A DNA stretch of 64,000 bases from an uncultured Nitrospira sp. GTDB lineage: Bacteria > Nitrospirota > Nitrospiria > Nitrospirales > Nitrospiraceae. The first letter of the stretch is position 1. Every line of letters begins with the position of its first letter. Positions 1 to 64,000 of this stretch are shown here, in pieces. The translations under genes and the position numbers were made by a program. Below the pieces are notes generated by a model. It had not been told where the DNA came from and made no database searches. It saw only the letters and a program-made list of their open reading frames with translations. The stretch spans positions 46,863-110,862 of the forward strand of contig CABVRW010000001.1 of assembly GCA_902500785.1 (NCBI GenBank), written 5' to 3'.

Positions 1-97
1 AAGCAGTCGAGCCCGGCCCTTGAGGGGCGAATCCCCGTTTAGCGGTAAGCGCTACCCACTGGGGTTGTGTGAATGTGTTCAACCAAGGAGGTTTCTC

Positions 98-1060
98 ATG
101 CGGAGTCAAATCGTTCTTCGAGCTGGAATAGGAGCGGTGCTCGTCGCGGGATCGATGTCCATGGCGGTTGCGGCGGACACAGCCGGCGACAACAAGGACA
201 TGGTGCACATCCCGAAAGGTGAGTTCACCATGGGGAGCAACGAACATTCGGATGAGTTCAGGCACCAAGTGGTGCTCGATGCCTACTTGCTCGATAAGTT
301 CGAAACGTCGAACGCGCGATATAAGGAGTTCATGAAGGCCACTGGACATCCCGCGCCTGCCTATTGGGACGATCCTCGTCTCAGTAAGGCTGAACAACCG
401 GTGGTTGGGGTGAGTTGGACGGACGCCAATGCCTTCTGCAAGTGGGAGGGCAAGCGGTTGCCCACCGAGGCGGAATGGGAAAAGGCCGCCAAGGGGCCGG
501 AAGGCGATAACCACTATCCCTGGGGACATCACCTCGACCCGAAGAAGGCCAACTATGGGCAGAACGTCGGGCACACGACTCCGGTCGATTCCTATCCTGA
601 GGGCGTGAGCGGATATGGCGTCTATAACATGGCCGGTAATGTCTTTGAGTGGGTCGAAGACTGGTATGACCAGAAGTTCTATAAGACCAGCAATGCGTTG
701 AACCCTCGCGGCGCCGAGAAGGGCTACAACTTCGCCAATCAAGGTCCAGTGAAAGTATTACGCGGCGGCTCCTGGTTGGCCCCTGAAACTTCACTCCACA
801 CCAGCCACCGGTTCTGGAATCAGCCGGAGAATAATTCCTACGGCGTCGGCTTAGGGTTCCGTTGCGCGAAATCAGTCCAGAGCCAGTCGGATGAATCCGT
901 GCAGGCGGGCCGCGATGCCTTTATTCAAGCGCTCGTCGCCATGGGAGCCGAGAAGAACGCGGATGCGATGGCGTCCATTGAGAAGGCGTTGGCTTCCGAT
1001 CCGAACAATAAAGAATACGTGGCGACCCGCGATCTCATCAAGAAGAGCATGAAGAAATAG
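98..1060 (+). CDS. Exported SUMF1-fold (formylglycine-generating-enzyme-like) protein 1
   Basis: Predicted 320-residue exported protein. The ATG at 98 is preceded by AAGGAGG at 85-91 and opens a signal peptide ending near VAADTAG; an in-frame start further upstream would lack a leader. The rest is a SUMF1/FGE-sulfatase domain, seen in IPKGEFTMGS, RLPTEAEWEKAA, MAGNVFEWVEDWY, VLRGGSW and GLGFRCAK. Both redox cysteines of true formylglycine-generating enzyme are absent: the stretch after GGSW reads LAPETSL. Sulfatase maturation is therefore unlikely, and a structural or binding role is inferred. The C-terminus (about residues 265-320) is a TPR-like helical tail shared with the next gene. First gene of a cluster with two more SUMF1 proteins. 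Confidence 0.9.
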   Translation: MRSQIVLRAGIGAVLVAGSMSMAVAADTAGDNKDMVHIPKGEFTMGSNEHSDEFRHQVVLDAYLLDKFETSNARYKEFMKATGHPAPAYWDDPRLSKAEQPVVGVSWTDANAFCKWEGKRLPTEAEWEKAAKGPEGDNHYPWGHHLDPKKANYGQNVGHTTPVDSYPEGVSGYGVYNMAGNVFEWVEDWYDQKFYKTSNALNPRGAEKGYNFANQGPVKVLRGGSWLAPETSLHTSHRFWNQPENNSYGVGLGFRCAKSVQSQSDESVQAGRDAFIQALVAMGAEKNADAMASIEKALASDPNNKEYVATRDLIKKSMKK

Positions 1061-1128
1061 CGCGCAGCCGTGAGGGGAGAAGGGCTGCCCGTCTCCCCAA
1101 CCGGGCCCTCAGAGGCAGGAGGTCCAAG

Positions 1129-2187
1129 ATGAAAAAAATACGCACCATTCTTGGCGCAGGTCTTGTCGCCGGAATGACCGTCTTGAGTGGAACTGGCCAA
1201 GCGGAAGACTCGTTGATTCCGTCGGACATGGTGTATGTCGGCCAGGGTCCATCGGCCATGGGATTGGACAGAGAGCCGGAGGCGGAGTCGGGACGCCGAC
1301 TCACGGCCTACGACAAACGAATGAAGAAGCCATGGGCGGCCGAGGCCTTCCACGACGAAGGGCCTGCCCATATGGTGTTCGTGGATTCGTTCCTCGTTGA
1401 TACCTACGAAGTGTCGAACAAAGCCTATGGTGAATTCATCAGAACGACCGGTCACCCGGCTCCAGCCTATTGGGACGATCCTCGTCTGAACAAGCGGCAA
1501 CAACCCGTGGTCGGAGTGAACTGGTTCGATGCCAAGGCCTACTGCGAGTTTCGCGGGAAGCGCTTGCCGACGGAGGCAGAATGGGAGAAAGCGGCCCGTG
1601 GTCCGTACGGCAATCTCTATCCATGGGGTGACGAATTGGATCCTCACAAAGCCAATTACAATCGGCAGCACGATGCCACCTGGCCGGTGGATTCGCATCC
1701 GGAGGGAGCCAGTTATTACGGCGCATATAACATGGCGGGCAATGCCTTCGAATGGGTCGCCGATTGGTACGATCCTCAATACTACGGAAGACTGCAGACC
1801 ATGGTGAATCCAGCCGGCCCAGAAAAAGCCGTCTGGCTCGGGGGCACCGGCACCTACGTGGACCGGTTGACGGTGGGCGAGAAGCGGGTCATTCGTGGCG
1901 GGTCCTGGATCGCCGCGGAAGGCGCGATCCGCTCCACACATCGGTTCTGGAACCATCCGCTCAACAACAGCTATGGCGTAGGACTCGGGTTTAGATGCGC
2001 CAAGGCAGCTCCACCTGACCTGGAGCAGCGCATCAGAGACAGCTACATTACCGCGCTGGTGGAAATGGGACGGGAGCAATTTGGTGACGCGCTACAGAGT
2101 GTTAACCGCGGGTTGGCCATGGATCCTAAAAATGTTGAATTGCTGGAGTTGCGGCCTCTGATTGATCAATCCATGAAACGGCCGTGA
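1129..2187 (+). CDS. Exported SUMF1-fold protein 2
   Basis: A 352-residue exported paralogue of the preceding gene. ATG 1129 follows AGGAGG, and a signal peptide ends around SGTGQAEDS. SUMF1 motifs are RLPTEAEWEKAARG, MAGNAFEWVADWYD, VIRGGSW and GVGLGFRCAK. The catalytic cysteine pair is replaced (IAAEGAI after GGSW), so it should not make formylglycine. Compared with protein 1 it has an extra charged segment before the domain (about residues 45-75) and a similar TPR-like C-terminal tail (ALVEMGREQFGDALQ). NirV proteins beside copper nitrite reductase belong to the same fold family, but no reductase gene is visible here. Function unknown. Confidence 0.9.
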   Translation: MKKIRTILGAGLVAGMTVLSGTGQAEDSLIPSDMVYVGQGPSAMGLDREPEAESGRRLTAYDKRMKKPWAAEAFHDEGPAHMVFVDSFLVDTYEVSNKAYGEFIRTTGHPAPAYWDDPRLNKRQQPVVGVNWFDAKAYCEFRGKRLPTEAEWEKAARGPYGNLYPWGDELDPHKANYNRQHDATWPVDSHPEGASYYGAYNMAGNAFEWVADWYDPQYYGRLQTMVNPAGPEKAVWLGGTGTYVDRLTVGEKRVIRGGSWIAAEGAIRSTHRFWNHPLNNSYGVGLGFRCAKAAPPDLEQRIRDSYITALVEMGREQFGDALQSVNRGLAMDPKNVELLELRPLIDQSMKRP

Positions 2188-2244
2188 GCATCAATGTCCG
2201 GCAGTCACTGCTGACGCACTGTTCAGCACGACGGAGGCTGAGAG

Positions 2245-2613
2245 ATGACATACGCGAGAGCGATCTCACTCATTGGTGGTCTGACAATCCTTCTCAGCGC
2301 AGGGGCTCTCCAGGCAGGTCCGATCGATGCGACCCGCCATCCGCATCCTGAGAATATTCAGATGGTACACGAGGCGGAACATACCGTGGACAAGGCCTGG
2401 GAGATCTATCATCGCGCGGCGCTGGGCGGCACGATCGCGTCGCCTCTCCTGCAAGCGGTGATCGAACAGCACCTGCATGACGCCAGGACTCTCGTTTCCC
2501 AGGCGCAAGAGGCCGCCGACCGGGGAGATAAGGCTCAGGTGGAGCGTCTGGTCGGTGAAATCAAGATCCATACAGCCCAGGCAATAGAAGGGAGCAAGGA
2601 GCAGAAGAAATGA
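2245..2613 (+). CDS. Small exported helical, histidine-containing protein (SmbP-like)
   Basis: A 122-residue protein with a signal peptide (leader ends near ALQAGPID) and a mature part that is almost all amphipathic helix. Histidines recur at helix-like spacing (RHPHPEN, HEAEHTVDKAWEIYH, IEQHLHDA). This resembles the periplasmic small metal-binding protein SmbP of nitrifiers, although the histidine density is lower, so metal binding is a hypothesis. It sits between SUMF1 genes 2 and 3, and its stop overlaps the start of gene 3 by four bases, so the two are translationally coupled. ATG 2245 is preceded by a GGAGG-like site. Confidence 0.75.
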   Translation: MTYARAISLIGGLTILLSAGALQAGPIDATRHPHPENIQMVHEAEHTVDKAWEIYHRAALGGTIASPLLQAVIEQHLHDARTLVSQAQEAADRGDKAQVERLVGEIKIHTAQAIEGSKEQKK

Positions 2614-3461
2614 CACAGAGTCAGGAAAGGGCAGGAATGAGGCGAAGACGCATCGGCCTAGTGGTCACTACCCTGTGTGCTGTCGCGATGGCATCGGTGC
2701 CCGCGGAAGCGTCTGTCAAGGAACTAGATCCGGTCCCCATGGTGACCATTCCGGGCGGATCGTTCCTGATGGGCAGTCAGAGTCCCAAGGGGCGAGCCGA
2801 CGAGTGGCCGCAGCGCTCAGTGCAGGTTGATACGTTCGCTATCGACCAGGTGGAAGTCACCAACGGGCGTTACCTGGTGTTTGTCGGCACGACCGGCCAT
2901 CGCAATCCGCCGAACCCTTATGGCAACGGACTCCTGTTGTCCGCCAAGGGGATCGACCAGCTGCCCGTCGTGCAGGTCACGTGGTACGACGCCAAAGCCT
3001 ATTGTGCCTGGGCCAAGAAGCGGCTGCCGACGGAAGCGGAGTGGGAAAAAGCGGCTCGCGGGACCGATGGACGCCGTTTCCCATGGGGCGAAGCTCAGCC
3101 CACTTACACGGTGGCGAATTTCGATCGTGAATGGGACGGAGACAAGACCCTGCATGCAGTCGGTTCCCTGTCGGGAGGCGATTCGCCTTACGGAATCAAG
3201 GACATGTCCGGCAATGCTCGGGAGTGGGTGCAGGATTGGTACGACCCCGAATATTACGCGAATGCCCCTGACAAGAATCCGCAGGGACCTGACAAGGGGA
3301 TCGTCCGGGTGATTCGCGGAGGGTCATGGCATAGCCCCCTCTCGGACATCACGGCGACCGCACGAGGTCGAGGCGGATTCGCTTTGCAGACGCACGGCAC
3401 CGGGTTCCGATGTGTACGAAGCGGTGAAGGTGGGTCGAGCTCTGAGTCTGCGGTGAAGTGA
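2610..3461 (+). CDS. Exported SUMF1-fold protein 3
   Basis: A 283-residue exported SUMF1-domain protein. ATG 2610 overlaps the previous stop (ATGA) and has AAGGAG eight bases upstream; ATG 2637 is a possible alternative. The leader ends near VPAEASV. Domain motifs are IPGGSFLMGS, RLPTEAEWEKAARG, MSGNAREWVQDWYD, VIRGGSW and GTGFRCV. The two cysteines needed for formylglycine generation are absent (HSPLSDI after GGSW). It is more divergent than proteins 1 and 2 and lacks their TPR-like tail, ending in a short Ser/Gly-rich stretch. Likely the last gene of this group. Confidence 0.88.
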   Translation: MTQSQERAGMRRRRIGLVVTTLCAVAMASVPAEASVKELDPVPMVTIPGGSFLMGSQSPKGRADEWPQRSVQVDTFAIDQVEVTNGRYLVFVGTTGHRNPPNPYGNGLLLSAKGIDQLPVVQVTWYDAKAYCAWAKKRLPTEAEWEKAARGTDGRRFPWGEAQPTYTVANFDREWDGDKTLHAVGSLSGGDSPYGIKDMSGNAREWVQDWYDPEYYANAPDKNPQGPDKGIVRVIRGGSWHSPLSDITATARGRGGFALQTHGTGFRCVRSGEGGSSSESAVK

Positions 3462-3559
3462 GCGGACAGATGTATCTATGAGCTGGACCAGCCAAGTTAC
3501 GTGGGTGTTTGCTCGTGGGGTACCGCGCCTCCGCACGCGGCCTCCCGCTGAGAGGGATG

Positions 3560-3580
3560 GGTCCTTCCTTTGGAGGGACC
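3560..3580 (+). terminator. Hairpin downstream of the SUMF1 cluster
   Basis: A nine-base-pair stem with a three-base TTT loop (GGTCCTTCC / GGAGGGACC, one G-T pair) lies in the 193-bp gap after SUMF1 gene 3. No T-run follows, so it is not a classic intrinsic terminator. It could be a transcript-end stabiliser or an attenuating hairpin. Confidence 0.35.
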
Positions 3581-3654
3581 TGTCCCCTCGGTGAACCATC
3601 GGACCGTGTGGAGAGACCGTTGCATCTATCTGGGGTCGTGACAAGGAGGCTTCC

Positions 3655-3786
3655 ATGGGCGACGTGATTCTCTATGGCATCGCGGCGATGGTGCTGAGTA
3701 TCGGATTGGCAGCGCTTGCCCGGCAACGGTGCGCCGCATATGCGGTTGTGCGGCCGACTCGGCCGGAACGGCCACGGGTACGGTAA
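3655..3786 (+). CDS. 43-residue single-span membrane peptide
   Basis: A short ORF with ATG at 3655 and a strong AAGGAGG at 3642-3648. The product begins MGDVILYGIAAMVLSIGL, a plausible single transmembrane helix, followed by a basic Arg/Pro-rich tail ending RPERPRVR. No family is recognised. The good ribosome-binding site and a membrane-then-basic layout favour a real gene. It lies between the SUMF1 cluster and the zinc-ribbon gene. Confidence 0.55.
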   Translation: MGDVILYGIAAMVLSIGLAALARQRCAAYAVVRPTRPERPRVR

Positions 3787-3876
3787 ACATGTGTAGGCAC
3801 CGGAATGGGAACGGTCGAATTCGAGGGACCCAGTCCGGTTCGTGGTCGTCCATTTTTCTCCCAGTCGGGGGTTCCA

Positions 3877-4233
3877 ATGGAAACACATGGGACGCCAGAA
3901 TCTTTATCTGCCCCGCAAGCGGGTGGCCACGTCTGTCCGCGTTGCGGAGGATTGCTGTTGACACAGCACTACATTGATTTGCTTGATGATACCGGTCAGA
4001 TCGATATTACCGCGTGGCATTGTACGATGTGCGGTGAGGTGCTCGACCCGGTCATTCTGAAGAATCGCCTGAGCCCGCCGCCGAACCTGTTGTACGGGAC
4101 GAAGCAGCGGAAGTTCAGTCAGCGTGTGACGGCCGTTTCAGATAACAGCCCTTCGTCCACGTCGGATGAGTCGGACTCTGGAGCGGATGAGGATGAATCG
4201 GATGATGAAGCGGACGATGAGCGCACACTCTAG
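3877..4233 (+). CDS. Small zinc-ribbon protein with acidic tail
   Basis: A protein of about 118 residues. Residues 20-70 carry two CxxC knuckles (CPRCGG and CTMCGE) about 33 residues apart, the pattern of a zinc ribbon. The C-terminal 30 residues are a run of Ser, Asp and Glu (for example GADEDESDDEADDE). No enzyme domain is present; a nucleic-acid- or protein-binding adaptor is possible. ATG 3877 is chosen because the ribbon starts soon after it; an in-frame ATG at 3805 would add 24 low-complexity residues. Function not assignable. Confidence 0.7.
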   Translation: METHGTPESLSAPQAGGHVCPRCGGLLLTQHYIDLLDDTGQIDITAWHCTMCGEVLDPVILKNRLSPPPNLLYGTKQRKFSQRVTAVSDNSPSSTSDESDSGADEDESDDEADDERTL

Positions 4234-4404
4234 CCGGATGCGGAAACAGTCCGGGCGCGGCGCCTGTGAATCGTGAGGGTATCTCGTCAGGGACTGCGGC
4301 CGGATTCCGGCATGGCGCATGAGCGGATCAGAGCGGCTTGAGCACAGATCGGGTTTTTTCGCAGCTTGCTAGTCCACGACGCTGGTGAACGGGAGGGCAG
4401 AGAG

Positions 4405-5343
4405 ATGAAAATCGTCGTATCCGGTGGAACAGGATTCATCGGCCATGCCCTTGTCGGCAGCCTGGCGCAGGAGGGGCATGACGTGGTCGTCTTGACCCGC
4501 AAGGCCGGTCGCCCCCCTCGCTCCTCGATCCGGTTTGTGGAATGGGATGCTCATTCCGCTGGGACTTGGCAGGTCGAGGTGGCGTCTGCCGACGTGATAG
4601 TCAACCTGGCCGGCGAGCCGATCGCCGAAGGGCGATGGACGGATGCCCGGAAGCAAGTCTTGCTCAAAAGCCGAATTCTCGCTACCAGGCTTCTGGTGGC
4701 GGCACTGGCCGGGCGCTCTACCCCGCTGCCTGTGTTGGTCAGCGGATCCGGCATCGGCTATTACGGTGCGAGCGACGATCGTCTGCTGGATGAACAGTCA
4801 CCGAGCGGTCAGGGCTTTCTGGCCGACCTGTCCGCGGCTTGGGAAGCGGAAGCGCTGCGCGCCGGCGGGTTCGGAACGCGTGTCGTGCTGTTGAGAACCG
4901 GAATGGTGCTCGAACAGGACGGCGGTGCGTTGCCGAAGATGTTGCTGCCGTTTCGCCTCTTTGCCGGGGGGCCGGTGTTACCTGGAACCCAGTGGATCTC
5001 CTGGATTCACCGGCGCGATCTCATCGGACTCATCCAATGGGCGATCGAGACGCCGACGATCTCCGGCCCCGTGAACGCGGTGGCGCCCGAGGCTGTGACG
5101 ATGAAGACGTTCTGCTCGACTCTCGGGAAGGTCCTGTGTCGCCCCTCGTGGCTTCCCGTTCCCGGCTTGGCGCTACGTGTGGCGCTGGGGGAGCTGGGGA
5201 CCTTGATGACGACCGGTCAACGTATTGATCCTGCCAAGGCGAGAGCAGGAGGGTACTCCTTCCTCTATCCGACGCTGGAGCCAGCGTTGCGGGCGATCAT
5301 CACCAAGGAGGATCCGGCATGTCTGTCCTCAGTGAATCGGTGA
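4405..5343 (+). CDS. TIGR01777-family NAD(P)-dependent epimerase (YfcH-like)
   Basis: A 312-residue extended short-chain dehydrogenase of the TIGR01777/YfcH group. The Rossmann motif is at the N-terminus (VVSGGTGFIGHAL), followed by VNLAGEPIAEGRW, SGSGIGYYG, the RTGMVL strand and WISWIHRRDL, and a DUF1731-like C-terminal region (VPGLALRVALGE). These match the family over full length. The natural substrate is unknown. ATG 4405 is preceded by GAGGGCAGAG; an upstream in-frame start would add 13 residues before the Rossmann strand. The 3' end overlaps the next gene by 25 bases. Such epimerases often lie near photolyase genes. Confidence 0.88.
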   Translation: MKIVVSGGTGFIGHALVGSLAQEGHDVVVLTRKAGRPPRSSIRFVEWDAHSAGTWQVEVASADVIVNLAGEPIAEGRWTDARKQVLLKSRILATRLLVAALAGRSTPLPVLVSGSGIGYYGASDDRLLDEQSPSGQGFLADLSAAWEAEALRAGGFGTRVVLLRTGMVLEQDGGALPKMLLPFRLFAGGPVLPGTQWISWIHRRDLIGLIQWAIETPTISGPVNAVAPEAVTMKTFCSTLGKVLCRPSWLPVPGLALRVALGELGTLMTTGQRIDPAKARAGGYSFLYPTLEPALRAIITKEDPACLSSVNR

Positions 5344-5801
5344 TGCAGTACGTGCACGCGTTTGCCGTCGCCGTCCTGGTCGGCAAGGTCGTCCTGTTGT
5401 CGTTCGTCGTGGCTCCGATTCTGGCGAAGACGCTGGACCAGGAGGCCTTCGCCAAGGTCGTTCGCCGGTTGTTTCCGGCCTATTACCTGTTGGGCATGGG
5501 AACGGCCGCCGCAGGACTGTTGTCGGTGATCGCGTTGGGGACGATCCGCGGACGAAGTTTTTCGTTGCTGATCGCCGGTGGGATCTGGCTTCTGATTCTC
5601 GCGGCAGAGTCCTACTGTCGGTCGCCCTTGACCCCGCAGAGCAATGCGATGCGGGATCGACTGAAAGAGCAGGAGCGGCAGGGCGCCGTCGAGACGGAGT
5701 TGAAGCGGGCCTGGGATCGACTGCATCGCCGGTCGTTGTATCTGAATTCGTTGGTGTTGGTGGGGGGATTCTGTCTATTGGGAGTGGCACGGCAATTCTA
5801 A
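5319..5801 (+). CDS. DUF4149 (TMEM205-like) membrane protein
   Basis: A 160-residue membrane protein with four predicted spans: an N-terminal helix (FAVAVLVGKVVLLSFVVAP), two central helices (LLGMGTAAAGLLSVIAL and LLIAGGIWLLILAAE), a charged loop with MRDRLKEQE, and a last helix (LNSLVLVGGFCLLG). The layout matches DUF4149. The ATG at 5319 has AAGGAGG just upstream, inside the end of the epimerase gene, so the two are coupled. No biochemical role is established for the family. Confidence 0.78.
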   Translation: MSVLSESVMQYVHAFAVAVLVGKVVLLSFVVAPILAKTLDQEAFAKVVRRLFPAYYLLGMGTAAAGLLSVIALGTIRGRSFSLLIAGGIWLLILAAESYCRSPLTPQSNAMRDRLKEQERQGAVETELKRAWDRLHRRSLYLNSLVLVGGFCLLGVARQF

Positions 5802-5822
5802 TTTTCAGGAAGGAGACGTCGC

Positions 5823-6302
5823 ATGCACAGGCAGAGAAACATCGTCGCGTATATGGTCATCGGGGCCTTGAGCATCCTGATTCAATCGCCTGAACTCACC
5901 GGCCGGGCCTGGGCCGCCGAAGGGTCGAACCAGCCGGAATCGCAGTCCCCGTCCTATGGCCTGGAGGCCACGATTCCGGACGGCGTCATCGGCGTGTCGC
6001 TGCACGTCGGAGCGGAGCGAGTGGGTGAGGCGTCCGTGCTCTATATCGCGCAGGTCTTGCCTGATGGCCCGGCGCAGAAAGCCGGACTGAAGCAAGGCGA
6101 TGAGATTACGACCGTGGATGGTGTTGCCGTGACCGGAAAGACCTATGAGCAAGTGGCGCTCATGGTTCGAGGGGAACCAGGGTCGGTGGTGAAGTTAGGA
6201 GTGAAGGCCGAGGAGGCTCTGCGTGAAGTCGCTGTGACGCGGGTGAGCGGCCAGACTTTGTACAAGGAGCAAATGGGATCACATGGCGGCTCCGGCCGAT
6301 AG
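5823..6302 (+). CDS. Exported PDZ-domain protein
   Basis: A 159-residue exported protein whose leader ends near GRAWAAEG. The mature part is a single PDZ domain (about residues 55-145): GVIGVSLHVG, YIAQVLPDGPAQKAGLKQGD, TVDGVAV, MVRGEPGSVVKLGV. No protease domain is fused, so it is probably a periplasmic adaptor that binds C-terminal peptides. AAGGAGA precedes the ATG. The next envelope gene starts seven bases downstream, indicating one transcript. Confidence 0.82.
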   Translation: MHRQRNIVAYMVIGALSILIQSPELTGRAWAAEGSNQPESQSPSYGLEATIPDGVIGVSLHVGAERVGEASVLYIAQVLPDGPAQKAGLKQGDEITTVDGVAVTGKTYEQVALMVRGEPGSVVKLGVKAEEALREVAVTRVSGQTLYKEQMGSHGGSGR

Positions 6303-6309
6303 GTGGCCT

Positions 6310-6834
6310 ATGAATCGGATGATTGCGGTGCTCGGATTGGTGATCATCATGGCCGGACCGCTCGTCGTCGAGGGGCATGGTCCAGTGACGCCGGTTTCGA
6401 AGACGTCCAACGTCGAGAAAACAGGGCGGTACCTGATGGCGGGCGATTATCGACGGGCGCTGGAATCCTGCGAACAAGCGATTCAGGAGCTGCCGTCTGT
6501 CGAAGCGTACCTCCATCTCACCTATGTCTATCAGGCGATCGATGCGTACCTCGAACAACTGTCCAAAGACGAGAGTTGGACGGCGGTGGAACAGCTGTCC
6601 CTGAACCTTGCCTATCGGCATACGGAGGATCTCGTGGATCCGCCAGGCGGTTTGGCCCGCATGGCGAAGGAAATGATTCAAACCAGTGTCCGCCAACAGT
6701 CAGACCTCAGCGCCGCGATGGCGGTGCGGTTGAATAAAGCCGAGTCCGATCGGCTCTGGCAGGAACAGGCGCAATGGCGGAATGCACATCCCACCGAGTG
6801 GTGGCGGGCGTTTCCCGACTCCTGGGTTCGTTGA
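6310..6834 (+). CDS. Exported TPR-like hypothetical protein
   Basis: A protein of about 174 residues. Starting at ATG 6310 gives a clean signal peptide (MNRMIAVLGLVIIMAGPLVV); the in-frame ATG at 6283 lies inside the previous gene and puts charged residues before it. The mature part is helical with one TPR-like unit (GRYLMAGDYRRALESCEQAI) and a second half rich in Glu, Gln and Arg ending WWRAFPDSWVR. No enzyme motif. It probably acts in the periplasm with the PDZ protein encoded just upstream. Confidence 0.65.
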   Translation: MNRMIAVLGLVIIMAGPLVVEGHGPVTPVSKTSNVEKTGRYLMAGDYRRALESCEQAIQELPSVEAYLHLTYVYQAIDAYLEQLSKDESWTAVEQLSLNLAYRHTEDLVDPPGGLARMAKEMIQTSVRQQSDLSAAMAVRLNKAESDRLWQEQAQWRNAHPTEWWRAFPDSWVR

Positions 6835-6884
6835 AAGAGTACGAATGTGACGGAGGGATCTCCGCAGGGAAGGAGACGGAGGAC

Positions 6885-7316
6885 ATGACCAAGCAGACAG
6901 CCCAACGCGGCCTCGATATCAAACTGTTCGGGGCGCTCTTCGTGCTGGTGGGATTGCTCGATGTGCTCATCATCGAATTCTTTCCCGCCTATGCGCTCAA
7001 ACTCTTCGGCGTCACGGTCGTCGGCCCGCTGGCCTACGCGGTGAAGCTGCATTCGCCGGCCGTGCATTTTCTGATCGGCTATGGATTTCTGTTTCTGCGC
7101 CCCTGGGCCTGGGGGTTGGCCATGGCCTACGGAGGCTTCGGCCTCATCAGCGAATTGATGAATCAGCTTGAATTCGGCTTCCATCAGCTGCGCATGGCCT
7201 TTATGGCCACCACGGCCTTGTTTCTCTGCTATGTGGCCTGGCGACGAATCCTGTTTGCCGATCCTGTTCCGCCGGCACAGCGGCTCACCTCTTCTTCTCC
7301 GGAGGTTCCCTCATGA
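6885..7316 (+). CDS. Four-span membrane protein, function unknown
   Basis: A 143-residue protein with four predicted membrane helices: IKLFGALFVLVGLLDVLII, VVGPLAYAVKL, VHFLIGYGFLFLRPWAWGLA and MAFMATTALFLCYVAW. ATG 6885 is preceded by GGAGACGGAGG; upstream in-frame codons overlap the previous gene and lack membrane character. The stop overlaps the photolyase ATG (ATGA), so it is coupled to phrB. No family recognised. Confidence 0.7.
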   Translation: MTKQTAQRGLDIKLFGALFVLVGLLDVLIIEFFPAYALKLFGVTVVGPLAYAVKLHSPAVHFLIGYGFLFLRPWAWGLAMAYGGFGLISELMNQLEFGFHQLRMAFMATTALFLCYVAWRRILFADPVPPAQRLTSSSPEVPS

Positions 7317-8758
7317 AAGGGCTGGTCTGGTTTCGTCGCGATCTCAGGCTTCGCGACAATCCCGCCTTGTCGGCGGCGTGCCAGGAATGTCGGGAGATTG
7401 TGCCGTTCTTTGTCTTCGACGAGCCGCTGCTGCGCTCGCAGGTGTTCGGCTCTGCCTGTGTCGGTTTCATGTTGGGGTGCCTGGAAGAGTTGCGCCGCTC
7501 GCTGGCGGAGCACGGACTCGCCCTTGCGTGGCGTATGGGAGAGCCGGTCGAATCGGTGATGCAGGCGGCGGCAGACCTTGATGCGAATGCGGTCTATTGG
7601 AATCGTGACTACGAACCGGCGGCGCTGGAGCGGGATCGGCTGGTTCAGCAGCGGTTGGCGCAGCAAGGGCACAGAGTCAGGACTTTCAAGGACCATGTGG
7701 TCTTCGAGGCAGAGGAAGTGCGCGGGCTCACCGGCGATCCGTTCCAGCGCTATAGCGCGTATCGAGACCGTTGGTGGGTCAAATGGCGGGCCGCCGCCCC
7801 ACCCTTGCTGCCCGTTCCCCCGTTCCCGCCGACCGACAGGGTTTCCCCCTCGGACTCACGGGCGTGGCCTTCGACCACGGATCTCGGGTATCAGACGGTG
7901 CCGATGTGGATCGAACCGGGAGAACAGGCTGCGCATGCCAGACTGCAATGGTTTTTGCGAGGCCCGATCCATGCCTATGTCACCGGCCGGAATCTCCCGG
8001 CGATCGACGGCACCTCGAAATTGTCTCCCCATTTGCGGTTCGGAACGATCTCGGCGCGTACGCTGGTGCATGCGGCGTTGAAGGCACTTTCGAAAGGCGG
8101 TCGTGTCTCCCGCGCGGATGTGTTCACCTGGATCGATGAAGTGGTCTGGCGGGAGTTCTTTCAACAGGTCCTGACGTCGTTTCCCCGCGTGGCCGAAGGA
8201 CCATTCAAGCAGAAGCCGGGGCTGCCCGCGCCCAGGTCCGCAGGACCTGAACGGGACCGATTGTTTGCCGCTTGGTGCCAGGGCCGGACCGGCTATCCGA
8301 TTGTGGACGCCGGCATGCGCCAGTTGAACCAGACCGGGTGGATGCACAACCGCGTGCGGATGGTCGTCGCGTCGTTTCTGGTGAAAGACCTCCGGATCGA
8401 TTGGCAGAGCGGCGAGCGCTACTTCATGGCACGGCTCGTAGACGGAGACCTGGCCGCTAACAATGGGAACTGGCAATGGTGTGCGTCCACAGGGACGGAT
8501 GCCATGCAGGGGTACAGGATCTTTAATCCGAAAATTCAAAGCGAAAAGTTCGATGCCGACGGCGAGTACCTGCGCCGCTACGTGCCGGAGCTGAACAATG
8601 TGCCGACGAAATGGATTCATGAGCCGCACCTCATGCCGCACGAGGAGCAGGTGCTGGCTGGTTGTCGCATCGGATCGGAGTATCCGTCGCCGATCGTGGA
8701 TCATCGGCAAGCGCGTCAGGAATATCTCGATCTCGGACAACAGCAGGTGAAGCCATGA
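7313..8758 (+). CDS. phrB: Deoxyribodipyrimidine photo-lyase (cryptochrome/photolyase family)
   Basis: A 481-residue flavoprotein that repairs UV-induced cyclobutane pyrimidine dimers using light. The N-terminal antenna-binding Rossmann domain starts LVWFRRDLRLRDNPAL. The C-terminal FAD domain shows DGTSKLSPHLRFGTIS, WIDEVVWREFF, GYPIVDAGMRQL, GWMHNRVRM, DGDLAANNGNWQW and the dimer-site segment STGTDAMQGYRIFNP. Length fits class I CPD photolyases. It starts inside the preceding stop and its own stop overlaps the DUF523-DUF1722 gene. In Escherichia coli ybgA (DUF1722) is also next to phr, which supports a UV/light-stress operon. Confidence 0.95.
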   Translation: MKGLVWFRRDLRLRDNPALSAACQECREIVPFFVFDEPLLRSQVFGSACVGFMLGCLEELRRSLAEHGLALAWRMGEPVESVMQAAADLDANAVYWNRDYEPAALERDRLVQQRLAQQGHRVRTFKDHVVFEAEEVRGLTGDPFQRYSAYRDRWWVKWRAAAPPLLPVPPFPPTDRVSPSDSRAWPSTTDLGYQTVPMWIEPGEQAAHARLQWFLRGPIHAYVTGRNLPAIDGTSKLSPHLRFGTISARTLVHAALKALSKGGRVSRADVFTWIDEVVWREFFQQVLTSFPRVAEGPFKQKPGLPAPRSAGPERDRLFAAWCQGRTGYPIVDAGMRQLNQTGWMHNRVRMVVASFLVKDLRIDWQSGERYFMARLVDGDLAANNGNWQWCASTGTDAMQGYRIFNPKIQSEKFDADGEYLRRYVPELNNVPTKWIHEPHLMPHEEQVLAGCRIGSEYPSPIVDHRQARQEYLDLGQQQVKP

Positions 8759-9708
8759 GGCCGACCCCGCTCCGTCTGGGGATCAGTCGGTGTCTGCTTG
8801 GTGAGGAGGTCCGGTTCGATGGAGGACACAAGCGAGACCAGTTCTTGACCGAAGTGTTAGGCCGTTACGTGGAGTGGGTGCCCGTCTGTCCGGAGGTCGA
8901 AGCCGGACTCGGTACGCCTCGCGAGGCGATGCGCCTGGTCGGTGATCCGCAGCAACCGAGGCTGGTATCCATCAAGAGCGGCAAGGATCACACGCGTGCA
9001 TTGGAACACGTGACCGCCCATCGACTCCCGGATCTCGACCGGATGGATTTGTCCGGCTATGTGTTCAAGAAGGACTCGCCGAGCTGCGGAGTGGAGCGGG
9101 TTCGCACCTACAATGAACATGGGATGCCGGGTCGCAAGGGAGTCGGGGTATTCGCGCGAGCCTATGTCGAGCGATTTCCGCTGATTCCGGTCGAGGAGGA
9201 GGGACGACTCTGTGATCCGCCGTTGCGAGAAAACTTTATTGAGCGGGTGTTCTCCTACCGTCGTTGGCAAGACCTCGTTCAGAGCGGAGTCACACGGCAG
9301 GCCGTGGTGCGGTTCCATACGGTTCATAAGTATCTGCTCTTGGCGCATAGCGCTCCGCACTATCGCCAGCTCGGGCGCTTGGTCGCGCAGGTCAATGCGT
9401 ATCGCGGCAAAGATCTTGTGCACCGATATGGCGAGCTCTTCATGCAGGCGCTGGCCGTGAAGGCGACCGTGCGCAAACATGTGAACGTGCTCCAGCACAT
9501 TCTGGGGTATTTCAAGGATCGGCTTGATGCGCAAGAAAAGACCGAATTGTTAGGCGTGATCGGGGATTATCACCAGGGCCTTACGCCGCTGATCGTCCCG
9601 CTGACATTGATCAAACACTACGTGCAGATTTTCGACGTCGGGTATATCCGAGAGCAGGTCTATCTGAACCCGCATCCGAAGGAGCTGATGCTCCGCAACC
9701 ATGTGTAG
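8755..9708 (+). CDS. DUF523-DUF1722 fusion protein (YbgA-like)
   Basis: A 317-residue two-domain protein. DUF523 (about residues 1-150) begins LRLGISRCLLGEEVRFDGGH and includes VCPEVEAGLGTPRE and FKKDSPSCGVERV, with conserved cysteines that may bind metal. DUF1722 (YbgA; about 190-310) includes FHTVHKYLLLAHS, LVHRYGELFMQAL and LNPHPKELMLRNHV. ATG 8755 overlaps the photolyase stop by four bases. The biochemical role is not established; the persistent link with photolyase suggests DNA-damage or light-stress physiology. Confidence 0.9.
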   Translation: MRPTPLRLGISRCLLGEEVRFDGGHKRDQFLTEVLGRYVEWVPVCPEVEAGLGTPREAMRLVGDPQQPRLVSIKSGKDHTRALEHVTAHRLPDLDRMDLSGYVFKKDSPSCGVERVRTYNEHGMPGRKGVGVFARAYVERFPLIPVEEEGRLCDPPLRENFIERVFSYRRWQDLVQSGVTRQAVVRFHTVHKYLLLAHSAPHYRQLGRLVAQVNAYRGKDLVHRYGELFMQALAVKATVRKHVNVLQHILGYFKDRLDAQEKTELLGVIGDYHQGLTPLIVPLTLIKHYVQIFDVGYIREQVYLNPHPKELMLRNHV

Positions 9709-9720
9709 AAAGGAACAGAT

Positions 9721-10089
9721 ATGCCCCATGTGGTCATCGAAGGAGCCGGGGAGCTCCAGGGACTGTTTCAAGGTTTCAGTCCGATCCTGCAGCGAACGGA
9801 ACAGGACATTCTCAAGGTTCAGGAATTCTACCTTGCGAAGAGCGGCCGGGAAGCGCTGCTGGATGCGGTGGTGATCGAGCAGGGTGCGGCGCGCAGTTTT
9901 TTTATCCAGCTGAAACGGCATGAGACGACCATCACCGTCCGGCTGCTGCCTGCCACGGATCCCGACAAGACCCCGGCGGTGAAGAAAGTGATGGCGTTGG
10001 CGGCCGGATTCATTCGGACGGTCTATCCGGCCAGTCGGTATGGGAAGACCAATCTCCAGGAGTATTTGGACTTTCCCCGGTCGATGTGA
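9721..10089 (+). CDS. Conserved-looking hypothetical protein, 122 aa
   Basis: A soluble 122-residue protein starting 12 bases after the previous stop, with AAAGGA before the ATG. Alternating strands and helices are suggested (SFFIQLKRHETTITVRLLP, then VKKVMALAAGFIRTVYPAS). No motif, signal peptide or family is recognised. Position implies cotranscription with the photolyase and DUF523-DUF1722 genes. Confidence 0.65.
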   Translation: MPHVVIEGAGELQGLFQGFSPILQRTEQDILKVQEFYLAKSGREALLDAVVIEQGAARSFFIQLKRHETTITVRLLPATDPDKTPAVKKVMALAAGFIRTVYPASRYGKTNLQEYLDFPRSM

Positions 10090-10128
10090 ATGTAAATAGG
10101 CGTGAACTTTCATACGAGGAGCGACGAC

Positions 10129-10638
10129 ATGGCAACAGTGCGGCGAGGGGTGATTCTAGTCGGTCACGGCGGCATTCCCAGGGGCTGCCCGCAGGATTTG
10201 GTCACGAAGTTGAAGCGACTCGAGGGTCAGCGGCGCGCGGCGAAGCAACCGGCATCGGCTGAAGAACTGGAACTGGATGCCAAGATTCGTCAGTGGCCGA
10301 GAACCGCGGAGACGGATCCCTATCAAGCCGGACTTGAAGCGGTGGCGGCTCAACTCCGCGCGAACTTGGGCGAGGTGCTCTTTGCCGTGGCCTATAACGA
10401 GTTTTGCGCACCGACGCTCGAAGAGTCGGTCGACCAACTCATCACACAGGGCGCGACCCACATTACGGTGGCGACCACGATGTTTACGCCGGGGGGGTCG
10501 CATTCGGAAGTCGAGATTCCGGAAATCCTGGATCATCTTCGCCCGCAGTATCCCGGGGTCGAGCTCCGGTACGCCTGGCCTTTTGACCTGAACCTGGTCG
10601 CGGGGACGTTGGCTGAACAGGTGCGGCGATTCTCCTGA
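10129..10638 (+). CDS. CbiX/sirohydrochlorin-chelatase-like protein
   Basis: A 169-residue single-domain protein of the CbiX/SirB class II chelatase family. It shows the N-terminal metal-site histidine (GVILVGHGGIPRG), a middle segment FAVAYNEFCAPTLEE and the second strand TTMFTPGGSHSEVEIPEIL with a conserved histidine. Family members insert cobalt, nickel or iron into sirohydrochlorin-type tetrapyrroles. The central charged insert (LEGQRRAAKQPASAEELE) is longer than in small CbiX proteins. No other cobalamin or sirohaem genes are nearby, so the substrate is open. ATG 10129 follows ACGAGGAGCGA. Confidence 0.78.
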   Translation: MATVRRGVILVGHGGIPRGCPQDLVTKLKRLEGQRRAAKQPASAEELELDAKIRQWPRTAETDPYQAGLEAVAAQLRANLGEVLFAVAYNEFCAPTLEESVDQLITQGATHITVATTMFTPGGSHSEVEIPEILDHLRPQYPGVELRYAWPFDLNLVAGTLAEQVRRFS

Positions 10639-10802
10639 CCGACGTTTTCGCGCGCGAACAGGTCCGTACGGGCGGTCGATCGAAGGACGGAATGCGGGTG
10701 GGATGATGCGCAGACCACGAGCCGCATGATGGACGTGGGTGAAGATATAGGAATCCATTCTTCGAGTTCGTCCGTAGAAGAGCAAGAGAGGAGTTGTGTG
10801 CC

Positions 10803-11219
10803 GTGCAACCGGTCCTCGAACGATTCAAACAGGTCTATGGCGGACTCACCGCTCATTCGTTGGAATCGTTGAGCGAGTTGTACAGCGACGACGTCGAGTT
10901 TCAGGACCCGTTTCATGCCATCACGGGGCTTCCCGCGCTGAGACAATACCTGTCTTCGCTGTATGCGAAGGTGGAGTCCTGCACGTTCGCATTCGAGGAA
11001 GAGGTGCGACAGGCCGACGGTGCGGTGTTGATGTGGACCATGTCGCTGACGCATCCGAGATTGAATGGAGGGGAATCGGTGATCGTGCGCGGTTCGACGC
11101 ACATCCGATTTCGAGACAAGGTGTACTCTCATCGAGATTACTTCGATGCCGGAGCGATGTCGTACGAACAACTTCCATTGATCGGAACGGTAATCCGGAT
11201 CATCAAAGGGCGTGTGTGA
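10803..11219 (+). CDS. NTF2/SnoaL-like protein of the lipid-modification cluster
   Basis: A protein of about 138 residues with an NTF2-like cone fold: LERFKQVYGGLTAHSLESLSE, LYSDDVEFQDPFH, GSTHIRFRDKVYSHRDYFDAG. The best start is GTG 10803, with GAGAGGAG about ten bases upstream; a TTG at 10794 is too close to that site. Family members are often small isomerases, cyclases or binding proteins. In proteobacteria an NTF2-like gene heads the same set of lipid genes (SDR, FAD oxidoreductase, DUF1365, Cfa), so a role in fatty-acid modification is inferred from context. Confidence 0.8.
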   Translation: MQPVLERFKQVYGGLTAHSLESLSELYSDDVEFQDPFHAITGLPALRQYLSSLYAKVESCTFAFEEEVRQADGAVLMWTMSLTHPRLNGGESVIVRGSTHIRFRDKVYSHRDYFDAGAMSYEQLPLIGTVIRIIKGRV

Positions 11220-11222
11220 ACG

Positions 11223-11993
11223 ATGAAACGAACCAGTGCCAGCGCTCCACGGGTATGGGTGACCGGCGCCTCGAGCGGCATCGGGCGAGCGGTCGCGGAA
11301 GAGCTCGCTCGCCGCGGCGCGTTCGTCATCGCCTCCGCGAGGAACGAGTCGGCACTCAGCGCACTTGTCCGTGAATGCGGTCGGGATCGCGTCGTGGCGC
11401 TTCCGCTCGATGTCACCGACCACAGGGCCAACCAGCGCGCAGCGGACCAGATTCGAGGCCTTGTGGGCGGCCTCGACATCGCCTTCTTGAACGCCGGCAC
11501 CTGCGAGTATGTCGAGGTGGCGGCCTTCGACAGCGCGGTGTTTGAGCGGACGATGCGCATCAACTTTCTCAGCATGGTGTACGGCATCGAGGCGGTGCTG
11601 CCGTTGCTTCGGCAATCAGCGGCGCCGCAGCTCGTGGGGATGAGCAGCACGGTGGCCTATCGAGGAGTGCCGCGATCGGAAGCGTATGGCGCGTCGAAAG
11701 CGGCGATCAAAAATCTCTTCGAGTCGCTGCACCTCGACCTGGCGCGCGAGGGCATCAGCGTGTCGGTCGTGTGTCCGGGGTTTGTGCGGACACCGCTGAC
11801 AGACCGGAACGAGTTCCCGATGCCGTTCAGGATCGAGCCCGCTGATGCAGCCCGGCGAATCGTCGACGGAATCGAGGCCAAGAAGCCGGAGATTCACTTC
11901 CCCCGGCGGTTCAGTCTGCTCTTCAAACTCCTGACCTTGTTCCCGAGTCCGTGGTACTTCCGCCTCTGCGCCGGAATGGTGAAGCAATCATGA
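11223..11993 (+). CDS. Short-chain dehydrogenase/reductase
   Basis: A classical SDR of 256 residues: cofactor motif VTGASSGIGRAVAEEL at the N-terminus, NAG strand (LDIAFLNAGT), catalytic Ser in GMSSTVAYRG and Tyr/Lys in YGASKAAIKN. A C-terminal hydrophobic segment (FSLLFKLLTLFPSPWYF) suggests membrane association. Four bases separate it from the NTF2-like gene and its stop overlaps the next start. The substrate is unknown; the neighbours point to lipids. Confidence 0.88.
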   Translation: MKRTSASAPRVWVTGASSGIGRAVAEELARRGAFVIASARNESALSALVRECGRDRVVALPLDVTDHRANQRAADQIRGLVGGLDIAFLNAGTCEYVEVAAFDSAVFERTMRINFLSMVYGIEAVLPLLRQSAAPQLVGMSSTVAYRGVPRSEAYGASKAAIKNLFESLHLDLAREGISVSVVCPGFVRTPLTDRNEFPMPFRIEPADAARRIVDGIEAKKPEIHFPRRFSLLFKLLTLFPSPWYFRLCAGMVKQS

Positions 11994-13249
11994 AGGTGGC
12001 GATCGTGGGGACCGGCATTGCGGGCATGACGGCGGCGCATCTGTTGCATCCGAATCATGACCTCACCATCTTCGAGGCCGGCGGATATATCGGCGGCCAC
12101 ACGCACACCGTCGACGTGGAACTGGAGGGAAAGCCCTATGCCGTCGATACGGGGTTTATCGTGTTCAATGACTGGACCTATCCGAATTTTATCGCCTTGC
12201 TGGATCGTTTGGGCGTGGCGTCACAGCCGAGCGACATGAGCTTCAGCGTCCGTTGCGAGGAGACCGGGCTGGAGTACAACGGCACCTCATTCAATAGTCT
12301 GTTCGCCGAACGACGCAACCTGCTCCGGCCCTCGTTCTATCGTATGGTCCGCGACATTCTCCGCTTCAACCGTGAGTCGCTGGAATTGCTGGATCAGCCT
12401 GGGCCTGGTCCCACTCTGGGGGCGTATCTTGAAGCGCAGCGGTACTCCCCGACGTTTATTCGAAACTATATCGTCCCCATGGGCGGAGCGATCTGGTCCG
12501 CGGGTCATGCCACGATGTGGGAGTTTCCCGCCCGCTATCTCGTCCAGTTTTTCAAAAACCACGGCATGTTGTCGGTCGATAAACGTCCTACGTGGAGGGT
12601 CATTGCCGGTGGATCCCGCCGCTACGTTGAACAGCTGGTGCGGCCATTCCGTGACCGCATCCGGCTCCAGTCTCCGGTGGAGTCGATCACGCGTTATCCG
12701 GACCAGGTCGAGGTGCGTGGACGAGACGCTTTCGGGGTCCGTCGGACGGAGCGATTCGACGGCGTGCTCCTCGCTTGTCATAGCGATCAGGCACTGGCGC
12801 TGCTGGCGGATCCGACTCCCCTGGAGCAGGAGATTCTTGGATCGATCCGGTACCAACCGAACGAGGCGGTGCTGCATACGGATCGGTCGCTCCTGCCGAA
12901 GCGCCGTCTGGCCTGGGCGGCCTGGAATTATCATCTGTTACCGAATCTCACGGACCGTGCCGTGGTCACGTATCACATGAATCGGCTCCAGGGGCTGACG
13001 GCGCCCCGTGAGTTGTGCGTGACGTTGAACCACACCGAGGCGATCGATCCCGCATCGATCCTCACGCGAATCACCTATCACCATCCGGTGTTTTCCCCCG
13101 CGGCCATCGCCGCGCAACAGCGGCATGGAGAGATCAATGGGAGCCGTCGCACGTTTTACTGCGGAGCCTATTGGGGGTTCGGGTTTCACGAAGACGGCGT
13201 CAACAGTGCCCTGACGGCCAGTCGTGCCCTGGCGAAGGAGGACGCATGA
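11990..13249 (+). CDS. FAD-dependent oxidoreductase (COG2907-type) of the lipid cluster
   Basis: A 419-residue flavoprotein starting at ATG 11990, which overlaps the SDR stop. The dinucleotide-binding motif is [17 protein letters not shown], followed by [17 protein letters not shown] and [17 protein letters not shown]. The rest has the amine-oxidase/desaturase-like fold ([30 protein letters not shown]). Relatives next to Cfa and DUF1365 genes occur in singlet-oxygen-response loci; in Rhodobacter such flavoproteins have been linked to making methylated or furan fatty acids, which is a hypothesis here. Confidence 0.87.
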
Positions 13250-14031
13250 AGAGTTGCGTCTACGAAGGAACGGTTCGGCACCGCCGCCACGCACCGGTGC
13301 ATCATGCGTTCCGATATTCGGTCTTCATGATGTATCTGGATTTGGACGAATTGCCGAACCTGTTTCGCGGACGCTGGCTCTGGTCTCCCCGGAGGCCCAA
13401 CCTGGCTTGGTTTAGGCAGCGCGACCACCTGGGAGATCCGGCGATTCCGTTGGACCGCAATGTGCGCGATCTCGTAGAGGCGAAGACCGGACACCGGCCA
13501 GCCGGTCCGATCCGTCTGCTGACGCATCTGCGGTACTTCGGGTACGGCTTCAATCCGGTCAGCTTTTATTTTTGCTTCGACCCTGCCGATAGGCTGGTCG
13601 AAACCATCGTGGCCGAAGTCACGAACACGCCATGGGGCGAGCAACATTGTTACGTGTTGGGGAAGTCTTTGGACGAGGGCATCGGCCGCCGCCATCGGTA
13701 TCGGTTCGGCAAGCAATTCCATGTTTCGCCGTTCATGGGGATGGATGTGGATTACGATTGGCGGTTCGGCACGCCCGGCGCCCGGTTGTCGATGCATATG
13801 GAGAATGTCCGTGGTGGAGCGCGGTTCTTTGATGCCACGATGGTCCTGCGGCGTGAAGAGTTGACCGGCACGTCACTCGCGCGTGTGTTGTCGCGATATC
13901 CACTGATGACGATGCAGGTCATCGGCGCGATCCATTGGCAAGCATTGCGGTTGTGGCTGAAGCGCTGTCCGTTCATTCCGCACCCCAACAGGTCAGGGCA
14001 CTCCGTTAATGCAAGGAGGATTTCCGGATGA
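13246..14031 (+). CDS. DUF1365 family protein
   Basis: A 261-residue protein that matches DUF1365 from its first residues ([28 protein letters not shown]) through [29 protein letters not shown] and [20 protein letters not shown] 13246 overlaps the preceding stop, and its stop overlaps the cyclopropane-synthase ATG. The family is almost always found between an FAD oxidoreductase and a Cfa-like methyltransferase. Its reaction is not firmly established; lipid modification is the contextual inference. Confidence 0.9.
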
Positions 14032-15335
14032 ATGACCTCGTGCCGACCGACTGTTCTGCCGGTCTGGACCGGTGCCCTTCGGCAGTCGCAGTGCCCGACC
14101 TGTCCTCAGGCCTTCTCGTCCGGATCGCCAGACGTCTGGTTTGTAACCGCCTGCGCCGAATCGCCGCGGGGACGATTGCAGTGATCGAGGGCGGGCGCCG
14201 CACGGTCTTCGGTGAGTCCGGCCCAGCCTCAACGCTCAAGGCGACGATTACCATTCGGGATCCCGGCTGTTATCTGGACATCGCGTGGAGCGGCACCGTG
14301 GGGGCCGGGGAAAGTTATGCACGGGGGGATTGGCAGTGCGACGATCTCACGGCGCTGGTTCGGATATTTGTTTTGAATCGACGGCTCGTGGACGGCATGG
14401 AACGTGGAATTGCACGGCTGTCTGCTCCGTTGTTTAAGATCGCGCACCAACTTCGTCGGAATACCAGGGCGGGAAGCCGGCAGAACATTGCGGCCCATTA
14501 TGATCTGAGCAACGAATTCTTTGCGCAGATGCTGGACCGGACGATGATGTACTCCTGTGCCTATTTCCAGCGGCCCGACAGCACGCTGGAGGAGGCTTCG
14601 CGCGCCAAGCTCGACCTGATCTGCCGCAAACTACACCTTTCCGAGAAAGATCACCTGGTTGAAATCGGGTCCGGATGGGGTGGGCTGGCTTGTTATGCTG
14701 CGGAAACCTACGGCTGTCGAGTGACCACGACGACGATTTCTCGTGCGCAGTATGACGCGGCTGTACACCGAGTCCAGGAAGCCGGCTTGGCTGGTCGGGT
14801 GAAGGTGCTGCTCACAGACTATCGTGACTTGCCCGCTCTGGAGACGAAGTTCGACAAACTGGTGTCGGTCGAGATGATCGAGGCCGTAGGGCATGAATAC
14901 TACAGGACCTTCTTCGAGGCCTGCAGTCGATTGCTCAAGCCTGACGGACTGATGCTGGTCCAGGCGATCACCATCGATGAGCGGTATTACGAACGGGCGA
15001 AACGGTCGGTCGATTTTATCCAGCGCTTCATTTTTCCCGGTAGTTGCATTCCCTCGGTGAACAGTTTGTGTCAGGCCATGGCGAAGGCTTCGGATCTCAG
15101 TCTGCTGCACTTACAGGATATCGGGGCGCACTATCCGCCGACGTTGAGGGGCTGGCGAGACAACCTCCGGCGTAATTTGACGCAGGTGCGTCAGCTTGGA
15201 TTCCGCCCCGAGTTTCTGCGTCTCTGGGAGTTCTACCTGTCCTACTGCGAAGGCGGATTTCTCGAACGGTCGATTTCGACCGCACATTTGTTGTTCGCCA
15301 AATCCGGCTGGCGTCAGGATCCGCTTGCGAAATGA
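14028..15335 (+). CDS. cfa: Cyclopropane-fatty-acyl-phospholipid synthase family methyltransferase
   Basis: A 435-residue SAM-dependent methyltransferase acting on unsaturated acyl chains of membrane phospholipids. It has an N-terminal lipid-binding-like region (about 1-145), the family segment [19 protein letters not shown], the YSCAYF motif, SAM site [17 protein letters not shown] and the C-terminal IFPGSCIPS and [13 protein letters not shown] segments. AAGGAGGA precedes ATG 14028, and the start overlaps the DUF1365 stop. With the flavoprotein and DUF1365 it may give a methylated rather than cyclopropane product. Last gene of the cluster. Confidence 0.92.
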
Positions 15336-15443
15336 GAAGCCGCATGGCCGATTTGGTAATGCTGGGTTGGGGTCGATGTCACTCGGTCGACCTCGCGCGT
15401 CGGCTCGCATCGTTCTGATGATGGGGACATTCGTAAAGACTGA

Positions 15444-15472
15444 TTTCATCTGAGCGGCGACCCGTGTAGAAT
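15444..15472 (+). promoter_or_regulatory. Possible sigma-70 promoter for pyrE
   Basis: A TAGAAT -10 element at 15467-15472 lies 17 bases after a weak TTTCAT -35 at 15444-15449, in the 215-bp gap between cfa and pyrE. The predicted transcript would start near 15479. Confidence 0.4.
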
Positions 15473-15550
15473 CAGCCCCCGATATGGAGCAACCCACAAG
15501 GCCTCGGTGGCGTTGCGAAGTTGAGATTCCAACTGAGCAGAGGATCCGGC

Positions 15551-16126
15551 ATGCTGCACGACGACCTGATCGCCGCGTTTCACAAGACTCAGTCGTTCAA
15601 GTGGGACCCTGCAGGCGGGTTCAAACTCGCCTCAGGACAGACGAGTCCGTTTTATGTCGATTGCCGGACCTTGATGGCGTTTCCTCACGCCCGTCATCTG
15701 ATGGCACAGCGTGCCTGGGAAGTGACCAAGCACCTCGAGATCGAATGTCTTGGAGGCTTGGAGATCGGTGCGATCTCGATCGCGACGACGATTTCGGACT
15801 TCGCCTACGGGGCCACACCCCGTCGAGAATGGCGGACCTTTTTTGTGCGGAAACAAGCGAAAGATCATGGGTTGGGGAGGCTGGTCGAAGGCGTCGTGAA
15901 GGCGGGCGATCGTGCCCTTATCGTCGATGATGTATTAACCAGCGGAGGATCTGTCTTGAAGGCCATCACTGCGGCGCGTGAGGTGGGATTGGAGGTGACC
16001 GAAGCCTTGGTCATCGTCGATCGAAAAGAACAGGATGGCCGGGCCCGTGTCGAACAAACGGGGGTGAGGGTTGTGAGCCTGCTGACGATCGACGATCTCA
16101 TGCAAGGCCACCGCAGTCCTTCTTAA
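15551..16126 (+). CDS. pyrE: Orotate phosphoribosyltransferase
   Basis: A cytosolic enzyme of pyrimidine synthesis that joins orotate to PRPP to form OMP. The 191-residue product has the substrate loop GGFKLASGQTSPFYVDCR, RKQAKDHGLGRLVEG and the PRPP-binding motif ALIVDDVLTSGGS, typical of PyrE. ATG 15551 is chosen because homology starts at once (MLHDDLIAAFHKTQSF); codons from 15521 would add ten unrelated residues. Other pyr genes are not in the window. Confidence 0.94.
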   Translation: MLHDDLIAAFHKTQSFKWDPAGGFKLASGQTSPFYVDCRTLMAFPHARHLMAQRAWEVTKHLEIECLGGLEIGAISIATTISDFAYGATPRREWRTFFVRKQAKDHGLGRLVEGVVKAGDRALIVDDVLTSGGSVLKAITAAREVGLEVTEALVIVDRKEQDGRARVEQTGVRVVSLLTIDDLMQGHRSPS

Positions 16127-16127
16127 G

Positions 16128-16439
16128 TTACTTGCACTGAAACTGAATTCCCCAGCGCCGTTCCTCGACGACATCGTTTGATCCTGCAATAGGACTGGCT
16201 TGACGCAACCGCCCCTTCGTTTCTCCTTCCCGAACGGTTGTCCACCCATCCGGACACTTTTGCTCCATCAGGCGCACCGCTTCCTTCCGAAAGGATGAGA
16301 GCAGGTTGCCCTGATCAGCTCGGTACGGGTATACCACCACGCCGCCGTGGTCGGCGTCTTTGACCATGATGGCTCCTTCCCCGCAACCTGAGACAGCCAT
16401 GAATAGAGAGAGGATGCTCCCTCTTGACCAGCTTTTCAT
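16128..16439 (-). CDS. Small putative lipoprotein
   Basis: A 103-residue protein with a short leader ending in a lipobox-like VSGC (SLFMAVSGCGEGAIM), so it is probably lipid-anchored. The mature part contains two cysteines (QKCPDGW and the C-terminal FQCK). No family is recognised. It converges with pyrE, with only one base between the stops, and diverges from the exported rhodanese. Confidence 0.62.
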   Translation of the reverse strand: MKSWSRGSILSLFMAVSGCGEGAIMVKDADHGGVVVYPYRADQGNLLSSFRKEAVRLMEQKCPDGWTTVREGETKGRLRQASPIAGSNDVVEERRWGIQFQCK

Positions 16440-16501
16440 AGGGCTCCTATCATAGAGTATCGACCACCAACCTTTCTGGTATGACCAAAGGAGCGGTGAC
16501 C

Positions 16502-16927
16502 ATGAGATATCTCGGCTATCTTGTCTGCGTGGGATTGCTGTGCGGTTTCCTTCTGGAAGATCCTCAGCCTACCCTCGCGCATCATTCCTATACGTTGACG
16601 GTCCAGCAACTGCGCGCCGGCCTGCTCAAGGCGCCATCGATAGGGGCGAAGGGATTCCTGTTGGTCGATGTGCGTTCCCCCGAGGAGCATGCGTCCGGCA
16701 TGATTCCGGGTACCGATCGGAATATCGACTTTCGTGAGATGAAGGCGCGACATCGTGAACTCGGTGCGTCGTTGGACGAGCATATCGTCGTGTATTGTCA
16801 GTCCGGCCATCGCAGCAACATTGCCGCGGAGACCTTGGCCGATTTGGGCTATACGCATGTGTACAATGTTGTGGGCAGTATGAACGCCTGGACAGAGGCC
16901 GGCTTTCCTGTCTCGCCTGCTCAATAG
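16502..16927 (+). CDS. Exported rhodanese-like sulfurtransferase
   Basis: A 141-residue single-domain rhodanese with an N-terminal signal peptide (YLGYLVCVGLLCGFLLEDPQ). The domain runs FLLVDVRSPEEHASGMIPG to the active-site loop VYCQSGHRSN, with the catalytic cysteine intact, and ends GSMNAWTEAGFPV. ATG 16502 is favoured by AAAGGAGCGG just upstream over the in-frame ATG at 16481. Its sulfur donor and acceptor in the periplasm are unknown. Confidence 0.85.
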   Translation: MRYLGYLVCVGLLCGFLLEDPQPTLAHHSYTLTVQQLRAGLLKAPSIGAKGFLLVDVRSPEEHASGMIPGTDRNIDFREMKARHRELGASLDEHIVVYCQSGHRSNIAAETLADLGYTHVYNVVGSMNAWTEAGFPVSPAQ

Positions 16928-16938
16928 GTCAGGGCCGG

Positions 16939-17865
16939 TCATCGCGTGCGTGAGGATGCGGACGAGTCTGGAGACGGCGCGCCCCGCGCCTGTGTTCGCG
17001 GACTGATGCCGATGACGGTCGGCAGGGGAATATGCACACCTCTGTTGCCTGCCAGGAGTGATCGCCATGTGGCTTGTGAGGTGGTTTCCTGGGCGGCGTG
17101 GAGCAGGTCGGGGCTGGCGATGACATCGGATGAGGCGCCCCCGTCCATAGCCATGGCCTGCTGAATCGACGGCATCTGCCGGTGGAGACAGTCTGCAAGG
17201 TGGTGAAGCGAGACGACATCCACCGTTTTGATGAGGAGAATGGCTCCTTCCCCGTCTTCTGCGACCACGGTTTGAAATGCGCGCTTCCCGCTGTCCCGCA
17301 CCCGGAGCTTCCCTGTCCGGTCGAACAGCATCAGCGATTGCGCGGCTTCCCGATAGGGAGGGGCGTCTTCTGTGAATCCGTCGAACGCGAGGTCTAGTAC
17401 GCGGGCCTTCCTGAGTTTCCCGTCGGTCGGTTCCGCCGCGAACAAACCCTGCCAGGAATGATGTTTCTTGCTCCCGAGTGAACGCCCCTCCTTCAGCAGC
17501 ACACCCAGGTACGAATAATCTTCCCGAAACAAGCCTGCATTAAACAGGACGTACGCATCCGTCCGTTGCTGCCAGTCGTGAATCGAGAGCGGGGCGCGGA
17601 GTCCCTCATCACGAAACTGATAGATGGAGAACCGAAACCGTTCCGGGTCGATGTGCAGCATGAGTAACGATGGAACCTGGGGACAGGCTTCGATGGGGCT
17701 CCAGAGCGCGACTTGCATCCCGGTGATCAACCGTTCCCAGGGCACCTCATGGGTGGCCGCAGACCCGGTCTGGGGTCCTCCGCCGATACAGAGCGCGATC
17801 AGGCACCCGCACAGATACGCCAATCGGCGAACGGACCGTGGCCTCTGCTGATTCCTTTTGAGCAT
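16939..17865 (-). CDS. Phosphodiester-glycosidase (NAGPA/DUF2233)-like exported protein
   Basis: A 308-residue protein starting at ATG 17865 (MLKRNQQRPRSVRRL), which gives a basic N-region and a hydrophobic leader (LAYLCGCLIALCIGG). An in-frame start 93 bases upstream would place 31 poorly fitting residues before it. The mature part resembles the NAGPA/DUF2233 domain: FNAGLFREDYSYLGVLL, FQTVVAEDGEGAILLIKT and the family-like AMAMDGGASSDVIA. Relatives cleave or bind glycan phosphodiesters in the envelope. The C-terminus is a short disordered Ser/Arg tail. It converges on the rhodanese gene. Confidence 0.75.
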   Translation of the reverse strand: MLKRNQQRPRSVRRLAYLCGCLIALCIGGGPQTGSAATHEVPWERLITGMQVALWSPIEACPQVPSLLMLHIDPERFRFSIYQFRDEGLRAPLSIHDWQQRTDAYVLFNAGLFREDYSYLGVLLKEGRSLGSKKHHSWQGLFAAEPTDGKLRKARVLDLAFDGFTEDAPPYREAAQSLMLFDRTGKLRVRDSGKRAFQTVVAEDGEGAILLIKTVDVVSLHHLADCLHRQMPSIQQAMAMDGGASSDVIASPDLLHAAQETTSQATWRSLLAGNRGVHIPLPTVIGISPRTQARGAPSPDSSASSRTR

Positions 17866-17993
17866 CAACACCCTCTGCGCGTCATGATTTCGGCACGAGA
17901 CAGCGGCACGCATAGCCGCACGCGACCTCAGTATAAAAAGGATGGGCACAAGGGTCAAATCCGCGCCGGCTCTGAGGTGCGTGCGGGCTGGTG

Positions 17994-19634
17994 TCAGGAC
18001 GCTTGTGCGGTGCGCGGGGCTTGGCCTGGTAGGGGTGGTTGGTGGTGGGCGGGGCCCGTTCCAGAAGCGGAAGAGTCGAGCAAGGCGCGTACCGTGCGCA
18101 GGAGAAGGTCAGGCGTGAACGGCTTTTGCAGAAAGGTCGTGCGATGAGGGTCCATGCCGCTATTTACGCATATATCATCCAGATAGCCCGACATGAAGAG
18201 CACACGCAGATTGGGCTTGATGACGGACAAATGTTGTGCGAGTTCGCGACCGTTCATTCCCGGCATCACCACGTCGGTGAGCAAGAGGTCCACATGGTAA
18301 CTCTGTTGCGTGGCCGAGAGGCAAGCTTCGACGCCATTTTTGGCTTCGATCACTTGGTAGCCGATCTTGACCAGTTCGTGACGGACCAGCTCGCGTACGC
18401 CGGTATCGTCCTCGACAAGGAGAATGGTCTCCGAACCATGGCGTAGTCGGCCTTGAGGTGTCGTGGCATCCGCCGTAAGGGTTTGCGGATTGACGCGTGG
18501 AAAATACAGGTCAAACGTAGTGCCATGTCCAACCTGGCTCCATACATCGATGCCGCCTCCGCAGGTGGTGACGATGCCGAATACGGTGGACAGGCCTAGC
18601 CCGGTGCCCTTGTGTTCCTCCTTCGTGGTGAAAAATGGTTCGAAGAGGTGGGAGAGCACGTCGGCATCCATTCCGCACCCGGTATCGGTGACGGTCAATT
18701 TGACATATTGTCCCAAGGGCAACGGATGGAGATGATGCATCGGGGTACGTGCGAGTTCCGTTTGCGACGTTTCGATCGCCAACAGGCCTCCGTTGGGCAT
18801 GGCATCCCGGGCGTTCACGACCAGATTCATGAGGACCTGTTCCAGCTGCCCGGGGTTGGCCTTCACGTGACCGTCATAGGGGTCGAAGCGGATCACCAGT
18901 TGGATGTCTTCACCGATGAGGCGCCGAAGCATGCTGTCTACATTGCCGACGACCGAATTCAATGGGAGGACTTTCGGTTCCAACGGCTGCTTTCGGCTGA
19001 AGGCCATGAGTTGGCGAATCAAGCTCGCAGCTCGTTCTCCGGCTTTCTGCATCTCTTCGATCTTGGCGCGGGTCGGATCACCGGAGGGCAATTCTGCGAT
19101 GAGGACCTGACTATGCCCCATGATGACCGTCAGCAGATTGTTGAAATCATGGGCGAGTCCTCCCGCGAGACGTCCCACCGCTTCCATCTTCTGGGCCTGA
19201 CGAAACTGTTTTTCGCTCACGCGCAGCGCGTCTTCCGCCCGCCTGCGTTCCAAACGTTCGTCGAGTTCTCGCAGGGTTCGTTTAATGGAGGGCGCAAGCC
19301 GGCCCAGGCGTTGCTTGGAGATGTAGTCGGTCGCTCCTCGCTGCATCATGTCGATGGCGAACTCCTCTCCCTGCGCGCCTGAGACGAAGAGGAACGGCAT
19401 GTCGGGATGCAGGGTCCGCGTGAGGGCGAGCGCGGCCGCTCCGTCGAAGCCGGGGACTGCGGTGTCGGCGAGAATGAGACTGAATCCCTCCTGGCGAAGT
19501 GCGGCCAGAAATTCTTCGCGCGACTGTGCGCGTTTTGACTGACACAGAATGCCGGCATTTCTGAGGGTAGCGGAAATCAGCTCCGCATCGGCGGGGTTGC
19601 TCTCGAGATGGATGAAGCGTAGCGGCTGAGTCAT
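17994..19634 (-). CDS. Hybrid sensor histidine kinase (REC-HisKA-HATPase-REC)
   Basis: A 546-residue cytosolic protein with no membrane span. An N-terminal receiver domain (phospho-acceptor Asp in FSLILADTAVPGFDG) is followed by HisKA with GRLAGGLAHDFNNLL, HATPase (N-box VNARDAM, DTGCGMD, EPFFTTK, GTGLGLS) and a C-terminal receiver (LLLTDVVMPGMNG, FLQKPF). Both receivers keep their Asp. It lies downstream of a stand-alone response regulator and a membrane kinase on the same strand, forming a phosphorelay array. The signal is unknown. Confidence 0.92.
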   Translation of the reverse strand: MTQPLRFIHLESNPADAELISATLRNAGILCQSKRAQSREEFLAALRQEGFSLILADTAVPGFDGAAALALTRTLHPDMPFLFVSGAQGEEFAIDMMQRGATDYISKQRLGRLAPSIKRTLRELDERLERRRAEDALRVSEKQFRQAQKMEAVGRLAGGLAHDFNNLLTVIMGHSQVLIAELPSGDPTRAKIEEMQKAGERAASLIRQLMAFSRKQPLEPKVLPLNSVVGNVDSMLRRLIGEDIQLVIRFDPYDGHVKANPGQLEQVLMNLVVNARDAMPNGGLLAIETSQTELARTPMHHLHPLPLGQYVKLTVTDTGCGMDADVLSHLFEPFFTTKEEHKGTGLGLSTVFGIVTTCGGGIDVWSQVGHGTTFDLYFPRVNPQTLTADATTPQGRLRHGSETILLVEDDTGVRELVRHELVKIGYQVIEAKNGVEACLSATQQSYHVDLLLTDVVMPGMNGRELAQHLSVIKPNLRVLFMSGYLDDICVNSGMDPHRTTFLQKPFTPDLLLRTVRALLDSSASGTGPAHHQPPLPGQAPRTAQAS

Positions 19635-19665
19635 CGTGAGTAGGGATCAGGGCGCCTGACGGGGG

Positions 19666-20133
19666 TTAAGTCGATCGGCCGGTTGTGCGGCTTGCGCCTT
19701 CAGGAGGTGGCTCATTGATCATACCCCAAAACACACCGAGTTCTTTGACGGCTTTGAGAAACTGGTGAAATTCGACTGGTTTGACCACATAGGCATTGGC
19801 GCCCAGGGCATAACTTTCAACCAGGTCCCGCTCTTCGCGAGAGGAAGTGAGCATGACGACCGGGATGGGTTTCAAGGCCGCGTCGCTCTTGATGGTGCGG
19901 AGGACTTCAAGTCCATCGACTTTCGGCATCTTCAAATCGAGCAGGACGACCGCCGGATTGCCCTGGAGGCGAGTCTTGAATTGGCCTCGACAGTAGAGGT
20001 AGTCCAGCACTTCAGCGCCGTCGTGACAAAGAATGACCTTATCGGCCAGGTGATGTTCCTCCATCGCGGCCAGTGCGAGTTCGGCATCGCGTGGATTGTC
20101 TTCCGCCAGCAAAATAGGTTTGGAAGCGATCAT
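19666..20133 (-). CDS. Single-domain response regulator (Rcp1-like)
   Basis: A 155-residue stand-alone receiver domain of the Rcp1 subtype: acidic pocket LLAEDNPRDAELAL, a tyrosine-rich insertion VLDYLYCRGQF, phospho-acceptor VVLLDLKMPKVDG, VMLTSSREERD and YVVKPVEF. No output domain. Its ATG overlaps the stop of the CHASE3 kinase by four bases, so the two are coupled and probably cognate. It may carry phosphate to the hybrid kinase encoded next. Confidence 0.92.
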   Translation of the reverse strand: MIASKPILLAEDNPRDAELALAAMEEHHLADKVILCHDGAEVLDYLYCRGQFKTRLQGNPAVVLLDLKMPKVDGLEVLRTIKSDAALKPIPVVMLTSSREERDLVESYALGANAYVVKPVEFHQFLKAVKELGVFWGMINEPPPEGASRTTGRST

Positions 20134-21629
20134 GCCGAGAACCTCGCCATCGGGAGGCTGACGTAAAAGGTCGCGCCTTCGCCGAGCGCACCTTCAGCCC
20201 AGGTTTTCCCGCCGTGACGGTGAATAATGCGTCGCACATTGGCCAACCCGATACCGGTTCCCTCGAATTCATCCGCTCGATGGAGCCGTTGAAAGACGCC
20301 GAATAACTTGTTGGCGTAGCGCATATCGAATCCTACCCCATTATCGCGTACGAATAACACCGCTTCCTCCTGACCGCTACCCCGGCTCCCGATCTCGATG
20401 GTGGCCTGCGGCCGTGTCCCGGTAAACTTGATTGCGTTGGCAAGGAGATTCATAAACACTTGCCGCAGCATCGCTGCGTCTCCTGTGACTTCAGGGAGTT
20501 GAGCGATTGTCCACGAGATCGCCCGATCTTGCAAGTCATGTCGCAGATCATGCAGCACGGAGGCGATCAATTGGTTCAGGTTGACCGTACCGCGCAACAT
20601 TTCCTGACGCCCCATGCGGGAAAAGACCAAGAGATCGTCGATGAGTTGTCCCATTCGGGTGGCCGATTCAGAAATCGTCTGCAGGTACCGTTTCGCCTTG
20701 TCATCCAGCGAGATGGAGGCTGCTTTTTTCAGAAGCGAGGCGTAGCCGTCGATATGGCGCAGCGGGGCGCGCAAATCGTGTGACACGGAATAGCTGAAGG
20801 CCTCCAGTTCTTTATTGGCGGCCTCAAGGAGTTCCCCGCGTCGATGGAGTTCATCGGCGATCCGCCGTCGTGCGGTAATGTCACGACGAATCAGGTAGTA
20901 CACGGCGGCAAGCAATACGAACAGAAGCAGGGCGCCCGTGATCAAGAGGATGATGCTGGAGCGAGTGGTCGTCGTGGATTCGATCACTCGTTGCGCAAGC
21001 GCCTTGGTTTCGTCCTGTTCCATCTGCGCTTGCAGTCGCCGGGCGGAATCGAGGGCGGTTTTGGCCACACCGGCCAAGGCCATCGTCCGCACCGACTCGA
21101 ACCCGGTCTCGTTTCGCAGGTCAATGGCAGCACGCTCTTCTCGAAGTTGTTGGGTGATCGACTGTTCGAGTTCGCTGACGCGTGTACGCTGGAGGCTGTG
21201 GGGGGCCGTGAGGTCACGCAGGTATCCAACGTATTCCGGTGCACGTTCCCGCAGCGTGTGGTAGGCGGCGAGGTAACTCTCGTCGCCTGTGACGAGAAAT
21301 CGTCGATGGCCGTTCTCGGCGTCGTCGATCGCCACGCCGGTTGCGGCGAGCACCTGGATGAATTCGTGACTGCGCTGGTCTTGATGGCCGTTGCGGATGA
21401 GCACCGTCATGTTGCGATACGAAATCGCTGAGATGACCAGAATGCCGGCGAAGACGAGGCCGAACCCGGCAAGCACGCGATGTTCAATGGATCGCTTCTG
21501 AAAGGTATGAACCAAAGGCCCAAGAAACGAGACCCGTGCAAGCAGACGCTCGCCCCACGGAGAGAGAGGGAGGGGGGATTCGGCGTCTGCGTTGACGGAC
21601 TGTTGGCGGTTCGATTCGTCCATGCCCAT
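20130..21629 (-). CDS. CHASE3-domain sensor histidine kinase
   Basis: A 499-residue membrane kinase. An N-terminal span (VLAGFGLVFAGILVISAIS), a CHASE3 sensory domain (about 75-210, with VAIDDAENGHRRFLVTGDES), a second span (SSIILLITGALLLFVLLAAV) and a coiled segment lead to HisKA (AFSYSVSHDLRAPLRHIDGY) and HATPase (VFMNLLANAIKF, VRDNGVGFDMRYA, GTGIGLANV). All catalytic boxes are intact. First gene of a three-gene array with a response regulator and a hybrid kinase. Confidence 0.92.
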   Translation of the reverse strand: MGMDESNRQQSVNADAESPLPLSPWGERLLARVSFLGPLVHTFQKRSIEHRVLAGFGLVFAGILVISAISYRNMTVLIRNGHQDQRSHEFIQVLAATGVAIDDAENGHRRFLVTGDESYLAAYHTLRERAPEYVGYLRDLTAPHSLQRTRVSELEQSITQQLREERAAIDLRNETGFESVRTMALAGVAKTALDSARRLQAQMEQDETKALAQRVIESTTTTRSSIILLITGALLLFVLLAAVYYLIRRDITARRRIADELHRRGELLEAANKELEAFSYSVSHDLRAPLRHIDGYASLLKKAASISLDDKAKRYLQTISESATRMGQLIDDLLVFSRMGRQEMLRGTVNLNQLIASVLHDLRHDLQDRAISWTIAQLPEVTGDAAMLRQVFMNLLANAIKFTGTRPQATIEIGSRGSGQEEAVLFVRDNGVGFDMRYANKLFGVFQRLHRADEFEGTGIGLANVRRIIHRHGGKTWAEGALGEGATFYVSLPMARFSA

Positions 21630-21782
21630 ATGAGATCCAGCCGGATGAATTGAGTGGCGCTCGCACGGGGCTTGTGAGCCCTGGCATGCTGCTCATGGGA
21701 CGGCACAGCGTATTGTAGCAGAAGGTATTGATAAGCGAAGGGGTTTGATGGAAATCGTAGGTGGTGACCGTGGGGTGGCCCG

Positions 21783-23279
21783 TTATCCTCCGAACGGAGT
21801 GACGGGCGGAGGGATCGAGGCGGCAGGGCCGACGAGGTTGGAAAACATCAGTGTGGCAGCGACAGCCCAGTCGAGGAACGGCTGTGGATAGATTCCGATC
21901 ACGAGTGTTCCGGCGAGTCCGACATAGATGACTGCTCGCAACGGACCCGTGGTCTTGATGGGAGAGGAATCGAGCGGTTCGCTGATGTACATCTTCTTCA
22001 CGACGATCAAGTAATAGTACATCGACACGACGATGTTGATGAGGCCGACGGTGATCAGGATATAGAGGCCTTCCTTGATCGCGGCGACGAAAATATACAG
22101 CTTTCCAATAAAGCCGGCGAGCGGAGGCACTCCTGCCAGCGACAGGAGGAAAATCAACATGGCAAAGGCCAGGAACGGCGAGCGCCGATTGAGCCCGCTG
22201 TAGTCATCGATTTCATCGCTACCCACCGCGTTACTGATCGCCATGATGACGGCGAAAGCCCCGAGGTTCGCAAAGAGGTAGGTCAGGAGGTAAAACAAAA
22301 TGGAGTCGGTGCCCATTTTGGTCCCGGCGGCCAAGCCGATCAGCACGTTGCCGACCTGTGCGATGCCGGAATAGGCCAAGAGACGTTTGATATTTCGTTG
22401 CGCGATGGCGACGATATTGCCGTAGGTCATCGAAAGGATCGAGGCGGCGACGATGAGCAATGCCCAGACCGGCTTGAACGTCGACAAGGCGACCATGAAC
22501 AACCGCAGCAGGATCGCAAATGCCGCCACCTTCGGGGCGATCGACAGGAATGCGGTCACCGGGGTCGGCGCGCCATGGTACGTATCAGGGATCCATGAAT
22601 GGAACGGGACGGCGCCGATCTTGAATCCCAGTGCGGCAAAAATGAGCAAGAAGCCGATCACGAGTCCGGTGGTCGGGGCCGCACCACTCATTTCAGAAAA
22701 AACCAACCGGCCCGTTTCGCCATAGACGAGGCTGATGCCGTAGGCCAGCAAGCCGGCCGCAAAGACACCAAGGATGAAAAACTTGAGCCCAGCCTCGTTG
22801 GACGCCATATCGTCACGTAGATAGGACACCAAGACATAAAACCCGAATGTCGCAAACTCGAGGGTGACGAAGAGTGACAGGAGGTCGTTGGCCGAGGTCA
22901 TGAACATCATGCCCAAAGCGGACATGACGACGAGGAAATAGTATTCGCCTCGAAAGAATGAAAACCGGTGCACATAGTCGATCGAGAGGAGAATCACGAG
23001 GATCGTCGCAAGGAGGATCATTACCTTGAAGAAGATGGCCAAACGGTCGAGGACGAACATCTTGCCGAACAGGGTGCCGGTGATGCCGGTGACGTCAAAC
23101 CACGCGAGGCAGGCCAGCGTGATCACCAATCCTAGAATGCTCAGGTACGCGAGCTGTTCTTGCACGATCCGTTTGAAGGAAAAATCGACGATCAAGACGA
23201 CGCACAGCCAGGCCGTGAGAAACAGCTCGGGCAGCAAGAGCAGGAGATCGCTGACTGACAGGGTAAGGGAGAAAGTCAT
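21783..23279 (-). CDS. nuoN: NADH-quinone oxidoreductase subunit N
   Basis: A 498-residue antiporter-like membrane subunit of complex I with about 14 spans. The proton-path residues are present: Glu in VTLEFATFGFYV, Lys in LGFKIGAVPFHSWIPD and SIAPKVAAF, and Lys in GFIGKLYIF. Length matches NuoN. The start overlaps the upstream nuoM stop (ATGA), and it is the last gene of the nuo operon. It should sit next to NuoK in the membrane arm. Confidence 0.95.
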   Translation of the reverse strand: MTFSLTLSVSDLLLLLPELFLTAWLCVVLIVDFSFKRIVQEQLAYLSILGLVITLACLAWFDVTGITGTLFGKMFVLDRLAIFFKVMILLATILVILLSIDYVHRFSFFRGEYYFLVVMSALGMMFMTSANDLLSLFVTLEFATFGFYVLVSYLRDDMASNEAGLKFFILGVFAAGLLAYGISLVYGETGRLVFSEMSGAAPTTGLVIGFLLIFAALGFKIGAVPFHSWIPDTYHGAPTPVTAFLSIAPKVAAFAILLRLFMVALSTFKPVWALLIVAASILSMTYGNIVAIAQRNIKRLLAYSGIAQVGNVLIGLAAGTKMGTDSILFYLLTYLFANLGAFAVIMAISNAVGSDEIDDYSGLNRRSPFLAFAMLIFLLSLAGVPPLAGFIGKLYIFVAAIKEGLYILITVGLINIVVSMYYYLIVVKKMYISEPLDSSPIKTTGPLRAVIYVGLAGTLVIGIYPQPFLDWAVAATLMFSNLVGPAASIPPPVTPFGG

Positions 23280-24934
23280 CGCGGAGTCACCTTCGCAATG
23301 GCTTCACGAGACGCAGGCAAGGGTACGAGGGGCGAGGCCGCATGTGGACTGTTCATCATGGGGTGCTCCGCGACCGGGACGACCTTGGTGATACGAGCGA
23401 TCAAGGGATCGACCCCAGACCGGACGACCGAGTAGAGGTGCCCCGGGAAAATGCCGAAACTGATGCTGACGGTGATCATGATCAGCAGCGGCAGGCGATC
23501 AATGACGGTCACGGCATCGTGTGAGTGGCTGTACTTTTCCGCCATCGATCCATAGAAGAGGCCGCGCATCATCTTGAAGAGATAGGCCATGGTCAGCACG
23601 ATCCCCAAGACGGCGACGACCACCTGGAAGGGGTACTTGTTCCAGCTCCCGACGATGATCATCACTTCCGCAATGAAGTTCACGGTGCCGGGCATCCCGA
23701 TCGAGGCCATACAGCCGATGACGAAAGCAGCGGAGATAAATGGCATTCGGTTGGAGAGGCCACCCAACGAGGGAATGTCGCGGGTGTGTGTTTGGTCGTA
23801 GACCCAGCCGGCCATGGCAAACAGCATCCCGGTGGCCATGGCGTGAGCGAACATGTAGATGACGGCTCCGCTCAGGCTGATATAGTCGAGTGCGGCCATT
23901 CCCAGGAAGACGTACCCCATGTGACTCGAACTGGAATATCCGATGACGTATTTGGTGTCCTTCGCGTAATAGGCGACGAGCCCACCGTATATGATGCTGA
24001 AGACACAGAGGACCGCAGCAATGGGCATGAGTTCACGGGTCGTTTCAGGGAGGATTTCGAAGGCCACCCGGATAATCGAGAAATGCCCCAACTTCATTAG
24101 GACGCCGGCATGCAACATGCTGGTCGCAGCCGGTGCGGCCGCATGTCCGACGGGTGACCAGGAGTGCAGGGGCCAAATCGGCGCGATGGAGGCAAATCCG
24201 AAAAAGATCAACAGCCAGATAAGGGTGGCCAACGGGCCAGAAAAGTGCGCCTGCTCGCGTAGGATTAAAATGTCGAAGGTGTTGAGCCCGGAGAACTTGT
24301 AAATCAGCAGAATGCCCATCAATGCCGCGACCGCGAACGCGGAGAGAAACAGGACCAACTTCATGGCCGCGTATTCTTTGCTGTTCGCGCCGAAATTGAA
24401 GATGAAGCCGACGGAATCCCGTTGCCTGAGGCCTTCCGTATCCGTCATCTCGAGGTATTTTTTTGTGTGGCTCCCCCACATGCCCAAAAGGAGGTACATG
24501 GGGATCACGGACATTTCATAGAAGAAATACAGGAAGAACAGATCCAGGGACATGAACACGCCGATCGTGGCGGCCGCGAGAATCAGAATCCAGATGTAGA
24601 ACTCTTTCATCCGGTCTTTGATGTGCCAGGATACGAAAATGCCGGCGAACAGCAGGATGGCGGAGGCCAGCACCAAGGGGGTGCCGATGCCGTCTACCCC
24701 AAGATGGAGTGAAATTCCCAATTGCCGAGACCATTCGATCCGCTGGATGAATTGAAAACCACCTTTCACGGCATCGTAGGCGTAAAAGAGATAGACCGAC
24801 GCGATCAATGAGACAAAGGCAGAACCGGCCGCAATGCCGCGCACGAGCGAGACTTGGCGGTTGGAGACGAAGATCAAGGCCAGGGCACCGGCAAATGGCG
24901 CGAAAAGAATAATGAGTAGCGTGTATTCAGCCAT
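23276..24934 (-). CDS. nuoM: NuoM-type subunit, second copy, divergent (lacks TM7 lysine)
   Basis: A 552-residue second NuoM-like antiporter subunit. The TM5 glutamate is present (FFYEMSVIP, E140), as are the TM8 lysine (VLMKLGHF, K281) and the TM12 glutamate (NFIAEVMIIV). The TM7 lysine, normally in a FAxKxP-type motif, is isoleucine here (GFASIAPIWPLH, I250), and the LPDA motif is changed to SPVG. The TM5-TM6 loop carries an insertion of about 25 residues (LEMTDTEGLRQRDSVG). It lies four bases after the first nuoM. A fourth pump-like subunit is known from extended complex I variants; whether this one pumps is uncertain. Confidence 0.92.
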   Translation of the reverse strand: MAEYTLLIILFAPFAGALALIFVSNRQVSLVRGIAAGSAFVSLIASVYLFYAYDAVKGGFQFIQRIEWSRQLGISLHLGVDGIGTPLVLASAILLFAGIFVSWHIKDRMKEFYIWILILAAATIGVFMSLDLFFLYFFYEMSVIPMYLLLGMWGSHTKKYLEMTDTEGLRQRDSVGFIFNFGANSKEYAAMKLVLFLSAFAVAALMGILLIYKFSGLNTFDILILREQAHFSGPLATLIWLLIFFGFASIAPIWPLHSWSPVGHAAAPAATSMLHAGVLMKLGHFSIIRVAFEILPETTRELMPIAAVLCVFSIIYGGLVAYYAKDTKYVIGYSSSSHMGYVFLGMAALDYISLSGAVIYMFAHAMATGMLFAMAGWVYDQTHTRDIPSLGGLSNRMPFISAAFVIGCMASIGMPGTVNFIAEVMIIVGSWNKYPFQVVVAVLGIVLTMAYLFKMMRGLFYGSMAEKYSHSHDAVTVIDRLPLLIMITVSISFGIFPGHLYSVVRSGVDPLIARITKVVPVAEHPMMNSPHAASPLVPLPASREAIAKVTPR

Positions 24935-24937
24935 GGT

Positions 24938-26497
24938 CTACTTAGCCGGTACCTGGATGACAGTGTTTACCGAAGCCACTTTGGCGCGATCCAGGCGGTC
25001 GACGAGGGCTTGAATCGATCCATTCATCATTCTCAGGAACGGCGATGGGTATAGGCCGATCCACAAGATCATAATTGATAACGAGAGCGCAATGGTGATC
25101 TCCCGCATATGGAGGTCCTTGATCGCCGAGGAGACGTTCTTTGTCAGGGGGCCGAGCATGGCGCGTTCGTAATACCACAAGAAATAGGCCGCTCCGAAGA
25201 TGACACCGAGCACCGCCACCGCCCCATACCACCATTTGGCCTTGAAGGCGCCGAGGAGGATTAAAAATTCCCCGACAAAGCCGTTGGTGCCGGGCAACCC
25301 GATGGACGCCATGCCGATCAAGAGGAGAAAGGTGGCTAAGAGCGGAACCTGTTTCGCGAACCCTCCGAATGCCGACAAGTGAGAGCTCTGCTGCCTGGTC
25401 GATAAAAATCCCGCCATGAAGAATAAGCCGGCGGTGCTGAATCCTAGGTTGATCATGGTGAGCAGGCTTCCCTGCAAGCCATGGAAATTGAGAGCAAAGA
25501 GCCCTACCACGACGAACCCAAGGTGGCTGATGCTGCTGAATGCGAGGAGGCGTTTGAAGTCTGATTGCACCAATGCCACAACCGCCCCATACAGAATCGC
25601 TGCCAGCCCCAGCACCATGACGATGGAGATCACCCCTTCGCTATTCGTCGCATCGGGTACCAATGGGAAGGTAAAGCGAAGGAATCCGTAGGTGCCCAGT
25701 TTCATGCCCGCTAACATCACGGCCATACCGATGGGACCCTCAACGAGGGCATCAGGGAGCCAGGTGTGAAAGGGGAACACGGGCGCCTTGAAGGCGAACC
25801 CCATAAACATGAGCCAGAAGATCAAAATCTGCTGGGAAAGCGGGATCGGAACTGAGAGCAACTCCAGGAGGTCGAACGAATAGACGTGGTCAAGGTGATG
25901 GGTCACGGCCCACTGATGATAGTTGATGTCGAGCAATGCAATGCCGACCAGCATGAAGACGCTGCCCAGGAGCGTGTAGAGGACATACTTCAGGGCTGCG
26001 TAATGGCGGTCCGCGCCGCCTCCCCACAACTTGATCAGGAAGTAACTGGGGATGAGCATGAGTTCCCAGAACACGAAGAACAGAATGAGGTCGATCGACG
26101 CGAAGATCCCCATGGTGGTGGTCTCGAGCGCCAAGAGCGCCATGAAATACAGCCGGATCTGGTTGCGCACCGTATCCCAGGAGTAGATGACGACCAGCAC
26201 CGTGAGGAAGGCTGTCAGGCCCACGAAGAGTACGCTGATGCCATCGACGGCGAGGTGGTACCCGATGCCGAGCGCGGGCATCCACCGCGCATGCTCGGCG
26301 AACTGCATGGCTGCGGAATCCGGCACGAAGCGCACAAGCACAAGGCAGGCCAGTGCTAGTTCCACCAGGGTGATGCCCAAGGTCGTCGTCTTGAGGAGAT
26401 CCTCGTCCTCGATCAGCCAGAGGACCGCCGCTCCCACGAGCGGGAGGAAGATCAAGTACGAGAGGATCGGGAAGCCAAAACTGAACTCTTCAAGCAT
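24938..26497 (-). CDS. nuoM: NADH-quinone oxidoreductase subunit M, first copy (canonical)
   Basis: A 519-residue antiporter-like subunit of complex I. All key charges are in place: E145 (FWELMLIPSYF), K237 (GFAFKAPVFPFHTWLPDAL), K266 (MLAGMKLGTYGF) and the TM12 glutamate (GFVGEFLILLG). It therefore looks like a normal proton-pumping NuoM. It lies between nuoL (24 bases upstream) and the divergent second nuoM (three-base gap). Confidence 0.95.
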   Translation of the reverse strand: MLEEFSFGFPILSYLIFLPLVGAAVLWLIEDEDLLKTTTLGITLVELALACLVLVRFVPDSAAMQFAEHARWMPALGIGYHLAVDGISVLFVGLTAFLTVLVVIYSWDTVRNQIRLYFMALLALETTTMGIFASIDLILFFVFWELMLIPSYFLIKLWGGGADRHYAALKYVLYTLLGSVFMLVGIALLDINYHQWAVTHHLDHVYSFDLLELLSVPIPLSQQILIFWLMFMGFAFKAPVFPFHTWLPDALVEGPIGMAVMLAGMKLGTYGFLRFTFPLVPDATNSEGVISIVMVLGLAAILYGAVVALVQSDFKRLLAFSSISHLGFVVVGLFALNFHGLQGSLLTMINLGFSTAGLFFMAGFLSTRQQSSHLSAFGGFAKQVPLLATFLLLIGMASIGLPGTNGFVGEFLILLGAFKAKWWYGAVAVLGVIFGAAYFLWYYERAMLGPLTKNVSSAIKDLHMREITIALSLSIMILWIGLYPSPFLRMMNGSIQALVDRLDRAKVASVNTVIQVPAK

Positions 26498-26521
26498 CGT
26501 GTGTCCAGAAAATCTGCTGCG

Positions 26522-28525
26522 TCAGCGTGAGAGATACCCGTTTGAACCGCTTCCGGTCCAGATCAAGAGAATGAGGTGCGCGAGAATAAAGAGTCCCGCC
26601 ACAATAATCGCCGCATACTGATGCACCATGCCGGTTTGGATTTTTCGCCAGGAACGGGCCAGCAGGTGGTTCGCATAACCGATAATGTTCAAGCCCGCAT
26701 AGACCACGTGTTTTTCTGTCCAGGTGATCGCGGCGGAGCTGGCATCGGTTCCGTGGTCGATGGAGCGGACGAGACCGTCGATGATGGTCCGATCAAACCA
26801 GTCGCAGAACCTCCCGAGGTGTTTGGTGGGTTCCACGAAGAGTCGGTCGTATAGTTCATCGACAAAGTATTTGTTGAGCAAGGTCGTATAGACCCCGGGC
26901 ATGCGTGCGGCTAGCGCGTCTGCGGCGGACGAAGGCCCGCTGTAAAAATAGTGCGCGAGGCCCCACCCAAGCAGCGCAATGACGGTGGCGGTGCCCATCA
27001 AGCCGATCATCAGCGCCGGCGCGGTGGCATGCTCTTCACCCGCCACACCGGCGACCGAGTGCAGGAAATGGTGAAACCAGCCGTTTTCTGGCGGCACGCC
27101 GGGGAAGCCGCCGATGACGGACAGCGTGGCCAGCACCACGAGCGGACCGATCATGACCATCGGGGATTCATGGACATGCTCGGCGGTATGATGATCCAAC
27201 CGGGAGGTGCCATAAAAGGTGAGGTAGGTCAGTCGGAACATGTAAAACGATGTCAAAAATGCGCCGACTGCTGCCATGCCATAAAGCAGATAATGCTGGT
27301 GAACGAAGGCATGGCCCATGATCTCATCCTTGCTCCAGAACCCCGCCAGCGGCGGAATCCCCGCAATCGCGATGGTGCCGATCAGGAAGAGTGTGTGGGT
27401 CCAGGGAATCTTTGACTTCAACGCGCCCATTTTTCGGATATCCTGCTCGCCGGACAAGGCGTGGATGACCGATCCCGCGGACAAGAAGAGGAGGGCTTTA
27501 AAAAACGCATGGGTCATCAAATGGAAGACGGCAGCCGTATAGGCACCGAGACCACAGCCGAGGAACATATACCCGAGCTGGCTGACCGTGGAATAGGCCA
27601 GGACCCGCTTGATATCGGTTTGCACCAGTCCGATAGTGGCGGCAAAGAGTGCGGTGAGCCCGCCGATCCAGGCGACGGTCGTCATCGCGGTGGGTGAAAG
27701 ATCGAAAATCGCATGGTTGCGGACGATCATATAGACGCCGGCTGTGACCATGGTGGCTGCGTGGATAAGCGCGCTGACCGGGGTCGGGCCTTCCATCGCG
27801 TCCGGTAACCAGGTGTAGAGCGGGAGTTGCGCAGACTTTCCGACGGCGCCCACTAAGAGGCAGAGTGCGATCGCGGTGGCCATTTCGGGAGAGAGCTGTG
27901 CGGCATTCTGCATCACTTGGGTGTAGTCGAGGGTACGGAAGTTCACGAACACGAGGAAAATGGCCAGAAGGAATCCAGCGTCGCCGATCCGGTTGACGAC
28001 AAACGCCTTCGTGGCGGCCTTGGCCGCAGAGACTTTGTCGTAGTAGTAGCCGATCAGGAGATACGAACAGAGTCCGACGCCTTCCCAGCCGATGAACAGG
28101 ACAACATAGTTGTTGCCCATCACCAACAGCAGCATCGAAACCATAAACAGATTCATGTACACGAAGAAGCGTGTGAAGCCGGATTCCCCATGCATGTATC
28201 CCACCGAGTACACGTGAATCAGGAATCCGACTCCCGTGATGACCAAGAGCATGATGCAGGTCAGGGGGTCGATCAAATAGGCGAGATTGATGGTGAGATC
28301 GCCGCCGAAAATCCATTTGTAGACGATGACTTCACGGGCTGCGCCTGTTCTCAGGGTCTCCGTGAAGACGGCCAGCACGCAGAGGAACGACAGCAGGACT
28401 GAACCCCAGGCGAACCGGTGCGCCAAGTCGTGGGAATATCGGTGCCCGAAGAGGCCGTTCACAATGACGGCCATCAGCGGAAACAGCGGAATCAATTTGA
28501 CGATCAGATCAATGGAATCGGACAC
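26522..28525 (-). CDS. nuoL: NADH-quinone oxidoreductase subunit L with extended lateral-helix region
   Basis: The distal pump subunit of complex I, 667 residues, longer than typical NuoL (about 610-650). Conserved signatures are FIGWEGVGLCSYLLIGYYY, LYTWLPDAMEGPTPVSALIH and GFWSKDEIMG. The C-terminal part should form the amphipathic lateral helix and a last membrane anchor. From NKYFVDELYD (551-560) to the RKIQTG before the last span there are about 70 residues, some 20-25 more than I recall for ordinary NuoL. Such a lengthening is expected if the helix must clamp one additional antiporter subunit. One base separates it from nuoK. Confidence 0.94.
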   Translation of the reverse strand: MSDSIDLIVKLIPLFPLMAVIVNGLFGHRYSHDLAHRFAWGSVLLSFLCVLAVFTETLRTGAAREVIVYKWIFGGDLTINLAYLIDPLTCIMLLVITGVGFLIHVYSVGYMHGESGFTRFFVYMNLFMVSMLLLVMGNNYVVLFIGWEGVGLCSYLLIGYYYDKVSAAKAATKAFVVNRIGDAGFLLAIFLVFVNFRTLDYTQVMQNAAQLSPEMATAIALCLLVGAVGKSAQLPLYTWLPDAMEGPTPVSALIHAATMVTAGVYMIVRNHAIFDLSPTAMTTVAWIGGLTALFAATIGLVQTDIKRVLAYSTVSQLGYMFLGCGLGAYTAAVFHLMTHAFFKALLFLSAGSVIHALSGEQDIRKMGALKSKIPWTHTLFLIGTIAIAGIPPLAGFWSKDEIMGHAFVHQHYLLYGMAAVGAFLTSFYMFRLTYLTFYGTSRLDHHTAEHVHESPMVMIGPLVVLATLSVIGGFPGVPPENGWFHHFLHSVAGVAGEEHATAPALMIGLMGTATVIALLGWGLAHYFYSGPSSAADALAARMPGVYTTLLNKYFVDELYDRLFVEPTKHLGRFCDWFDRTIIDGLVRSIDHGTDASSAAITWTEKHVVYAGLNIIGYANHLLARSWRKIQTGMVHQYAAIIVAGLFILAHLILLIWTGSGSNGYLSR

Positions 28526-28526
28526 G

Positions 28527-28829
28527 TTACCACTTCAATAGATTCATTTCGTCGACGTTGGTCGAAATCTTGCCGCGGAACACCACAATGATGATGGCCA
28601 GCCCAATGGCCGCTTCTCCCGCCGCGATGGCGATGATAAAGAGCGCCACAATCTGGCCCTGCATGGATTCCAGATAGTGGGAAAAGGCGACCAGGTTGAT
28701 GGTGGCTGCGTTCAGCATGATCTCGACCGACATCAGGACAATAATAAAATTGCGGCGGATCAACACACCGAGTAGGCCCGTCGCAAACAGCACGGCGCTC
28801 ACGGCCACATAGGCGGACAACGGAATCAT
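28527..28829 (-). CDS. nuoK: NADH-quinone oxidoreductase subunit K
   Basis: A 100-residue three-span subunit (MnhC-like). The two functionally important glutamates are in VEIMLNAATINLVAFS and IAAGEAAIGLAIII. Length is exactly typical. The ATG overlaps the nuoJ stop. It connects the quinone-site region with NuoN in the membrane arm. Confidence 0.94.
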   Translation of the reverse strand: MIPLSAYVAVSAVLFATGLLGVLIRRNFIIVLMSVEIMLNAATINLVAFSHYLESMQGQIVALFIIAIAAGEAAIGLAIIIVVFRGKISTNVDEMNLLKW

Positions 28830-29350
28830 GCGTCACGCCTCGTTTCAATCGACTTGGGAGTCTTGGCGAGGACGATGGCGCCGACAATCGCTCCGGTCAG
28901 GAACACCCCGATGATTTCGAATTGCAGTAAATATTCGCTGAACATCTTGATGCCGATGGCATGAGCATCTCCGTCCAGCAGGATTGCCGCCGTCGAGGCA
29001 TCACCTTTGACGCCGCTGAACGGTGACCGCATCAGCAAGAACAACAGATAGACCAAGCCAATAGCCGCGGGGGCCAGCAGATAGGGGGTCTTGGCGTGGA
29101 AATAGCGGTCGTCGGTCTTGAGGTTCAGCAGCATGAGGACGAACAAGTACAGGACTAAAATGGCGCCTGCGTAGACGATCACTTGGACCGCCCACAAGAA
29201 TTCCGCGTTCAGCATGACGAACAGGCCTGAGACGTGGAGCAACAGGGCCAGGAGTGCGAGGCCGCATTGCACGGGGTTCTTCAGCGCCACGGTCAGAATG
29301 CCGGCGACAATACTCACCACTGCGAAATACCCAAAAAACACAAAGGCCAT
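28826..29350 (-). CDS. nuoJ: NADH-quinone oxidoreductase subunit J
   Basis: A 174-residue membrane subunit with five predicted spans. It has the conserved third-helix region FLWAVQVIVYAGAILVLYLF, whose pi-bulge is central to coupling, and an N-terminal FVFFGYFAVVSIVAGILTV. The C-terminal helix contains GVFLTGAIVGAIVLAK. It lies 11 bases after nuoI and overlaps nuoK by four. Confidence 0.93.
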   Translation of the reverse strand: MAFVFFGYFAVVSIVAGILTVALKNPVQCGLALLALLLHVSGLFVMLNAEFLWAVQVIVYAGAILVLYLFVLMLLNLKTDDRYFHAKTPYLLAPAAIGLVYLLFLLMRSPFSGVKGDASTAAILLDGDAHAIGIKMFSEYLLQFEIIGVFLTGAIVGAIVLAKTPKSIETRRDA

Positions 29351-29361
29351 AACGGTACGAT

Positions 29362-29949
29362 TCAGCTCAAATGTTTGGGTTGTGACTGTGTAGGTTTGAG
29401 AACCGACTGTGGAAAATAATAGCGATATTCCCGGCTCTCGTCCGAATTCTTTTCTTGGTTATGGGCATACAGATATTTTTTAGCGTCTTCGAGGTGGCGC
29501 TCGCCGATCTCGTAGAGCCTTTTCTTGTCGAAGAGGAGGGTGCGCTTATCGTGGGTAGAGTATTCATACATTTTGGTCATCGCCAGCGCGTTGACGGGAC
29601 AGGCCTCGACACAGTAGCCGCAAAACACGCACTTGGTGATGTCGATATAGAATTCGCTGGCATATCGCTGCAAGGGCCGTTCGGGGTCTTCCTGGCTGAT
29701 GACCTTGATGCATCGGGACGGGCATGCCGCCTCGCAGAGGTCGCAGCCCACGCAGCGGTCACGCCCGTCTGCATATCGGAGGAGGCCGAGTGCGCCGCGG
29801 TGACCATCCGGGATGGTTCTCTGTTCGCGCGGGTATTGAAAGGTGATGGGGCGATGGAACATGTGCTTGAAGGTGACCTTCATAGCATCCCAAATTTCAT
29901 AGAACAACGCCGCCTGCAGAATTTTTTTGGTCAAGGCCCCGACACTCAT
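29362..29949 (-). CDS. nuoI: NADH-quinone oxidoreductase subunit I
   Basis: A subunit of about 195 residues carrying clusters N6a and N6b, which pass electrons to NuoB. Two [4Fe-4S] motifs are present: CVGCDLCEAACP and CVFCGYCVEACP. The amphipathic N-terminal helix (ALFYEIWDAMKVTFKHMF) docks on the membrane arm. ATG 29949 is favoured by an AAGGTGG site; ATG 29970 and TTG 29973 in the same frame are alternatives. In most complex I operons nuoH separates nuoG and nuoI; here the two lie together with no nuoH. Confidence 0.94.
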   Translation of the reverse strand: MSVGALTKKILQAALFYEIWDAMKVTFKHMFHRPITFQYPREQRTIPDGHRGALGLLRYADGRDRCVGCDLCEAACPSRCIKVISQEDPERPLQRYASEFYIDITKCVFCGYCVEACPVNALAMTKMYEYSTHDKRTLLFDKKRLYEIGERHLEDAKKYLYAHNQEKNSDESREYRYYFPQSVLKPTQSQPKHLS

Positions 29950-29993
29950 TCCCACCACCTTTGACGACATCAAAAAGACGGACGAGCTTACCC

Positions 29994-32702
29994 TTACGCA
30001 CCAACCTTTTCAATCGTTACCCGCGTCGACTTGAAGTACGGCACTCCCGTCACCGCGTCGGCCTCCACGGCCATCAAATCCTTCACCGGCGGCTCATTAA
30101 AATGCTCGGGGAAGAAACACGATCCAGGCAAGATGTCCGGATCTGGCATTACGCCGGCTTGCACTGAGCCCTGCTGCGACGTGAGGCGGATGGTGGATTG
30201 GTCGGTCAGCCCGAGCCGTTGCACATCGGCCGGATTCATCCGTATACGCCCATTGTTCGGCTCAATGTTGATGAGTCCGGAAGCTCGCGTGGACATTTTT
30301 CCTGAGTGATAGAGCACTTGCCCGGTCAGTAAGGTAAAGGGTCGTGGACGATCGTTCGACGACGAGGGTGCCGTCTGGCCGCGATATCGGTCGGCGACTT
30401 CGGTTGCGTATCCGTTCGACAGATAGGCATCGGCCGATGGCGAAATGCGGCGAGGCTGACCGAGATTGTAGTAGCCCGGGAGCAGCTTCATGATCTCATT
30501 CTGCACATCCTGCGGCGATTCATAGGCCCAGTCGTACCCCAGGCCGTTGGCCAACGCGGTCAGAATATGCCAATCGGGCAGACTTTCTCCGACTTGATCG
30601 ACCGCCTGACGCACACGCAGGACTTTCCCTTCTAGGTTGGTGAAGGTGCCGTCCTTTTCCGCATATGTGGCTGCCGGGAGAACGATGTGCGCCATTCGGC
30701 CCGTCTCCGTGAGAAAGGGATCCTGAACGATCAGGAGCTGGAGCTTTTCGAGAGTCCCTTTCACATCCATGGAGGCAGGCAAGGTTGCCAGAGGGTTCTC
30801 TCCAATGACATAGAGGGCCTTGATCTGGCCCTTTCGGATGCGGGCAAGAATCTCCAGTAAATTGGCACCGCTTCCGCTGGCGGGAAGGGTCACGTCCCAG
30901 GCTTTGCCGAAGCGTTCACGCGCGCTGGGATCATCGAATCGTGCCTGTCCTGGCAGGAACTCCGGCGCGACGCCCATATCGACTGCTCCCTGCTCGTTGA
31001 TCTCTTCCGTGACCGTCGTCACGCCGCAGCCAGGCTTGCCCAACTTGCCGGTCACCCAGGCGAGGTCGATGAGCTTGAGGACATTCTGATAGCCGTTCGG
31101 CTGCCGGACAATCCCTTCCGCACATAAGGCAATCGCGCGCGGGGCTTCCGCAAAAATGGCGGCGGCTTCCCGGATCTGTTCGGCCGCAATGCCGGTCTGT
31201 GTCGCGACCTGCTCCAAGGACACCTGCGCCAGGGCTTGTTTCAAGGCCGTGAAGGCCTGCGGGTGCCGCGTTGTGCTCGCTTCATCGATCAGGTCTTGTT
31301 CGAGCACCGATTTGACGATCCCGTCGATCAACATGGCTTCTGTGCCCGGCTTGACCAAGAGCGGATGCGAGGCCAGCTGCGCGATGTTGGTATTGGCGGA
31401 GTCGATGACGATGACCTGTGACTGATAGACGCGGATGGCTTCCTTAATCCGGACGGCCGTCAACGGGTTCGTTTCCGTGATATTCGATCCAATTACGAGA
31501 ACGGCTTTGGCTTTGGTCAGATCTTCCCAGTCATTCAGCGGCCGACCGATGCCGACGGCATGGCGCACGGCATGGACATAATTCAGGTGGCCATAGCGGG
31601 CGCTGCTGTCGAGCTGGTTGGTTCTTAGGCCCGCGCGCATCAGTTTTTGGAACAGATACAGTTCTTCATTCGTGCAGCGCGCGGTGATGAGTCCGGCAAT
31701 CGATTCCGGTCCGTGCTTTCGATGAATGTCGGACAGCTGATCGATTACGGTCTGCATGGTGTCGAGCCACGGCGCTTCCGTCAGCGTCTCGCCCGTGCGG
31801 ATCAGGGGCTGCCGGAGTCGTTGTTCGCTGTCGATATACTGGAACCCGAATCGGCCGCGGACGCAGAGTCCGCCGTGTCCCTTGGCGGTTTCGGCTCGGT
31901 CACCCCACTTATTTTTCCAAGAGAGCGGCGAAGTGACGCGGACGACCTCGGTATCTTTGGTTTCGAGGTGCATTTGGCAGCCGTCTCCACAATAGTTGCA
32001 TGTGGTCGTGGTTTTCTTCATCTGCCACGGCTTGTAGAGGTACTTGGAATATTTGTTCGTGATGGCGCCGACGGGGCACACCGCCAGACAATCGCCGCAG
32101 AATTCACAGGCGAGGGGCTGGTCGCCCTTGGCCACAACCTGATTGAATCCGCCTTTCTTCATGAATTGCAGCGCGTCGATCATCAAGACGTCTTTGCACA
32201 CATTGATGCACTCGGCGCAGGCGATACAGCGGTTCATGTTGAAATCGAGCACCAGGCTTCGCGTGTCTTCGGGAATAAACTTTTGTTTGGCGTTAGCGAG
32301 GTTCGTCACGCCGTGCTGGAACGCCATGTCCTGGAGTTCGCAATGCCCGTCTGCGTCGCAGACCGGGCAGTCCAGCGGATGAACCGAGAGATGCTTTTCG
32401 ACCGCTTTTTTCCGTGCCGCGAACAGGTCGTCGCCGTCCGTGCGGATCACCATGCCGGCTGCCGCCTTGGCAGTGCAGGAGCGAACCGGAGCCTTTTTCC
32501 CTTCTTGCATGACGAGGCACATGCCGCAGGAGCCGAAGGGATCGAAGGTATAGTGGTAGCACATGGCCGGAATAATCTTGCCTGTGCTGGCGATGACGTC
32601 GTAGAGCGAGACGCCGTCTTTGGCCGACACCGTTCGTCCGTCGATGGACAGTTCGATCGTGGCCGATTCGACGTCTGGATTGGTCGCTGGTTTCAAACCC
32701 AT
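29994..32702 (-). CDS. nuoG: NuoG-type subunit with formate-dehydrogenase-like domain
   Basis: A 902-residue iron-sulfur subunit. In order: a [2Fe-2S] site (C48, C59, C62, C76), the HxxxCxxCxxxxxC site (H108, C112, C115, C121), two ferredoxin [4Fe-4S] sites (CIACAECINVC and CEFCGDCLAVC) and a molybdopterin-type domain with its own [4Fe-4S] cysteines (C235, C238, C242, C280). The large domain is close to formate dehydrogenase H (TARCTNEELYLFQKLMRA), but the Sec/Cys molybdenum ligand position is glycine (ARYGH, G371). It is therefore unlikely to oxidise formate. With no nuoE or nuoF nearby it may be the electron entry point, perhaps for ferredoxin. Confidence 0.92.
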   Translation of the reverse strand: MGLKPATNPDVESATIELSIDGRTVSAKDGVSLYDVIASTGKIIPAMCYHYTFDPFGSCGMCLVMQEGKKAPVRSCTAKAAAGMVIRTDGDDLFAARKKAVEKHLSVHPLDCPVCDADGHCELQDMAFQHGVTNLANAKQKFIPEDTRSLVLDFNMNRCIACAECINVCKDVLMIDALQFMKKGGFNQVVAKGDQPLACEFCGDCLAVCPVGAITNKYSKYLYKPWQMKKTTTTCNYCGDGCQMHLETKDTEVVRVTSPLSWKNKWGDRAETAKGHGGLCVRGRFGFQYIDSEQRLRQPLIRTGETLTEAPWLDTMQTVIDQLSDIHRKHGPESIAGLITARCTNEELYLFQKLMRAGLRTNQLDSSARYGHLNYVHAVRHAVGIGRPLNDWEDLTKAKAVLVIGSNITETNPLTAVRIKEAIRVYQSQVIVIDSANTNIAQLASHPLLVKPGTEAMLIDGIVKSVLEQDLIDEASTTRHPQAFTALKQALAQVSLEQVATQTGIAAEQIREAAAIFAEAPRAIALCAEGIVRQPNGYQNVLKLIDLAWVTGKLGKPGCGVTTVTEEINEQGAVDMGVAPEFLPGQARFDDPSARERFGKAWDVTLPASGSGANLLEILARIRKGQIKALYVIGENPLATLPASMDVKGTLEKLQLLIVQDPFLTETGRMAHIVLPAATYAEKDGTFTNLEGKVLRVRQAVDQVGESLPDWHILTALANGLGYDWAYESPQDVQNEIMKLLPGYYNLGQPRRISPSADAYLSNGYATEVADRYRGQTAPSSSNDRPRPFTLLTGQVLYHSGKMSTRASGLINIEPNNGRIRMNPADVQRLGLTDQSTIRLTSQQGSVQAGVMPDPDILPGSCFFPEHFNEPPVKDLMAVEADAVTGVPYFKSTRVTIEKVGA

Positions 32703-32782
32703 GGAGTTACCTCAAGTCAAAAGCGATAGGGCAAGAGAATGAATCGTCGCCTCTCACTTTTTCCTTTGTGCTGTATCGGTCT

Positions 32783-34030
32783 TCATCGATCGCATTCGCC
32801 CATGACGATGTCGTAGGTGCCGAAAATCGTCACGGCATCGGCGATCATGTAGCCTTTCGACATATGATCGAACGCGCCCATATGGATAAACGATGGGGCG
32901 CGGATTTTCAGTCGGTACGGCTTTCCGCCGCCCGTGCTGACGATGTAGAAACCTAACTCCCCTTTGTGCGCCTCGGTCCCGCAGTAGATTTCTCCGGGGG
33001 GCGCATTGAACCCTTGCGAGAACAGCTTGAACTGCTGAATCATGGATTCCAGGTTCGTGAACACGCGTTCTTTCGGGGGAAGAGTCACGCTGGGCACGTC
33101 CGCCATGATCGGCCCGTCCTGGATTTGCTCGAGGCACTGGCGGATAATTTTGACGCTTTCATAGAGTTCTTGCACGCGAATCCAGTACCGATCATACGTA
33201 TCGCCGTTCTTTCCGACCGGTACGCTGAACTCGCATTTGGGATACGCCGAGTAGGGTTCGTATTTACGAAGATCGTAATCGACGCCGGACCCTCGAAGCG
33301 TCGGGCCGCTCAAGCCAAAACTCAAGGCATCCTCGGCTGAAATCACCGCCACACCTTTGGTGCGCGCGAGCCAGATGCGGTTCTTCTCCAGGAAGATCAC
33401 GTATTCATCGATCTTGGGAGGGAAATAGTCGAGGAACTGTTTGAGCTTCGCGAACAAGGAGGGTGTGAAATCGCGCTCCACACCGCCGATACGATACCAG
33501 CTCGTCGTCAGGCGGGCGCCGCACAGCTCATCAAACCAATCCAGCAGAATTTCACGGTCCCGGAAGCAATAAAAGAAAACGGTCATTGCTCCGATGTCGA
33601 GGGCTTGCGTGCCGAGCCAGAACTGGTGGCCGATAATGCGTTGAATTTCCGCGACGATGGTGCGCAGGTACTCCGCGCGGTCCGGCACGGTGATATTCAT
33701 CAACTTTTCGACGGCGCGGCAATAGGCAAAATTGTTGTACATCGCGCACACGTAGTCGAGACGATCCGTATGCGGAATGAACTGATGGTACGTGCCTTCT
33801 TCGGCCAGCTTTTCCACGCCGCGGTGGAGAAACCCCATCACCGGAGTCGATTTGACCAAACGCTCGCCCTCCAACTCGAGGATGACCTTCAGCACGCCGT
33901 GCGTGCTGGGGTGTTGTGGTCCCATGTTGAGGAGCAGCTCTTCCGTTCGTAGTGTCGGAAGGGTGGCGTCTTCCGGATGCTCCGGATCGACTTTGTAGAC
34001 TGTCGTTCGTTGATCTTCGAACCGTGTCAT
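32783..34030 (-). CDS. nuoD: NADH-quinone oxidoreductase subunit D
   Basis: A 415-residue 49-kDa-type subunit that forms the quinone pocket with NuoB. It contains NMGPQHPSTHGVLKVILELEG, with the quinone-site histidines near residues 34-38, GFLHRGVEKLAEE, DRLDYVCAMYNN and the C-terminal MGECDR. It is not fused to NuoC. An 80-bp gap separates it from nuoG. Confidence 0.96.
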   Translation of the reverse strand: MTRFEDQRTTVYKVDPEHPEDATLPTLRTEELLLNMGPQHPSTHGVLKVILELEGERLVKSTPVMGFLHRGVEKLAEEGTYHQFIPHTDRLDYVCAMYNNFAYCRAVEKLMNITVPDRAEYLRTIVAEIQRIIGHQFWLGTQALDIGAMTVFFYCFRDREILLDWFDELCGARLTTSWYRIGGVERDFTPSLFAKLKQFLDYFPPKIDEYVIFLEKNRIWLARTKGVAVISAEDALSFGLSGPTLRGSGVDYDLRKYEPYSAYPKCEFSVPVGKNGDTYDRYWIRVQELYESVKIIRQCLEQIQDGPIMADVPSVTLPPKERVFTNLESMIQQFKLFSQGFNAPPGEIYCGTEAHKGELGFYIVSTGGGKPYRLKIRAPSFIHMGAFDHMSKGYMIADAVTIFGTYDIVMGECDR

Positions 34031-34058
34031 GTGTGTTCAGTGGTCCACAATCGCCGCC

Positions 34059-34556
34059 CTACCGGGCCGGCTCATCCAAAAATTCAAAGGTATCGCGCCA
34101 CCCTTTGCCGCGGAGCGGAAAATCTTTGCGCAAGGGGTACCCTTCTTCGTACTCGTCAGGCATCAAAATACGGCGAAGGTCTGGATGGTTTCGAAACCGA
34201 ATGCCCATCATGTCGTACACTTCGCGTTCCATGAAGTCGGCGCCCTTCCAAATGTCGGTCAGGGAATCCACGATGCAATCCGATTCCGGAACCCGCGTCT
34301 TCAGGCGGATCCGTTGCCGAGTCCGAATCGAATAGACCTCATAGACCACCTCGAAGCGTTCCTCGTCGTCAGGCCAATCGACCGAGCTCACATGGACGAT
34401 GTAGTCAAACCTCATGGCCGGGTCGTCCCGCAAGAACTTGCCGATGTCATGCAGGGCCTCACGCTTGACGGTGACGGCCAAGTCCCCGCGCCACTCCGTC
34501 ACCTTGGTGGAGGCGCCGGGAAAGGTCTCTTCGATGCGTTGGGCCAGTTGATTCAT
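34059..34556 (-). CDS. nuoC: NADH-quinone oxidoreductase subunit C
   Basis: A 165-residue 30-kDa-type subunit of the peripheral arm. It shows RFDYIVHVSSVDWPD, the family signature EREVYDMMGIRFRNHPDLRR and LMPDEYEEGYPLRKDFPL. It bears no cofactor and stabilises the NuoB-NuoD-NuoI core. Separate from NuoD, unlike the fused NuoCD of enterobacteria. Confidence 0.96.
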   Translation of the reverse strand: MNQLAQRIEETFPGASTKVTEWRGDLAVTVKREALHDIGKFLRDDPAMRFDYIVHVSSVDWPDDEERFEVVYEVYSIRTRQRIRLKTRVPESDCIVDSLTDIWKGADFMEREVYDMMGIRFRNHPDLRRILMPDEYEEGYPLRKDFPLRGKGWRDTFEFLDEPAR

Positions 34557-34572
34557 CGGCTGCGTTCGTCCG

Positions 34573-35100
34573 TCAGACTTTCAGGGCGGCCTTCACTTCT
34601 TTCGGTTGGGTCAGGAACACACGCTTTTGCATGATGCGCTCTTGCAGTTTCAGAATGCCATCGAATAAGGCCTCTGGAGTCGGCGGACATCCCGGCACAT
34701 AAATATCGACCGGGACGAAGCGATCGACTCCCTGTACCACGCTGTAGCTATCGTAAATATTTCCCGATGTGGCGCACGACCCCATGGCGATCACGTATTT
34801 CGGTTCCGGCATTTGGTCATAAATCTTGCGAATGACGGGCGCCATGCGACGACAGACGGTTCCGGCGACGATCATCAGATCGGACTGTCGAGGGGATGCC
34901 CGAAACACGCCGGCCCCGTATCGGTCCATGTCGTAACGGGAAGAGACCGCGGCAATCATCTCGATGGCACAGCAGGCTAATCCAAAGGTCATGGGCCACA
35001 AGGATCCCTTACGGGCCCAATTGACGGCTTTTTCAACCGTCAGGGTGATCACATCAGGAGTACCGTCTTTGTCGTGGCCTCCAAGCTGAATCAGTCCCAT
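34573..35100 (-). CDS. nuoB: NADH-quinone oxidoreductase subunit B
   Basis: A 175-residue subunit holding the terminal cluster N2. Ligand cysteines are C43 and C44 ([10 protein letters not shown]), C109 (MGSCATSG) and C138 (VPGCPPTPE). ATG 35100 is chosen because AAGGAG lies seven bases upstream; an earlier in-frame start at 35121 would lie upstream of that site. It overlaps the end of nuoA by ten bases. Confidence 0.96.
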
Positions 35101-35474
35101 TCCAGAGCTCCTTTTCGCCAAGCGTAAACATAGGCGACGAGGAAAAGTCCTATAAAAATCAACATTTCCACAAGCCCGATCAGGCCGATCTTGCTGAAGA
35201 CAATAGCCCAGGGATACAGAAAGATGACTTCGACGTCGAAAATGACGAACAGCATGGCAAAGATGTAGTAGCGGACAGGGAATGGCATCCTGGCATCCGA
35301 AAATGGTTCAGATCCGCACTCATAGGTGGAAAGTTTCTCCGGCTCCGGGTACTTCGGTTGAACAAAATAGCTGATAAGCAATGTGCCCGCGCCGAACGCA
35401 AGCGCGATGAACACAAACAACAGAATAGGAAAATATCGGCTTAGGTATTCTAAGAGGAGCTCGGAACCGGCCAT
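35091..35474 (-). CDS. nuoA: NADH-quinone oxidoreductase subunit A
   Basis: A 127-residue three-span subunit: [20 protein letters not shown], then the conserved loop [22 protein letters not shown], and two more spans ending [15 protein letters not shown] 35474 with GAGG nine bases upstream is preferred over a TTG at 35489. First gene of the twelve-gene operon. Confidence 0.94.
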
Positions 35475-35527
35475 GGGCTCGAACCTCAACAGGTTTGAGG
35501 GCTTATTGGGCTGATTAGGAGGTCGGA

Positions 35528-35557
35528 ATCTTAGCCCCTGCCTATTTTTAATAGCAA
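35528..35557 (-). promoter_or_regulatory. Candidate promoter of the nuo operon
   Basis: Reading on the minus strand, TTGCTA (35552-35557) and TAAGAT (35528-35533) are separated by 18 bases, about 55 bases upstream of nuoA. It is the best sigma-70-like pair in the gap. Confidence 0.5.
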
Positions 35558-35981
35558 GCGCACAAAGGACCTAGGCCTCTAGTCCCGAAAGTCCTAGAAA
35601 GTGAATACTGTCCAGCAGTTATGAGGCAACTGGATTATGGCTGGGAGTCGAGATGGTTCGCCCTCTTCTTGGGCGGAGTTGAGCAAGTATCGACGGGGGC
35701 CTGGTGGTTCAAAGTGCCCGTCCTCATTCTGTCGGACGGGGTTCTCAGTGCCCTCGGCGGAGCTCCGGCGCTAATATCCCATTCCGAAGCCATGGGCGTG
35801 GCGGTTGGAACTTTGATTCTGCGGGGCATTTGCGTATTGATGCGCCGCTTCTCCGTTCCCATGTCATACCTCATATTCAGACGTCGTGAAGTAGATGCTC
35901 GTCGAGTCGTCACCCTCGGTGAGATGACCACGATAACACCAGTGCAGGCCTGAATCAAACCCTCCAAGTCCGTCCCGTTTC
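35558..35981. other. Gene-poor divergent region
   Basis: About 420 bases between the nuo promoter and the promoter of the OmpA-like gene. Two overlapping reading frames of about 110 codons, one on each strand, lack ribosome-binding sites and recognisable protein features, so neither is annotated. No tRNA, repeat or hairpin of note was seen. Confidence 0.4.
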
Positions 35982-36009
35982 TTGACAACCCCCTGCTCTT
36001 TGCTAAGGT
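35982..36009 (+). promoter_or_regulatory. Sigma-70-type promoter of the OmpA-like gene
   Basis: A perfect TTGACA (35982-35987) is followed after 16 bases by TAAGGT (36004-36009), with an extended TG one base before it. The transcript should start near 36016, which rules out an in-frame codon at 35982 as the start and supports ATG 36042. Confidence 0.6.
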
Positions 36010-36041
36010 TGCTACAGATAACCCTCCTAGGTGTGATCAAT

Positions 36042-37604
36042 ATGAGGACATTACCCATGCGTGCCAGCCTGATCATCCTGTGCTGCAGTCTCGTGACCAT
36101 GACGGCCCTCCCCCTTCATGCTCAGAACGCTCAAAGCGTGCGACTGGGTGAGGCAGCCCTCACGTATGCCGCTGGCTCGATTCGACAGGAGATGCCGATC
36201 GACGGGGTCGTCAATGTGATGACCGGCGACAATCAACTCTCCGGCAACCGGATGATGTTGGGCTGGTCAGGAACGGATACGCTGTATCTTAAATTGAGGA
36301 ATCCCGGCGATGCGGCGCTCGGTGATCTCTATACGGTATATCGGCGCTCACGGAAAGTGTTCCACCCGATCACCAAACAGTACTTGGGCTACATCATCAA
36401 TCGCGTGGGGGTGGTGAAAGTTATACAGTTGGATTCGGTGCTGGTCGGCGTTCAGATCGTTCGGTCCTACGGCCCGCTCTCACCGGGTGATCCGGTCATG
36501 CGATTCACTCCGCCCTCGGTCGAAGAGATAGTCGAGACCTCTTCAGCGGTCGGCGAAATCGAAGCCATGATTGTTGAGTTGCAGGCCGATAAACATATGT
36601 CGCTCGTGTCGCAGGGAAACCTGGTGTATCTCGATAAGGGACAGGGCGACGGCCTTCACCCCGGCGACTATCTAGAGGTCTTCCGTACGGGCGGTGGACT
36701 CCCCGAGCGGAAAATCGGGGAAGTGAAGATTCTCTCCACTGAACCGCATACCGCCGCTGCAGTGTTATCCAAGGCGACGGCCCGTGCCCTGATCGGCGAT
36801 CGTCTTCGCTCCAAGCACCACGTGCCTGTTGAGGCGATGCAACATGAGAGCGGGGACTCGGATCATCCGATAGCGACGGTCCGACCGGTGATGACCGACA
36901 GGACGGACATTACTGCAGGGACGTCGAGCGAGTCGCGCTCGATCAGTAAGCCCGAGGTCGAGCGTCCTCGTGGAGGCACCAGGATCAATCAGGATGATCT
37001 GGCGGATCAGTTGGAATACGAATCGGGGGAAGTGAGAGTAAAACCTGCCGGCGTGCCGATTCTCGAACGATTGGCGGAGTACTTGGGTACTACTGCAGCC
37101 TCTCAACAGGTGCGTGTAGAAGGTCACGCCGACAATGTGGAAATCGGTCCCTCGCTGAAGGGAGTGTTCCCGACCAATTGGGAATTATCCAAGGCCCGTG
37201 CGAGCGAGATCGTGCGGTATCTGATCGAGAAGGGTGGAATGGATTCGGCGAGGTTATCTGCTGTGGGGTATGGCGCCAGCCGCCCTGTGGCCGGCAATGG
37301 GACCGAAGAGGGGCGTAAAAAGAACCGACGCATTGAGATCGTGCTCGATTCGCTTGAAGAGGGCACCCAGGCCCAACCTGTGAAGGCGCCAGTGCATGAG
37401 AGCGGGTCAAGTCCCGCGCAGGTTAGGTATAACCAATCGGACGCGATGCCGGCGGCGGCCATAGTCGTCCCATCGGTTCTGACTACCTCGGTCGGATCGG
37501 CTCCTGTGGATGCAATCACGGATCACGCTGCCCCCTCCTCGGATGTGGCAACGCCGGTGGCACCTGTTGGAGGTGAGACAACATCGCCCCCGCCTGGCTC
37601 GTAA
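36042..37604 (+). CDS. Exported protein with C-terminal OmpA/MotB-like peptidoglycan-binding domain
   Basis: A 520-residue envelope protein. Signal peptide LIILCCSLVTMTALPLHAQ; N-terminal half of unknown fold rich in beta strands with two similar elements about GDxL/GDxV loops (GLHPGDYLEVFR, PLSPGDPVMRF); C-terminal OmpA-family domain (about residues 325-440) with VRVEGHADNVEIG, FPTNWELSKARASEIVRYL, GYGASRPVAGN and KNRRIEIVL. The TNWELS form is MotB-like, and the domain should bind peptidoglycan. The last 75 residues are a disordered Pro/Ala/Thr tail. Start set by the promoter at 35982-36009. Confidence 0.83.
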   Translation: MRTLPMRASLIILCCSLVTMTALPLHAQNAQSVRLGEAALTYAAGSIRQEMPIDGVVNVMTGDNQLSGNRMMLGWSGTDTLYLKLRNPGDAALGDLYTVYRRSRKVFHPITKQYLGYIINRVGVVKVIQLDSVLVGVQIVRSYGPLSPGDPVMRFTPPSVEEIVETSSAVGEIEAMIVELQADKHMSLVSQGNLVYLDKGQGDGLHPGDYLEVFRTGGGLPERKIGEVKILSTEPHTAAAVLSKATARALIGDRLRSKHHVPVEAMQHESGDSDHPIATVRPVMTDRTDITAGTSSESRSISKPEVERPRGGTRINQDDLADQLEYESGEVRVKPAGVPILERLAEYLGTTAASQQVRVEGHADNVEIGPSLKGVFPTNWELSKARASEIVRYLIEKGGMDSARLSAVGYGASRPVAGNGTEEGRKKNRRIEIVLDSLEEGTQAQPVKAPVHESGSSPAQVRYNQSDAMPAAAIVVPSVLTTSVGSAPVDAITDHAAPSSDVATPVAPVGGETTSPPPGS

Positions 37605-37731
37605 TGTGTGACGGCGACTGGTCTCCTCCGAGGATGCCGGTCGCCATAGGTTCGTCGGATCCCGCCTTCCTGTCGATCGACTCCGGCTTCTGATACGGAC
37701 TCACCTCAGCGTCTGCCTGGCGAGGCCGTGA

Positions 37732-37760
37732 TTGTCGCTCCGGTTCGGTGTTGTTAGAAT
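37732..37760 (+). promoter_or_regulatory. Candidate promoter of priA
   Basis: TTGTCG (37732-37737), 17 bases, TAGAAT (37755-37760). The predicted transcript start (about 37767) coincides with ATG 37766, so if this promoter is used the priA message would be leaderless or translated from the next start, GTG 37820. Confidence 0.45.
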
Positions 37761-37765
37761 GCCGC

Positions 37766-40141
37766 ATGTTCGATCACCGTTTGCCTGCCATCCCATCGGT
37801 GGCTCCTGCGCCTTCCCCTGTGTATGTCGATGTGGTGTTGCCCCGCCGTCTTCACCGTCCCTTCACCTATGTGATCCCGGCTGAGCTCACGGGCCAGGTC
37901 GCGATTGGACAGTCAGTGATCGTGCCGTTCGGGTCCAAAGATCTGCACGGGCTTGTCACGGCCGTGCATGACCGCCTTCCACTGGGCGCGCCGGAGCAGG
38001 GATTGAAAGCCGTCCGTGCCATTGCTCCTGCGTCTCCGGACCACCTACTCACCCCTGCTCAAATTGATTTGAGTCGCTGGCTGGCGGATCGGTATGCCGC
38101 ACCATGGGGGCAATGCATCAAGCTGGTCCTGCCTTCCGTTGATCAGGCCGATCGGCGTCAATCGCGGTATCTGCCGACGGAGCAGGGCATGACCGCCCCC
38201 TCGTCTCTTGAGGGCTTGTCGGAAGTTGAAGCGCAGGTGCTCGCACGTCTCCGTCGTCGCCCCAAGGGTCTCACGGAGGCGACGCTGGCACAGGGTGACA
38301 AGTCCCGTATCGCACTCGCGTTGCAGGGACTGATTCGAAAGGGGCTGGTCGTTCATCGTGACGATGCGGTCGTTCCGAAGGCTCCTCGGGGGAAACGGAA
38401 TCTTCCTCAAGAGTCAGGGCAGGCGCACCTTACGAAGGTGACGATCGATGCCCTGCTGCCGCCTCCGGAAGCGGCGGCGTGGCCCACGACCGTGGATCAG
38501 GCGCTGTCGCAGGACGCTGGTGCATCCTTGCTGCTTCAGGGGAGGCGCGACACCAGGTTCTGGTGTCTTGTGCAGGCCATACGGGCCACCGTCTGCCGTG
38601 GTCGGCGCGTGTTGGTCGTCACGGGCGACGTTGAGAATGCCGGTCGATTGGCCGATGCCCTGGTGGCTGCGGGCGAACGGCCGTTGCTCCTTCACAGCGG
38701 CCTCTCGGCGCGTGCGCGCGCGGGGGTGTGGCAATCAGCGCAGGAGTGCGCGGCCGCGATACTCGTCGGCACCCGCATGGCCGTGTTTGCGCCCTTGGGT
38801 GGATTGGGGCTGGTGTGGGTGGAAGGAGAAGATGATGCATCCCTCAAGGAGGAGCAGGTGCCACGGTACCATGCTCGCGAGGTGGCGCGGCGACGCGCCT
38901 TCTGTGATCGAGCCCTGCTGGTGCTGGCTTCGAGCCATCCGTCGCTTGAGAGTTGGGCGGCGGTGCAGCAGGGAGAGATGACGGCCTGCGTCTATCGAGC
39001 CTCAGCAAGCGCTCCGAGCGTGCAGGTGATCGATTTGAAAGCGTATGCCAGGGAGATCCCGGCGGGAACCCTGCTGTCGCCTCCTCTGTATGAGGGCATT
39101 CGGGACGCCCTGCGGCAGAACGCCCTGGCGATTTTGTATTTGAACCGTAAAGGGTTTGCGAGTGTTTTACATTGCGCGGATTGTGGAGCCATGCCGCAGT
39201 GCGATGCCTGCAGTGTTGTGCTGACGTTTTTCAAACGGCGAAATCATGTGCGGTGCCATTATTGCGGGCGAACGAAACCTGTTCCGGATCACTGCCACCA
39301 GTGCCAATCGCTCAAGTTGGAACCGGTTGGATCAGGGACGGAGCGTATCGAAGAGGCCGTCCGACGGAAGTTTCCTCAGGCGCGTGTAGGCCGGGTGGAT
39401 GGCGAGACGATCGGCCGGCCTGCCGACGCCCGGGCGTTCAACCGGCTACTCGCCGCCGACGAACTGGACGTCGTGATCGGCACGCAGATGTTGTTCCGAT
39501 TGGGCCTTCAGGGGCAGGCGGCATTTGTGGCGGTGCCGGATGCGGATGCCGGACTTCATGTTCCCGACTTTCGCTCGGCGGAACGGACGTACCATGGTCT
39601 CGTGGATGCCGTGGAATTGGCCCGGCCCGCTCATGCCGGCGGTCTGGTGATGGTACAGACTCGGTTGACGGATCATCATGCGATAGTGGCGCTTGCCACC
39701 GGCGACGATGCGGTTTTTCTTGAACAGGAGCTGGCCTTTCGGCAGATGCTTCAGTACCCGCCTCTGACCTCTCTGGTCAGGCTGGATGTGTCCGGGACGC
39801 TTGAGCCGATGGTGGCCCAGGCGGCCGATCGTTGGGCAGCGCTCTTACGAGCGGAGGCCGCGGGCGCAGAGAGGCTGGATATAAAAGCCGGTTGTGGCTC
39901 GATCATGTCGCCGCATTCCGTCAGTGCGGAGGGAGAGTCGAGCACAATGATCATCTTGGGGCCGTCTCCGGCACCGCATGCGATGGTGCGAGGTCGGTAT
40001 TGTTGGCAGATCTTGGTCAAGTCTTTCTCCCCTAAGGCAGGTAGAGAACTGGTCGTGCGGACACGTGAGGCGCTTGAACGGGGATCGCGTCGAGGTGGTC
40101 TCCGGTTCGATATCGATGTCGATCCGATCGCTATGGCCTGA
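37766..40141 (+). CDS. priA: PriA-family primosomal protein with degenerate ATPase motifs
   Basis: A 791-residue PriA homologue (replication restart, fork-structure binding). The N-terminal 3'-DNA-binding domain starts YVDVVLPRRLHRPFTYVIP. The zinc-binding region keeps all eight cysteines (CADC, CDAC, CHYC, CHQC). The helicase motifs are eroded. Walker A, AGVTGSGKT in E. coli, is LQGRRDTRF (about 257-265). DEEH is EGED (353-356), GSATP is ASSHP, and the GRAGR arginine motif is ELARPAHAG. It probably binds forks without unwinding, as proposed for actinobacterial PriA. The start could instead be GTG 37820, which matches the usual family N-terminus. Confidence 0.88.
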   Translation: MFDHRLPAIPSVAPAPSPVYVDVVLPRRLHRPFTYVIPAELTGQVAIGQSVIVPFGSKDLHGLVTAVHDRLPLGAPEQGLKAVRAIAPASPDHLLTPAQIDLSRWLADRYAAPWGQCIKLVLPSVDQADRRQSRYLPTEQGMTAPSSLEGLSEVEAQVLARLRRRPKGLTEATLAQGDKSRIALALQGLIRKGLVVHRDDAVVPKAPRGKRNLPQESGQAHLTKVTIDALLPPPEAAAWPTTVDQALSQDAGASLLLQGRRDTRFWCLVQAIRATVCRGRRVLVVTGDVENAGRLADALVAAGERPLLLHSGLSARARAGVWQSAQECAAAILVGTRMAVFAPLGGLGLVWVEGEDDASLKEEQVPRYHAREVARRRAFCDRALLVLASSHPSLESWAAVQQGEMTACVYRASASAPSVQVIDLKAYAREIPAGTLLSPPLYEGIRDALRQNALAILYLNRKGFASVLHCADCGAMPQCDACSVVLTFFKRRNHVRCHYCGRTKPVPDHCHQCQSLKLEPVGSGTERIEEAVRRKFPQARVGRVDGETIGRPADARAFNRLLAADELDVVIGTQMLFRLGLQGQAAFVAVPDADAGLHVPDFRSAERTYHGLVDAVELARPAHAGGLVMVQTRLTDHHAIVALATGDDAVFLEQELAFRQMLQYPPLTSLVRLDVSGTLEPMVAQAADRWAALLRAEAAGAERLDIKAGCGSIMSPHSVSAEGESSTMIILGPSPAPHAMVRGRYCWQILVKSFSPKAGRELVVRTREALERGSRRGGLRFDIDVDPIAMA

Positions 40142-40147
40142 CGCGGA

Positions 40148-40726
40148 TCAGCGCCGTGGCCGCTTCTTTTTGCTCCGTGCCGGGACCGGCTCTGTTCCTG
40201 GGAGTGGTGTCGGCGGGGCGTTCTGTTCTCGTATTCGCTTGAACAGTCCGAAGGCGAAGGTGATCCAGAATGCCGATGTGAACAGTCCGAAGAGCACGGC
40301 GTTCAGAATCGTTTCCATCTGTGCTTCGGTCGGCTGACTGCCTCCCGTCCGCATCCGAATCATGGTTACGATCGGCCAGGTCATACTTTCGATGCCGAGC
40401 CCCAGTGTGGTCCAAGCCCAGACGGTTCCGATGCTTCGTCCCTGCCACCAGAGAAATGCGGTCGCCACGGCGGCAATGATCAGCGCCCAGGCTGTCGCCG
40501 CTTGCTCCCACATGACGAATACCCCGATCGCGACGACCATACCGCCTAGTACCGCGTGTAGGTGCGGAGTCCACCACGTCATCATGACCACATCTTTCTC
40601 GGAAGAAGGAAAATAAAAGCGGGCGCTAGTGTGCGGATCAATCCGCAGGAAGTCAATGAGGCCGAGGAGCGGTGTGACGAATGGACGGAGATGCGGCGAG
40701 GGTCGATCAGCCGGCAATCTCGGCAT
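40148..40726 (-). CDS. Multi-span membrane protein, function unknown
   Basis: A 192-residue protein with an N-terminal soluble part (about 50 residues) and four predicted spans, including HLHAVLGGMVVAIGVFVMW and AWALIIAAVATAFLWW, and a very basic C-terminus (RSKKKRPRR). ATG 40726 has GGAGG six bases upstream and overlaps the 3' end of the response-regulator gene by 20 bases. It converges with priA. No family recognised. Confidence 0.65.
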   Translation of the reverse strand: MPRLPADRPSPHLRPFVTPLLGLIDFLRIDPHTSARFYFPSSEKDVVMMTWWTPHLHAVLGGMVVAIGVFVMWEQAATAWALIIAAVATAFLWWQGRSIGTVWAWTTLGLGIESMTWPIVTMIRMRTGGSQPTEAQMETILNAVLFGLFTSAFWITFAFGLFKRIREQNAPPTPLPGTEPVPARSKKKRPRR

Positions 40727-41078
40727 GAACAGCCTCCAGGAGCTGTTGCATCTCGAAGGGTTTCTGGAGCGTGCGTCGCGCACCAAGCATGCGAGCCACG
40801 TCCAGGAAATTGAGGATGCCGATCATGTCGCTTCCGCCGGTGATGGCCATGATCCTTGCGTCAGGAAATTCGCGACGGAGCGTCAAAATGCTTTCCAGGC
40901 CGTCCTGGTCCGGCATCAGGATATCCATGATCACCAGATCCGCAGGCGATTGCCGATAGTGAGACAACCCTTCTTTGCCGTCGGCTGCCTCGTGGACATG
41001 ATACCCTGCCTGTTCGAGTGTGTTGCGAATCAGCCGGCGAATCGCCTCTTCATCGTCCACGATCAAAACCGATGGCAT
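40707..41078 (-). CDS. Single-domain response regulator (CheY-like)
   Basis: A 123-residue receiver domain: VLIVDDEEAIRRLI, phospho-acceptor LVIMDILMPDQDG, MAITGGSD (Thr switch) and TLQKPFEM (Lys). No output domain. It lies about 105 bases downstream of a PAS histidine kinase on the same strand, its likely partner. Confidence 0.92.
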   Translation of the reverse strand: MPSVLIVDDEEAIRRLIRNTLEQAGYHVHEAADGKEGLSHYRQSPADLVIMDILMPDQDGLESILTLRREFPDARIMAITGGSDMIGILNFLDVARMLGARRTLQKPFEMQQLLEAVHAEIAG

Positions 41079-41184
41079 ACATTCCTCACAGGCGTTCTGA
41101 TGTTCGAGCGTTGGGATGTTAGGTCGCGGCGTTCACGAGACGGCCGAGGACGCGCTTCGACGACGACTGACTGTCGCTCTATAT

Positions 41185-42819
41185 TTACCGCTCTTTGTCG
41201 TGCTCAGCAAGAAATTCCTTCGGTTCCGTGAGGACTGATCGGCCATCACGGGTCGGGTCGGTGACCACTCCCGAATTAGGCTGGAGCATCGCGGGCAGAT
41301 AGATGTCGGTGGTGGTGCCCTGGCCGCCTGTGCTGATGGCACGGAGTGTCCCGCCATGTTCGCTCAGGATGCGCTGCATCCCCTCGAGGCCCGCTTCAGT
41401 CTGGCTTCGCGGCGAGCAGGGTACGAAAAGCGGATTCGTCATGCGAGAGTGGCTATCAGGCGTGATACCCTCGCCGGTATCCGAGACCGTGAGGCGCACA
41501 TACTGCCCTGGGCGGAGCGGGAGATCGTGGCCGGTCATCGAGGCGCTGAGGCGGATATTCTCGAGACGCACTTCCAATATCCCGCCGCTGACTTTCATGG
41601 CCTCCTGGGACTGTGACAGAAGGTTCACGCAGACTTCATGAATCTGGGTCGGGTCGGCCAACACCGGATTGGTGGTGCCGGGAATCCATTCGCGGAGAGT
41701 GACGTTCTCCGGTAATTTTCCTTTCAGGATGCGCAGGATTTCTTTCAGGAGAATATCCAGGGATAGCGGTTGTTTCACGCCGTCGGCCTGGCGACCGAAT
41801 ACGAGCATTTGTGTGACCAGGTCGCGAGCCCGTTTGGATGCAAGGATGACCTGCTGGATATGTCCATGGGTGCGGCTATCCGGCGCAAGCGACGGCAAGG
41901 CCAAGTCTGAGAACCCCATGATGGCCGTCAGACAGTTGTTGAGCTCATGGGCGATACCTCCGGCGAGTGTCGCAATGGTCGCCGTTTTCTTTGCACGATG
42001 CAGCTGTGTGGCGATGTCTTTCTGTGCGGTGATATCGGTGGCCAGAACTTGAACGGCCGAGTGTCCATCGAACGCGACCGAGGCCGCGACCAATTCCACA
42101 GCGATGCGCGTCCCATCGGGCCGAATAAATTGTCGCTCGGCGGAAGCCGTCGGCCCGGGCGCGAGTGCGTCTTCCGACAAGGGGAGGTGTTGAAGCAACT
42201 CGATCGGGAAGAAGTCCGATAGCGGGCGTCCTTCGATCGGAGATGCGGGGGCGAGACCGAAGAGTCGGAGGCCGGCCTCATTGATGAACAACAGGGCGTC
42301 GTCGGCATGGACGAGGATCGCATGCGGTGACTGACGCGCCAGCGTCCGGTACCGCTCCTCGCTCGCGCGCAGGGCATCCAGGGCCAGTTGTCTGGGGGTA
42401 ATGTCGCGGACAATTCCCACATATCCGCCGGAGGTCTCTCCTCCGGCGCGCAACGGAAAGGCCTCCGCCATGACCCAGCGCACCGAGCCGTTGGGTCGTC
42501 GAAAGCGAAACTCACGTGAAAAACTTCGGTTCGTGGCCGTGGCGCCAGACCATTCGGCGCAGATGAGGTCATGATCTTCGGGGGCGAGCGCATGGAGCCA
42601 GCATTCTCCCGGCGTGGGCGTGACGGGAAGTCCGGCGATGCGGCGCAGTCGTTCGTTGACATAGAGAGTGCGACCCTCAGGGTCCGACAGAAAGATGCCG
42701 ATGGACGCTTGACCGGACAGGGTTCGGACAAAGGCCTCAACGGTACCGAAGTCTCCCGTCGGTGAGAGGGCCTTGGTCGCGTCGTGCGCACTCACTGTCG
42801 CCTCCTTCGTCTGTTCCAT
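41185..42819 (-). CDS. PAS-PAS histidine kinase with degenerate ATP-binding domain
   Basis: A 544-residue soluble sensor kinase. Two PAS domains (about residues 25-145 with TLYVNERLRRIAGLP, and 150-270 with LLFINEAGLRLFGL) precede HisKA with the phospho-histidine in LAGGIAHELNNCLTAIMGF. In the HATPase domain the G1 box DTGEGI is kept, but the N-box reads LLSQSQEAM (magnesium-binding Asn replaced by Gln). The ATP-lid/G2 region reads TNPLFVPCSPRSQTEAGLEG instead of EPFFTTK...GxGLGL. Reduced or lost kinase activity is inferred. It sits upstream of a CheY-like gene. Confidence 0.9.
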   Translation of the reverse strand: MEQTKEATVSAHDATKALSPTGDFGTVEAFVRTLSGQASIGIFLSDPEGRTLYVNERLRRIAGLPVTPTPGECWLHALAPEDHDLICAEWSGATATNRSFSREFRFRRPNGSVRWVMAEAFPLRAGGETSGGYVGIVRDITPRQLALDALRASEERYRTLARQSPHAILVHADDALLFINEAGLRLFGLAPASPIEGRPLSDFFPIELLQHLPLSEDALAPGPTASAERQFIRPDGTRIAVELVAASVAFDGHSAVQVLATDITAQKDIATQLHRAKKTATIATLAGGIAHELNNCLTAIMGFSDLALPSLAPDSRTHGHIQQVILASKRARDLVTQMLVFGRQADGVKQPLSLDILLKEILRILKGKLPENVTLREWIPGTTNPVLADPTQIHEVCVNLLSQSQEAMKVSGGILEVRLENIRLSASMTGHDLPLRPGQYVRLTVSDTGEGITPDSHSRMTNPLFVPCSPRSQTEAGLEGMQRILSEHGGTLRAISTGGQGTTTDIYLPAMLQPNSGVVTDPTRDGRSVLTEPKEFLAEHDKER

Positions 42820-43237
42820 GCGGGCTGAATCTTCAGCGGATGTTCCTCACCATGCGATAGGGTTGGAGGAGTGCTTCGGCGGAACGTTCAGATGGCAGCT
42901 GCCAACCAATGCTACGTTCACCATCCTAGTGAATCGGCTCGCCTGCCCGACATCATAGCACCAAGCCAGAACAGGCAGTTAGAGATGATTGACAATTCGC
43001 ACTGGTATTGGGCCCTAGTGCAATAGGGCCGTTTGTTTGCCCCCAGAGAATCATCATCGGTTGTTGGCGATTCAGGCCGGTGCCTGGGTAATGCTGAACC
43101 GTGAATAAGTTCGGTGCGGGGTGCGAGTGTGTCGAGAGGAAGTGGTTTTTGATGAAGGGCCGTGCTCGGGCAGGTGCCGTAGCTAGGCTAGGGCAAGGTG
43201 TCGATGGGTCGTGAGTCCGTCGAACGACGGTTGAATT
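42820..43237. other. Intergenic stretch without a recognised gene
   Basis: About 420 bases between the PAS kinase start and tRNA-Leu. Reading frames here lack ribosome-binding sites and family features. A TTGACA at 42989-42994 has no matching -10 element. Nothing else was seen. Confidence 0.4.
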
Positions 43238-43321
43238 TGGTGCCGAAGGCGGGACTTGAACCCGCACGGCTTGCGCCACACGCCCCTCAAACGTGCGTGT
43301 CTGCCATTCCACCACTTCGGC
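43238..43321 (-). tRNA. tRNA-Leu (anticodon GAG)
   Basis: On the minus strand the 5' acceptor strand GCCGAAG (from 43321) pairs with CTTCGGC near the 3' end, followed by discriminator A and encoded CCA (43238-43240). The anticodon stem CACGT/GCGTG encloses loop TTGAGGG, anticodon GAG. A long variable arm (TGGCGCAAGCC) and the GGGTTCAAGTCCC T-arm confirm a class II leucine tRNA. Confidence 0.95.
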
Positions 43322-43543
43322 AACCGGGTCTCTCTGTCGAAACATAAAGCGAGGTACGCGAAAGGCGAGACGGCGGTGAAACACGCGTTCTCGCTACGCA
43401 GGCGCCAGGCTTCAGAGGAAGCGCATTATAGAAGTGGTCCAAAATGCTTGTCAATCAACTAGTTGTCCGGTAGAATTCACTCGTTCTGTGCGGGCACGTC
43501 GCACATCCTTCCTATTACAGCGACCAGCGGGCCAACGTTCGAG

Positions 43544-44239
43544 ATGACGCCTCTCTCAGTCCCACATATTTCGCGCACAAGCCGGCAGACTGAGGTCGCC
43601 GCGTTGTTTGACGTCGACAATACCTTGCTCCCCGGCCAGGCGAGCGAAGTTCGGTTTTTTCGATTTCTCTGGAAGCGGGGGCTCGTCGGATGGCGTGAGC
43701 TTCGTGACAGTGTCGGATGCGTGCTCCGTTGCGCTCCTCCGATTTCCTTGCACCCTCTGCGAGAACGGAAGCTCTACCTAGCCGGGAAGGCTGCGGTCGA
43801 AGTCGAGTCTCTGGCAGAAGAGTTCTGCCGCGCGGAACTCGTTCCGCGTCTTTCCGCGCAAGGGTTGTCTCGCATGGACGAACATCGTCGGGCTGGGCAT
43901 CATATCGTGCTGGTGACCGGATCGCTCGATTTTCTCATGGCTCCACTCGCTGCCTTGCTGGAGGTGCCGACCTTGCTGGCTGCGAGGTTGGAACGGCAAC
44001 ACCACCGGTTTACCGGTCATGTGTGCGAGCCCCTTCCCTACGGTCCCGGCAAGCGCGAATTGATTGTACAGTTGATTCAGGACTCCCGCATTGATCTAGC
44101 TCAGTCGTTCGCGTATGGCGATAGTCCCGGTGATGTTGAATTGCTTCAAATGGTGGGGCATCCGTTGGTCGTGAATCCTATTCGAGGGATGGGTCGCATC
44201 GCGCGACGGAACGGATGGCCTGTGGCGACATGGACATGA
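43544..44239 (+). CDS. HAD-superfamily (subclass IB) phosphatase
   Basis: A protein of about 231 residues with the four HAD motifs: LFDVDNTLLPG (nucleophile Asp), VLVTGSLDF (Thr motif), a lysine near GPGKRELIV and YGDSPGDVELL (metal site). It resembles the SerB/HAD-IB group, whose members act on phosphoserine or phospholipid-type monoesters; the substrate cannot be fixed here. ATG 43544 is chosen as the start nearest the first motif. It overlaps queE by four bases. Confidence 0.83.
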   Translation: MTPLSVPHISRTSRQTEVAALFDVDNTLLPGQASEVRFFRFLWKRGLVGWRELRDSVGCVLRCAPPISLHPLRERKLYLAGKAAVEVESLAEEFCRAELVPRLSAQGLSRMDEHRRAGHHIVLVTGSLDFLMAPLAALLEVPTLLAARLERQHHRFTGHVCEPLPYGPGKRELIVQLIQDSRIDLAQSFAYGDSPGDVELLQMVGHPLVVNPIRGMGRIARRNGWPVATWT

Positions 44240-44928
44240 GTGTGACGGCGGGTGACTCAGTGATACGCCACGCGTCGACTCAATCGACGATGGTCACGGT
44301 CACGGAAATTTTCCACAGTATTCAGGGTGAATCCACGTATGTCGGCCGTCCTTGTGTGTTCGTTCGTTTGACGGGGTGTCCTCTGCGCTGCACCTGGTGT
44401 GACACGGCCTATGCGTTCTACGGCGGCCGGGCCATGACGCTGAACGACGTCGTCGAGCAGGTCCGCGCGTTCGATTGTGATCTCGTGGAAGTAACTGGCG
44501 GGGAGCCGTTGAGTCAGCCGGCGGCTCTGCCGTTGTTGACCCGGCTCTGTGACGAGGAGTTCGAGGTGCTGGTCGAGACCAGCGGGGCCATCGATACTGC
44601 GGGCGTCGACCGGCGTGTGCATGTGATTCTCGATGTGAAATGTCCTGGGAGCGGGATGACCGATCGTATGCATTGGCCGAACCTCGATCGGCTCACGCCC
44701 CAGGATGAAGTGAAGTTTGTGATCAAGGATCGGGCGGACTACGAATGGGCGCGAGAGGTGCTTCTCAGCCGGAAGCTTGCCGCGCGGTGCACGGTGCTGA
44801 TGAGCCCCGTATTCGGTGAGGTGGAGGTGCGTCAGTTGGCGGAGTGGGTGTTGGCCGACAAGTTGCCGACGCGGTTCCAACTGCAACTCCACAAGTACAT
44901 TTGGGCGCCGGACATGCGAGGGGTATGA
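44236..44928 (+). CDS. queE: 7-carboxy-7-deazaguanine synthase
   Basis: A radical-SAM enzyme of about 230 residues that converts carboxy-tetrahydropterin to 7-carboxy-7-deazaguanine in queuosine synthesis. It has the N-terminal EIFHSIQGESTYVGRPCVFV, the cluster motif GCPLRCTWCDT (Cx3Cx2C), EVTGGEPLSQP and LDVKCPGSGM, all typical of QueE. ATG 44236 overlaps the HAD stop; homology starts at about 44290. Other queuosine genes are not in the window. Confidence 0.92.
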   Translation: MSVTAGDSVIRHASTQSTMVTVTEIFHSIQGESTYVGRPCVFVRLTGCPLRCTWCDTAYAFYGGRAMTLNDVVEQVRAFDCDLVEVTGGEPLSQPAALPLLTRLCDEEFEVLVETSGAIDTAGVDRRVHVILDVKCPGSGMTDRMHWPNLDRLTPQDEVKFVIKDRADYEWAREVLLSRKLAARCTVLMSPVFGEVEVRQLAEWVLADKLPTRFQLQLHKYIWAPDMRGV

Positions 44929-44992
44929 GCGTTCGGTGGCGTTGAAGATCGACCATCTGTGATCGGTGAAGGGCCAGAACTAGGGAGGATTG

Positions 44993-46513
44993 ATGAAGAA
45001 GATTCAAATCCAAGTGCAGGTGGGACGGGCGGAGAATGAGGCGGCCGAAGTGTTGGTGTTGCTCCGGTGCGAGGGAGATTCTGATCTCGTACAAGAGGCG
45101 GCCGCGATCGATGCTCAACTTGGCGGACAGCTGGCCGCACTGATCCGGCGCGGAGAATTTGAGGGCAAGCTCGGCGAAGGGTTGCTGATGCACACGCAGG
45201 GCAAGGCCAAGGCGAAACGGCTGCTGCTGGCCGGGTTGGGAAAGGAAAAGGATCTGCGGCTGGATGCATTTCGCCAGGCCCTAGGCTCTGCGGTGAAGCG
45301 TGTCCGTCAATCCAAAGTGTCGTCCTTCGCCGTCGTGATGCCGGCGTCACTGCTGGATGAAATTCCGGTTCAAGACGTGGCGCAAGCTTTGGCGGAGGGA
45401 GCCATCCTCGGCAACTATCAATTCACGGCCTATCGCAGCGCCAACGGATCCAAGCCGGTCGATGTCGAACGCCTGACGATTCACACCGCGCAAGCCTCGT
45501 TGCTCTCACAGATGACTGAGGGGATTCGGCGCGGCGTGGCGACGGCGGAGGCCACGGTATTGGTTCGCGACCTGTGCAACCATCCGGCCAATGTCATGAC
45601 GCCGACGCGCATCGTGCGTGAAGCCAAGAAGGTGGCGAAGGAATCGGGCGTACGGTTGAAGGTGCTTGAACAGAAGGACATGGAGCAACTCGGGATGGGC
45701 GCCTTACTCGGGGTGGCGCGGGGCAGCCACGAACCGCCGAAGTTCATTATCCTTGAATATAAAGGTGCCAAAGCGAAGAAGGGAGATCCTCCGGTTGTAC
45801 TGGTCGGCAAGACCATTACCTTTGACACCGGCGGTATCTCGCTCAAACCGGCCGAGAACATGGAACACATGAAGGCGGACATGACGGGCGGCGCCGAGGT
45901 GTTGGCGACCATGCGGGCCGCGGCAAGGCTTAAGCTGCCCCTCCACCTCGTCAGCATTTTGCCGGTAGCTGAAAATATGCCGGGTGGGCGCGCGATGCGG
46001 CCCGGCGATATCGTGACGACGTTGTCCGGCAAGACCGTCGAGGTCCAAAACACTGATGCCGAGGGCCGGTTGATTCTATCGGACGCATTGGCCTATGCCA
46101 CCCGCTATAAACCGGCCGTGCTGATCGATATCGCGACCCTCACCGGAGCCTGTGTCGTGGCGCTCGGCCAATTCGCCATTGGGATGTTCGGCAACAACGA
46201 TCAAGTGAAAGAGGATGTTCGGAGCGCCGGCATGCGGGCCGGTGAACGTGTCTGGGAGATGCCCTTGTGGGAGGAGTATTTCGAGCAATTACGCAGCGAT
46301 GTGGCGGATATGCGGAATATCGGCGGCCGGGGCGGAGGGATGATTACGGCCGCGTTGTTTCTGAGCAAGTTTGTGGGTGATTGCCCTTGGATCCATCTAG
46401 ACATCGCCAGCACTGATTGGAGCGAGCGCGAACGGGCCTACCTGCCGAAAGGGCCGACCGGGATCGGTACGCGGCTGCTCATTCAGTTCTTGCTCGATCG
46501 CACGTTGCCGTAG
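44993..46513 (+). CDS. pepA: Leucyl aminopeptidase (M17)
   Basis: A 506-residue cytosolic zinc/manganese aminopeptidase that trims N-terminal residues from peptides. The catalytic domain shows VGKTITFDTGGISLKP (Lys and Asp), MKADMTGGAEVLATM and the signature NTDAEGRLILSDALAYA. The N-terminal domain is a typical macro-like fold. ATG 44993 follows GGGAGG; length is normal. As in E. coli, a DNA-binding side role is possible but not testable here. Confidence 0.95.
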   Translation: MKKIQIQVQVGRAENEAAEVLVLLRCEGDSDLVQEAAAIDAQLGGQLAALIRRGEFEGKLGEGLLMHTQGKAKAKRLLLAGLGKEKDLRLDAFRQALGSAVKRVRQSKVSSFAVVMPASLLDEIPVQDVAQALAEGAILGNYQFTAYRSANGSKPVDVERLTIHTAQASLLSQMTEGIRRGVATAEATVLVRDLCNHPANVMTPTRIVREAKKVAKESGVRLKVLEQKDMEQLGMGALLGVARGSHEPPKFIILEYKGAKAKKGDPPVVLVGKTITFDTGGISLKPAENMEHMKADMTGGAEVLATMRAAARLKLPLHLVSILPVAENMPGGRAMRPGDIVTTLSGKTVEVQNTDAEGRLILSDALAYATRYKPAVLIDIATLTGACVVALGQFAIGMFGNNDQVKEDVRSAGMRAGERVWEMPLWEEYFEQLRSDVADMRNIGGRGGGMITAALFLSKFVGDCPWIHLDIASTDWSERERAYLPKGPTGIGTRLLIQFLLDRTLP

Positions 46514-46587
46514 AGACGATGAAACAGCGTGAGTGACAGCATCGGGAGCACGGCCGCTTTCTTGCCAGATCGGCGGAGTAGGGAGTT

Positions 46588-47739
46588 ATGACATTACGCG
46601 AGCAAATCGGTCAGCTCTTTATGATGGGGTTCACCGGAACCACGGTCCATAAAGAGCTGGCCTCGTTTCTCAAGGCCTACACACCGGGCGGCGTCATTTT
46701 TTTTCGACGCAATCTCGAATCGGTCCAGCAAATCGTCGATCTCACCAATGGGCTGCAAAAACTGTCGACCGCTTCTCCGCTGCTGATCGCGATTGATCAA
46801 GAAGGCGGCCGTGTGTCGCGCCTGCCTGCCGGGTTTACGATTTTTCCCCCTTGCGGTCAGCTGGGACAGTGTAACTCCAGTGAACTGGCCTACTCCGCTG
46901 CCGCCACCATTGCGAAAGAGTTGCGGGTCGTGGGGATCAACATGAACATGTCCCCGGTGCTGGATGTGAACAGCAATCCGGACAATCCCGTGATCGGCGA
47001 CCGGGCATTCGGCGCCACACCCGATCTTGTCGGAGCGATGGGATTGGCGACCATCGGAGGACTGCAGGACAATCTCGTGGTCGCGTGCGGGAAACACTTC
47101 CCTGGCCATGGAGATACAGCGACGGATTCACATAAGGAACTTCCTCTCGTCGATGCGGGTCTGCAACGGTTACGCGACACGGAATTTCCTCCGTTTCAAC
47201 AGGCCATTCGGCACGGCGTGGCCAGCTTGATGACGGCCCATGTGCTGTATCGAGCCTTAGATCCGGACGCGCCGGCGACCTTATCATCGGCGGTGATCCA
47301 GCGTTTGTTGCGCGAGGAGTTTGGCTATGAGGGCGTGGTGTTCACCGACGATCTGGAGATGCATGCCATTATTGATCACGACGGGATCGGCGAAGCGGCG
47401 GTCCGGTCGTTTGTGGCCGGCTGCGATGTGCTGTTGATCTGCAAGGACCAGGATCAGGTCATGACGGCTATGCAGGCGATGGAGCGCGCGGTGAAAGATG
47501 GTCGAATCACGCAGGATAGATTGGAGCAGTCGCTGGTGCGCGTGGCGCAGCTCAAGGCACGGTACCTTCATCCCTACAAGCCGGTCACGATTTCTGATGC
47601 GCGGCTGGTGGTCGGGTGCCGGTCTCATAAAGTGCTGCTCGATTCATGGCAGAAGGCCTATGCGCGTATCCCCAAACTGATGTCGTCCGAGAGACCCCAG
47701 TCGGCGCCATCCCACGATTCGCCCGTGACGCATGTCTGA
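46588..47739 (+). CDS. nagZ: Beta-N-acetylhexosaminidase (GH3)
   Basis: A 383-residue GH3 glycosidase that removes N-acetylglucosamine from muropeptides in cell-wall recycling. It has LIAIDQEGGRVSRL, the loop motif KHFPGHGDTATDSHKELP and the nucleophile segment VVFTDDLEMHA. It lacks a signal peptide, as expected for cytosolic NagZ. The C-terminal 45 residues extend past the usual barrel. It lies 74 bases downstream of pepA. Confidence 0.93.
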   Translation: MTLREQIGQLFMMGFTGTTVHKELASFLKAYTPGGVIFFRRNLESVQQIVDLTNGLQKLSTASPLLIAIDQEGGRVSRLPAGFTIFPPCGQLGQCNSSELAYSAAATIAKELRVVGINMNMSPVLDVNSNPDNPVIGDRAFGATPDLVGAMGLATIGGLQDNLVVACGKHFPGHGDTATDSHKELPLVDAGLQRLRDTEFPPFQQAIRHGVASLMTAHVLYRALDPDAPATLSSAVIQRLLREEFGYEGVVFTDDLEMHAIIDHDGIGEAAVRSFVAGCDVLLICKDQDQVMTAMQAMERAVKDGRITQDRLEQSLVRVAQLKARYLHPYKPVTISDARLVVGCRSHKVLLDSWQKAYARIPKLMSSERPQSAPSHDSPVTHV

Positions 47740-47887
47740 GAGGTGTGCGGTCTGGATCCGGACGGACGACCGAGGGTATGTATGTGGAGACTCAGCTGAC
47801 GGAGTCCAGGCTGGCTTTTCGTTCAGCGATCTGATTGACTATCGGGCTCTATGACGGAGCCCTTCTCTCCTTTCACAGAGAGGCGGT

Positions 47888-48274
47888 ATGGCGATCAAAA
47901 AAGGTGACATTCTCGACGAGCGTAAACGCTTTCCGGATTCATGTGGACTGGTGGTCAAGGTGGCCGGCGGCGGCGAGGGATTTCAGAAGGTCCTCTGTTG
48001 CGGACACGAACTGACCGAAGAAGATGTGGTGCCGGATATCGTCTCGTCGAGAGGCCGGAAAAAGGGCGCGTTGCTTCCCGGTGCCATGCTGGAAGAAAAG
48101 CGGCAGTTCTCCGATGCCTGCGGCCTGCGCCTCATGGTAATTGACGGCGGAGCCGGGTTTCAGGGAATCGACTGTTGTGGGCATACCATCACGGCCGGGG
48201 CGGTCAACAGATTGCAATTCGGTCAACCGCTGGAGGACGCTCCTGTGCCGACCGGTCCGGCAGGGCAGGCATAA
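47888..48274 (+). CDS. Tandem desulforedoxin-like protein
   Basis: A 128-residue protein made of two copies of one module (about residues 3-50 and 60-108). Each runs KKGxxL, then xDxCGLxxxV, a Gly-rich turn, GFQ and CCGHxxT. This resembles the desulforedoxin knuckle (CxxCG...CCG), but the first ligand Cys is missing (PDSCG, SDACG) and a His follows CCG in both copies. Iron or zinc binding by three Cys plus His is therefore a hypothesis. It has no signal peptide; its stop overlaps the next start by one base. Confidence 0.72.
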   Translation: MAIKKGDILDERKRFPDSCGLVVKVAGGGEGFQKVLCCGHELTEEDVVPDIVSSRGRKKGALLPGAMLEEKRQFSDACGLRLMVIDGGAGFQGIDCCGHTITAGAVNRLQFGQPLEDAPVPTGPAGQA

Positions 48275-48795
48275 TGGCATCACACGGGTTGCCTGAATCC
48301 GAGAAGAAGTTTCATCGTCCCAGTATGCGGTGGTGGCTCGGATTGATGGATCAGCTGGACCGGCTAGGGTATGTGGCGGCCGGGTTCAGCCTGCTGGCCC
48401 TGGGAATGATTGTTTTTGTCCATGCCTGGTATATTTTCCTGTCTCGCCCGATGCAGCTGGCCCTCCTGCCTGCCGGGCTTAAGTTATTGAATGATCTGCT
48501 CCTCGTCATCATTCTTCTGGAACTGTTTCGCACGGTCGTACGGTTTCTTCAGACGGAAGTGTTGGAGCTGGAGCCGTATCTGTCGGTGGGCATCATCGCC
48601 TGCACGCGAAGGCTGCTGACGGCGAGTGCGGAACTCTCCTATCAGCTCGAACTGGTGCCCAGAGAGACCCGGCATGAGTTATTCCAGCAATATCTCATGG
48701 ATGTCGGCCTGAACGTGGTCGTCATTATTATCCTCATCTTGGGTTTGTACCTGCTTCGCACGCGTCCTACGACAGAACGTCCCGCTACGATCTAA
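48274..48795 (+). CDS. PsiE-like membrane protein
   Basis: A 173-residue protein with four predicted spans: VAAGFSLLALGMIVFVHAWY, LLNDLLLVIILLELFRTV, VGIIACTRRLLTASAEL and VVVIIILILGLYLL. The pattern and the LLxxELxxxxxRF core match the phosphate-starvation-inducible PsiE family, whose function is poorly known. ATG 48274 shares a base with the preceding stop, so it is coupled to the desulforedoxin-like gene. Confidence 0.72.
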   Translation: MASHGLPESEKKFHRPSMRWWLGLMDQLDRLGYVAAGFSLLALGMIVFVHAWYIFLSRPMQLALLPAGLKLLNDLLLVIILLELFRTVVRFLQTEVLELEPYLSVGIIACTRRLLTASAELSYQLELVPRETRHELFQQYLMDVGLNVVVIIILILGLYLLRTRPTTERPATI

Positions 48796-48888
48796 ATCGA
48801 CTGTGAACCGAACAGCAGGGGGACCGATAGGTCCATCTTGCCCTCCTCCCGCCTCTTATGGCATCATGCACCTCTTCTTGGAGGCGCG

Positions 48889-49350
48889 GTGGCCACATTG
48901 CTCGAATATGTGGGGTCAGTGCATATCTACCTCGGGCCGTACCGGGGGAATCCTATTGCCTTGTATTTGAAACGCACGGAGACCGGGTGCCAGATTGGTC
49001 CTCGGGCCTACCCATGGAATGATGTGATGGGCGCGGGGGAAACCCCGAACAAGGCCGCCGCGGATTTCGAAGAAAAGTGGAAAGGTAAAGGGCTCGCGGC
49101 CGATATGTATTCAGGCCCTTCTTGGGAGGGTGGGATTAAGCCGGAGAGGCCTGCTCCGCCCAAGCCCGCGGCTCCGCCCAAACCTCCGGCTGCTCCGGCA
49201 GCTGGGACGCCCGCTTCGTCGGCAAAGAGTGCTTCGAGTCCGGCGGCCGGATCTCCTCCATCTGAGGCGGTGGCCGCGAAGCCGGTGGCTCAGGCTGCCG
49301 CAGTGCCCCCCACGACCGATCCGGTTGCTCCAACCGAAGCATCGTCATAA
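48889..49350 (+). CDS. Small protein with Ala/Pro-rich tail, function unknown
   Basis: A protein of about 153 residues. Residues 1-75 are a compact ordered part (VHIYLGPYRGNPIALYLKR, GPRAYPWNDVMGAGETPN) and the rest is disordered and rich in Ala, Pro and Ser with lysine spacers. GTG 48889 is preceded by TTGGAGG at 48879-48885; a TTG at 48838 in the same frame lacks such a site. No family recognised. It converges with the permease gene. Confidence 0.65.
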   Translation: MATLLEYVGSVHIYLGPYRGNPIALYLKRTETGCQIGPRAYPWNDVMGAGETPNKAAADFEEKWKGKGLAADMYSGPSWEGGIKPERPAPPKPAAPPKPPAAPAAGTPASSAKSASSPAAGSPPSEAVAAKPVAQAAAVPPTTDPVAPTEASS

Positions 49351-49384
49351 CCCTTTCCATCACTCACTTGTTGGCATCGCTCGA

Positions 49385-50830
49385 TCATGCAGGCCGAGGT
49401 GTGTCCGTCTGTTCCGTCGACGGTTGCGTAGCGAGTTTGCTGTGGCGAAGGCCGTACATGGCATAGACCACCACGCCGACGATGGTCCAGACAAGGAACC
49501 GGATCCAGGTCATCCAGGGGAGGAAATACATCAAGCCTACGCAGGCCAAGACCCCCAACACAGGAACGACTGGCATGAAGGGTATACGGAAGGGCCGTGG
49601 ATGGTTCGGTCTCGTGTAGCGGAGCACCAGAATACCGATACAGACCAGGGCGAAGGCGAAGAGCGTACCGATGTTCGTCATATCCGCCGCCTCACCGATC
49701 GGAATCAGCGCGGACATGATGGCGACCGCCACACCGGTTAAATAGGTCGCGTGGTGAGGGGTTCGAAACTTCGGATGGACGCCTGAGAGCCAGGGACCGA
49801 GGAGGCCGTCTCGCGACATGGCAAAGAATACTCGAATCTGTCCCATCATCATGACGACTAGGACGCTCGTGATTCCAGCCACTGCTCCGGTCGCCACGAT
49901 GGCGGCACCCCACTTGAATCCTGCTACTCGTAGTCCTTCCGCCACCGGCGCATGGACGTCGATCTTTGCATAGGGCACCAACCCGGTCAGAACCGCGGCT
50001 ACCGCAATGTAAAGGAGCGTGCAGATCGCGAGCGAGGCGAAGATCCCAATGGGCAAATCGCGTTGGGGATTCTTGGCTTCCTCGGCCGTAGTGGACACGG
50101 CGTCGAATCCGATGTAGGCAAAGAAGACAATGGCGGCGGCTGCGCCGACGCCGGCGAAGCCGAATGGCATGAACGGCGACCAGTTGGCCGTATCGACGGA
50201 TGAAACGCCGACGCTAATAAAGAAGAGGATGACCGCTAATTTGATGATGACTATGATGCCGGTTGCTCGTGCGCTTTCCTTGACTCCGATAATCAAGATG
50301 GTCGTCACGAGCAGGACGATGACGGCGGCTGGGATATTCGCGATGCCTCCGTCCGAACCAGGGGGATGGGTAGCCCAATATGGGAGTTCGAGGCCCATAA
50401 GTGTGAGGATATTGTTAAAGTATCCGGACCATCCGATGGCGACCGCTACGCATGCGACGCCGTATTCCAGAATGAGGTTCCACCCCGTCAGCCAGGCGAG
50501 AAACTCTCCCAAGGTTGCATAGGAATAGGTATAGGCGCTGCCGGCCACCGGAATCATCGCGGCAAACTCTGCATAGCAGAGGGCGGCCAACCCGCAGGTG
50601 ATGCCCGATAGGATGAAGGAGAGTACGATACCAGGCCCGGCCCCGGGGCGATGCGCATCCCCCACGATGGCGGTCCCGATCAACACGAAAATACCAGTGC
50701 CGATAATGGCGCCGATGCCAAGCCCGGTTAGGTCCCAGGCGGTCAGGCTCCGTTTGAGGCGATGTTCAGGAGCGTCGGAATCAGCGAGAATTCGTTCGAT
50801 CGATTTGGTGCGAAACAGCGGATTGCCCAC
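49385..50830 (-). CDS. APC-superfamily amino-acid permease
   Basis: A 481-residue transporter with 12 predicted spans. The N-terminus NPLFRTKSIERILADSD followed by LTGLGIGAIIGTGIFVLIG is typical of cationic amino-acid transporter-like APC members; FFAYIGFDAVSTTAEEAKNP is the family's TM6 segment. GTG 50830 fits this N-terminus and has AGAGAGGA six bases upstream; ATGs further out lack it. It is next to a glutamine-amidotransferase-type hydrolase gene on the same strand, suggesting amine or amino-acid catabolism. Confidence 0.88.
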   Translation of the reverse strand: MGNPLFRTKSIERILADSDAPEHRLKRSLTAWDLTGLGIGAIIGTGIFVLIGTAIVGDAHRPGAGPGIVLSFILSGITCGLAALCYAEFAAMIPVAGSAYTYSYATLGEFLAWLTGWNLILEYGVACVAVAIGWSGYFNNILTLMGLELPYWATHPPGSDGGIANIPAAVIVLLVTTILIIGVKESARATGIIVIIKLAVILFFISVGVSSVDTANWSPFMPFGFAGVGAAAAIVFFAYIGFDAVSTTAEEAKNPQRDLPIGIFASLAICTLLYIAVAAVLTGLVPYAKIDVHAPVAEGLRVAGFKWGAAIVATGAVAGITSVLVVMMMGQIRVFFAMSRDGLLGPWLSGVHPKFRTPHHATYLTGVAVAIMSALIPIGEAADMTNIGTLFAFALVCIGILVLRYTRPNHPRPFRIPFMPVVPVLGVLACVGLMYFLPWMTWIRFLVWTIVGVVVYAMYGLRHSKLATQPSTEQTDTPRPA

Positions 50831-50893
50831 ACAGTGTCCTCTCTCCGGTAGCGGCACGCCCATGTCCGCTGTCACGGACGAATGCGCACGGTG

Positions 50894-51670
50894 TCATGAG
50901 TTGCTCCTGCGTGGCGCAGGCGAGGGTTGGCGTGACGGGCGGCGGGAGGCTACCCACAAAAACGTCTGAAAGAGTCGTCGGTGCAGGAGGTGGCGTTCAA
51001 ATAAAAATTCGGGGTGCCATTGCAGGCCCAGAAAAAACGGGTGTCCCGGGTGTTCGATGGCCTCGACGATTCCATCGGAAGCGGTGGCGCTGGCAATCAG
51101 AGCCCGCCCGACCGTTTTGACGGATTGGTGATGCGAGCTGTTCACTTGCATACGCGCCCGTTTGACGATTCGGTCGAGAAGGCTGCCGGGCGCGATGGAG
51201 ATGCGGTGAGAGACATTAACGGCCGGTGTTGTCTGGCGGTGCTCGAGCGCATTCTTTACTTGAGCGGGAATATCCTGGTAGAGGCTCCCTCCGCAAGCAA
51301 CATTCATGGCTTGCATGCCGCCGCAGATGGCCAGGGTTGGGATATGGTTGCGGATGGCCAGACGGACCAAGCCTAGCTCAAAGCTGGAGCGTCGTTGGGC
51401 GACGACCGGAAAGGTGTATCGTTTCCGCTCCCCATACAGGGCCGGATCTAAGTCCGGGCCGCTTCCGGTCAGGAGCAGCCCGTCGATCCCCTGCAAGAGG
51501 CGCCGGCGGGCCGCGTGGTCGGCCACAAGTGGAAGAATCACCGGCACGCCGCCCAGTTCCTCAATGGCGCGGACATACCGAGCCCGCAGAAAATATGCGG
51601 GCTCTTTGCCGCCCCATTCTTGACGATCACCGGCATGGAAGTCGGGGGTGACTCCGATGACGGGTTTCAT
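50894..51670 (-). CDS. Gamma-glutamyl-gamma-aminobutyrate hydrolase family protein (peptidase C26)
   Basis: A 258-residue class I glutamine amidotransferase-like hydrolase. The nucleophile Cys lies in LAICGGMQAMN, and the His and Glu in GLQWHPEF. DGLLLTGSGPDLDPALYG is the family's N-terminal motif (PuuD-like). Family members split gamma-glutamyl amides, for example in putrescine breakdown. ATG 51670 (MKPVIGVTPDF) is the homology start; the frame is open far upstream but without matching sequence. It follows the exported-protein gene by one base and precedes the permease. Confidence 0.88.
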   Translation of the reverse strand: MKPVIGVTPDFHAGDRQEWGGKEPAYFLRARYVRAIEELGGVPVILPLVADHAARRRLLQGIDGLLLTGSGPDLDPALYGERKRYTFPVVAQRRSSFELGLVRLAIRNHIPTLAICGGMQAMNVACGGSLYQDIPAQVKNALEHRQTTPAVNVSHRISIAPGSLLDRIVKRARMQVNSSHHQSVKTVGRALIASATASDGIVEAIEHPGHPFFLGLQWHPEFLFERHLLHRRLFQTFLWVASRRPSRQPSPAPRRSNS

Positions 51671-51671
51671 G

Positions 51672-52145
51672 CTAGCGGATCGGTTCCAAGGGCATCGGCA
51701 GAGGCTCTTGCGGAGCATAGTCGCCGGTCTCTCGGGCAGGCTCACCTGAGACACCGAGGAAACGAATCGGCTTATCGCCCTTGAGATGATCCGGCGTGAT
51801 GATGTAGGTGCCGTACATGCTCGGGATCCAGATATTCTTGGCCGTTTGTTCACTGCCTCCCGAGAAACCGTAGGCCAATCCGCCGACCACCCCGCCACAG
51901 ATCGCGAAGGCGAATTTGAGTGGAAAGTAGACAATGGTTGCCAGCGCAGACCCCGCTTGAATGCCCACACCCGAAGGGCTGGCATCATTCGACGAGACCG
52001 GCACATTGGAGGCGCTGCCCGATTCTTGCGCTGAAACAGGCACAATGAGAATAGCGAGAGAACACAGAGCTACCAAACTGAAGACGAGGACGTGTGACCA
52101 GAGGCTGCGTCGTCTTTTAAGGGGCAGATAGACAGAGACGTTCAC
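51672..52145 (-). CDS. Exported glycine-rich hydrophobic protein, function unknown
   Basis: A 157-residue protein with an N-terminal signal or anchor helix (VLVFSLVALCSLAILIVPVSAQ), a Ser-rich linker and a hydrophobic Gly-rich segment (ALATIVYFPLKFAFAICGG, VVGGLAYGFSGG). It ends with a soluble IWIPSMYGTYIITPDHL region. No family recognised; membrane or outer-envelope location is likely. The stop lies one base before the hydrolase ATG. Confidence 0.68.
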   Translation of the reverse strand: MNVSVYLPLKRRRSLWSHVLVFSLVALCSLAILIVPVSAQESGSASNVPVSSNDASPSGVGIQAGSALATIVYFPLKFAFAICGGVVGGLAYGFSGGSEQTAKNIWIPSMYGTYIITPDHLKGDKPIRFLGVSGEPARETGDYAPQEPLPMPLEPIR

Positions 52146-52236
52146 GTTGAGTGCCTCCTTCGTGCTGAAGTTCCGATGCGGTGTGAAGAAAAGTGAATGC
52201 CGATGAGTCCTGTACGAGTTCGACTAGTCCTGTGTC

Positions 52237-52264
52237 GTTATAACAAATTCCCCCCCGTTTTCAA
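52237..52264 (-). promoter_or_regulatory. Candidate promoter upstream of the exported protein
   Basis: On the minus strand TTGAAA (52259-52264), a 16-base spacer and TATAAC (52237-52242) lie about 90 bases before the start at 52145. It probably drives the exported protein, hydrolase and permease genes. Confidence 0.5.
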
Positions 52265-52303
52265 ACCCCTTCCCCCCTTGCTGTCCTCGCCGCCTGCTTC
52301 TTA

Positions 52304-52759
52304 TTAGATAGATGTCTCCTCGAGATCCAGTTCGAGCCGAATTCGATCGGTCACCTGTTCCGGCTGCTCAGTCAGGAGTTGATTCAGCTCGTCGGCGAAC
52401 GTGTCGGCGAGGATCAATTGATTCTGCTGCTCGATTCCTTCGTGGAGGGCCAGGTTGAGCGTGCAGATACAGAGTGATTGGACGAACAGGTCATCGGCGC
52501 GCTGTGTCAGGTCCTCATGCTCCTCCTGGCTGGCGTCTTGTAAGAGTTCAGCCAGCCAGGCTGCATAACACATTCGTTCGCGTGCCTGGTCCACGTGATC
52601 CTGGGCCACATCCACCGCGATTTGCACGCCGCCTTTCCAGCTTCGTTTCTTCACGTTGAAGACGCATCGCAAATGATTTGGCCGATCCGTAACGGCTTCC
52701 GGCCCAAAGAAGAAGGTGACTCGATACTGGGCTGGATCGGATGAAGGAGTGATAGCCAT
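52304..52759 (-). CDS. Hypothetical protein, 151 aa
   Basis: A soluble 151-residue protein. The N-terminal third suggests strands (YRVTFFFGPEAV, LRCVFNVKKRSWKGGVQIAV), and the rest is acidic and helical (LLQDASQEEHEDLTQ, LIRLELDLEETSI-like end). No motif, signal or family is recognised. It diverges from the M24 peptidase gene. Confidence 0.65.
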   Translation of the reverse strand: MAITPSSDPAQYRVTFFFGPEAVTDRPNHLRCVFNVKKRSWKGGVQIAVDVAQDHVDQARERMCYAAWLAELLQDASQEEHEDLTQRADDLFVQSLCICTLNLALHEGIEQQNQLILADTFADELNQLLTEQPEQVTDRIRLELDLEETSI

Positions 52760-52839
52760 AGATTATGAGGGATTCTATCATTGCGTGAACAAGAGAGAAC
52801 AGCTCGATTGCGCAGTGGTATCGATTTCGGAATGACGTT

Positions 52840-54069
52840 ATGATGGCACTCATGGACGCGTCAGCTCGCTCTATCGCACGGGTGACTCGGATTCAGCAGG
52901 CCATTCGAGAACAGCCTGGCCTGGATGGGTGGCTCTTCTATGACTTTCGCCACTTGGACCCCATTGCGTATCGCGTGTTGTTGTTGGACCCGTCTCTCCA
53001 TGTCACGCGGCGCTGGTATTACTGGGTTCCCGCGCAGGGCATGCCGGTGAAAGTGCAACATCGCATTGAGCCTCATGTCTTGGAGGGTCTGCCCGGAGAC
53101 GTGCGTGAGTACATCTCCTGGCGAGATCAGCAGTCCGCGCTCGCGTCGCTGTTTCACCCTGCCACACGAGTGGCGATGCAATATTCGCCGATGAATGCCA
53201 TTCCCTACCTCTCGCGCGTGGATGCCGGAACGATTGATCTTGTGCGTAGCCTCGGTGTCGAGGTGGTGACATCAGCCGATTTGGTTCAGCAATTCGAGGC
53301 CGTATGGGATGACGCGCAGTTGGCATCGCACCAGGTGGCGGCGGAAGGGTTGCGGGCCATTGTGGATGAGACCTTTGGATTTATCGGGACCTCGCTGGCC
53401 GCCGGGCGCAGTCTTACCGAATACGGGCTGCAACAACACATTCTTTCTCGAATGCAGGCTCGTGGCTTGGTGACTTCGAGTCCACCGATTGCTGCCGTGA
53501 ATGCCCATAGCGCCGATCCGCATTATTCGCCGAGTTCCGAAGGGTCTGCGCCCATTCGGCTCGGAGACCTTGTTTTAATCGATCTGTGGGCCAAACAGCC
53601 TGGACCCGGGGCCGTATATGCGGATATCACCTGGACGGGGTTCGTCGGCGCGACGGTGCCTGCCCGGCACCGGGATATCTTTCAGATCGTTCGTCAGGCT
53701 CGGGATGCGGCCGTCACCTTTGTGCAGGGTCGTGTGCGAGCCGGCGCATTTCCCTACGGGTGGGAAGTAGATGATGTCTGCCGCCAGGTCATTCAGGACG
53801 CGGGGTACGGAAAATACTTTGTGCATAGAACCGGTCATTCCATTGGGGAAGAAGTCCATGGCAACGGTGCGAATATCGATAATGTGGAAACGCAGGATGC
53901 TCGCCGGTTATTGCCGGGCACCTGCTTTTCCATTGAGCCGGGGATCTATCTGCAGGATGATTTCGGTATTCGGAGTGAGTTGGATGTGTATCTCTCTTCC
54001 CATGACGCGGTAGTGTACGGACAACCTGTCCAGGCTGATCTTGTCGCCATTCCCCTTCCCGCCGGATAG
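52840..54069 (+). CDS. M24-family Xaa-Pro-type metallopeptidase
   Basis: A 409-residue protein with an N-terminal creatinase-like domain (about 1-170) and a C-terminal pita-bread domain. The five metal ligands are visible: Asp in LVLIDLW and ADITWTG, His in RTGHSIGEEVHG, Glu in SIEPGIY and IRSELDVY. Xaa-Pro aminopeptidase or dipeptidase activity is likely; the exact specificity is open. ATG 52840 or ATG 52852 could be the start; the upstream ribosome-binding site is weak. Confidence 0.88.
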   Translation: MMALMDASARSIARVTRIQQAIREQPGLDGWLFYDFRHLDPIAYRVLLLDPSLHVTRRWYYWVPAQGMPVKVQHRIEPHVLEGLPGDVREYISWRDQQSALASLFHPATRVAMQYSPMNAIPYLSRVDAGTIDLVRSLGVEVVTSADLVQQFEAVWDDAQLASHQVAAEGLRAIVDETFGFIGTSLAAGRSLTEYGLQQHILSRMQARGLVTSSPPIAAVNAHSADPHYSPSSEGSAPIRLGDLVLIDLWAKQPGPGAVYADITWTGFVGATVPARHRDIFQIVRQARDAAVTFVQGRVRAGAFPYGWEVDDVCRQVIQDAGYGKYFVHRTGHSIGEEVHGNGANIDNVETQDARRLLPGTCFSIEPGIYLQDDFGIRSELDVYLSSHDAVVYGQPVQADLVAIPLPAG

Positions 54070-54114
54070 ATTCCTCAATCACTTTCCTGGATGGACCGTG
54101 GTCATCCACCTTTC

Positions 54115-54144
54115 TTGACACCCTTTGCATCGAGCAGCTATCGT
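54115..54144 (+). promoter_or_regulatory. Candidate promoter of tatA
   Basis: A perfect TTGACA (54115-54120) and TATCGT (54139-54144) are separated by 18 bases, about 72 bases before the tatA ATG. Confidence 0.5.
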
Positions 54145-54215
54145 GGTAGGTCAGATGGTCCTAGGGACCATCCGGCGCTGGATTGGCCCCTATTTGCCGA
54201 GGAAGGAACTCGAAC

Positions 54216-55070
54216 ATGTTTGGCACTATGGGATTTTCAGAACTGATTATCATCCTAGTCATTGTGTTGATTATTTTTGGGGCTGGGAAACTTCCGCAAA
54301 TCGGCGAAGGGGTGGGCAAAGCTCTTAGAGGGTTCAAGAAAGAGGTGAATGATATTCCACCTCCGGAAGACTCCGCCGAAGCGAACGAATCAACCGCCAC
54401 GCCGGCCCAAACTCAGCCTCAACCAGCGGCGGAGATTGCTCAGGTGCCGCAGCCTGCCGCAGCTGCGCCAGTTTCGGCTGTTCCCAAACCTACATCTCCA
54501 TACACGCCGGGCCCGGAGTTAACCCCCGGCACGACGGCGGCTATGATGGCTGCGGCGGGTCCACAGGGTCCGCAGGCGACTCAGCCGGCTAAGCCGCGTG
54601 TCGCTACTGTCACTCCGGGACAGGCGGCTGCGGGGTCGGCGGTTGCGCAAAGTCACCAGCCCCCCACGATGGAAGATCGCATGGCCGCTCCTGCACCTGT
54701 GACGCGGGCGCAATATCCGCCTCTTCCGGCTGGGGCCCAGAGTAAGCCGGCAGCCAAGCGGCCGTCCGCCATCGTGAACAAGGACGCCGTGGCTCGAGTG
54801 CAGGCGGCCCAGGCTGCCATGCGGACAAAAGCCGCGCAGGCTCAACCGACTGGATTTTCCGCTCACGACATGCAGGGTTTGGGGGAGGGTCTGGGAGATG
54901 CGGTGCGGACATTCCGTCAAGCTGTGGCAGATGTGCAGAGTTCGGTCGATCCTGAAATGCGAACGATACGGGCCGAAATGGATTCGGCACAGAAAGAGCT
55001 GGAACAGTCGATTGAAGCCGCCAAGCAGGCGCCTGTGCTGGACGATGATGCTCCAGAACAATCTCGCTAG
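54216..55070 (+). CDS. tatA: TatA/TatB-like twin-arginine translocase subunit with very long tail
   Basis: A 284-residue protein. Residues 1-45 are a standard TatA/E head: FGTMGFSELIIILVIVLII, then FGAGKLPQIGEGVGKALRGF, the FGxxKLPxxG hinge and amphipathic helix. The rest is Ala/Pro/Gln-rich and low in structure, with a final helical part (about 215-275: AHDMQGLGEGLGDAVRTFRQ). Usual TatA is 60-90 residues and TatB about 170. No tatC is next to it. ATG 54216 follows GAGGAAGGA. The right edge of the window carries a Tat-type leader protein. Confidence 0.85.
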   Translation: MFGTMGFSELIIILVIVLIIFGAGKLPQIGEGVGKALRGFKKEVNDIPPPEDSAEANESTATPAQTQPQPAAEIAQVPQPAAAAPVSAVPKPTSPYTPGPELTPGTTAAMMAAAGPQGPQATQPAKPRVATVTPGQAAAGSAVAQSHQPPTMEDRMAAPAPVTRAQYPPLPAGAQSKPAAKRPSAIVNKDAVARVQAAQAAMRTKAAQAQPTGFSAHDMQGLGEGLGDAVRTFRQAVADVQSSVDPEMRTIRAEMDSAQKELEQSIEAAKQAPVLDDDAPEQSR

Positions 55071-55289
55071 AAAGAGGCTCAAGGAACTTCCAGACCACGC
55101 TCGTACTCCTGAGGTATCCCAGGCTTGTCACGGAGCAAGTGTCACTCCCTCGGTCATTGCAGGCTGGTCGCTCAGTAAATGTGACCATCCTGCGGACTAT
55201 TCATCTCGACTCCGAATGCCTAACGTATAGATTCCGAAGGGATTCATGCCGGTTTCTCCTTAGCCCACAAAGATGGACGTCCCTCTTTC

Positions 55290-56108
55290 ATGACCGATAT
55301 GAGGCCTGTTCCCGTCGTATCGTCTCATTTTCTACTGCCCCTCCTATGCTGGCTGTTGCTGTGCCCCCTGATTACCGGGTGTTACGTCGATGCATCTTCT
55401 GGGACTCCGGACATGGTATCGCAGCGACTCGGTGAATTACTTGGCGATCCTGACTCGGATGTTCGGCTTACCGCGGCCGAAGCTTTAGGGAAGATTGGCC
55501 ACGCATCGGCAAATTCCTTGCTTATCACCGCGCTCAACGATGGTAATGCTCGTGTTCGGGCAGCTGCGGCTCTCTCGCTGGGGCGGTTGGGGGAAAGAGA
55601 GAGTGGGCTGGTGCTGGCAATGCACCTAGCAGACTCCGCCGAGGCAGTTCGGGCCGCATCAGCCTTGGCTCTCGGTGACATTGAGCCGTCAGGTGCTAGC
55701 GAGGTTCGGATTCTGAAGGTACTGCATCATTCGGAGACCTCGGCTCGCATTGCCGCGAGCCGAGCCCTACTGAGTCTGGATACGGTGTCGTTTTCGGTCG
55801 ATCTGGTTGGTGCACTTCGAGATTCGGATGCGTCGGTGCGTCAAGGGGTGGCAGCAGCATTAGGAGAGACAGGGGACGCACGTGCCGTTCCGCACCTGGA
55901 GGCACTCCTGAGGACGGATGTGGCCCCAGGCGTCCGCTCAGAGGCAGCATTTCGACTGGGGAAACTTGGCACGAGTAGGATCTTGGATGAGCTGTCGACA
56001 GTGGCTGCATCGGATCCAGATATCGTGGTTCGCGGATGGGCGCGGTGGGCGGCGCAACAGATTACGCCGTCGCGCGAGTTCGGTTCAGAGAGGCGACTAA
56101 ATCAATGA
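55290..56108 (+). CDS. HEAT-repeat lipoprotein
   Basis: A 272-residue protein with a leader ending in a lipobox, LITGC. The mature part is six or so HEAT/PBS-lyase-type repeats with the DxDxxVRxxAAxALGxxG theme (LLGDPDSDVRLTAAEALGKI, LNDGNARVRAAAALSLGRLG, LRDSDASVRQGVAAALGETG). It probably works as a protein-binding scaffold in the envelope. Its last 47 bases overlap the convergent PilZ gene. Confidence 0.86.
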   Translation: MTDMRPVPVVSSHFLLPLLCWLLLCPLITGCYVDASSGTPDMVSQRLGELLGDPDSDVRLTAAEALGKIGHASANSLLITALNDGNARVRAAAALSLGRLGERESGLVLAMHLADSAEAVRAASALALGDIEPSGASEVRILKVLHHSETSARIAASRALLSLDTVSFSVDLVGALRDSDASVRQGVAAALGETGDARAVPHLEALLRTDVAPGVRSEAAFRLGKLGTSRILDELSTVAASDPDIVVRGWARWAAQQITPSREFGSERRLNQ

Positions 56109-56580
56109 GTCGTGTTTGGGCTTCTGGATCGATGCCTGTGAACTGAATGCCCATTCCTGGAAATAGCAGGTACCGTTCGGGCTTTGAACGTACCCATGCG
56201 ACTTTCGCTCTGGTTTCGAATTTCTGGCTTGGCCGGTCGGGCAGAGCAAATTGGACCGTCAACTCTGTGCCGGGTGCCAACGGCGCACTACTTTCGATAA
56301 ACAGCCCTCCTCCACCGATGCCGCCGGTCAGGCTATCGAAGTGCTTTCCATCGGCAGTGCTGCAATGCACCTTGATCGCGAGGGGGGCTCGTGGATGTGC
56401 ACGACTATGTGCGAAACGGGCGTCTTCATCAATGGAGAGCATGTGTTCGATCAAGGTGCCCCATGTCAGTATATTGAGACGGTGCCCCTTGTCGTCGAAC
56501 AGGGAGAGGGTTTCTTGGTCGCAGTCGATGCCAAGCGTTTTACCTTGATGCTCACGGGTGGCGGTAACGGGAAATTTCAT
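56062..56580 (-). CDS. PilZ-domain protein A
   Basis: A 172-residue protein: a short N-terminal unit (MKFPVTATREHQGKTLGID) and a PilZ domain from about residue 60 with HPRAPLAIKV and GGIGGGGLFIES, followed by VAWVRSKPERYLLFPGMGIQF. The RxxxR arm of canonical c-di-GMP binders is reduced, so nucleotide binding is uncertain. It is a paralogue of the gene 66 bases upstream. The 3' end overlaps the HEAT gene on the other strand. Confidence 0.8.
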   Translation of the reverse strand: MKFPVTATREHQGKTLGIDCDQETLSLFDDKGHRLNILTWGTLIEHMLSIDEDARFAHSRAHPRAPLAIKVHCSTADGKHFDSLTGGIGGGGLFIESSAPLAPGTELTVQFALPDRPSQKFETRAKVAWVRSKPERYLLFPGMGIQFTGIDPEAQTRLIDLVASLNRTRATA

Positions 56581-56646
56581 CTCTGGATCAGATCCTTCAC
56601 GTGAGTATCCGATAGGGTAAAATTTCAGCTCTGTCCAAGTGGTATC

Positions 56647-57171
56647 TTATTCTGATTCGCCTTGGGGGATGCCCTTGACTGAATGGACCAGGCTCAATAC
56701 TCGACTGCGTGTTTCCGTGGTGATGTCGCTGAAGCGTACACCCATTCCCGGGCTAAATGTATACTGGTCGGCCTTCGGGCAGACCCATGCAACCACACCT
56801 TTTGCCGACAGCCACTCGCTCGGATTTTCTGGCAGAGTAAACTCCATCGCAAGCTTGGTTCCCACGGCCAATGGTGTAAAGCTTTCGATAAATAATCCTC
56901 CTCCACCGATACCACCCGCTCGACTTTCGAATTGAGTGCCTTCAGAGGTAAGGTATTTGACCCGTATGGAGAGCGAGATGCGAGGCTCAGACCGCGCCTC
57001 ACGCGATTGTTGGGGCTTCCGGTAGGTCAGAATCTGGTCGACGAGGAAATCCCAAGCCAGGCTTCCCATCGGTTCGCCGTTGATGCCCATCAACGTGACT
57101 ATTTCCTTAGACGAATCGATTTCGAGCGTCTTGCCCTTGTGTCTACTACTTGATACGACTGGAAATTTCAC
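56647..57171 (-). CDS. PilZ-domain protein B
   Basis: A 174-residue paralogue of PilZ protein A with the same architecture: KFPVVSSSRHKGKTLEID, SEPRISLSIRVKYL, RAGGIGGGGLFIESF and FSPGMGVRFSD. GTG 57171 aligns exactly with the ATG of protein A, whereas starts further upstream add unrelated residues. A recent tandem duplication is inferred. It probably reads c-di-GMP or binds a partner; a key arginine arm is partly changed here too. Confidence 0.8.
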   Translation of the reverse strand: MKFPVVSSSRHKGKTLEIDSSKEIVTLMGINGEPMGSLAWDFLVDQILTYRKPQQSREARSEPRISLSIRVKYLTSEGTQFESRAGGIGGGGLFIESFTPLAVGTKLAMEFTLPENPSEWLSAKGVVAWVCPKADQYTFSPGMGVRFSDITTETRSRVLSLVHSVKGIPQGESE

Positions 57172-57312
57172 GTGCGCCGCCCTTCGGAAAGGTCCCATTG
57201 AGGGAATAGGCATCTTTCCGCAAGTATACCGCACGGAACCGTCTTGTCGATATAAACCTGAAATTGTGCGGTTGGATACCTAGGGAGAAGCCCGTGGCTG
57301 AGCCCCTGTGAG

Positions 57313-57345
57313 GTTAAAAGAAGAAGGGGCGAAAGCCCCCTCTTC
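57313..57345 (-). terminator. Intrinsic terminator after clpX
   Basis: On the minus strand a GGGGC-TTTC-GCCCC hairpin (with flanking GAAG/CTTC pairs, 57323-57345) is followed by a T-rich stretch TTCTTTTAA, about 35 bases after the clpX stop. A classic rho-independent terminator. Confidence 0.8.
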
Positions 57346-57379
57346 AAGATATATTGATGAAAAAAAACGTCGTGATCGG

Positions 57380-58636
57380 TCAGGCGCTTTTCACGTCCTT
57401 GTCCTGCTCGAAGATGCGAATCGGAGCATGTTTGCCGCTGATGGAGTCTTCAGTTATGACGACTTCCTTGATTTGTTTCTGAGAGGGAGCATCATACATC
57501 ACGTCGAGCATAGCTTCTTCGAGAATAGAACGTAGTCCGCGCGCGCCGGTTTTTTGTATGAAGGCTTTTCGTGCAACGGCACTCAAGGCCCCTTCCGTGA
57601 ATCGCAGCTTTACTTTCTCGAAGGAGAGCAGTTTTTCATATTGCTTGGTAAGCGCATTTCGGGGCTCAGTCAGGATGCGAATCAACGCTTCTTCGTCAAG
57701 TTCATCAAGGGTTGCGACAACGGGCAAGCGACCGATAAACTCCGGGATTAACCCATATTTCAAGAGATCTTCCGGTTGGACGTGCGGCAACAATTCACCC
57801 AACCGGATATCATTGCGGCCTCGGACATCCGCTCCGAACCCCATGGATTTTCGGTTCATGCGTTGTTCGATAATATGTTCGAGCCCGACAAAGGCTCCGC
57901 CACAAATGAAGAGGATGTTCGAGGTGTTCACCTGAATGAATTCTTGATGTGGGTGCTTGCGTCCTCCTTGAGGGGGGACGTTCGCGACCGTTCCCTCAAT
58001 AAGTTTAAGAAGCGCTTGCTGGACGCCCTCACCGGAGACATCTCTCGTGATCGACGGGCTATCACTCTTCCTGCTGATCTTATCGATTTCGTCGATATAC
58101 ACAATCCCGCGTTCGGCGCGCTCGACATCATAGTCGGCGGCCTGAAGTAGTTTGAGGATAATGTTCTCAACGTCCTCCCCGACATAGCCTGCCTCCGTGA
58201 GCGTGGTGGCGTCCGCAAGGGTGAAGGGCACATCAAGAAATTTAGCCAGAGTTTGAGCTAAGAGCGTCTTACCGGTACCGGTTGGACCGATGACCAAGAT
58301 ATTGCCTTTTTGGAGTTCGACGTCGTCGACGTCTTTCTCCTTGGCAGAAATGCGCTTGTAGTGGTTGTGCACGGCTACGGAGAGGATTCGTTTGGCACGA
58401 TCCTGGCCAACCACATACTGATCGAGATGGTGCTTGATTTCGGCAGGCTTCTTCAGCTTCGACGATATTTCTTCCTTAGCCTCTTCCCAATCCTCTGCGA
58501 TGATGTCGTTGCAGAGGTTCACGCATTCGTCGCAGATATAGACGGTTGGGCCGGCGATGAGTTTACGCACTTCGTCCCGGCTTTTCCCGCAGAACGAGCA
58601 ACGTAGGTGCCGATCAATCTTTTCTTGCTTAGCCAT
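57380..58636 (-). CDS. clpX: ATP-dependent Clp protease ATP-binding subunit ClpX
   Basis: A 418-residue AAA+ unfoldase that feeds proteins to ClpP. An N-terminal zinc-binding domain ([11 protein letters not shown] and [11 protein letters not shown]) is followed by Walker A GPTGTGKT, Walker [11 protein letters not shown], the pore-loop region [11 protein letters not shown] and the C-terminal [19 protein letters not shown]. The IGF-type ClpP-docking loop lies at [16 protein letters not shown]. 26 bases after clpP; a terminator follows. Confidence 0.97.
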
Positions 58637-58662
58637 GCTGCCTCCTGTGAACCAAAGGTCAA

Positions 58663-59298
58663 CTAGCTCTTACTGCCGTCCTTCCCTGATTCCGTTGACC
58701 CCACGGGTTTGAGGCTCTTCAGGGGGCGTGTGATGACTTCATCAATCAGCCCATAACGTTTCGCTTCCTCGCTCGACATGAAGTAGTCCCGCTCGGTATC
58801 TTGCGAGATTTTATCGAGAGGTTGTCCGGTATGCTTGGCCATAATTTCGTTCAGGCGCTCACGGATCTTCAAGATTTCGCGTGCGTGAATATCGATCTCG
58901 GTCGCCTGGCCCTGAAAGCCCCCCATCGGTTGATGGATCATGACGCGGGCATTCGGCAGGGCGTAGCGTTTTCCCTTTGTCCCTGCTGTCAGGAGGAATG
59001 CCCCCATACTTGCGGCCTGGCCCAAACAGATCGTATTAATGGCTGGCTTGACGTATTGCATCGTGTCATAGATGCCTAGTCCCGCCGTAACGCTTCCTCC
59101 TGGGGAATTGATGTACAGATTGATATCCTTCTCGGGGTCCTCAGCTTCCAGGAACAGTAGTTGAGCGATGATCAGGTTGGCGAAGACGTCATCGATTGGT
59201 GCGCCGAGAAAGATGATACGGTCTTTAAGCAGGCGTGAGTAAATGTCATAGGCACGTTCGCCGCGGTTCGTCTGTTCGATGACAATCGGAACTAGCAT
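58663..59298 (-). CDS. clpP: ATP-dependent Clp protease proteolytic subunit
   Basis: A 211-residue serine protease that forms the degradation chamber. The catalytic triad is complete: Ser in [11 protein letters not shown], His in [12 protein letters not shown] and Asp in ISQDTERD. The N-terminus [20 protein letters not shown] is typical. It lies in the conserved tig-clpP-clpX order. Confidence 0.97.
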
Positions 59299-59424
59299 TC
59301 AGCTGAATCCTTTCCGCTAGAGGCCTGACGGGTGGAAGCTCTTCATTTTACCATACTCATATAGCCTGGATTGTTGGATCACTGTCCAGCCATCCAGTGC
59401 TGCGAGTCTTTGCATCCGACTGCG

Positions 59425-60750
59425 CTATCCCTGGATCATTGCGTGCCTATAGACAAAATCCAAAGCTTTATCGGCCAAAATTCTTGACCGAAGATCGTCC
59501 AAGGTATCCTGTCCACCGGCCCGAATCATGCGAGTGACTTCTTCGGTTGAAAGTTTGACCTCCGCAGCGAGTCTTGCGATCTCGTTGCCGAGATCATCAT
59601 TCGTGACCGTGATGGTTTCTTTCGCCGCAACTGCTTCAAGGATTAGTCCAACCTTCACCCGTCGCTCAGCTTCTGGGCGAAACTCGTCCTGGAGTTTCTT
59701 CGTCTCCTCGGTTTGAGGCGTGGCAGGTGACGCATCAGGGTTTTCGGCAGACTTTCGTTGGCGAGATTGCACCTGTTGCCGAACCATGGCCGACAATTCC
59801 CGCTCAACCAGTGTTCCAGGAAGTTCGAAATGATGGGTTTCTGCCAGTCGCTTTAAAATCGTCTCCTTGTAGGTATCTTCGATATCTTTCTTCAGCGCCC
59901 GTTCCATTTCAGTGCGAAGCTTCTCTCGGATTTCCTGCAAGGATTGATAGGGGCCGCAATCCTTTGCAAACTCGTCGTCGAGCGCTGGTAGTTGCTTCTG
60001 CTTCACGGACTTGATAGTACAGCGAAAGGTCACGGTCTTTCCGGCGACTCGATTATCCGGGTGGGTCGCTGGGTAGGCCTGCGGGATGGTGATGGCCTCA
60101 CCGTCCTTCTTGCCGACAAGGTGAGGTTCGATGTCGATGCCGAGCACGGAGGCATGCGATCCCATTTTGTGAAGATGCCCCTCCTTGGCTGTTCCATCAA
60201 GAGGACTGCCGTCTAAAGTCCCTTCAATATCCAACACCGCATAGTCGCCATCCGCCAATGCCGTTCCGGTTGGAGCAGGATGTAGCTGGGCCATTTGCTC
60301 ACGGAGGACATCCAAGGCTTTCTGGACCTGTTCGTCCGTGACCGTTCGCTGATCCTGTTTGAGGGAAATGGGGTTTGGCGCCTTGTAATCTCGAAGCTCG
60401 ATAGTTGGTTTGATCTCGACTGTTGCGGTAAAGCTAAACGGTGTGTCTTTTTTGACTTTGACCCGCTCTAGGGGTGGGATTTCTACGAGAACCGGAACGA
60501 TGCCCGCCTGGCGGATGGCTCGATCATAATAGTCCGGGACCAAGCTGCGAATAACGTCCTCTTCGATGGTCTTCGCGTATCGTTTCTCCAGCAACTGGAG
60601 AGGAGCCTTGCCGGGTCGGAAGCCGGGAATGCGAACTTGCCGGTTCAGCTCAGAGTAGGCCTGAACAAAGCGCAGGTTGACTTCATCCGCGGGAACTTCA
60701 ATTTTGATGGCCCGCTTCATGGGGCCGAGCTCGGTCATTTCCATTTTCAT
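59425..60750 (-). CDS. tig: Trigger factor
   Basis: A 441-residue ribosome-associated chaperone. The ribosome-binding signature is GFRPGKAPLQLLEKRY; the PPIase domain is near VLDIEGTLDGSPLDG and VTFRCTIKSVKQKQLP; a helical C-terminal domain follows, with a Pro/Ala-rich insert about 345-365 (PDASPATPQTEE). Length is normal. First gene of the tig-clpP-clpX group; a 126-bp gap before clpP could hold a separate promoter. Confidence 0.95.
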   Translation of the reverse strand: MKMEMTELGPMKRAIKIEVPADEVNLRFVQAYSELNRQVRIPGFRPGKAPLQLLEKRYAKTIEEDVIRSLVPDYYDRAIRQAGIVPVLVEIPPLERVKVKKDTPFSFTATVEIKPTIELRDYKAPNPISLKQDQRTVTDEQVQKALDVLREQMAQLHPAPTGTALADGDYAVLDIEGTLDGSPLDGTAKEGHLHKMGSHASVLGIDIEPHLVGKKDGEAITIPQAYPATHPDNRVAGKTVTFRCTIKSVKQKQLPALDDEFAKDCGPYQSLQEIREKLRTEMERALKKDIEDTYKETILKRLAETHHFELPGTLVERELSAMVRQQVQSRQRKSAENPDASPATPQTEETKKLQDEFRPEAERRVKVGLILEAVAAKETITVTNDDLGNEIARLAAEVKLSTEEVTRMIRAGGQDTLDDLRSRILADKALDFVYRHAMIQG

Positions 60751-60811
60751 AAGGCTGTTCGCGTCCTCCGAGTCCGAAAAGTTATTTGCGTCACGTTCCT
60801 TCAGTGAGAGG

Positions 60812-60894
60812 TGGTGCGAGAGGGGGGACTTGAACCCCCACGGTTACCCACGAGATCCTAAGTCTCGCGCGTCTGCCAGTTCCGCCACTCTCGC
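60812..60894 (-). tRNA. tRNA-Leu (anticodon UAG)
   Basis: On the minus strand acceptor GCGAGAG (from 60894) pairs with CTCTCGC near the 3' end, with discriminator A and encoded CCA (60812-60814). Anticodon stem CGAGA/TCTCG encloses CTTAGGA, anticodon TAG. The T-arm GGGGGTTCAAGTCCCCC and a long variable arm are present. It lies just upstream of tig on the same strand. Confidence 0.95.
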
Positions 60895-61124
60895 GCGACG
60901 CTGGGTACTAGGTTGCTCACTATAAATAAGAAATGTGCCTGCGCGTGGAAATGCACGATGAATATGACATTTTGTACCGTCGATCGAGTCTGCCTGTCAA
61001 CCCATACGCCGGCGGGGCCTACCCGTGGGCATGCTGTCTTCATGGCAAAAAACACTGAAGGTAAGGTAGCCAGGCGGGAGTGTATGTATCCGCGTTTGCT
61101 CTTGGTGCTTAGCGATGCATCATA
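60895..61124. other. Intergenic region between tRNA-Leu and the HEAT-repeat gene
   Basis: About 230 bases before the promoter at 61125. No frame shows a ribosome-binding site plus protein features, and no repeat or strong hairpin is evident. Confidence 0.4.
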
Positions 61125-61152
61125 GTGTCAAGAGGCCTTAGGGGAGTATAAT
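61125..61152 (+). promoter_or_regulatory. Sigma-70-type promoter of the HEAT-repeat gene
   Basis: GTGTCA (61125-61130), 16 bases and a perfect TATAAT (61147-61152). The transcript should start near 61159, so the in-frame ATG at 61151 cannot be used and the start at 61223 is supported. Confidence 0.6.
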
Positions 61153-61222
61153 GAGAGGTCGATTATTGGATTCGCTCCCATCACTGGTCCAGGCTGGTCC
61201 ATTTGGGAGGGAGGAGGTGTTT

Positions 61223-62308
61223 ATGAGGCGGAGTTCTTCGACTACCCTAGCCGTGTTCTTCCTGCTGAGCCTTGGCATCGCCTCTTCTGCGTCGGCCTAT
61301 CGAGACTACTTCACCGAGGCTCAAAAAGCGCAATTAGGAAATATTCATACGGTTTTGGTGGAGGTGATTACGCTGACTGACAAGGGCGCTGGTAACGCCG
61401 AGGGAATCAGGGAAGTTGTCATGCGACGCATGAAGGAACTGGGCTATGCGGTCGTTTCGGATCCTGCTGCCTCTCACGATGTTGTCGTGCGGATAAAGTG
61501 CGAACAACGTAAGACGTGGGAAGGTACTGCCTCAGCGGGTGGAGACAATGATTTGTTGGACGCGCCCTCTCGCCTGTGGAAGGGGCCAGCTTGCCAGGTA
61601 ACGTATGCTTTGGGAGGCATGAAGATCAACTGGCAGAAAGAGGTTCGGACGGAATTTGAGGACGCCTTTCAGGCGTCTCAGTCAGCTCACGCGGACGAGC
61701 CCGGCACCTATGCCTTGACTGCTCTGCAGCACGCGTTAGAGGCGTATGAATTTCCTCTCCTCCTGACGGCGGAATGGGGGCAGCCGGATCGACTACTGAA
61801 TTTGCTGGATGCTCCGGAAACCAGCCAGCTCCGGAAATTGAAGATTATTTCCCTGCTAGGAAAGATAGAGGCCGATGAAGCTTTGCCTCATCTCCGGGAG
61901 GCGCTGAAAGACAAAGGCTTGGCAAAGCAAGCCGCGGTGGCATTGGGCAATATGGGAAAGGAAGGCATCCCTGTTCTCATTGATATCTTGAAGCACTCCA
62001 AGCAGCCTGAGTTACAAGCAGCCGCCGCCAAGGGGTTGGGCGATCTTGGGAATGTCCAAAGTGATCCGAGGGTGGTTCCTCCGCTTCTTGAGATGCTGGA
62101 CGCACCCGGAATTAACATTATCGTTCAAACCGAGATTGCCTGGGCATTAGGACGGGTACCGGACCGGCGATCAGTCGAGCCACTTTTTGCCCTTGATCGG
62201 AAACTGCAAAAGATTCGGAATGATCCACCCGACCCTCAGATCAAGAAGCTGAAAGAGGCGGTGTTCTGGTCGATCAAACAGGTGTATACCGAAGACCAGT
62301 ACAGCTGA
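61223..62308 (+). CDS. Exported HEAT-repeat protein
   Basis: A 361-residue exported protein; ATG 61223 has GGAGGAGGTG upstream and opens a signal peptide (TTLAVFFLLSLGIASSASA). The mature N-terminal half (about 25-190) is of unknown fold with one conserved-looking stretch, VVMRRMKELGYAVVSDPAAS. The C-terminal half is HEAT repeats (LRKLKIISLLGKIEADEALP, AKQAAVALGNMGKEGIPVL, AAAAKGLGDLGNV). A scaffold or binding role in the periplasm is inferred. Confidence 0.84.
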   Translation: MRRSSSTTLAVFFLLSLGIASSASAYRDYFTEAQKAQLGNIHTVLVEVITLTDKGAGNAEGIREVVMRRMKELGYAVVSDPAASHDVVVRIKCEQRKTWEGTASAGGDNDLLDAPSRLWKGPACQVTYALGGMKINWQKEVRTEFEDAFQASQSAHADEPGTYALTALQHALEAYEFPLLLTAEWGQPDRLLNLLDAPETSQLRKLKIISLLGKIEADEALPHLREALKDKGLAKQAAVALGNMGKEGIPVLIDILKHSKQPELQAAAAKGLGDLGNVQSDPRVVPPLLEMLDAPGINIIVQTEIAWALGRVPDRRSVEPLFALDRKLQKIRNDPPDPQIKKLKEAVFWSIKQVYTEDQYS

Positions 62309-62684
62309 GTAGCTAGGGAAAGTCTTCCAGTTGCTCTTGCTCGTGCGTGGGTCGGCGGTCGCCGCTAAGGAGTCTTGGCAGGACACTCCGCCCCCGTTTT
62401 CATCCCAGCATGACTCGCGAACGGCTCAATATGCTTGGACGTGTCTGTGTGGGGAACGCCCGATCCTATCCGGAGTTGATCGCGCAGGTAGCCGATCCAA
62501 CGATTGTTCCACGAGTGGAACGCATGATCGGTAGTGGGATCGTCTTGCTGACTGACAGCATACACGGCACGGACGAGTTGTCGGCTCACTGCAGGATCGT
62601 ACTGACGTTCCAAGCTACTCCGATGCCTACCATCTAGCGGATGACCCAGGTAGATTGCCAACGATCACAAAGGGGATCATGATC
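62309..62684. other. Stretch without a secure gene
   Basis: About 375 bases between the HEAT-repeat gene and the substrate-binding protein. Two overlapping open frames of about 97 codons, plus-strand 62347-62637 from GTG and minus-strand 62365-62661, could not be told apart. Neither has a clear ribosome-binding site or family match. The plus frame contains ADPTIVPRVERMIGSGIVLL, which might be a gene remnant. Confidence 0.3.
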
Positions 62685-63929
62685 ATGCGCGCGATATCAC
62701 GAAGACGTTTTCTACAATTGTCGGCCATGACTGGCGGTGCGTTGCTCGTTGGCGATACGGCCGACCAGATGCTCGGCCTGACGTACGAGAGCTCGGTGGC
62801 CCACGCTGCCGAGCCAATCAAGATCGGAATTCTGGATCCGCTGTCGAGCCCCTATAAGACCTCGTCGATCCATGATGTGCATGGCGCCAACGTGGCGGTG
62901 GATCGCTTCAACAAGCGGGGCGGTGTGTTGGGACGGCCAGTGGTGCTTCTCGACGCTGATGATGCCTCGAATCCCGACACAGCCATCAAGGCTGCCACAA
63001 AGTTTATAGAAGATGATCGAGTGGATATCCTAATGGGCACGTTTAACGCGAATTGTGCGCTGGTGGTGTCGGAGCTGGCGAAGAAAGAGAACAAGTTGTT
63101 TATGGTCACGGGATCCCATCTTCCTGAATTGACCGGAGCCGCGTGCAACTCGCACACCTTCGTATTTATGCCGAATGCCTCGATGATGGCGCAGGCAGTC
63201 GCCCCACACTTGGTAAAGGCGTATGGTACCCGATGGTATATGCTCACGACGAGCTCATTGGATGGCAAAGCTATGGCTCAAGCTATGGTCACGGCTGGGC
63301 AGATTCATGGGGCCGAGTTTGTGGGCGAGGCTCTGATGCCCTTCGGAGCGAAGGACTTTACGGCGGCGTGGACGGCGGCAAAGGACAAGCGTCCGACGCT
63401 CGTCGTGCTCAATCTTTATGGGTGGGATTTGGTCCACGCGCTGAAGGACTATACGAAATTGGGGTTGGCCAAAGACAAAATCGGTGTCGGCGGGATGATC
63501 GCGGGTGAACAAATTGGCCGGCCCCTCGGCTATGCTGACAATGCCGGCATTTGGGGCCTTATCTGGGATCCGAAGGTCAACACAGAAGGCTCCCGACAGT
63601 TTATCCGGGGAGTCGTCGACAAATACAACCATACTCCAACGTCGCGCTGTTACCTCGGGTATGCGGCTATGACCCAGATTCTGGAGGCCATCCAGCGGAC
63701 AGGATCCACGGACGCCTCCGCGCTTATCAAGGCGTTGGAAGGGCACGAGTTCGACGGTTTGAAAGAAGGCCGATCTTACTTCCAGGCCTCAAACCATCAG
63801 CATGTGCAGGATGTGCTGGTCGGGGAGGCCTACGGAAAAGAGTTGGGCCTTGGGCATTACAAGATTCTGGCGACTGTTTCCGGCGACAGTCTCGTGGCAG
63901 CTATTGATTCAGGTGCCTGTCGGCTGTAG
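62685..63929 (+). CDS. ABC-transporter substrate-binding protein (amide/urea/branched-chain amino-acid type) with Tat signal
   Basis: A 414-residue periplasmic binding protein of the type I fold used for amides, urea or branched-chain amino acids. A twin-arginine leader (SRRRFLQLSAM, then TGGALLVGDTAD) is followed by IKIGILDPLSSPYKTS, GANVAVDRFNKRGGVLGRPV and DDASNPDTAIKAATKFIEDD. ATG 62685 has AGGGG nine bases upstream; ATG 62679 is a close alternative. Permease and ATPase genes, if linked, would be past the right edge. Ligand unknown. Confidence 0.87.
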   Translation: MRAISRRRFLQLSAMTGGALLVGDTADQMLGLTYESSVAHAAEPIKIGILDPLSSPYKTSSIHDVHGANVAVDRFNKRGGVLGRPVVLLDADDASNPDTAIKAATKFIEDDRVDILMGTFNANCALVVSELAKKENKLFMVTGSHLPELTGAACNSHTFVFMPNASMMAQAVAPHLVKAYGTRWYMLTTSSLDGKAMAQAMVTAGQIHGAEFVGEALMPFGAKDFTAAWTAAKDKRPTLVVLNLYGWDLVHALKDYTKLGLAKDKIGVGGMIAGEQIGRPLGYADNAGIWGLIWDPKVNTEGSRQFIRGVVDKYNHTPTSRCYLGYAAMTQILEAIQRTGSTDASALIKALEGHEFDGLKEGRSYFQASNHQHVQDVLVGEAYGKELGLGHYKILATVSGDSLVAAIDSGACRL

Positions 63930-63940
63930 GGATTGGGGGC

Positions 63941-63975
63941 CGACGGGGCGGCGCGGATTCCGAGCCACCCCGTCG
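63941..63975. repeat. Inverted repeat after the substrate-binding protein gene
   Basis: An eight-base perfect stem, CGACGGGG (63941-63948) and CCCCGTCG (63968-63975), with a 19-base loop, 12 bases after the stop. There is no T-run, so it may stabilise a transcript end or be chance in GC-rich DNA. Confidence 0.3.
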
Positions 63976-64000
63976 CGTCGGTGATCTAGCGCGGAGCGCT

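Follow-up and report, generated by a model that had tools for sequence, protein, structure and literature searches.

The arrangement of TM12, TM8 and TM7/TM5 in the antiporter-like subunits of complex I has been called a minimum in one review (PMC10212512). In isolated modules, opening of the ion pair between the TM5 Glu and the TM7 Lys controls proton conduction, which rose when the pair was broken (PMC11496545), and a nonpolar gate has been ascribed to the Leu ten residues beyond the Lys (TM7+10; L214 in Thermus; PMC13220270). In Paracoccus ND4, K232Q, at the TM7 Lys, and L242A, at the +10 Leu, each abolish the NADH:quinone activity of the purified enzyme, as do E141Q, K263Q, E405Q and H246F (PMC9802314). 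Since each of the first two changes is inactivating, both losses together would be expected to be harmful unless compensated. For NuoL, His254 on TM8 has been modelled as a switch connecting the Lys-Glu pair with the uptake and release paths (PMC13358369). A complex I with two NuoM subunits (2M) has been described from Nitrospira; as published, the complex as a whole would have more proton leverage per two electrons, and the clade 3 form is proposed to run in reverse, reducing ferredoxin (PMC6606698; also PMC9040806).

The 2M complex I operon and its second NuoM

The window, meaning the whole 64,000-nucleotide stretch of Nitrospira DNA analysed here, carries on its minus strand an operon in the order A-B-C-D-G-I-J-K-L-M1-M2-N (Table 1). 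No nuoE, nuoF or nuoH was found in this 2M cluster, and by alignment the NuoL lateral helix has about 26 residues more than that of the genome's other NuoL. The NuoG, of 902 residues, has molybdopterin domains like those of formate dehydrogenase alpha, and scores better against the profile of that protein (TIGR01591) than against the NuoG profile. Absence of nuoE, nuoF and nuoH together with an enlarged NuoG is a published criterion for clade 3 (PMC6606698), and the window operon is a member of the Nitrospira clade 3 2M (four-pump) complex I. The genome yielded a single nuoH, located in the canonical operon of another contig; with none in the 2M operon, NuoH may serve two complexes. Beside nuoN, on the same minus strand (17994-21629), lie genes for a CHASE3 histidine kinase, a response regulator and a hybrid kinase.

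Table 1. Positions in the window of the 2M operon genes and of the NuoM2 features discussed
Feature	Position	Strand	Description	Basis
nuoA	35091-35489	minus
nuoB	34573-35121	minus
nuoC	34059-34556	minus
nuoD	32783-34030	minus
nuoG	29994-32702	minus	enlarged
nuoI	29362-29973	minus
nuoJ	28826-29350	minus
nuoK	28527-28829	minus
nuoL	26522-28525	minus	lateral helix extended
nuoM1	24938-26497	minus	Lys-type NuoM (K237, AAG codon 25787-25789)
nuoM2	23276-24934	minus	Lys-less NuoM, 552 aa	ORF and NCBIfam profile match
nuoN	21783-23279	minus
Glu140 codon	24515-24517	minus	TM5 Glu kept in NuoM2 (former ion-pair partner)	alignment
TM5-TM6 loop insertion	24380-24460	minus	about residues 159-185, specific to Nitrospiria NuoM2	spacing comparison
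Ile250 codon	24185-24187	minus	ATC, TM7 Lys site of NuoM2	codon read and alignment
Ser260 codon	24155-24157	minus	NuoM2 TM7+10, gating Leu in Lys-type NuoM	alignment
His275 codon	24110-24112	minus	NuoM2 TM8, NuoL His254-like position	alignment
Lys281 codon	24092-24094	minus	TM8 Lys kept in NuoM2	alignment
Glu423 codon	23666-23668	minus	TM12 Glu kept in NuoM2	alignment

NuoM2 is encoded between NuoL and NuoN, and its top NCBIfam match is TIGR01972 (NuoM), at 408.6 bits against a cut-off of 263.8. The first-pass annotation had read Ile at the TM7 Lys site of this protein, and the codon bears this out: Ile250 stands where NuoM1 has K237. It had also read a change of LPDA to SPVG, which is present in the sequence, and had listed the TM5 Glu, TM8 Lys and TM12 Glu as kept, which agrees with the alignment (E140, K281 and E423); the alignment adds a TM11 His, His338. 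The TM5 Glu/TM7 Lys ion pair is incomplete, with Glu140 in place and Ile250 at the Lys site, and the membership of NuoM2 in the NuoM family stands all the same, because the pair is a mechanistic motif and not part of the homology-based family definition. TM7 of NuoM2 holds no Lys or Arg, and its sole His is the universal one at +7. Across 44 NuoM2 scanned from TM7 position -12 to +8, no charged residue other than that universal His was found, ruling out a Lys that has shifted elsewhere in TM7.

The insertion of about 25 residues that had been proposed for the TM5-TM6 loop is real, the TM5 Glu and the TM7 site being 107-116 residues apart in NuoM2 and 80-99 in all other NuoM. It is a separate trait of Nitrospiria NuoM2; a role in compensating for the Lys is ruled out by Lys-less single NuoM that have no such insertion. 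The neighbouring NuoM1, which had been taken as canonical, is so only in part: it is Lys-type, with K237, but it has Leu at TM7+14 where other NuoM have His, the residue whose H246F change inactivates the Paracoccus enzyme, its TM8 is two residues shorter, and the second TM11-12 His is absent. NuoM1 and NuoM2 each lack different parts of the standard residue set.

Conservation and origin of the Lys-less NuoM

In a sample of 60 relatives and a phylum-wide set of 296 genomes, many of the sampled genomes being fragmented, relatives of NuoM2 at E < 1e-70 occur in the window's class only. At the TM7 site of the alignment all 69 NuoM2 rows have Ile and all 68 NuoM1 rows have Lys, counting a handful of rows in which one gene was fetched twice. 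The NuoM2 rows are 54-100% identical, and given divergence down to 54% identity the invariance of the Ile is far above chance. NuoM2 is better conserved than NuoM1 in 29/29 loci, and on average also better than NuoL and NuoN, a pattern contrary to decay. When named genomes were scanned, 79 proteins of NuoM2 type matched the motif; 78 of them have Ile, and the other, from a Clostridia MAG, has Leu. That Ile250 is a sequencing error, a strain-specific change or a decaying duplicate has a negligible probability: no NuoM2 row keeps the Lys, the protein is the better conserved of the two, and the Lys-less state is common to several phyla, so that this reading is ruled out. Loss of the Lys throughout second NuoM, a point that the first-pass annotation had proposed to check, holds for every copy read of this complex type, but an L-M-N-M operon (L247:1-11001) has two Lys-type NuoM, and loss in every second NuoM is ruled out.

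Some variation within the type was also seen. In four Manganitrophaceae-type NuoM2 (L060, L062, L065 and L068) the second TM11-12 His is Asp (FAHA to FADA), and NuoM2 of this type has an extra Lys directly before the TM8 Lys. A MAG labelled Nitrospinota (L128) carries the same four-gene block with a NuoM2 79% identical to that of the window, the result of transfer or of mis-binning. A tblastn search of plasmids gave distant matches only, at about 33% identity.

The Lys-less state extends well beyond this operon type. Of 182 non-redundant NuoM, drawn from neither archaea nor Chloroflexota nor 2M clades 1-2, 74 are Lys-type and the other 108 have no Lys at the TM7 site. The residue at the site in the 108 is Ile (65), Leu (35), Val (3), Thr (2), Met (1), Gln (1) or His (1), and so Ile, Leu or Val in 103/108. 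In some Omnitrophota and Clostridia genomes the Lys-less NuoM stands alone between NuoL and NuoN, an arrangement that proved common in their phyla. No other NuoM passes the curated cut-off in 16 genomes (10 belong to the phylum of the Clostridia MAG, 6 to that of the Omnitrophota), where the protein is encoded in ordinary L-M-N operons, implying that loss of the Lys is not tied to second-copy status. One Lys-less NuoM (L251) lies within an A-B-C-D-H-I-J-K-L-M-N cluster. Among solved structures, the TM7 site is Lys in all of the best three alignments listed.

Where did the second NuoM come from? A tree made without the TM7-TM8 columns parts Lys-less from Lys-type NuoM by a single branch (SH-aLRT 99), and on a tree rooted with NuoN, all of which have the Lys, the Lys-less group (support 100) is nested inside Lys-type NuoM, both trees being quick searches without bootstrap. 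The nesting implies that the Lys was lost, and on the NuoN-rooted tree lost once. NuoM1 and NuoM2 as sisters are rejected (AU test, p 2.8e-11), which rules out NuoM2 as a duplicate of NuoM1; the second NuoM was thus recruited from the Lys-less lineage, and the source of the Nitrospira complex's fourth pump is another NuoM lineage, with no local duplication. The first-pass view of the Lys loss as a property of an added or arm-extending subunit is not supported, since the same lineage supplies sole NuoM and NuoM2 is no copy of NuoM1. An operon from the Omnitrophota phylum (L254:3188-9866 in genome G367) also has the order L-M(Lys)-M(no Lys)-N, and the lateral helix of its NuoL is likewise extended. 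Sisterhood of its Lys-less copy with Nitrospira NuoM2 is rejected (p 0.006), so that four-pump operons seem to have gained a Lys-less NuoM beside NuoN on two occasions, the L254 operon apparently being independent of the Nitrospira one.

Linked residue changes and the route of the proton

Residues were matched across species (+10, +14 and +31 from the TM7 Lys) by our own counting on the sequences. Eleven diagnostic positions part Lys-less from Lys-type NuoM, and the sole titratable gain among them is a His on TM8, in the column of NuoL His254, present in 104/108 Lys-less and 0/74 Lys-type sequences. At TM7+10 the Lys-less proteins have Ser (102/108), the Lys-type proteins Leu (70/74) and never Ser (0/74), and at TM7+13 Ala has become Gly in 107/108 Lys-less NuoM. 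The rest of the chain is kept in Lys-less NuoM: the TM5 Glu and TM11 His in 108/108, the TM8 Lys in 107/108, the TM12 Glu in 106/106 aligned, and the +14 His/Tyr of the uptake channel. Four of the 108 lack the TM8 His. In L240 the TM7 site itself is His and the TM8 site Asn; in L239 a Gln occupies the TM7 site and the old Leu/Leu pattern is kept; in L255 and L266 both the Lys and the His are missing.

We lean towards the view that NuoM2 is a working antiporter-like proton-channel subunit, of an old and distinct lineage, in which the TM5-TM7 switch has been replaced by the TM5 Glu and a TM8 His, and which has been recruited as a fourth pump. The TM8 His, being in the His254 column and six residues before the kept TM8 Lys, is the obvious candidate for the role of the TM7 Lys. 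With the ion-pair switch gone and Ser in place of the Leu gate, the TM5 Glu and the gained His would jointly take over the switch, a proton being passed or blocked as the His swings from the TM5 Glu to the TM8 Lys/TM11 His and back, as the NuoL His254 switch is modelled to do. In Nitrospira, the Lys-less subunit would have been recruited between NuoM1 and NuoN, where a fourth pump could give more proton leverage per two electrons. Of the possibilities raised in the first-pass annotation, a changed proton route appears the best; the TM7 Lys is absent and no other Lys or Arg is present in TM7; a compensating charge has a candidate on TM8, His275, and none on TM7. The residue changes, their conservation, the phylogeny and the operon contexts are observed directly, whereas proton conduction by the subunit, the His switch and the direction in which the subunit is used are inferred. 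An AlphaFold model of NuoM2 has the NuoM fold (best match 8qby_M) and is weak at residues 251-266, so that it gives no readout of the reach of His275 to Glu140.

In favour of a working channel we count the invariance of the Ile, the better conservation of NuoM2 than of NuoM1, the keeping of the other chain residues, the 16 genomes with this protein as sole NuoM, its place in the L251 cluster, the single loss, the linked Ser and His changes, the His at the TM7 site of L240, and the His254 model for NuoL; against it, the inactive K232Q and L242A mutants, the four sequences without the TM8 His, and E. coli HycC, which has neither Lys nor His. Alternatively, the Lys-less NuoM could be a lateral relay or spacer that does no transmembrane pumping of its own, the TM8 Lys and TM12 Glu passing charge along the arm and the subunit lengthening the arm or tuning the coupling. 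The ion pair and the Leu gate, both held necessary for gating, are indeed gone, single-exit models release protons through NuoL alone (PMC10212512), and in 2M complexes the Lys-less copy adjoins NuoN rather than the tip. Against this, the protein serves as the only NuoM in 16 genomes, it retains every other chain residue as well as the uptake-channel His/Tyr at +14, and every subunit makes use of its TM7 site even under the single-exit model (PMC10212512); we consider this reading unlikely.

The same two losses could instead mimic the open state of the channel, lowering the barrier and allowing easy reverse running (quinol to ferredoxin) but weakening the gating. Such a reading, which we think quite improbable, accords with the raised conduction of isolated modules with a broken pair and with the +10 Leu as a nonpolar gate (PMC11496545, PMC13220270), and also with the reverse operation proposed for the Nitrospira 2M complex (PMC6606698), but an ungated channel would leak, and the coordinated His, Ser and Gly changes resemble a rebuilt switch more than a broken one. 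Transport of Na+ or K+ instead of H+, another ion having been suggested in the first-pass annotation, would fit the fold shared with Mrp antiporters; since the TM7-TM8 core has gained a His but no acidic site, and the residues of the proton chain are kept, it is very improbable.

The TM7 Lys has been regarded as universal, and it seems to be dispensable. Current coupling models centre on the TM5-Glu/TM7-Lys pair, which is missing from a natural lineage found in several phyla and often as sole NuoM. The models become directly testable: either fewer protons are pumped by Lys-less enzymes, or there is more than one way to make the switch. More tentatively, and at somewhat less than an even chance, a widespread natural class of complex I may pump through a NuoM without the Glu-Lys pair by means of a NuoL-type TM8 His switch. 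Were this true, the ion pair would be one solution and no universal requirement of redox-driven proton pumping.

Comparison with known systems

Canonical NuoM/ND4 (E. coli NuoM, Paracoccus Nqo13) share with NuoM2 the fold, the TM5 Glu, TM8 Lys, TM11 His and TM12 Glu, and the +14 His. NuoM2 differs in having no TM7 Lys, Ser for the gating Leu, Gly at +13, and the added TM8 His. That His, His275, falls in the same alignment column as the His254 switch of NuoL/MrpA, but NuoL keeps the TM7 Lys, lacks the TM8 Lys and has a Lys on TM12. As NuoM2 has Ile250 and no TM7 Lys beside its His, it may work like the NuoL switch, and we do not claim that the two are the same switch.

HycC of E. coli formate hydrogenlyase resembles NuoM2 in the absence of the TM7 Lys (Leu208) and in keeping the TM5 Glu and TM8 Lys (PMC5061711; sequence checked here). 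It differs in having Phe instead of the TM8 His and Val at +10, and it belongs to a hydrogenase and not to a quinone-reducing complex I. A literature search, with Chadwick et al. 2018 outside its scope, found HycC only and no Lys-less NuoM in complex I.

With the Nitrospira clade 3 2M complex I (Chadwick et al. 2018; described in PMC6606698, PMC9040806) the window operon shares the second NuoM, the extended NuoL lateral helix, the cluster without nuoE, nuoF and nuoH, and the enlarged NuoG, and the complex itself is no different. To what is known of this complex the present analysis adds that its second NuoM has lost the TM7 Lys, a residue that Chadwick et al. 2018 may have mentioned, and that NuoM2 has a separate origin.
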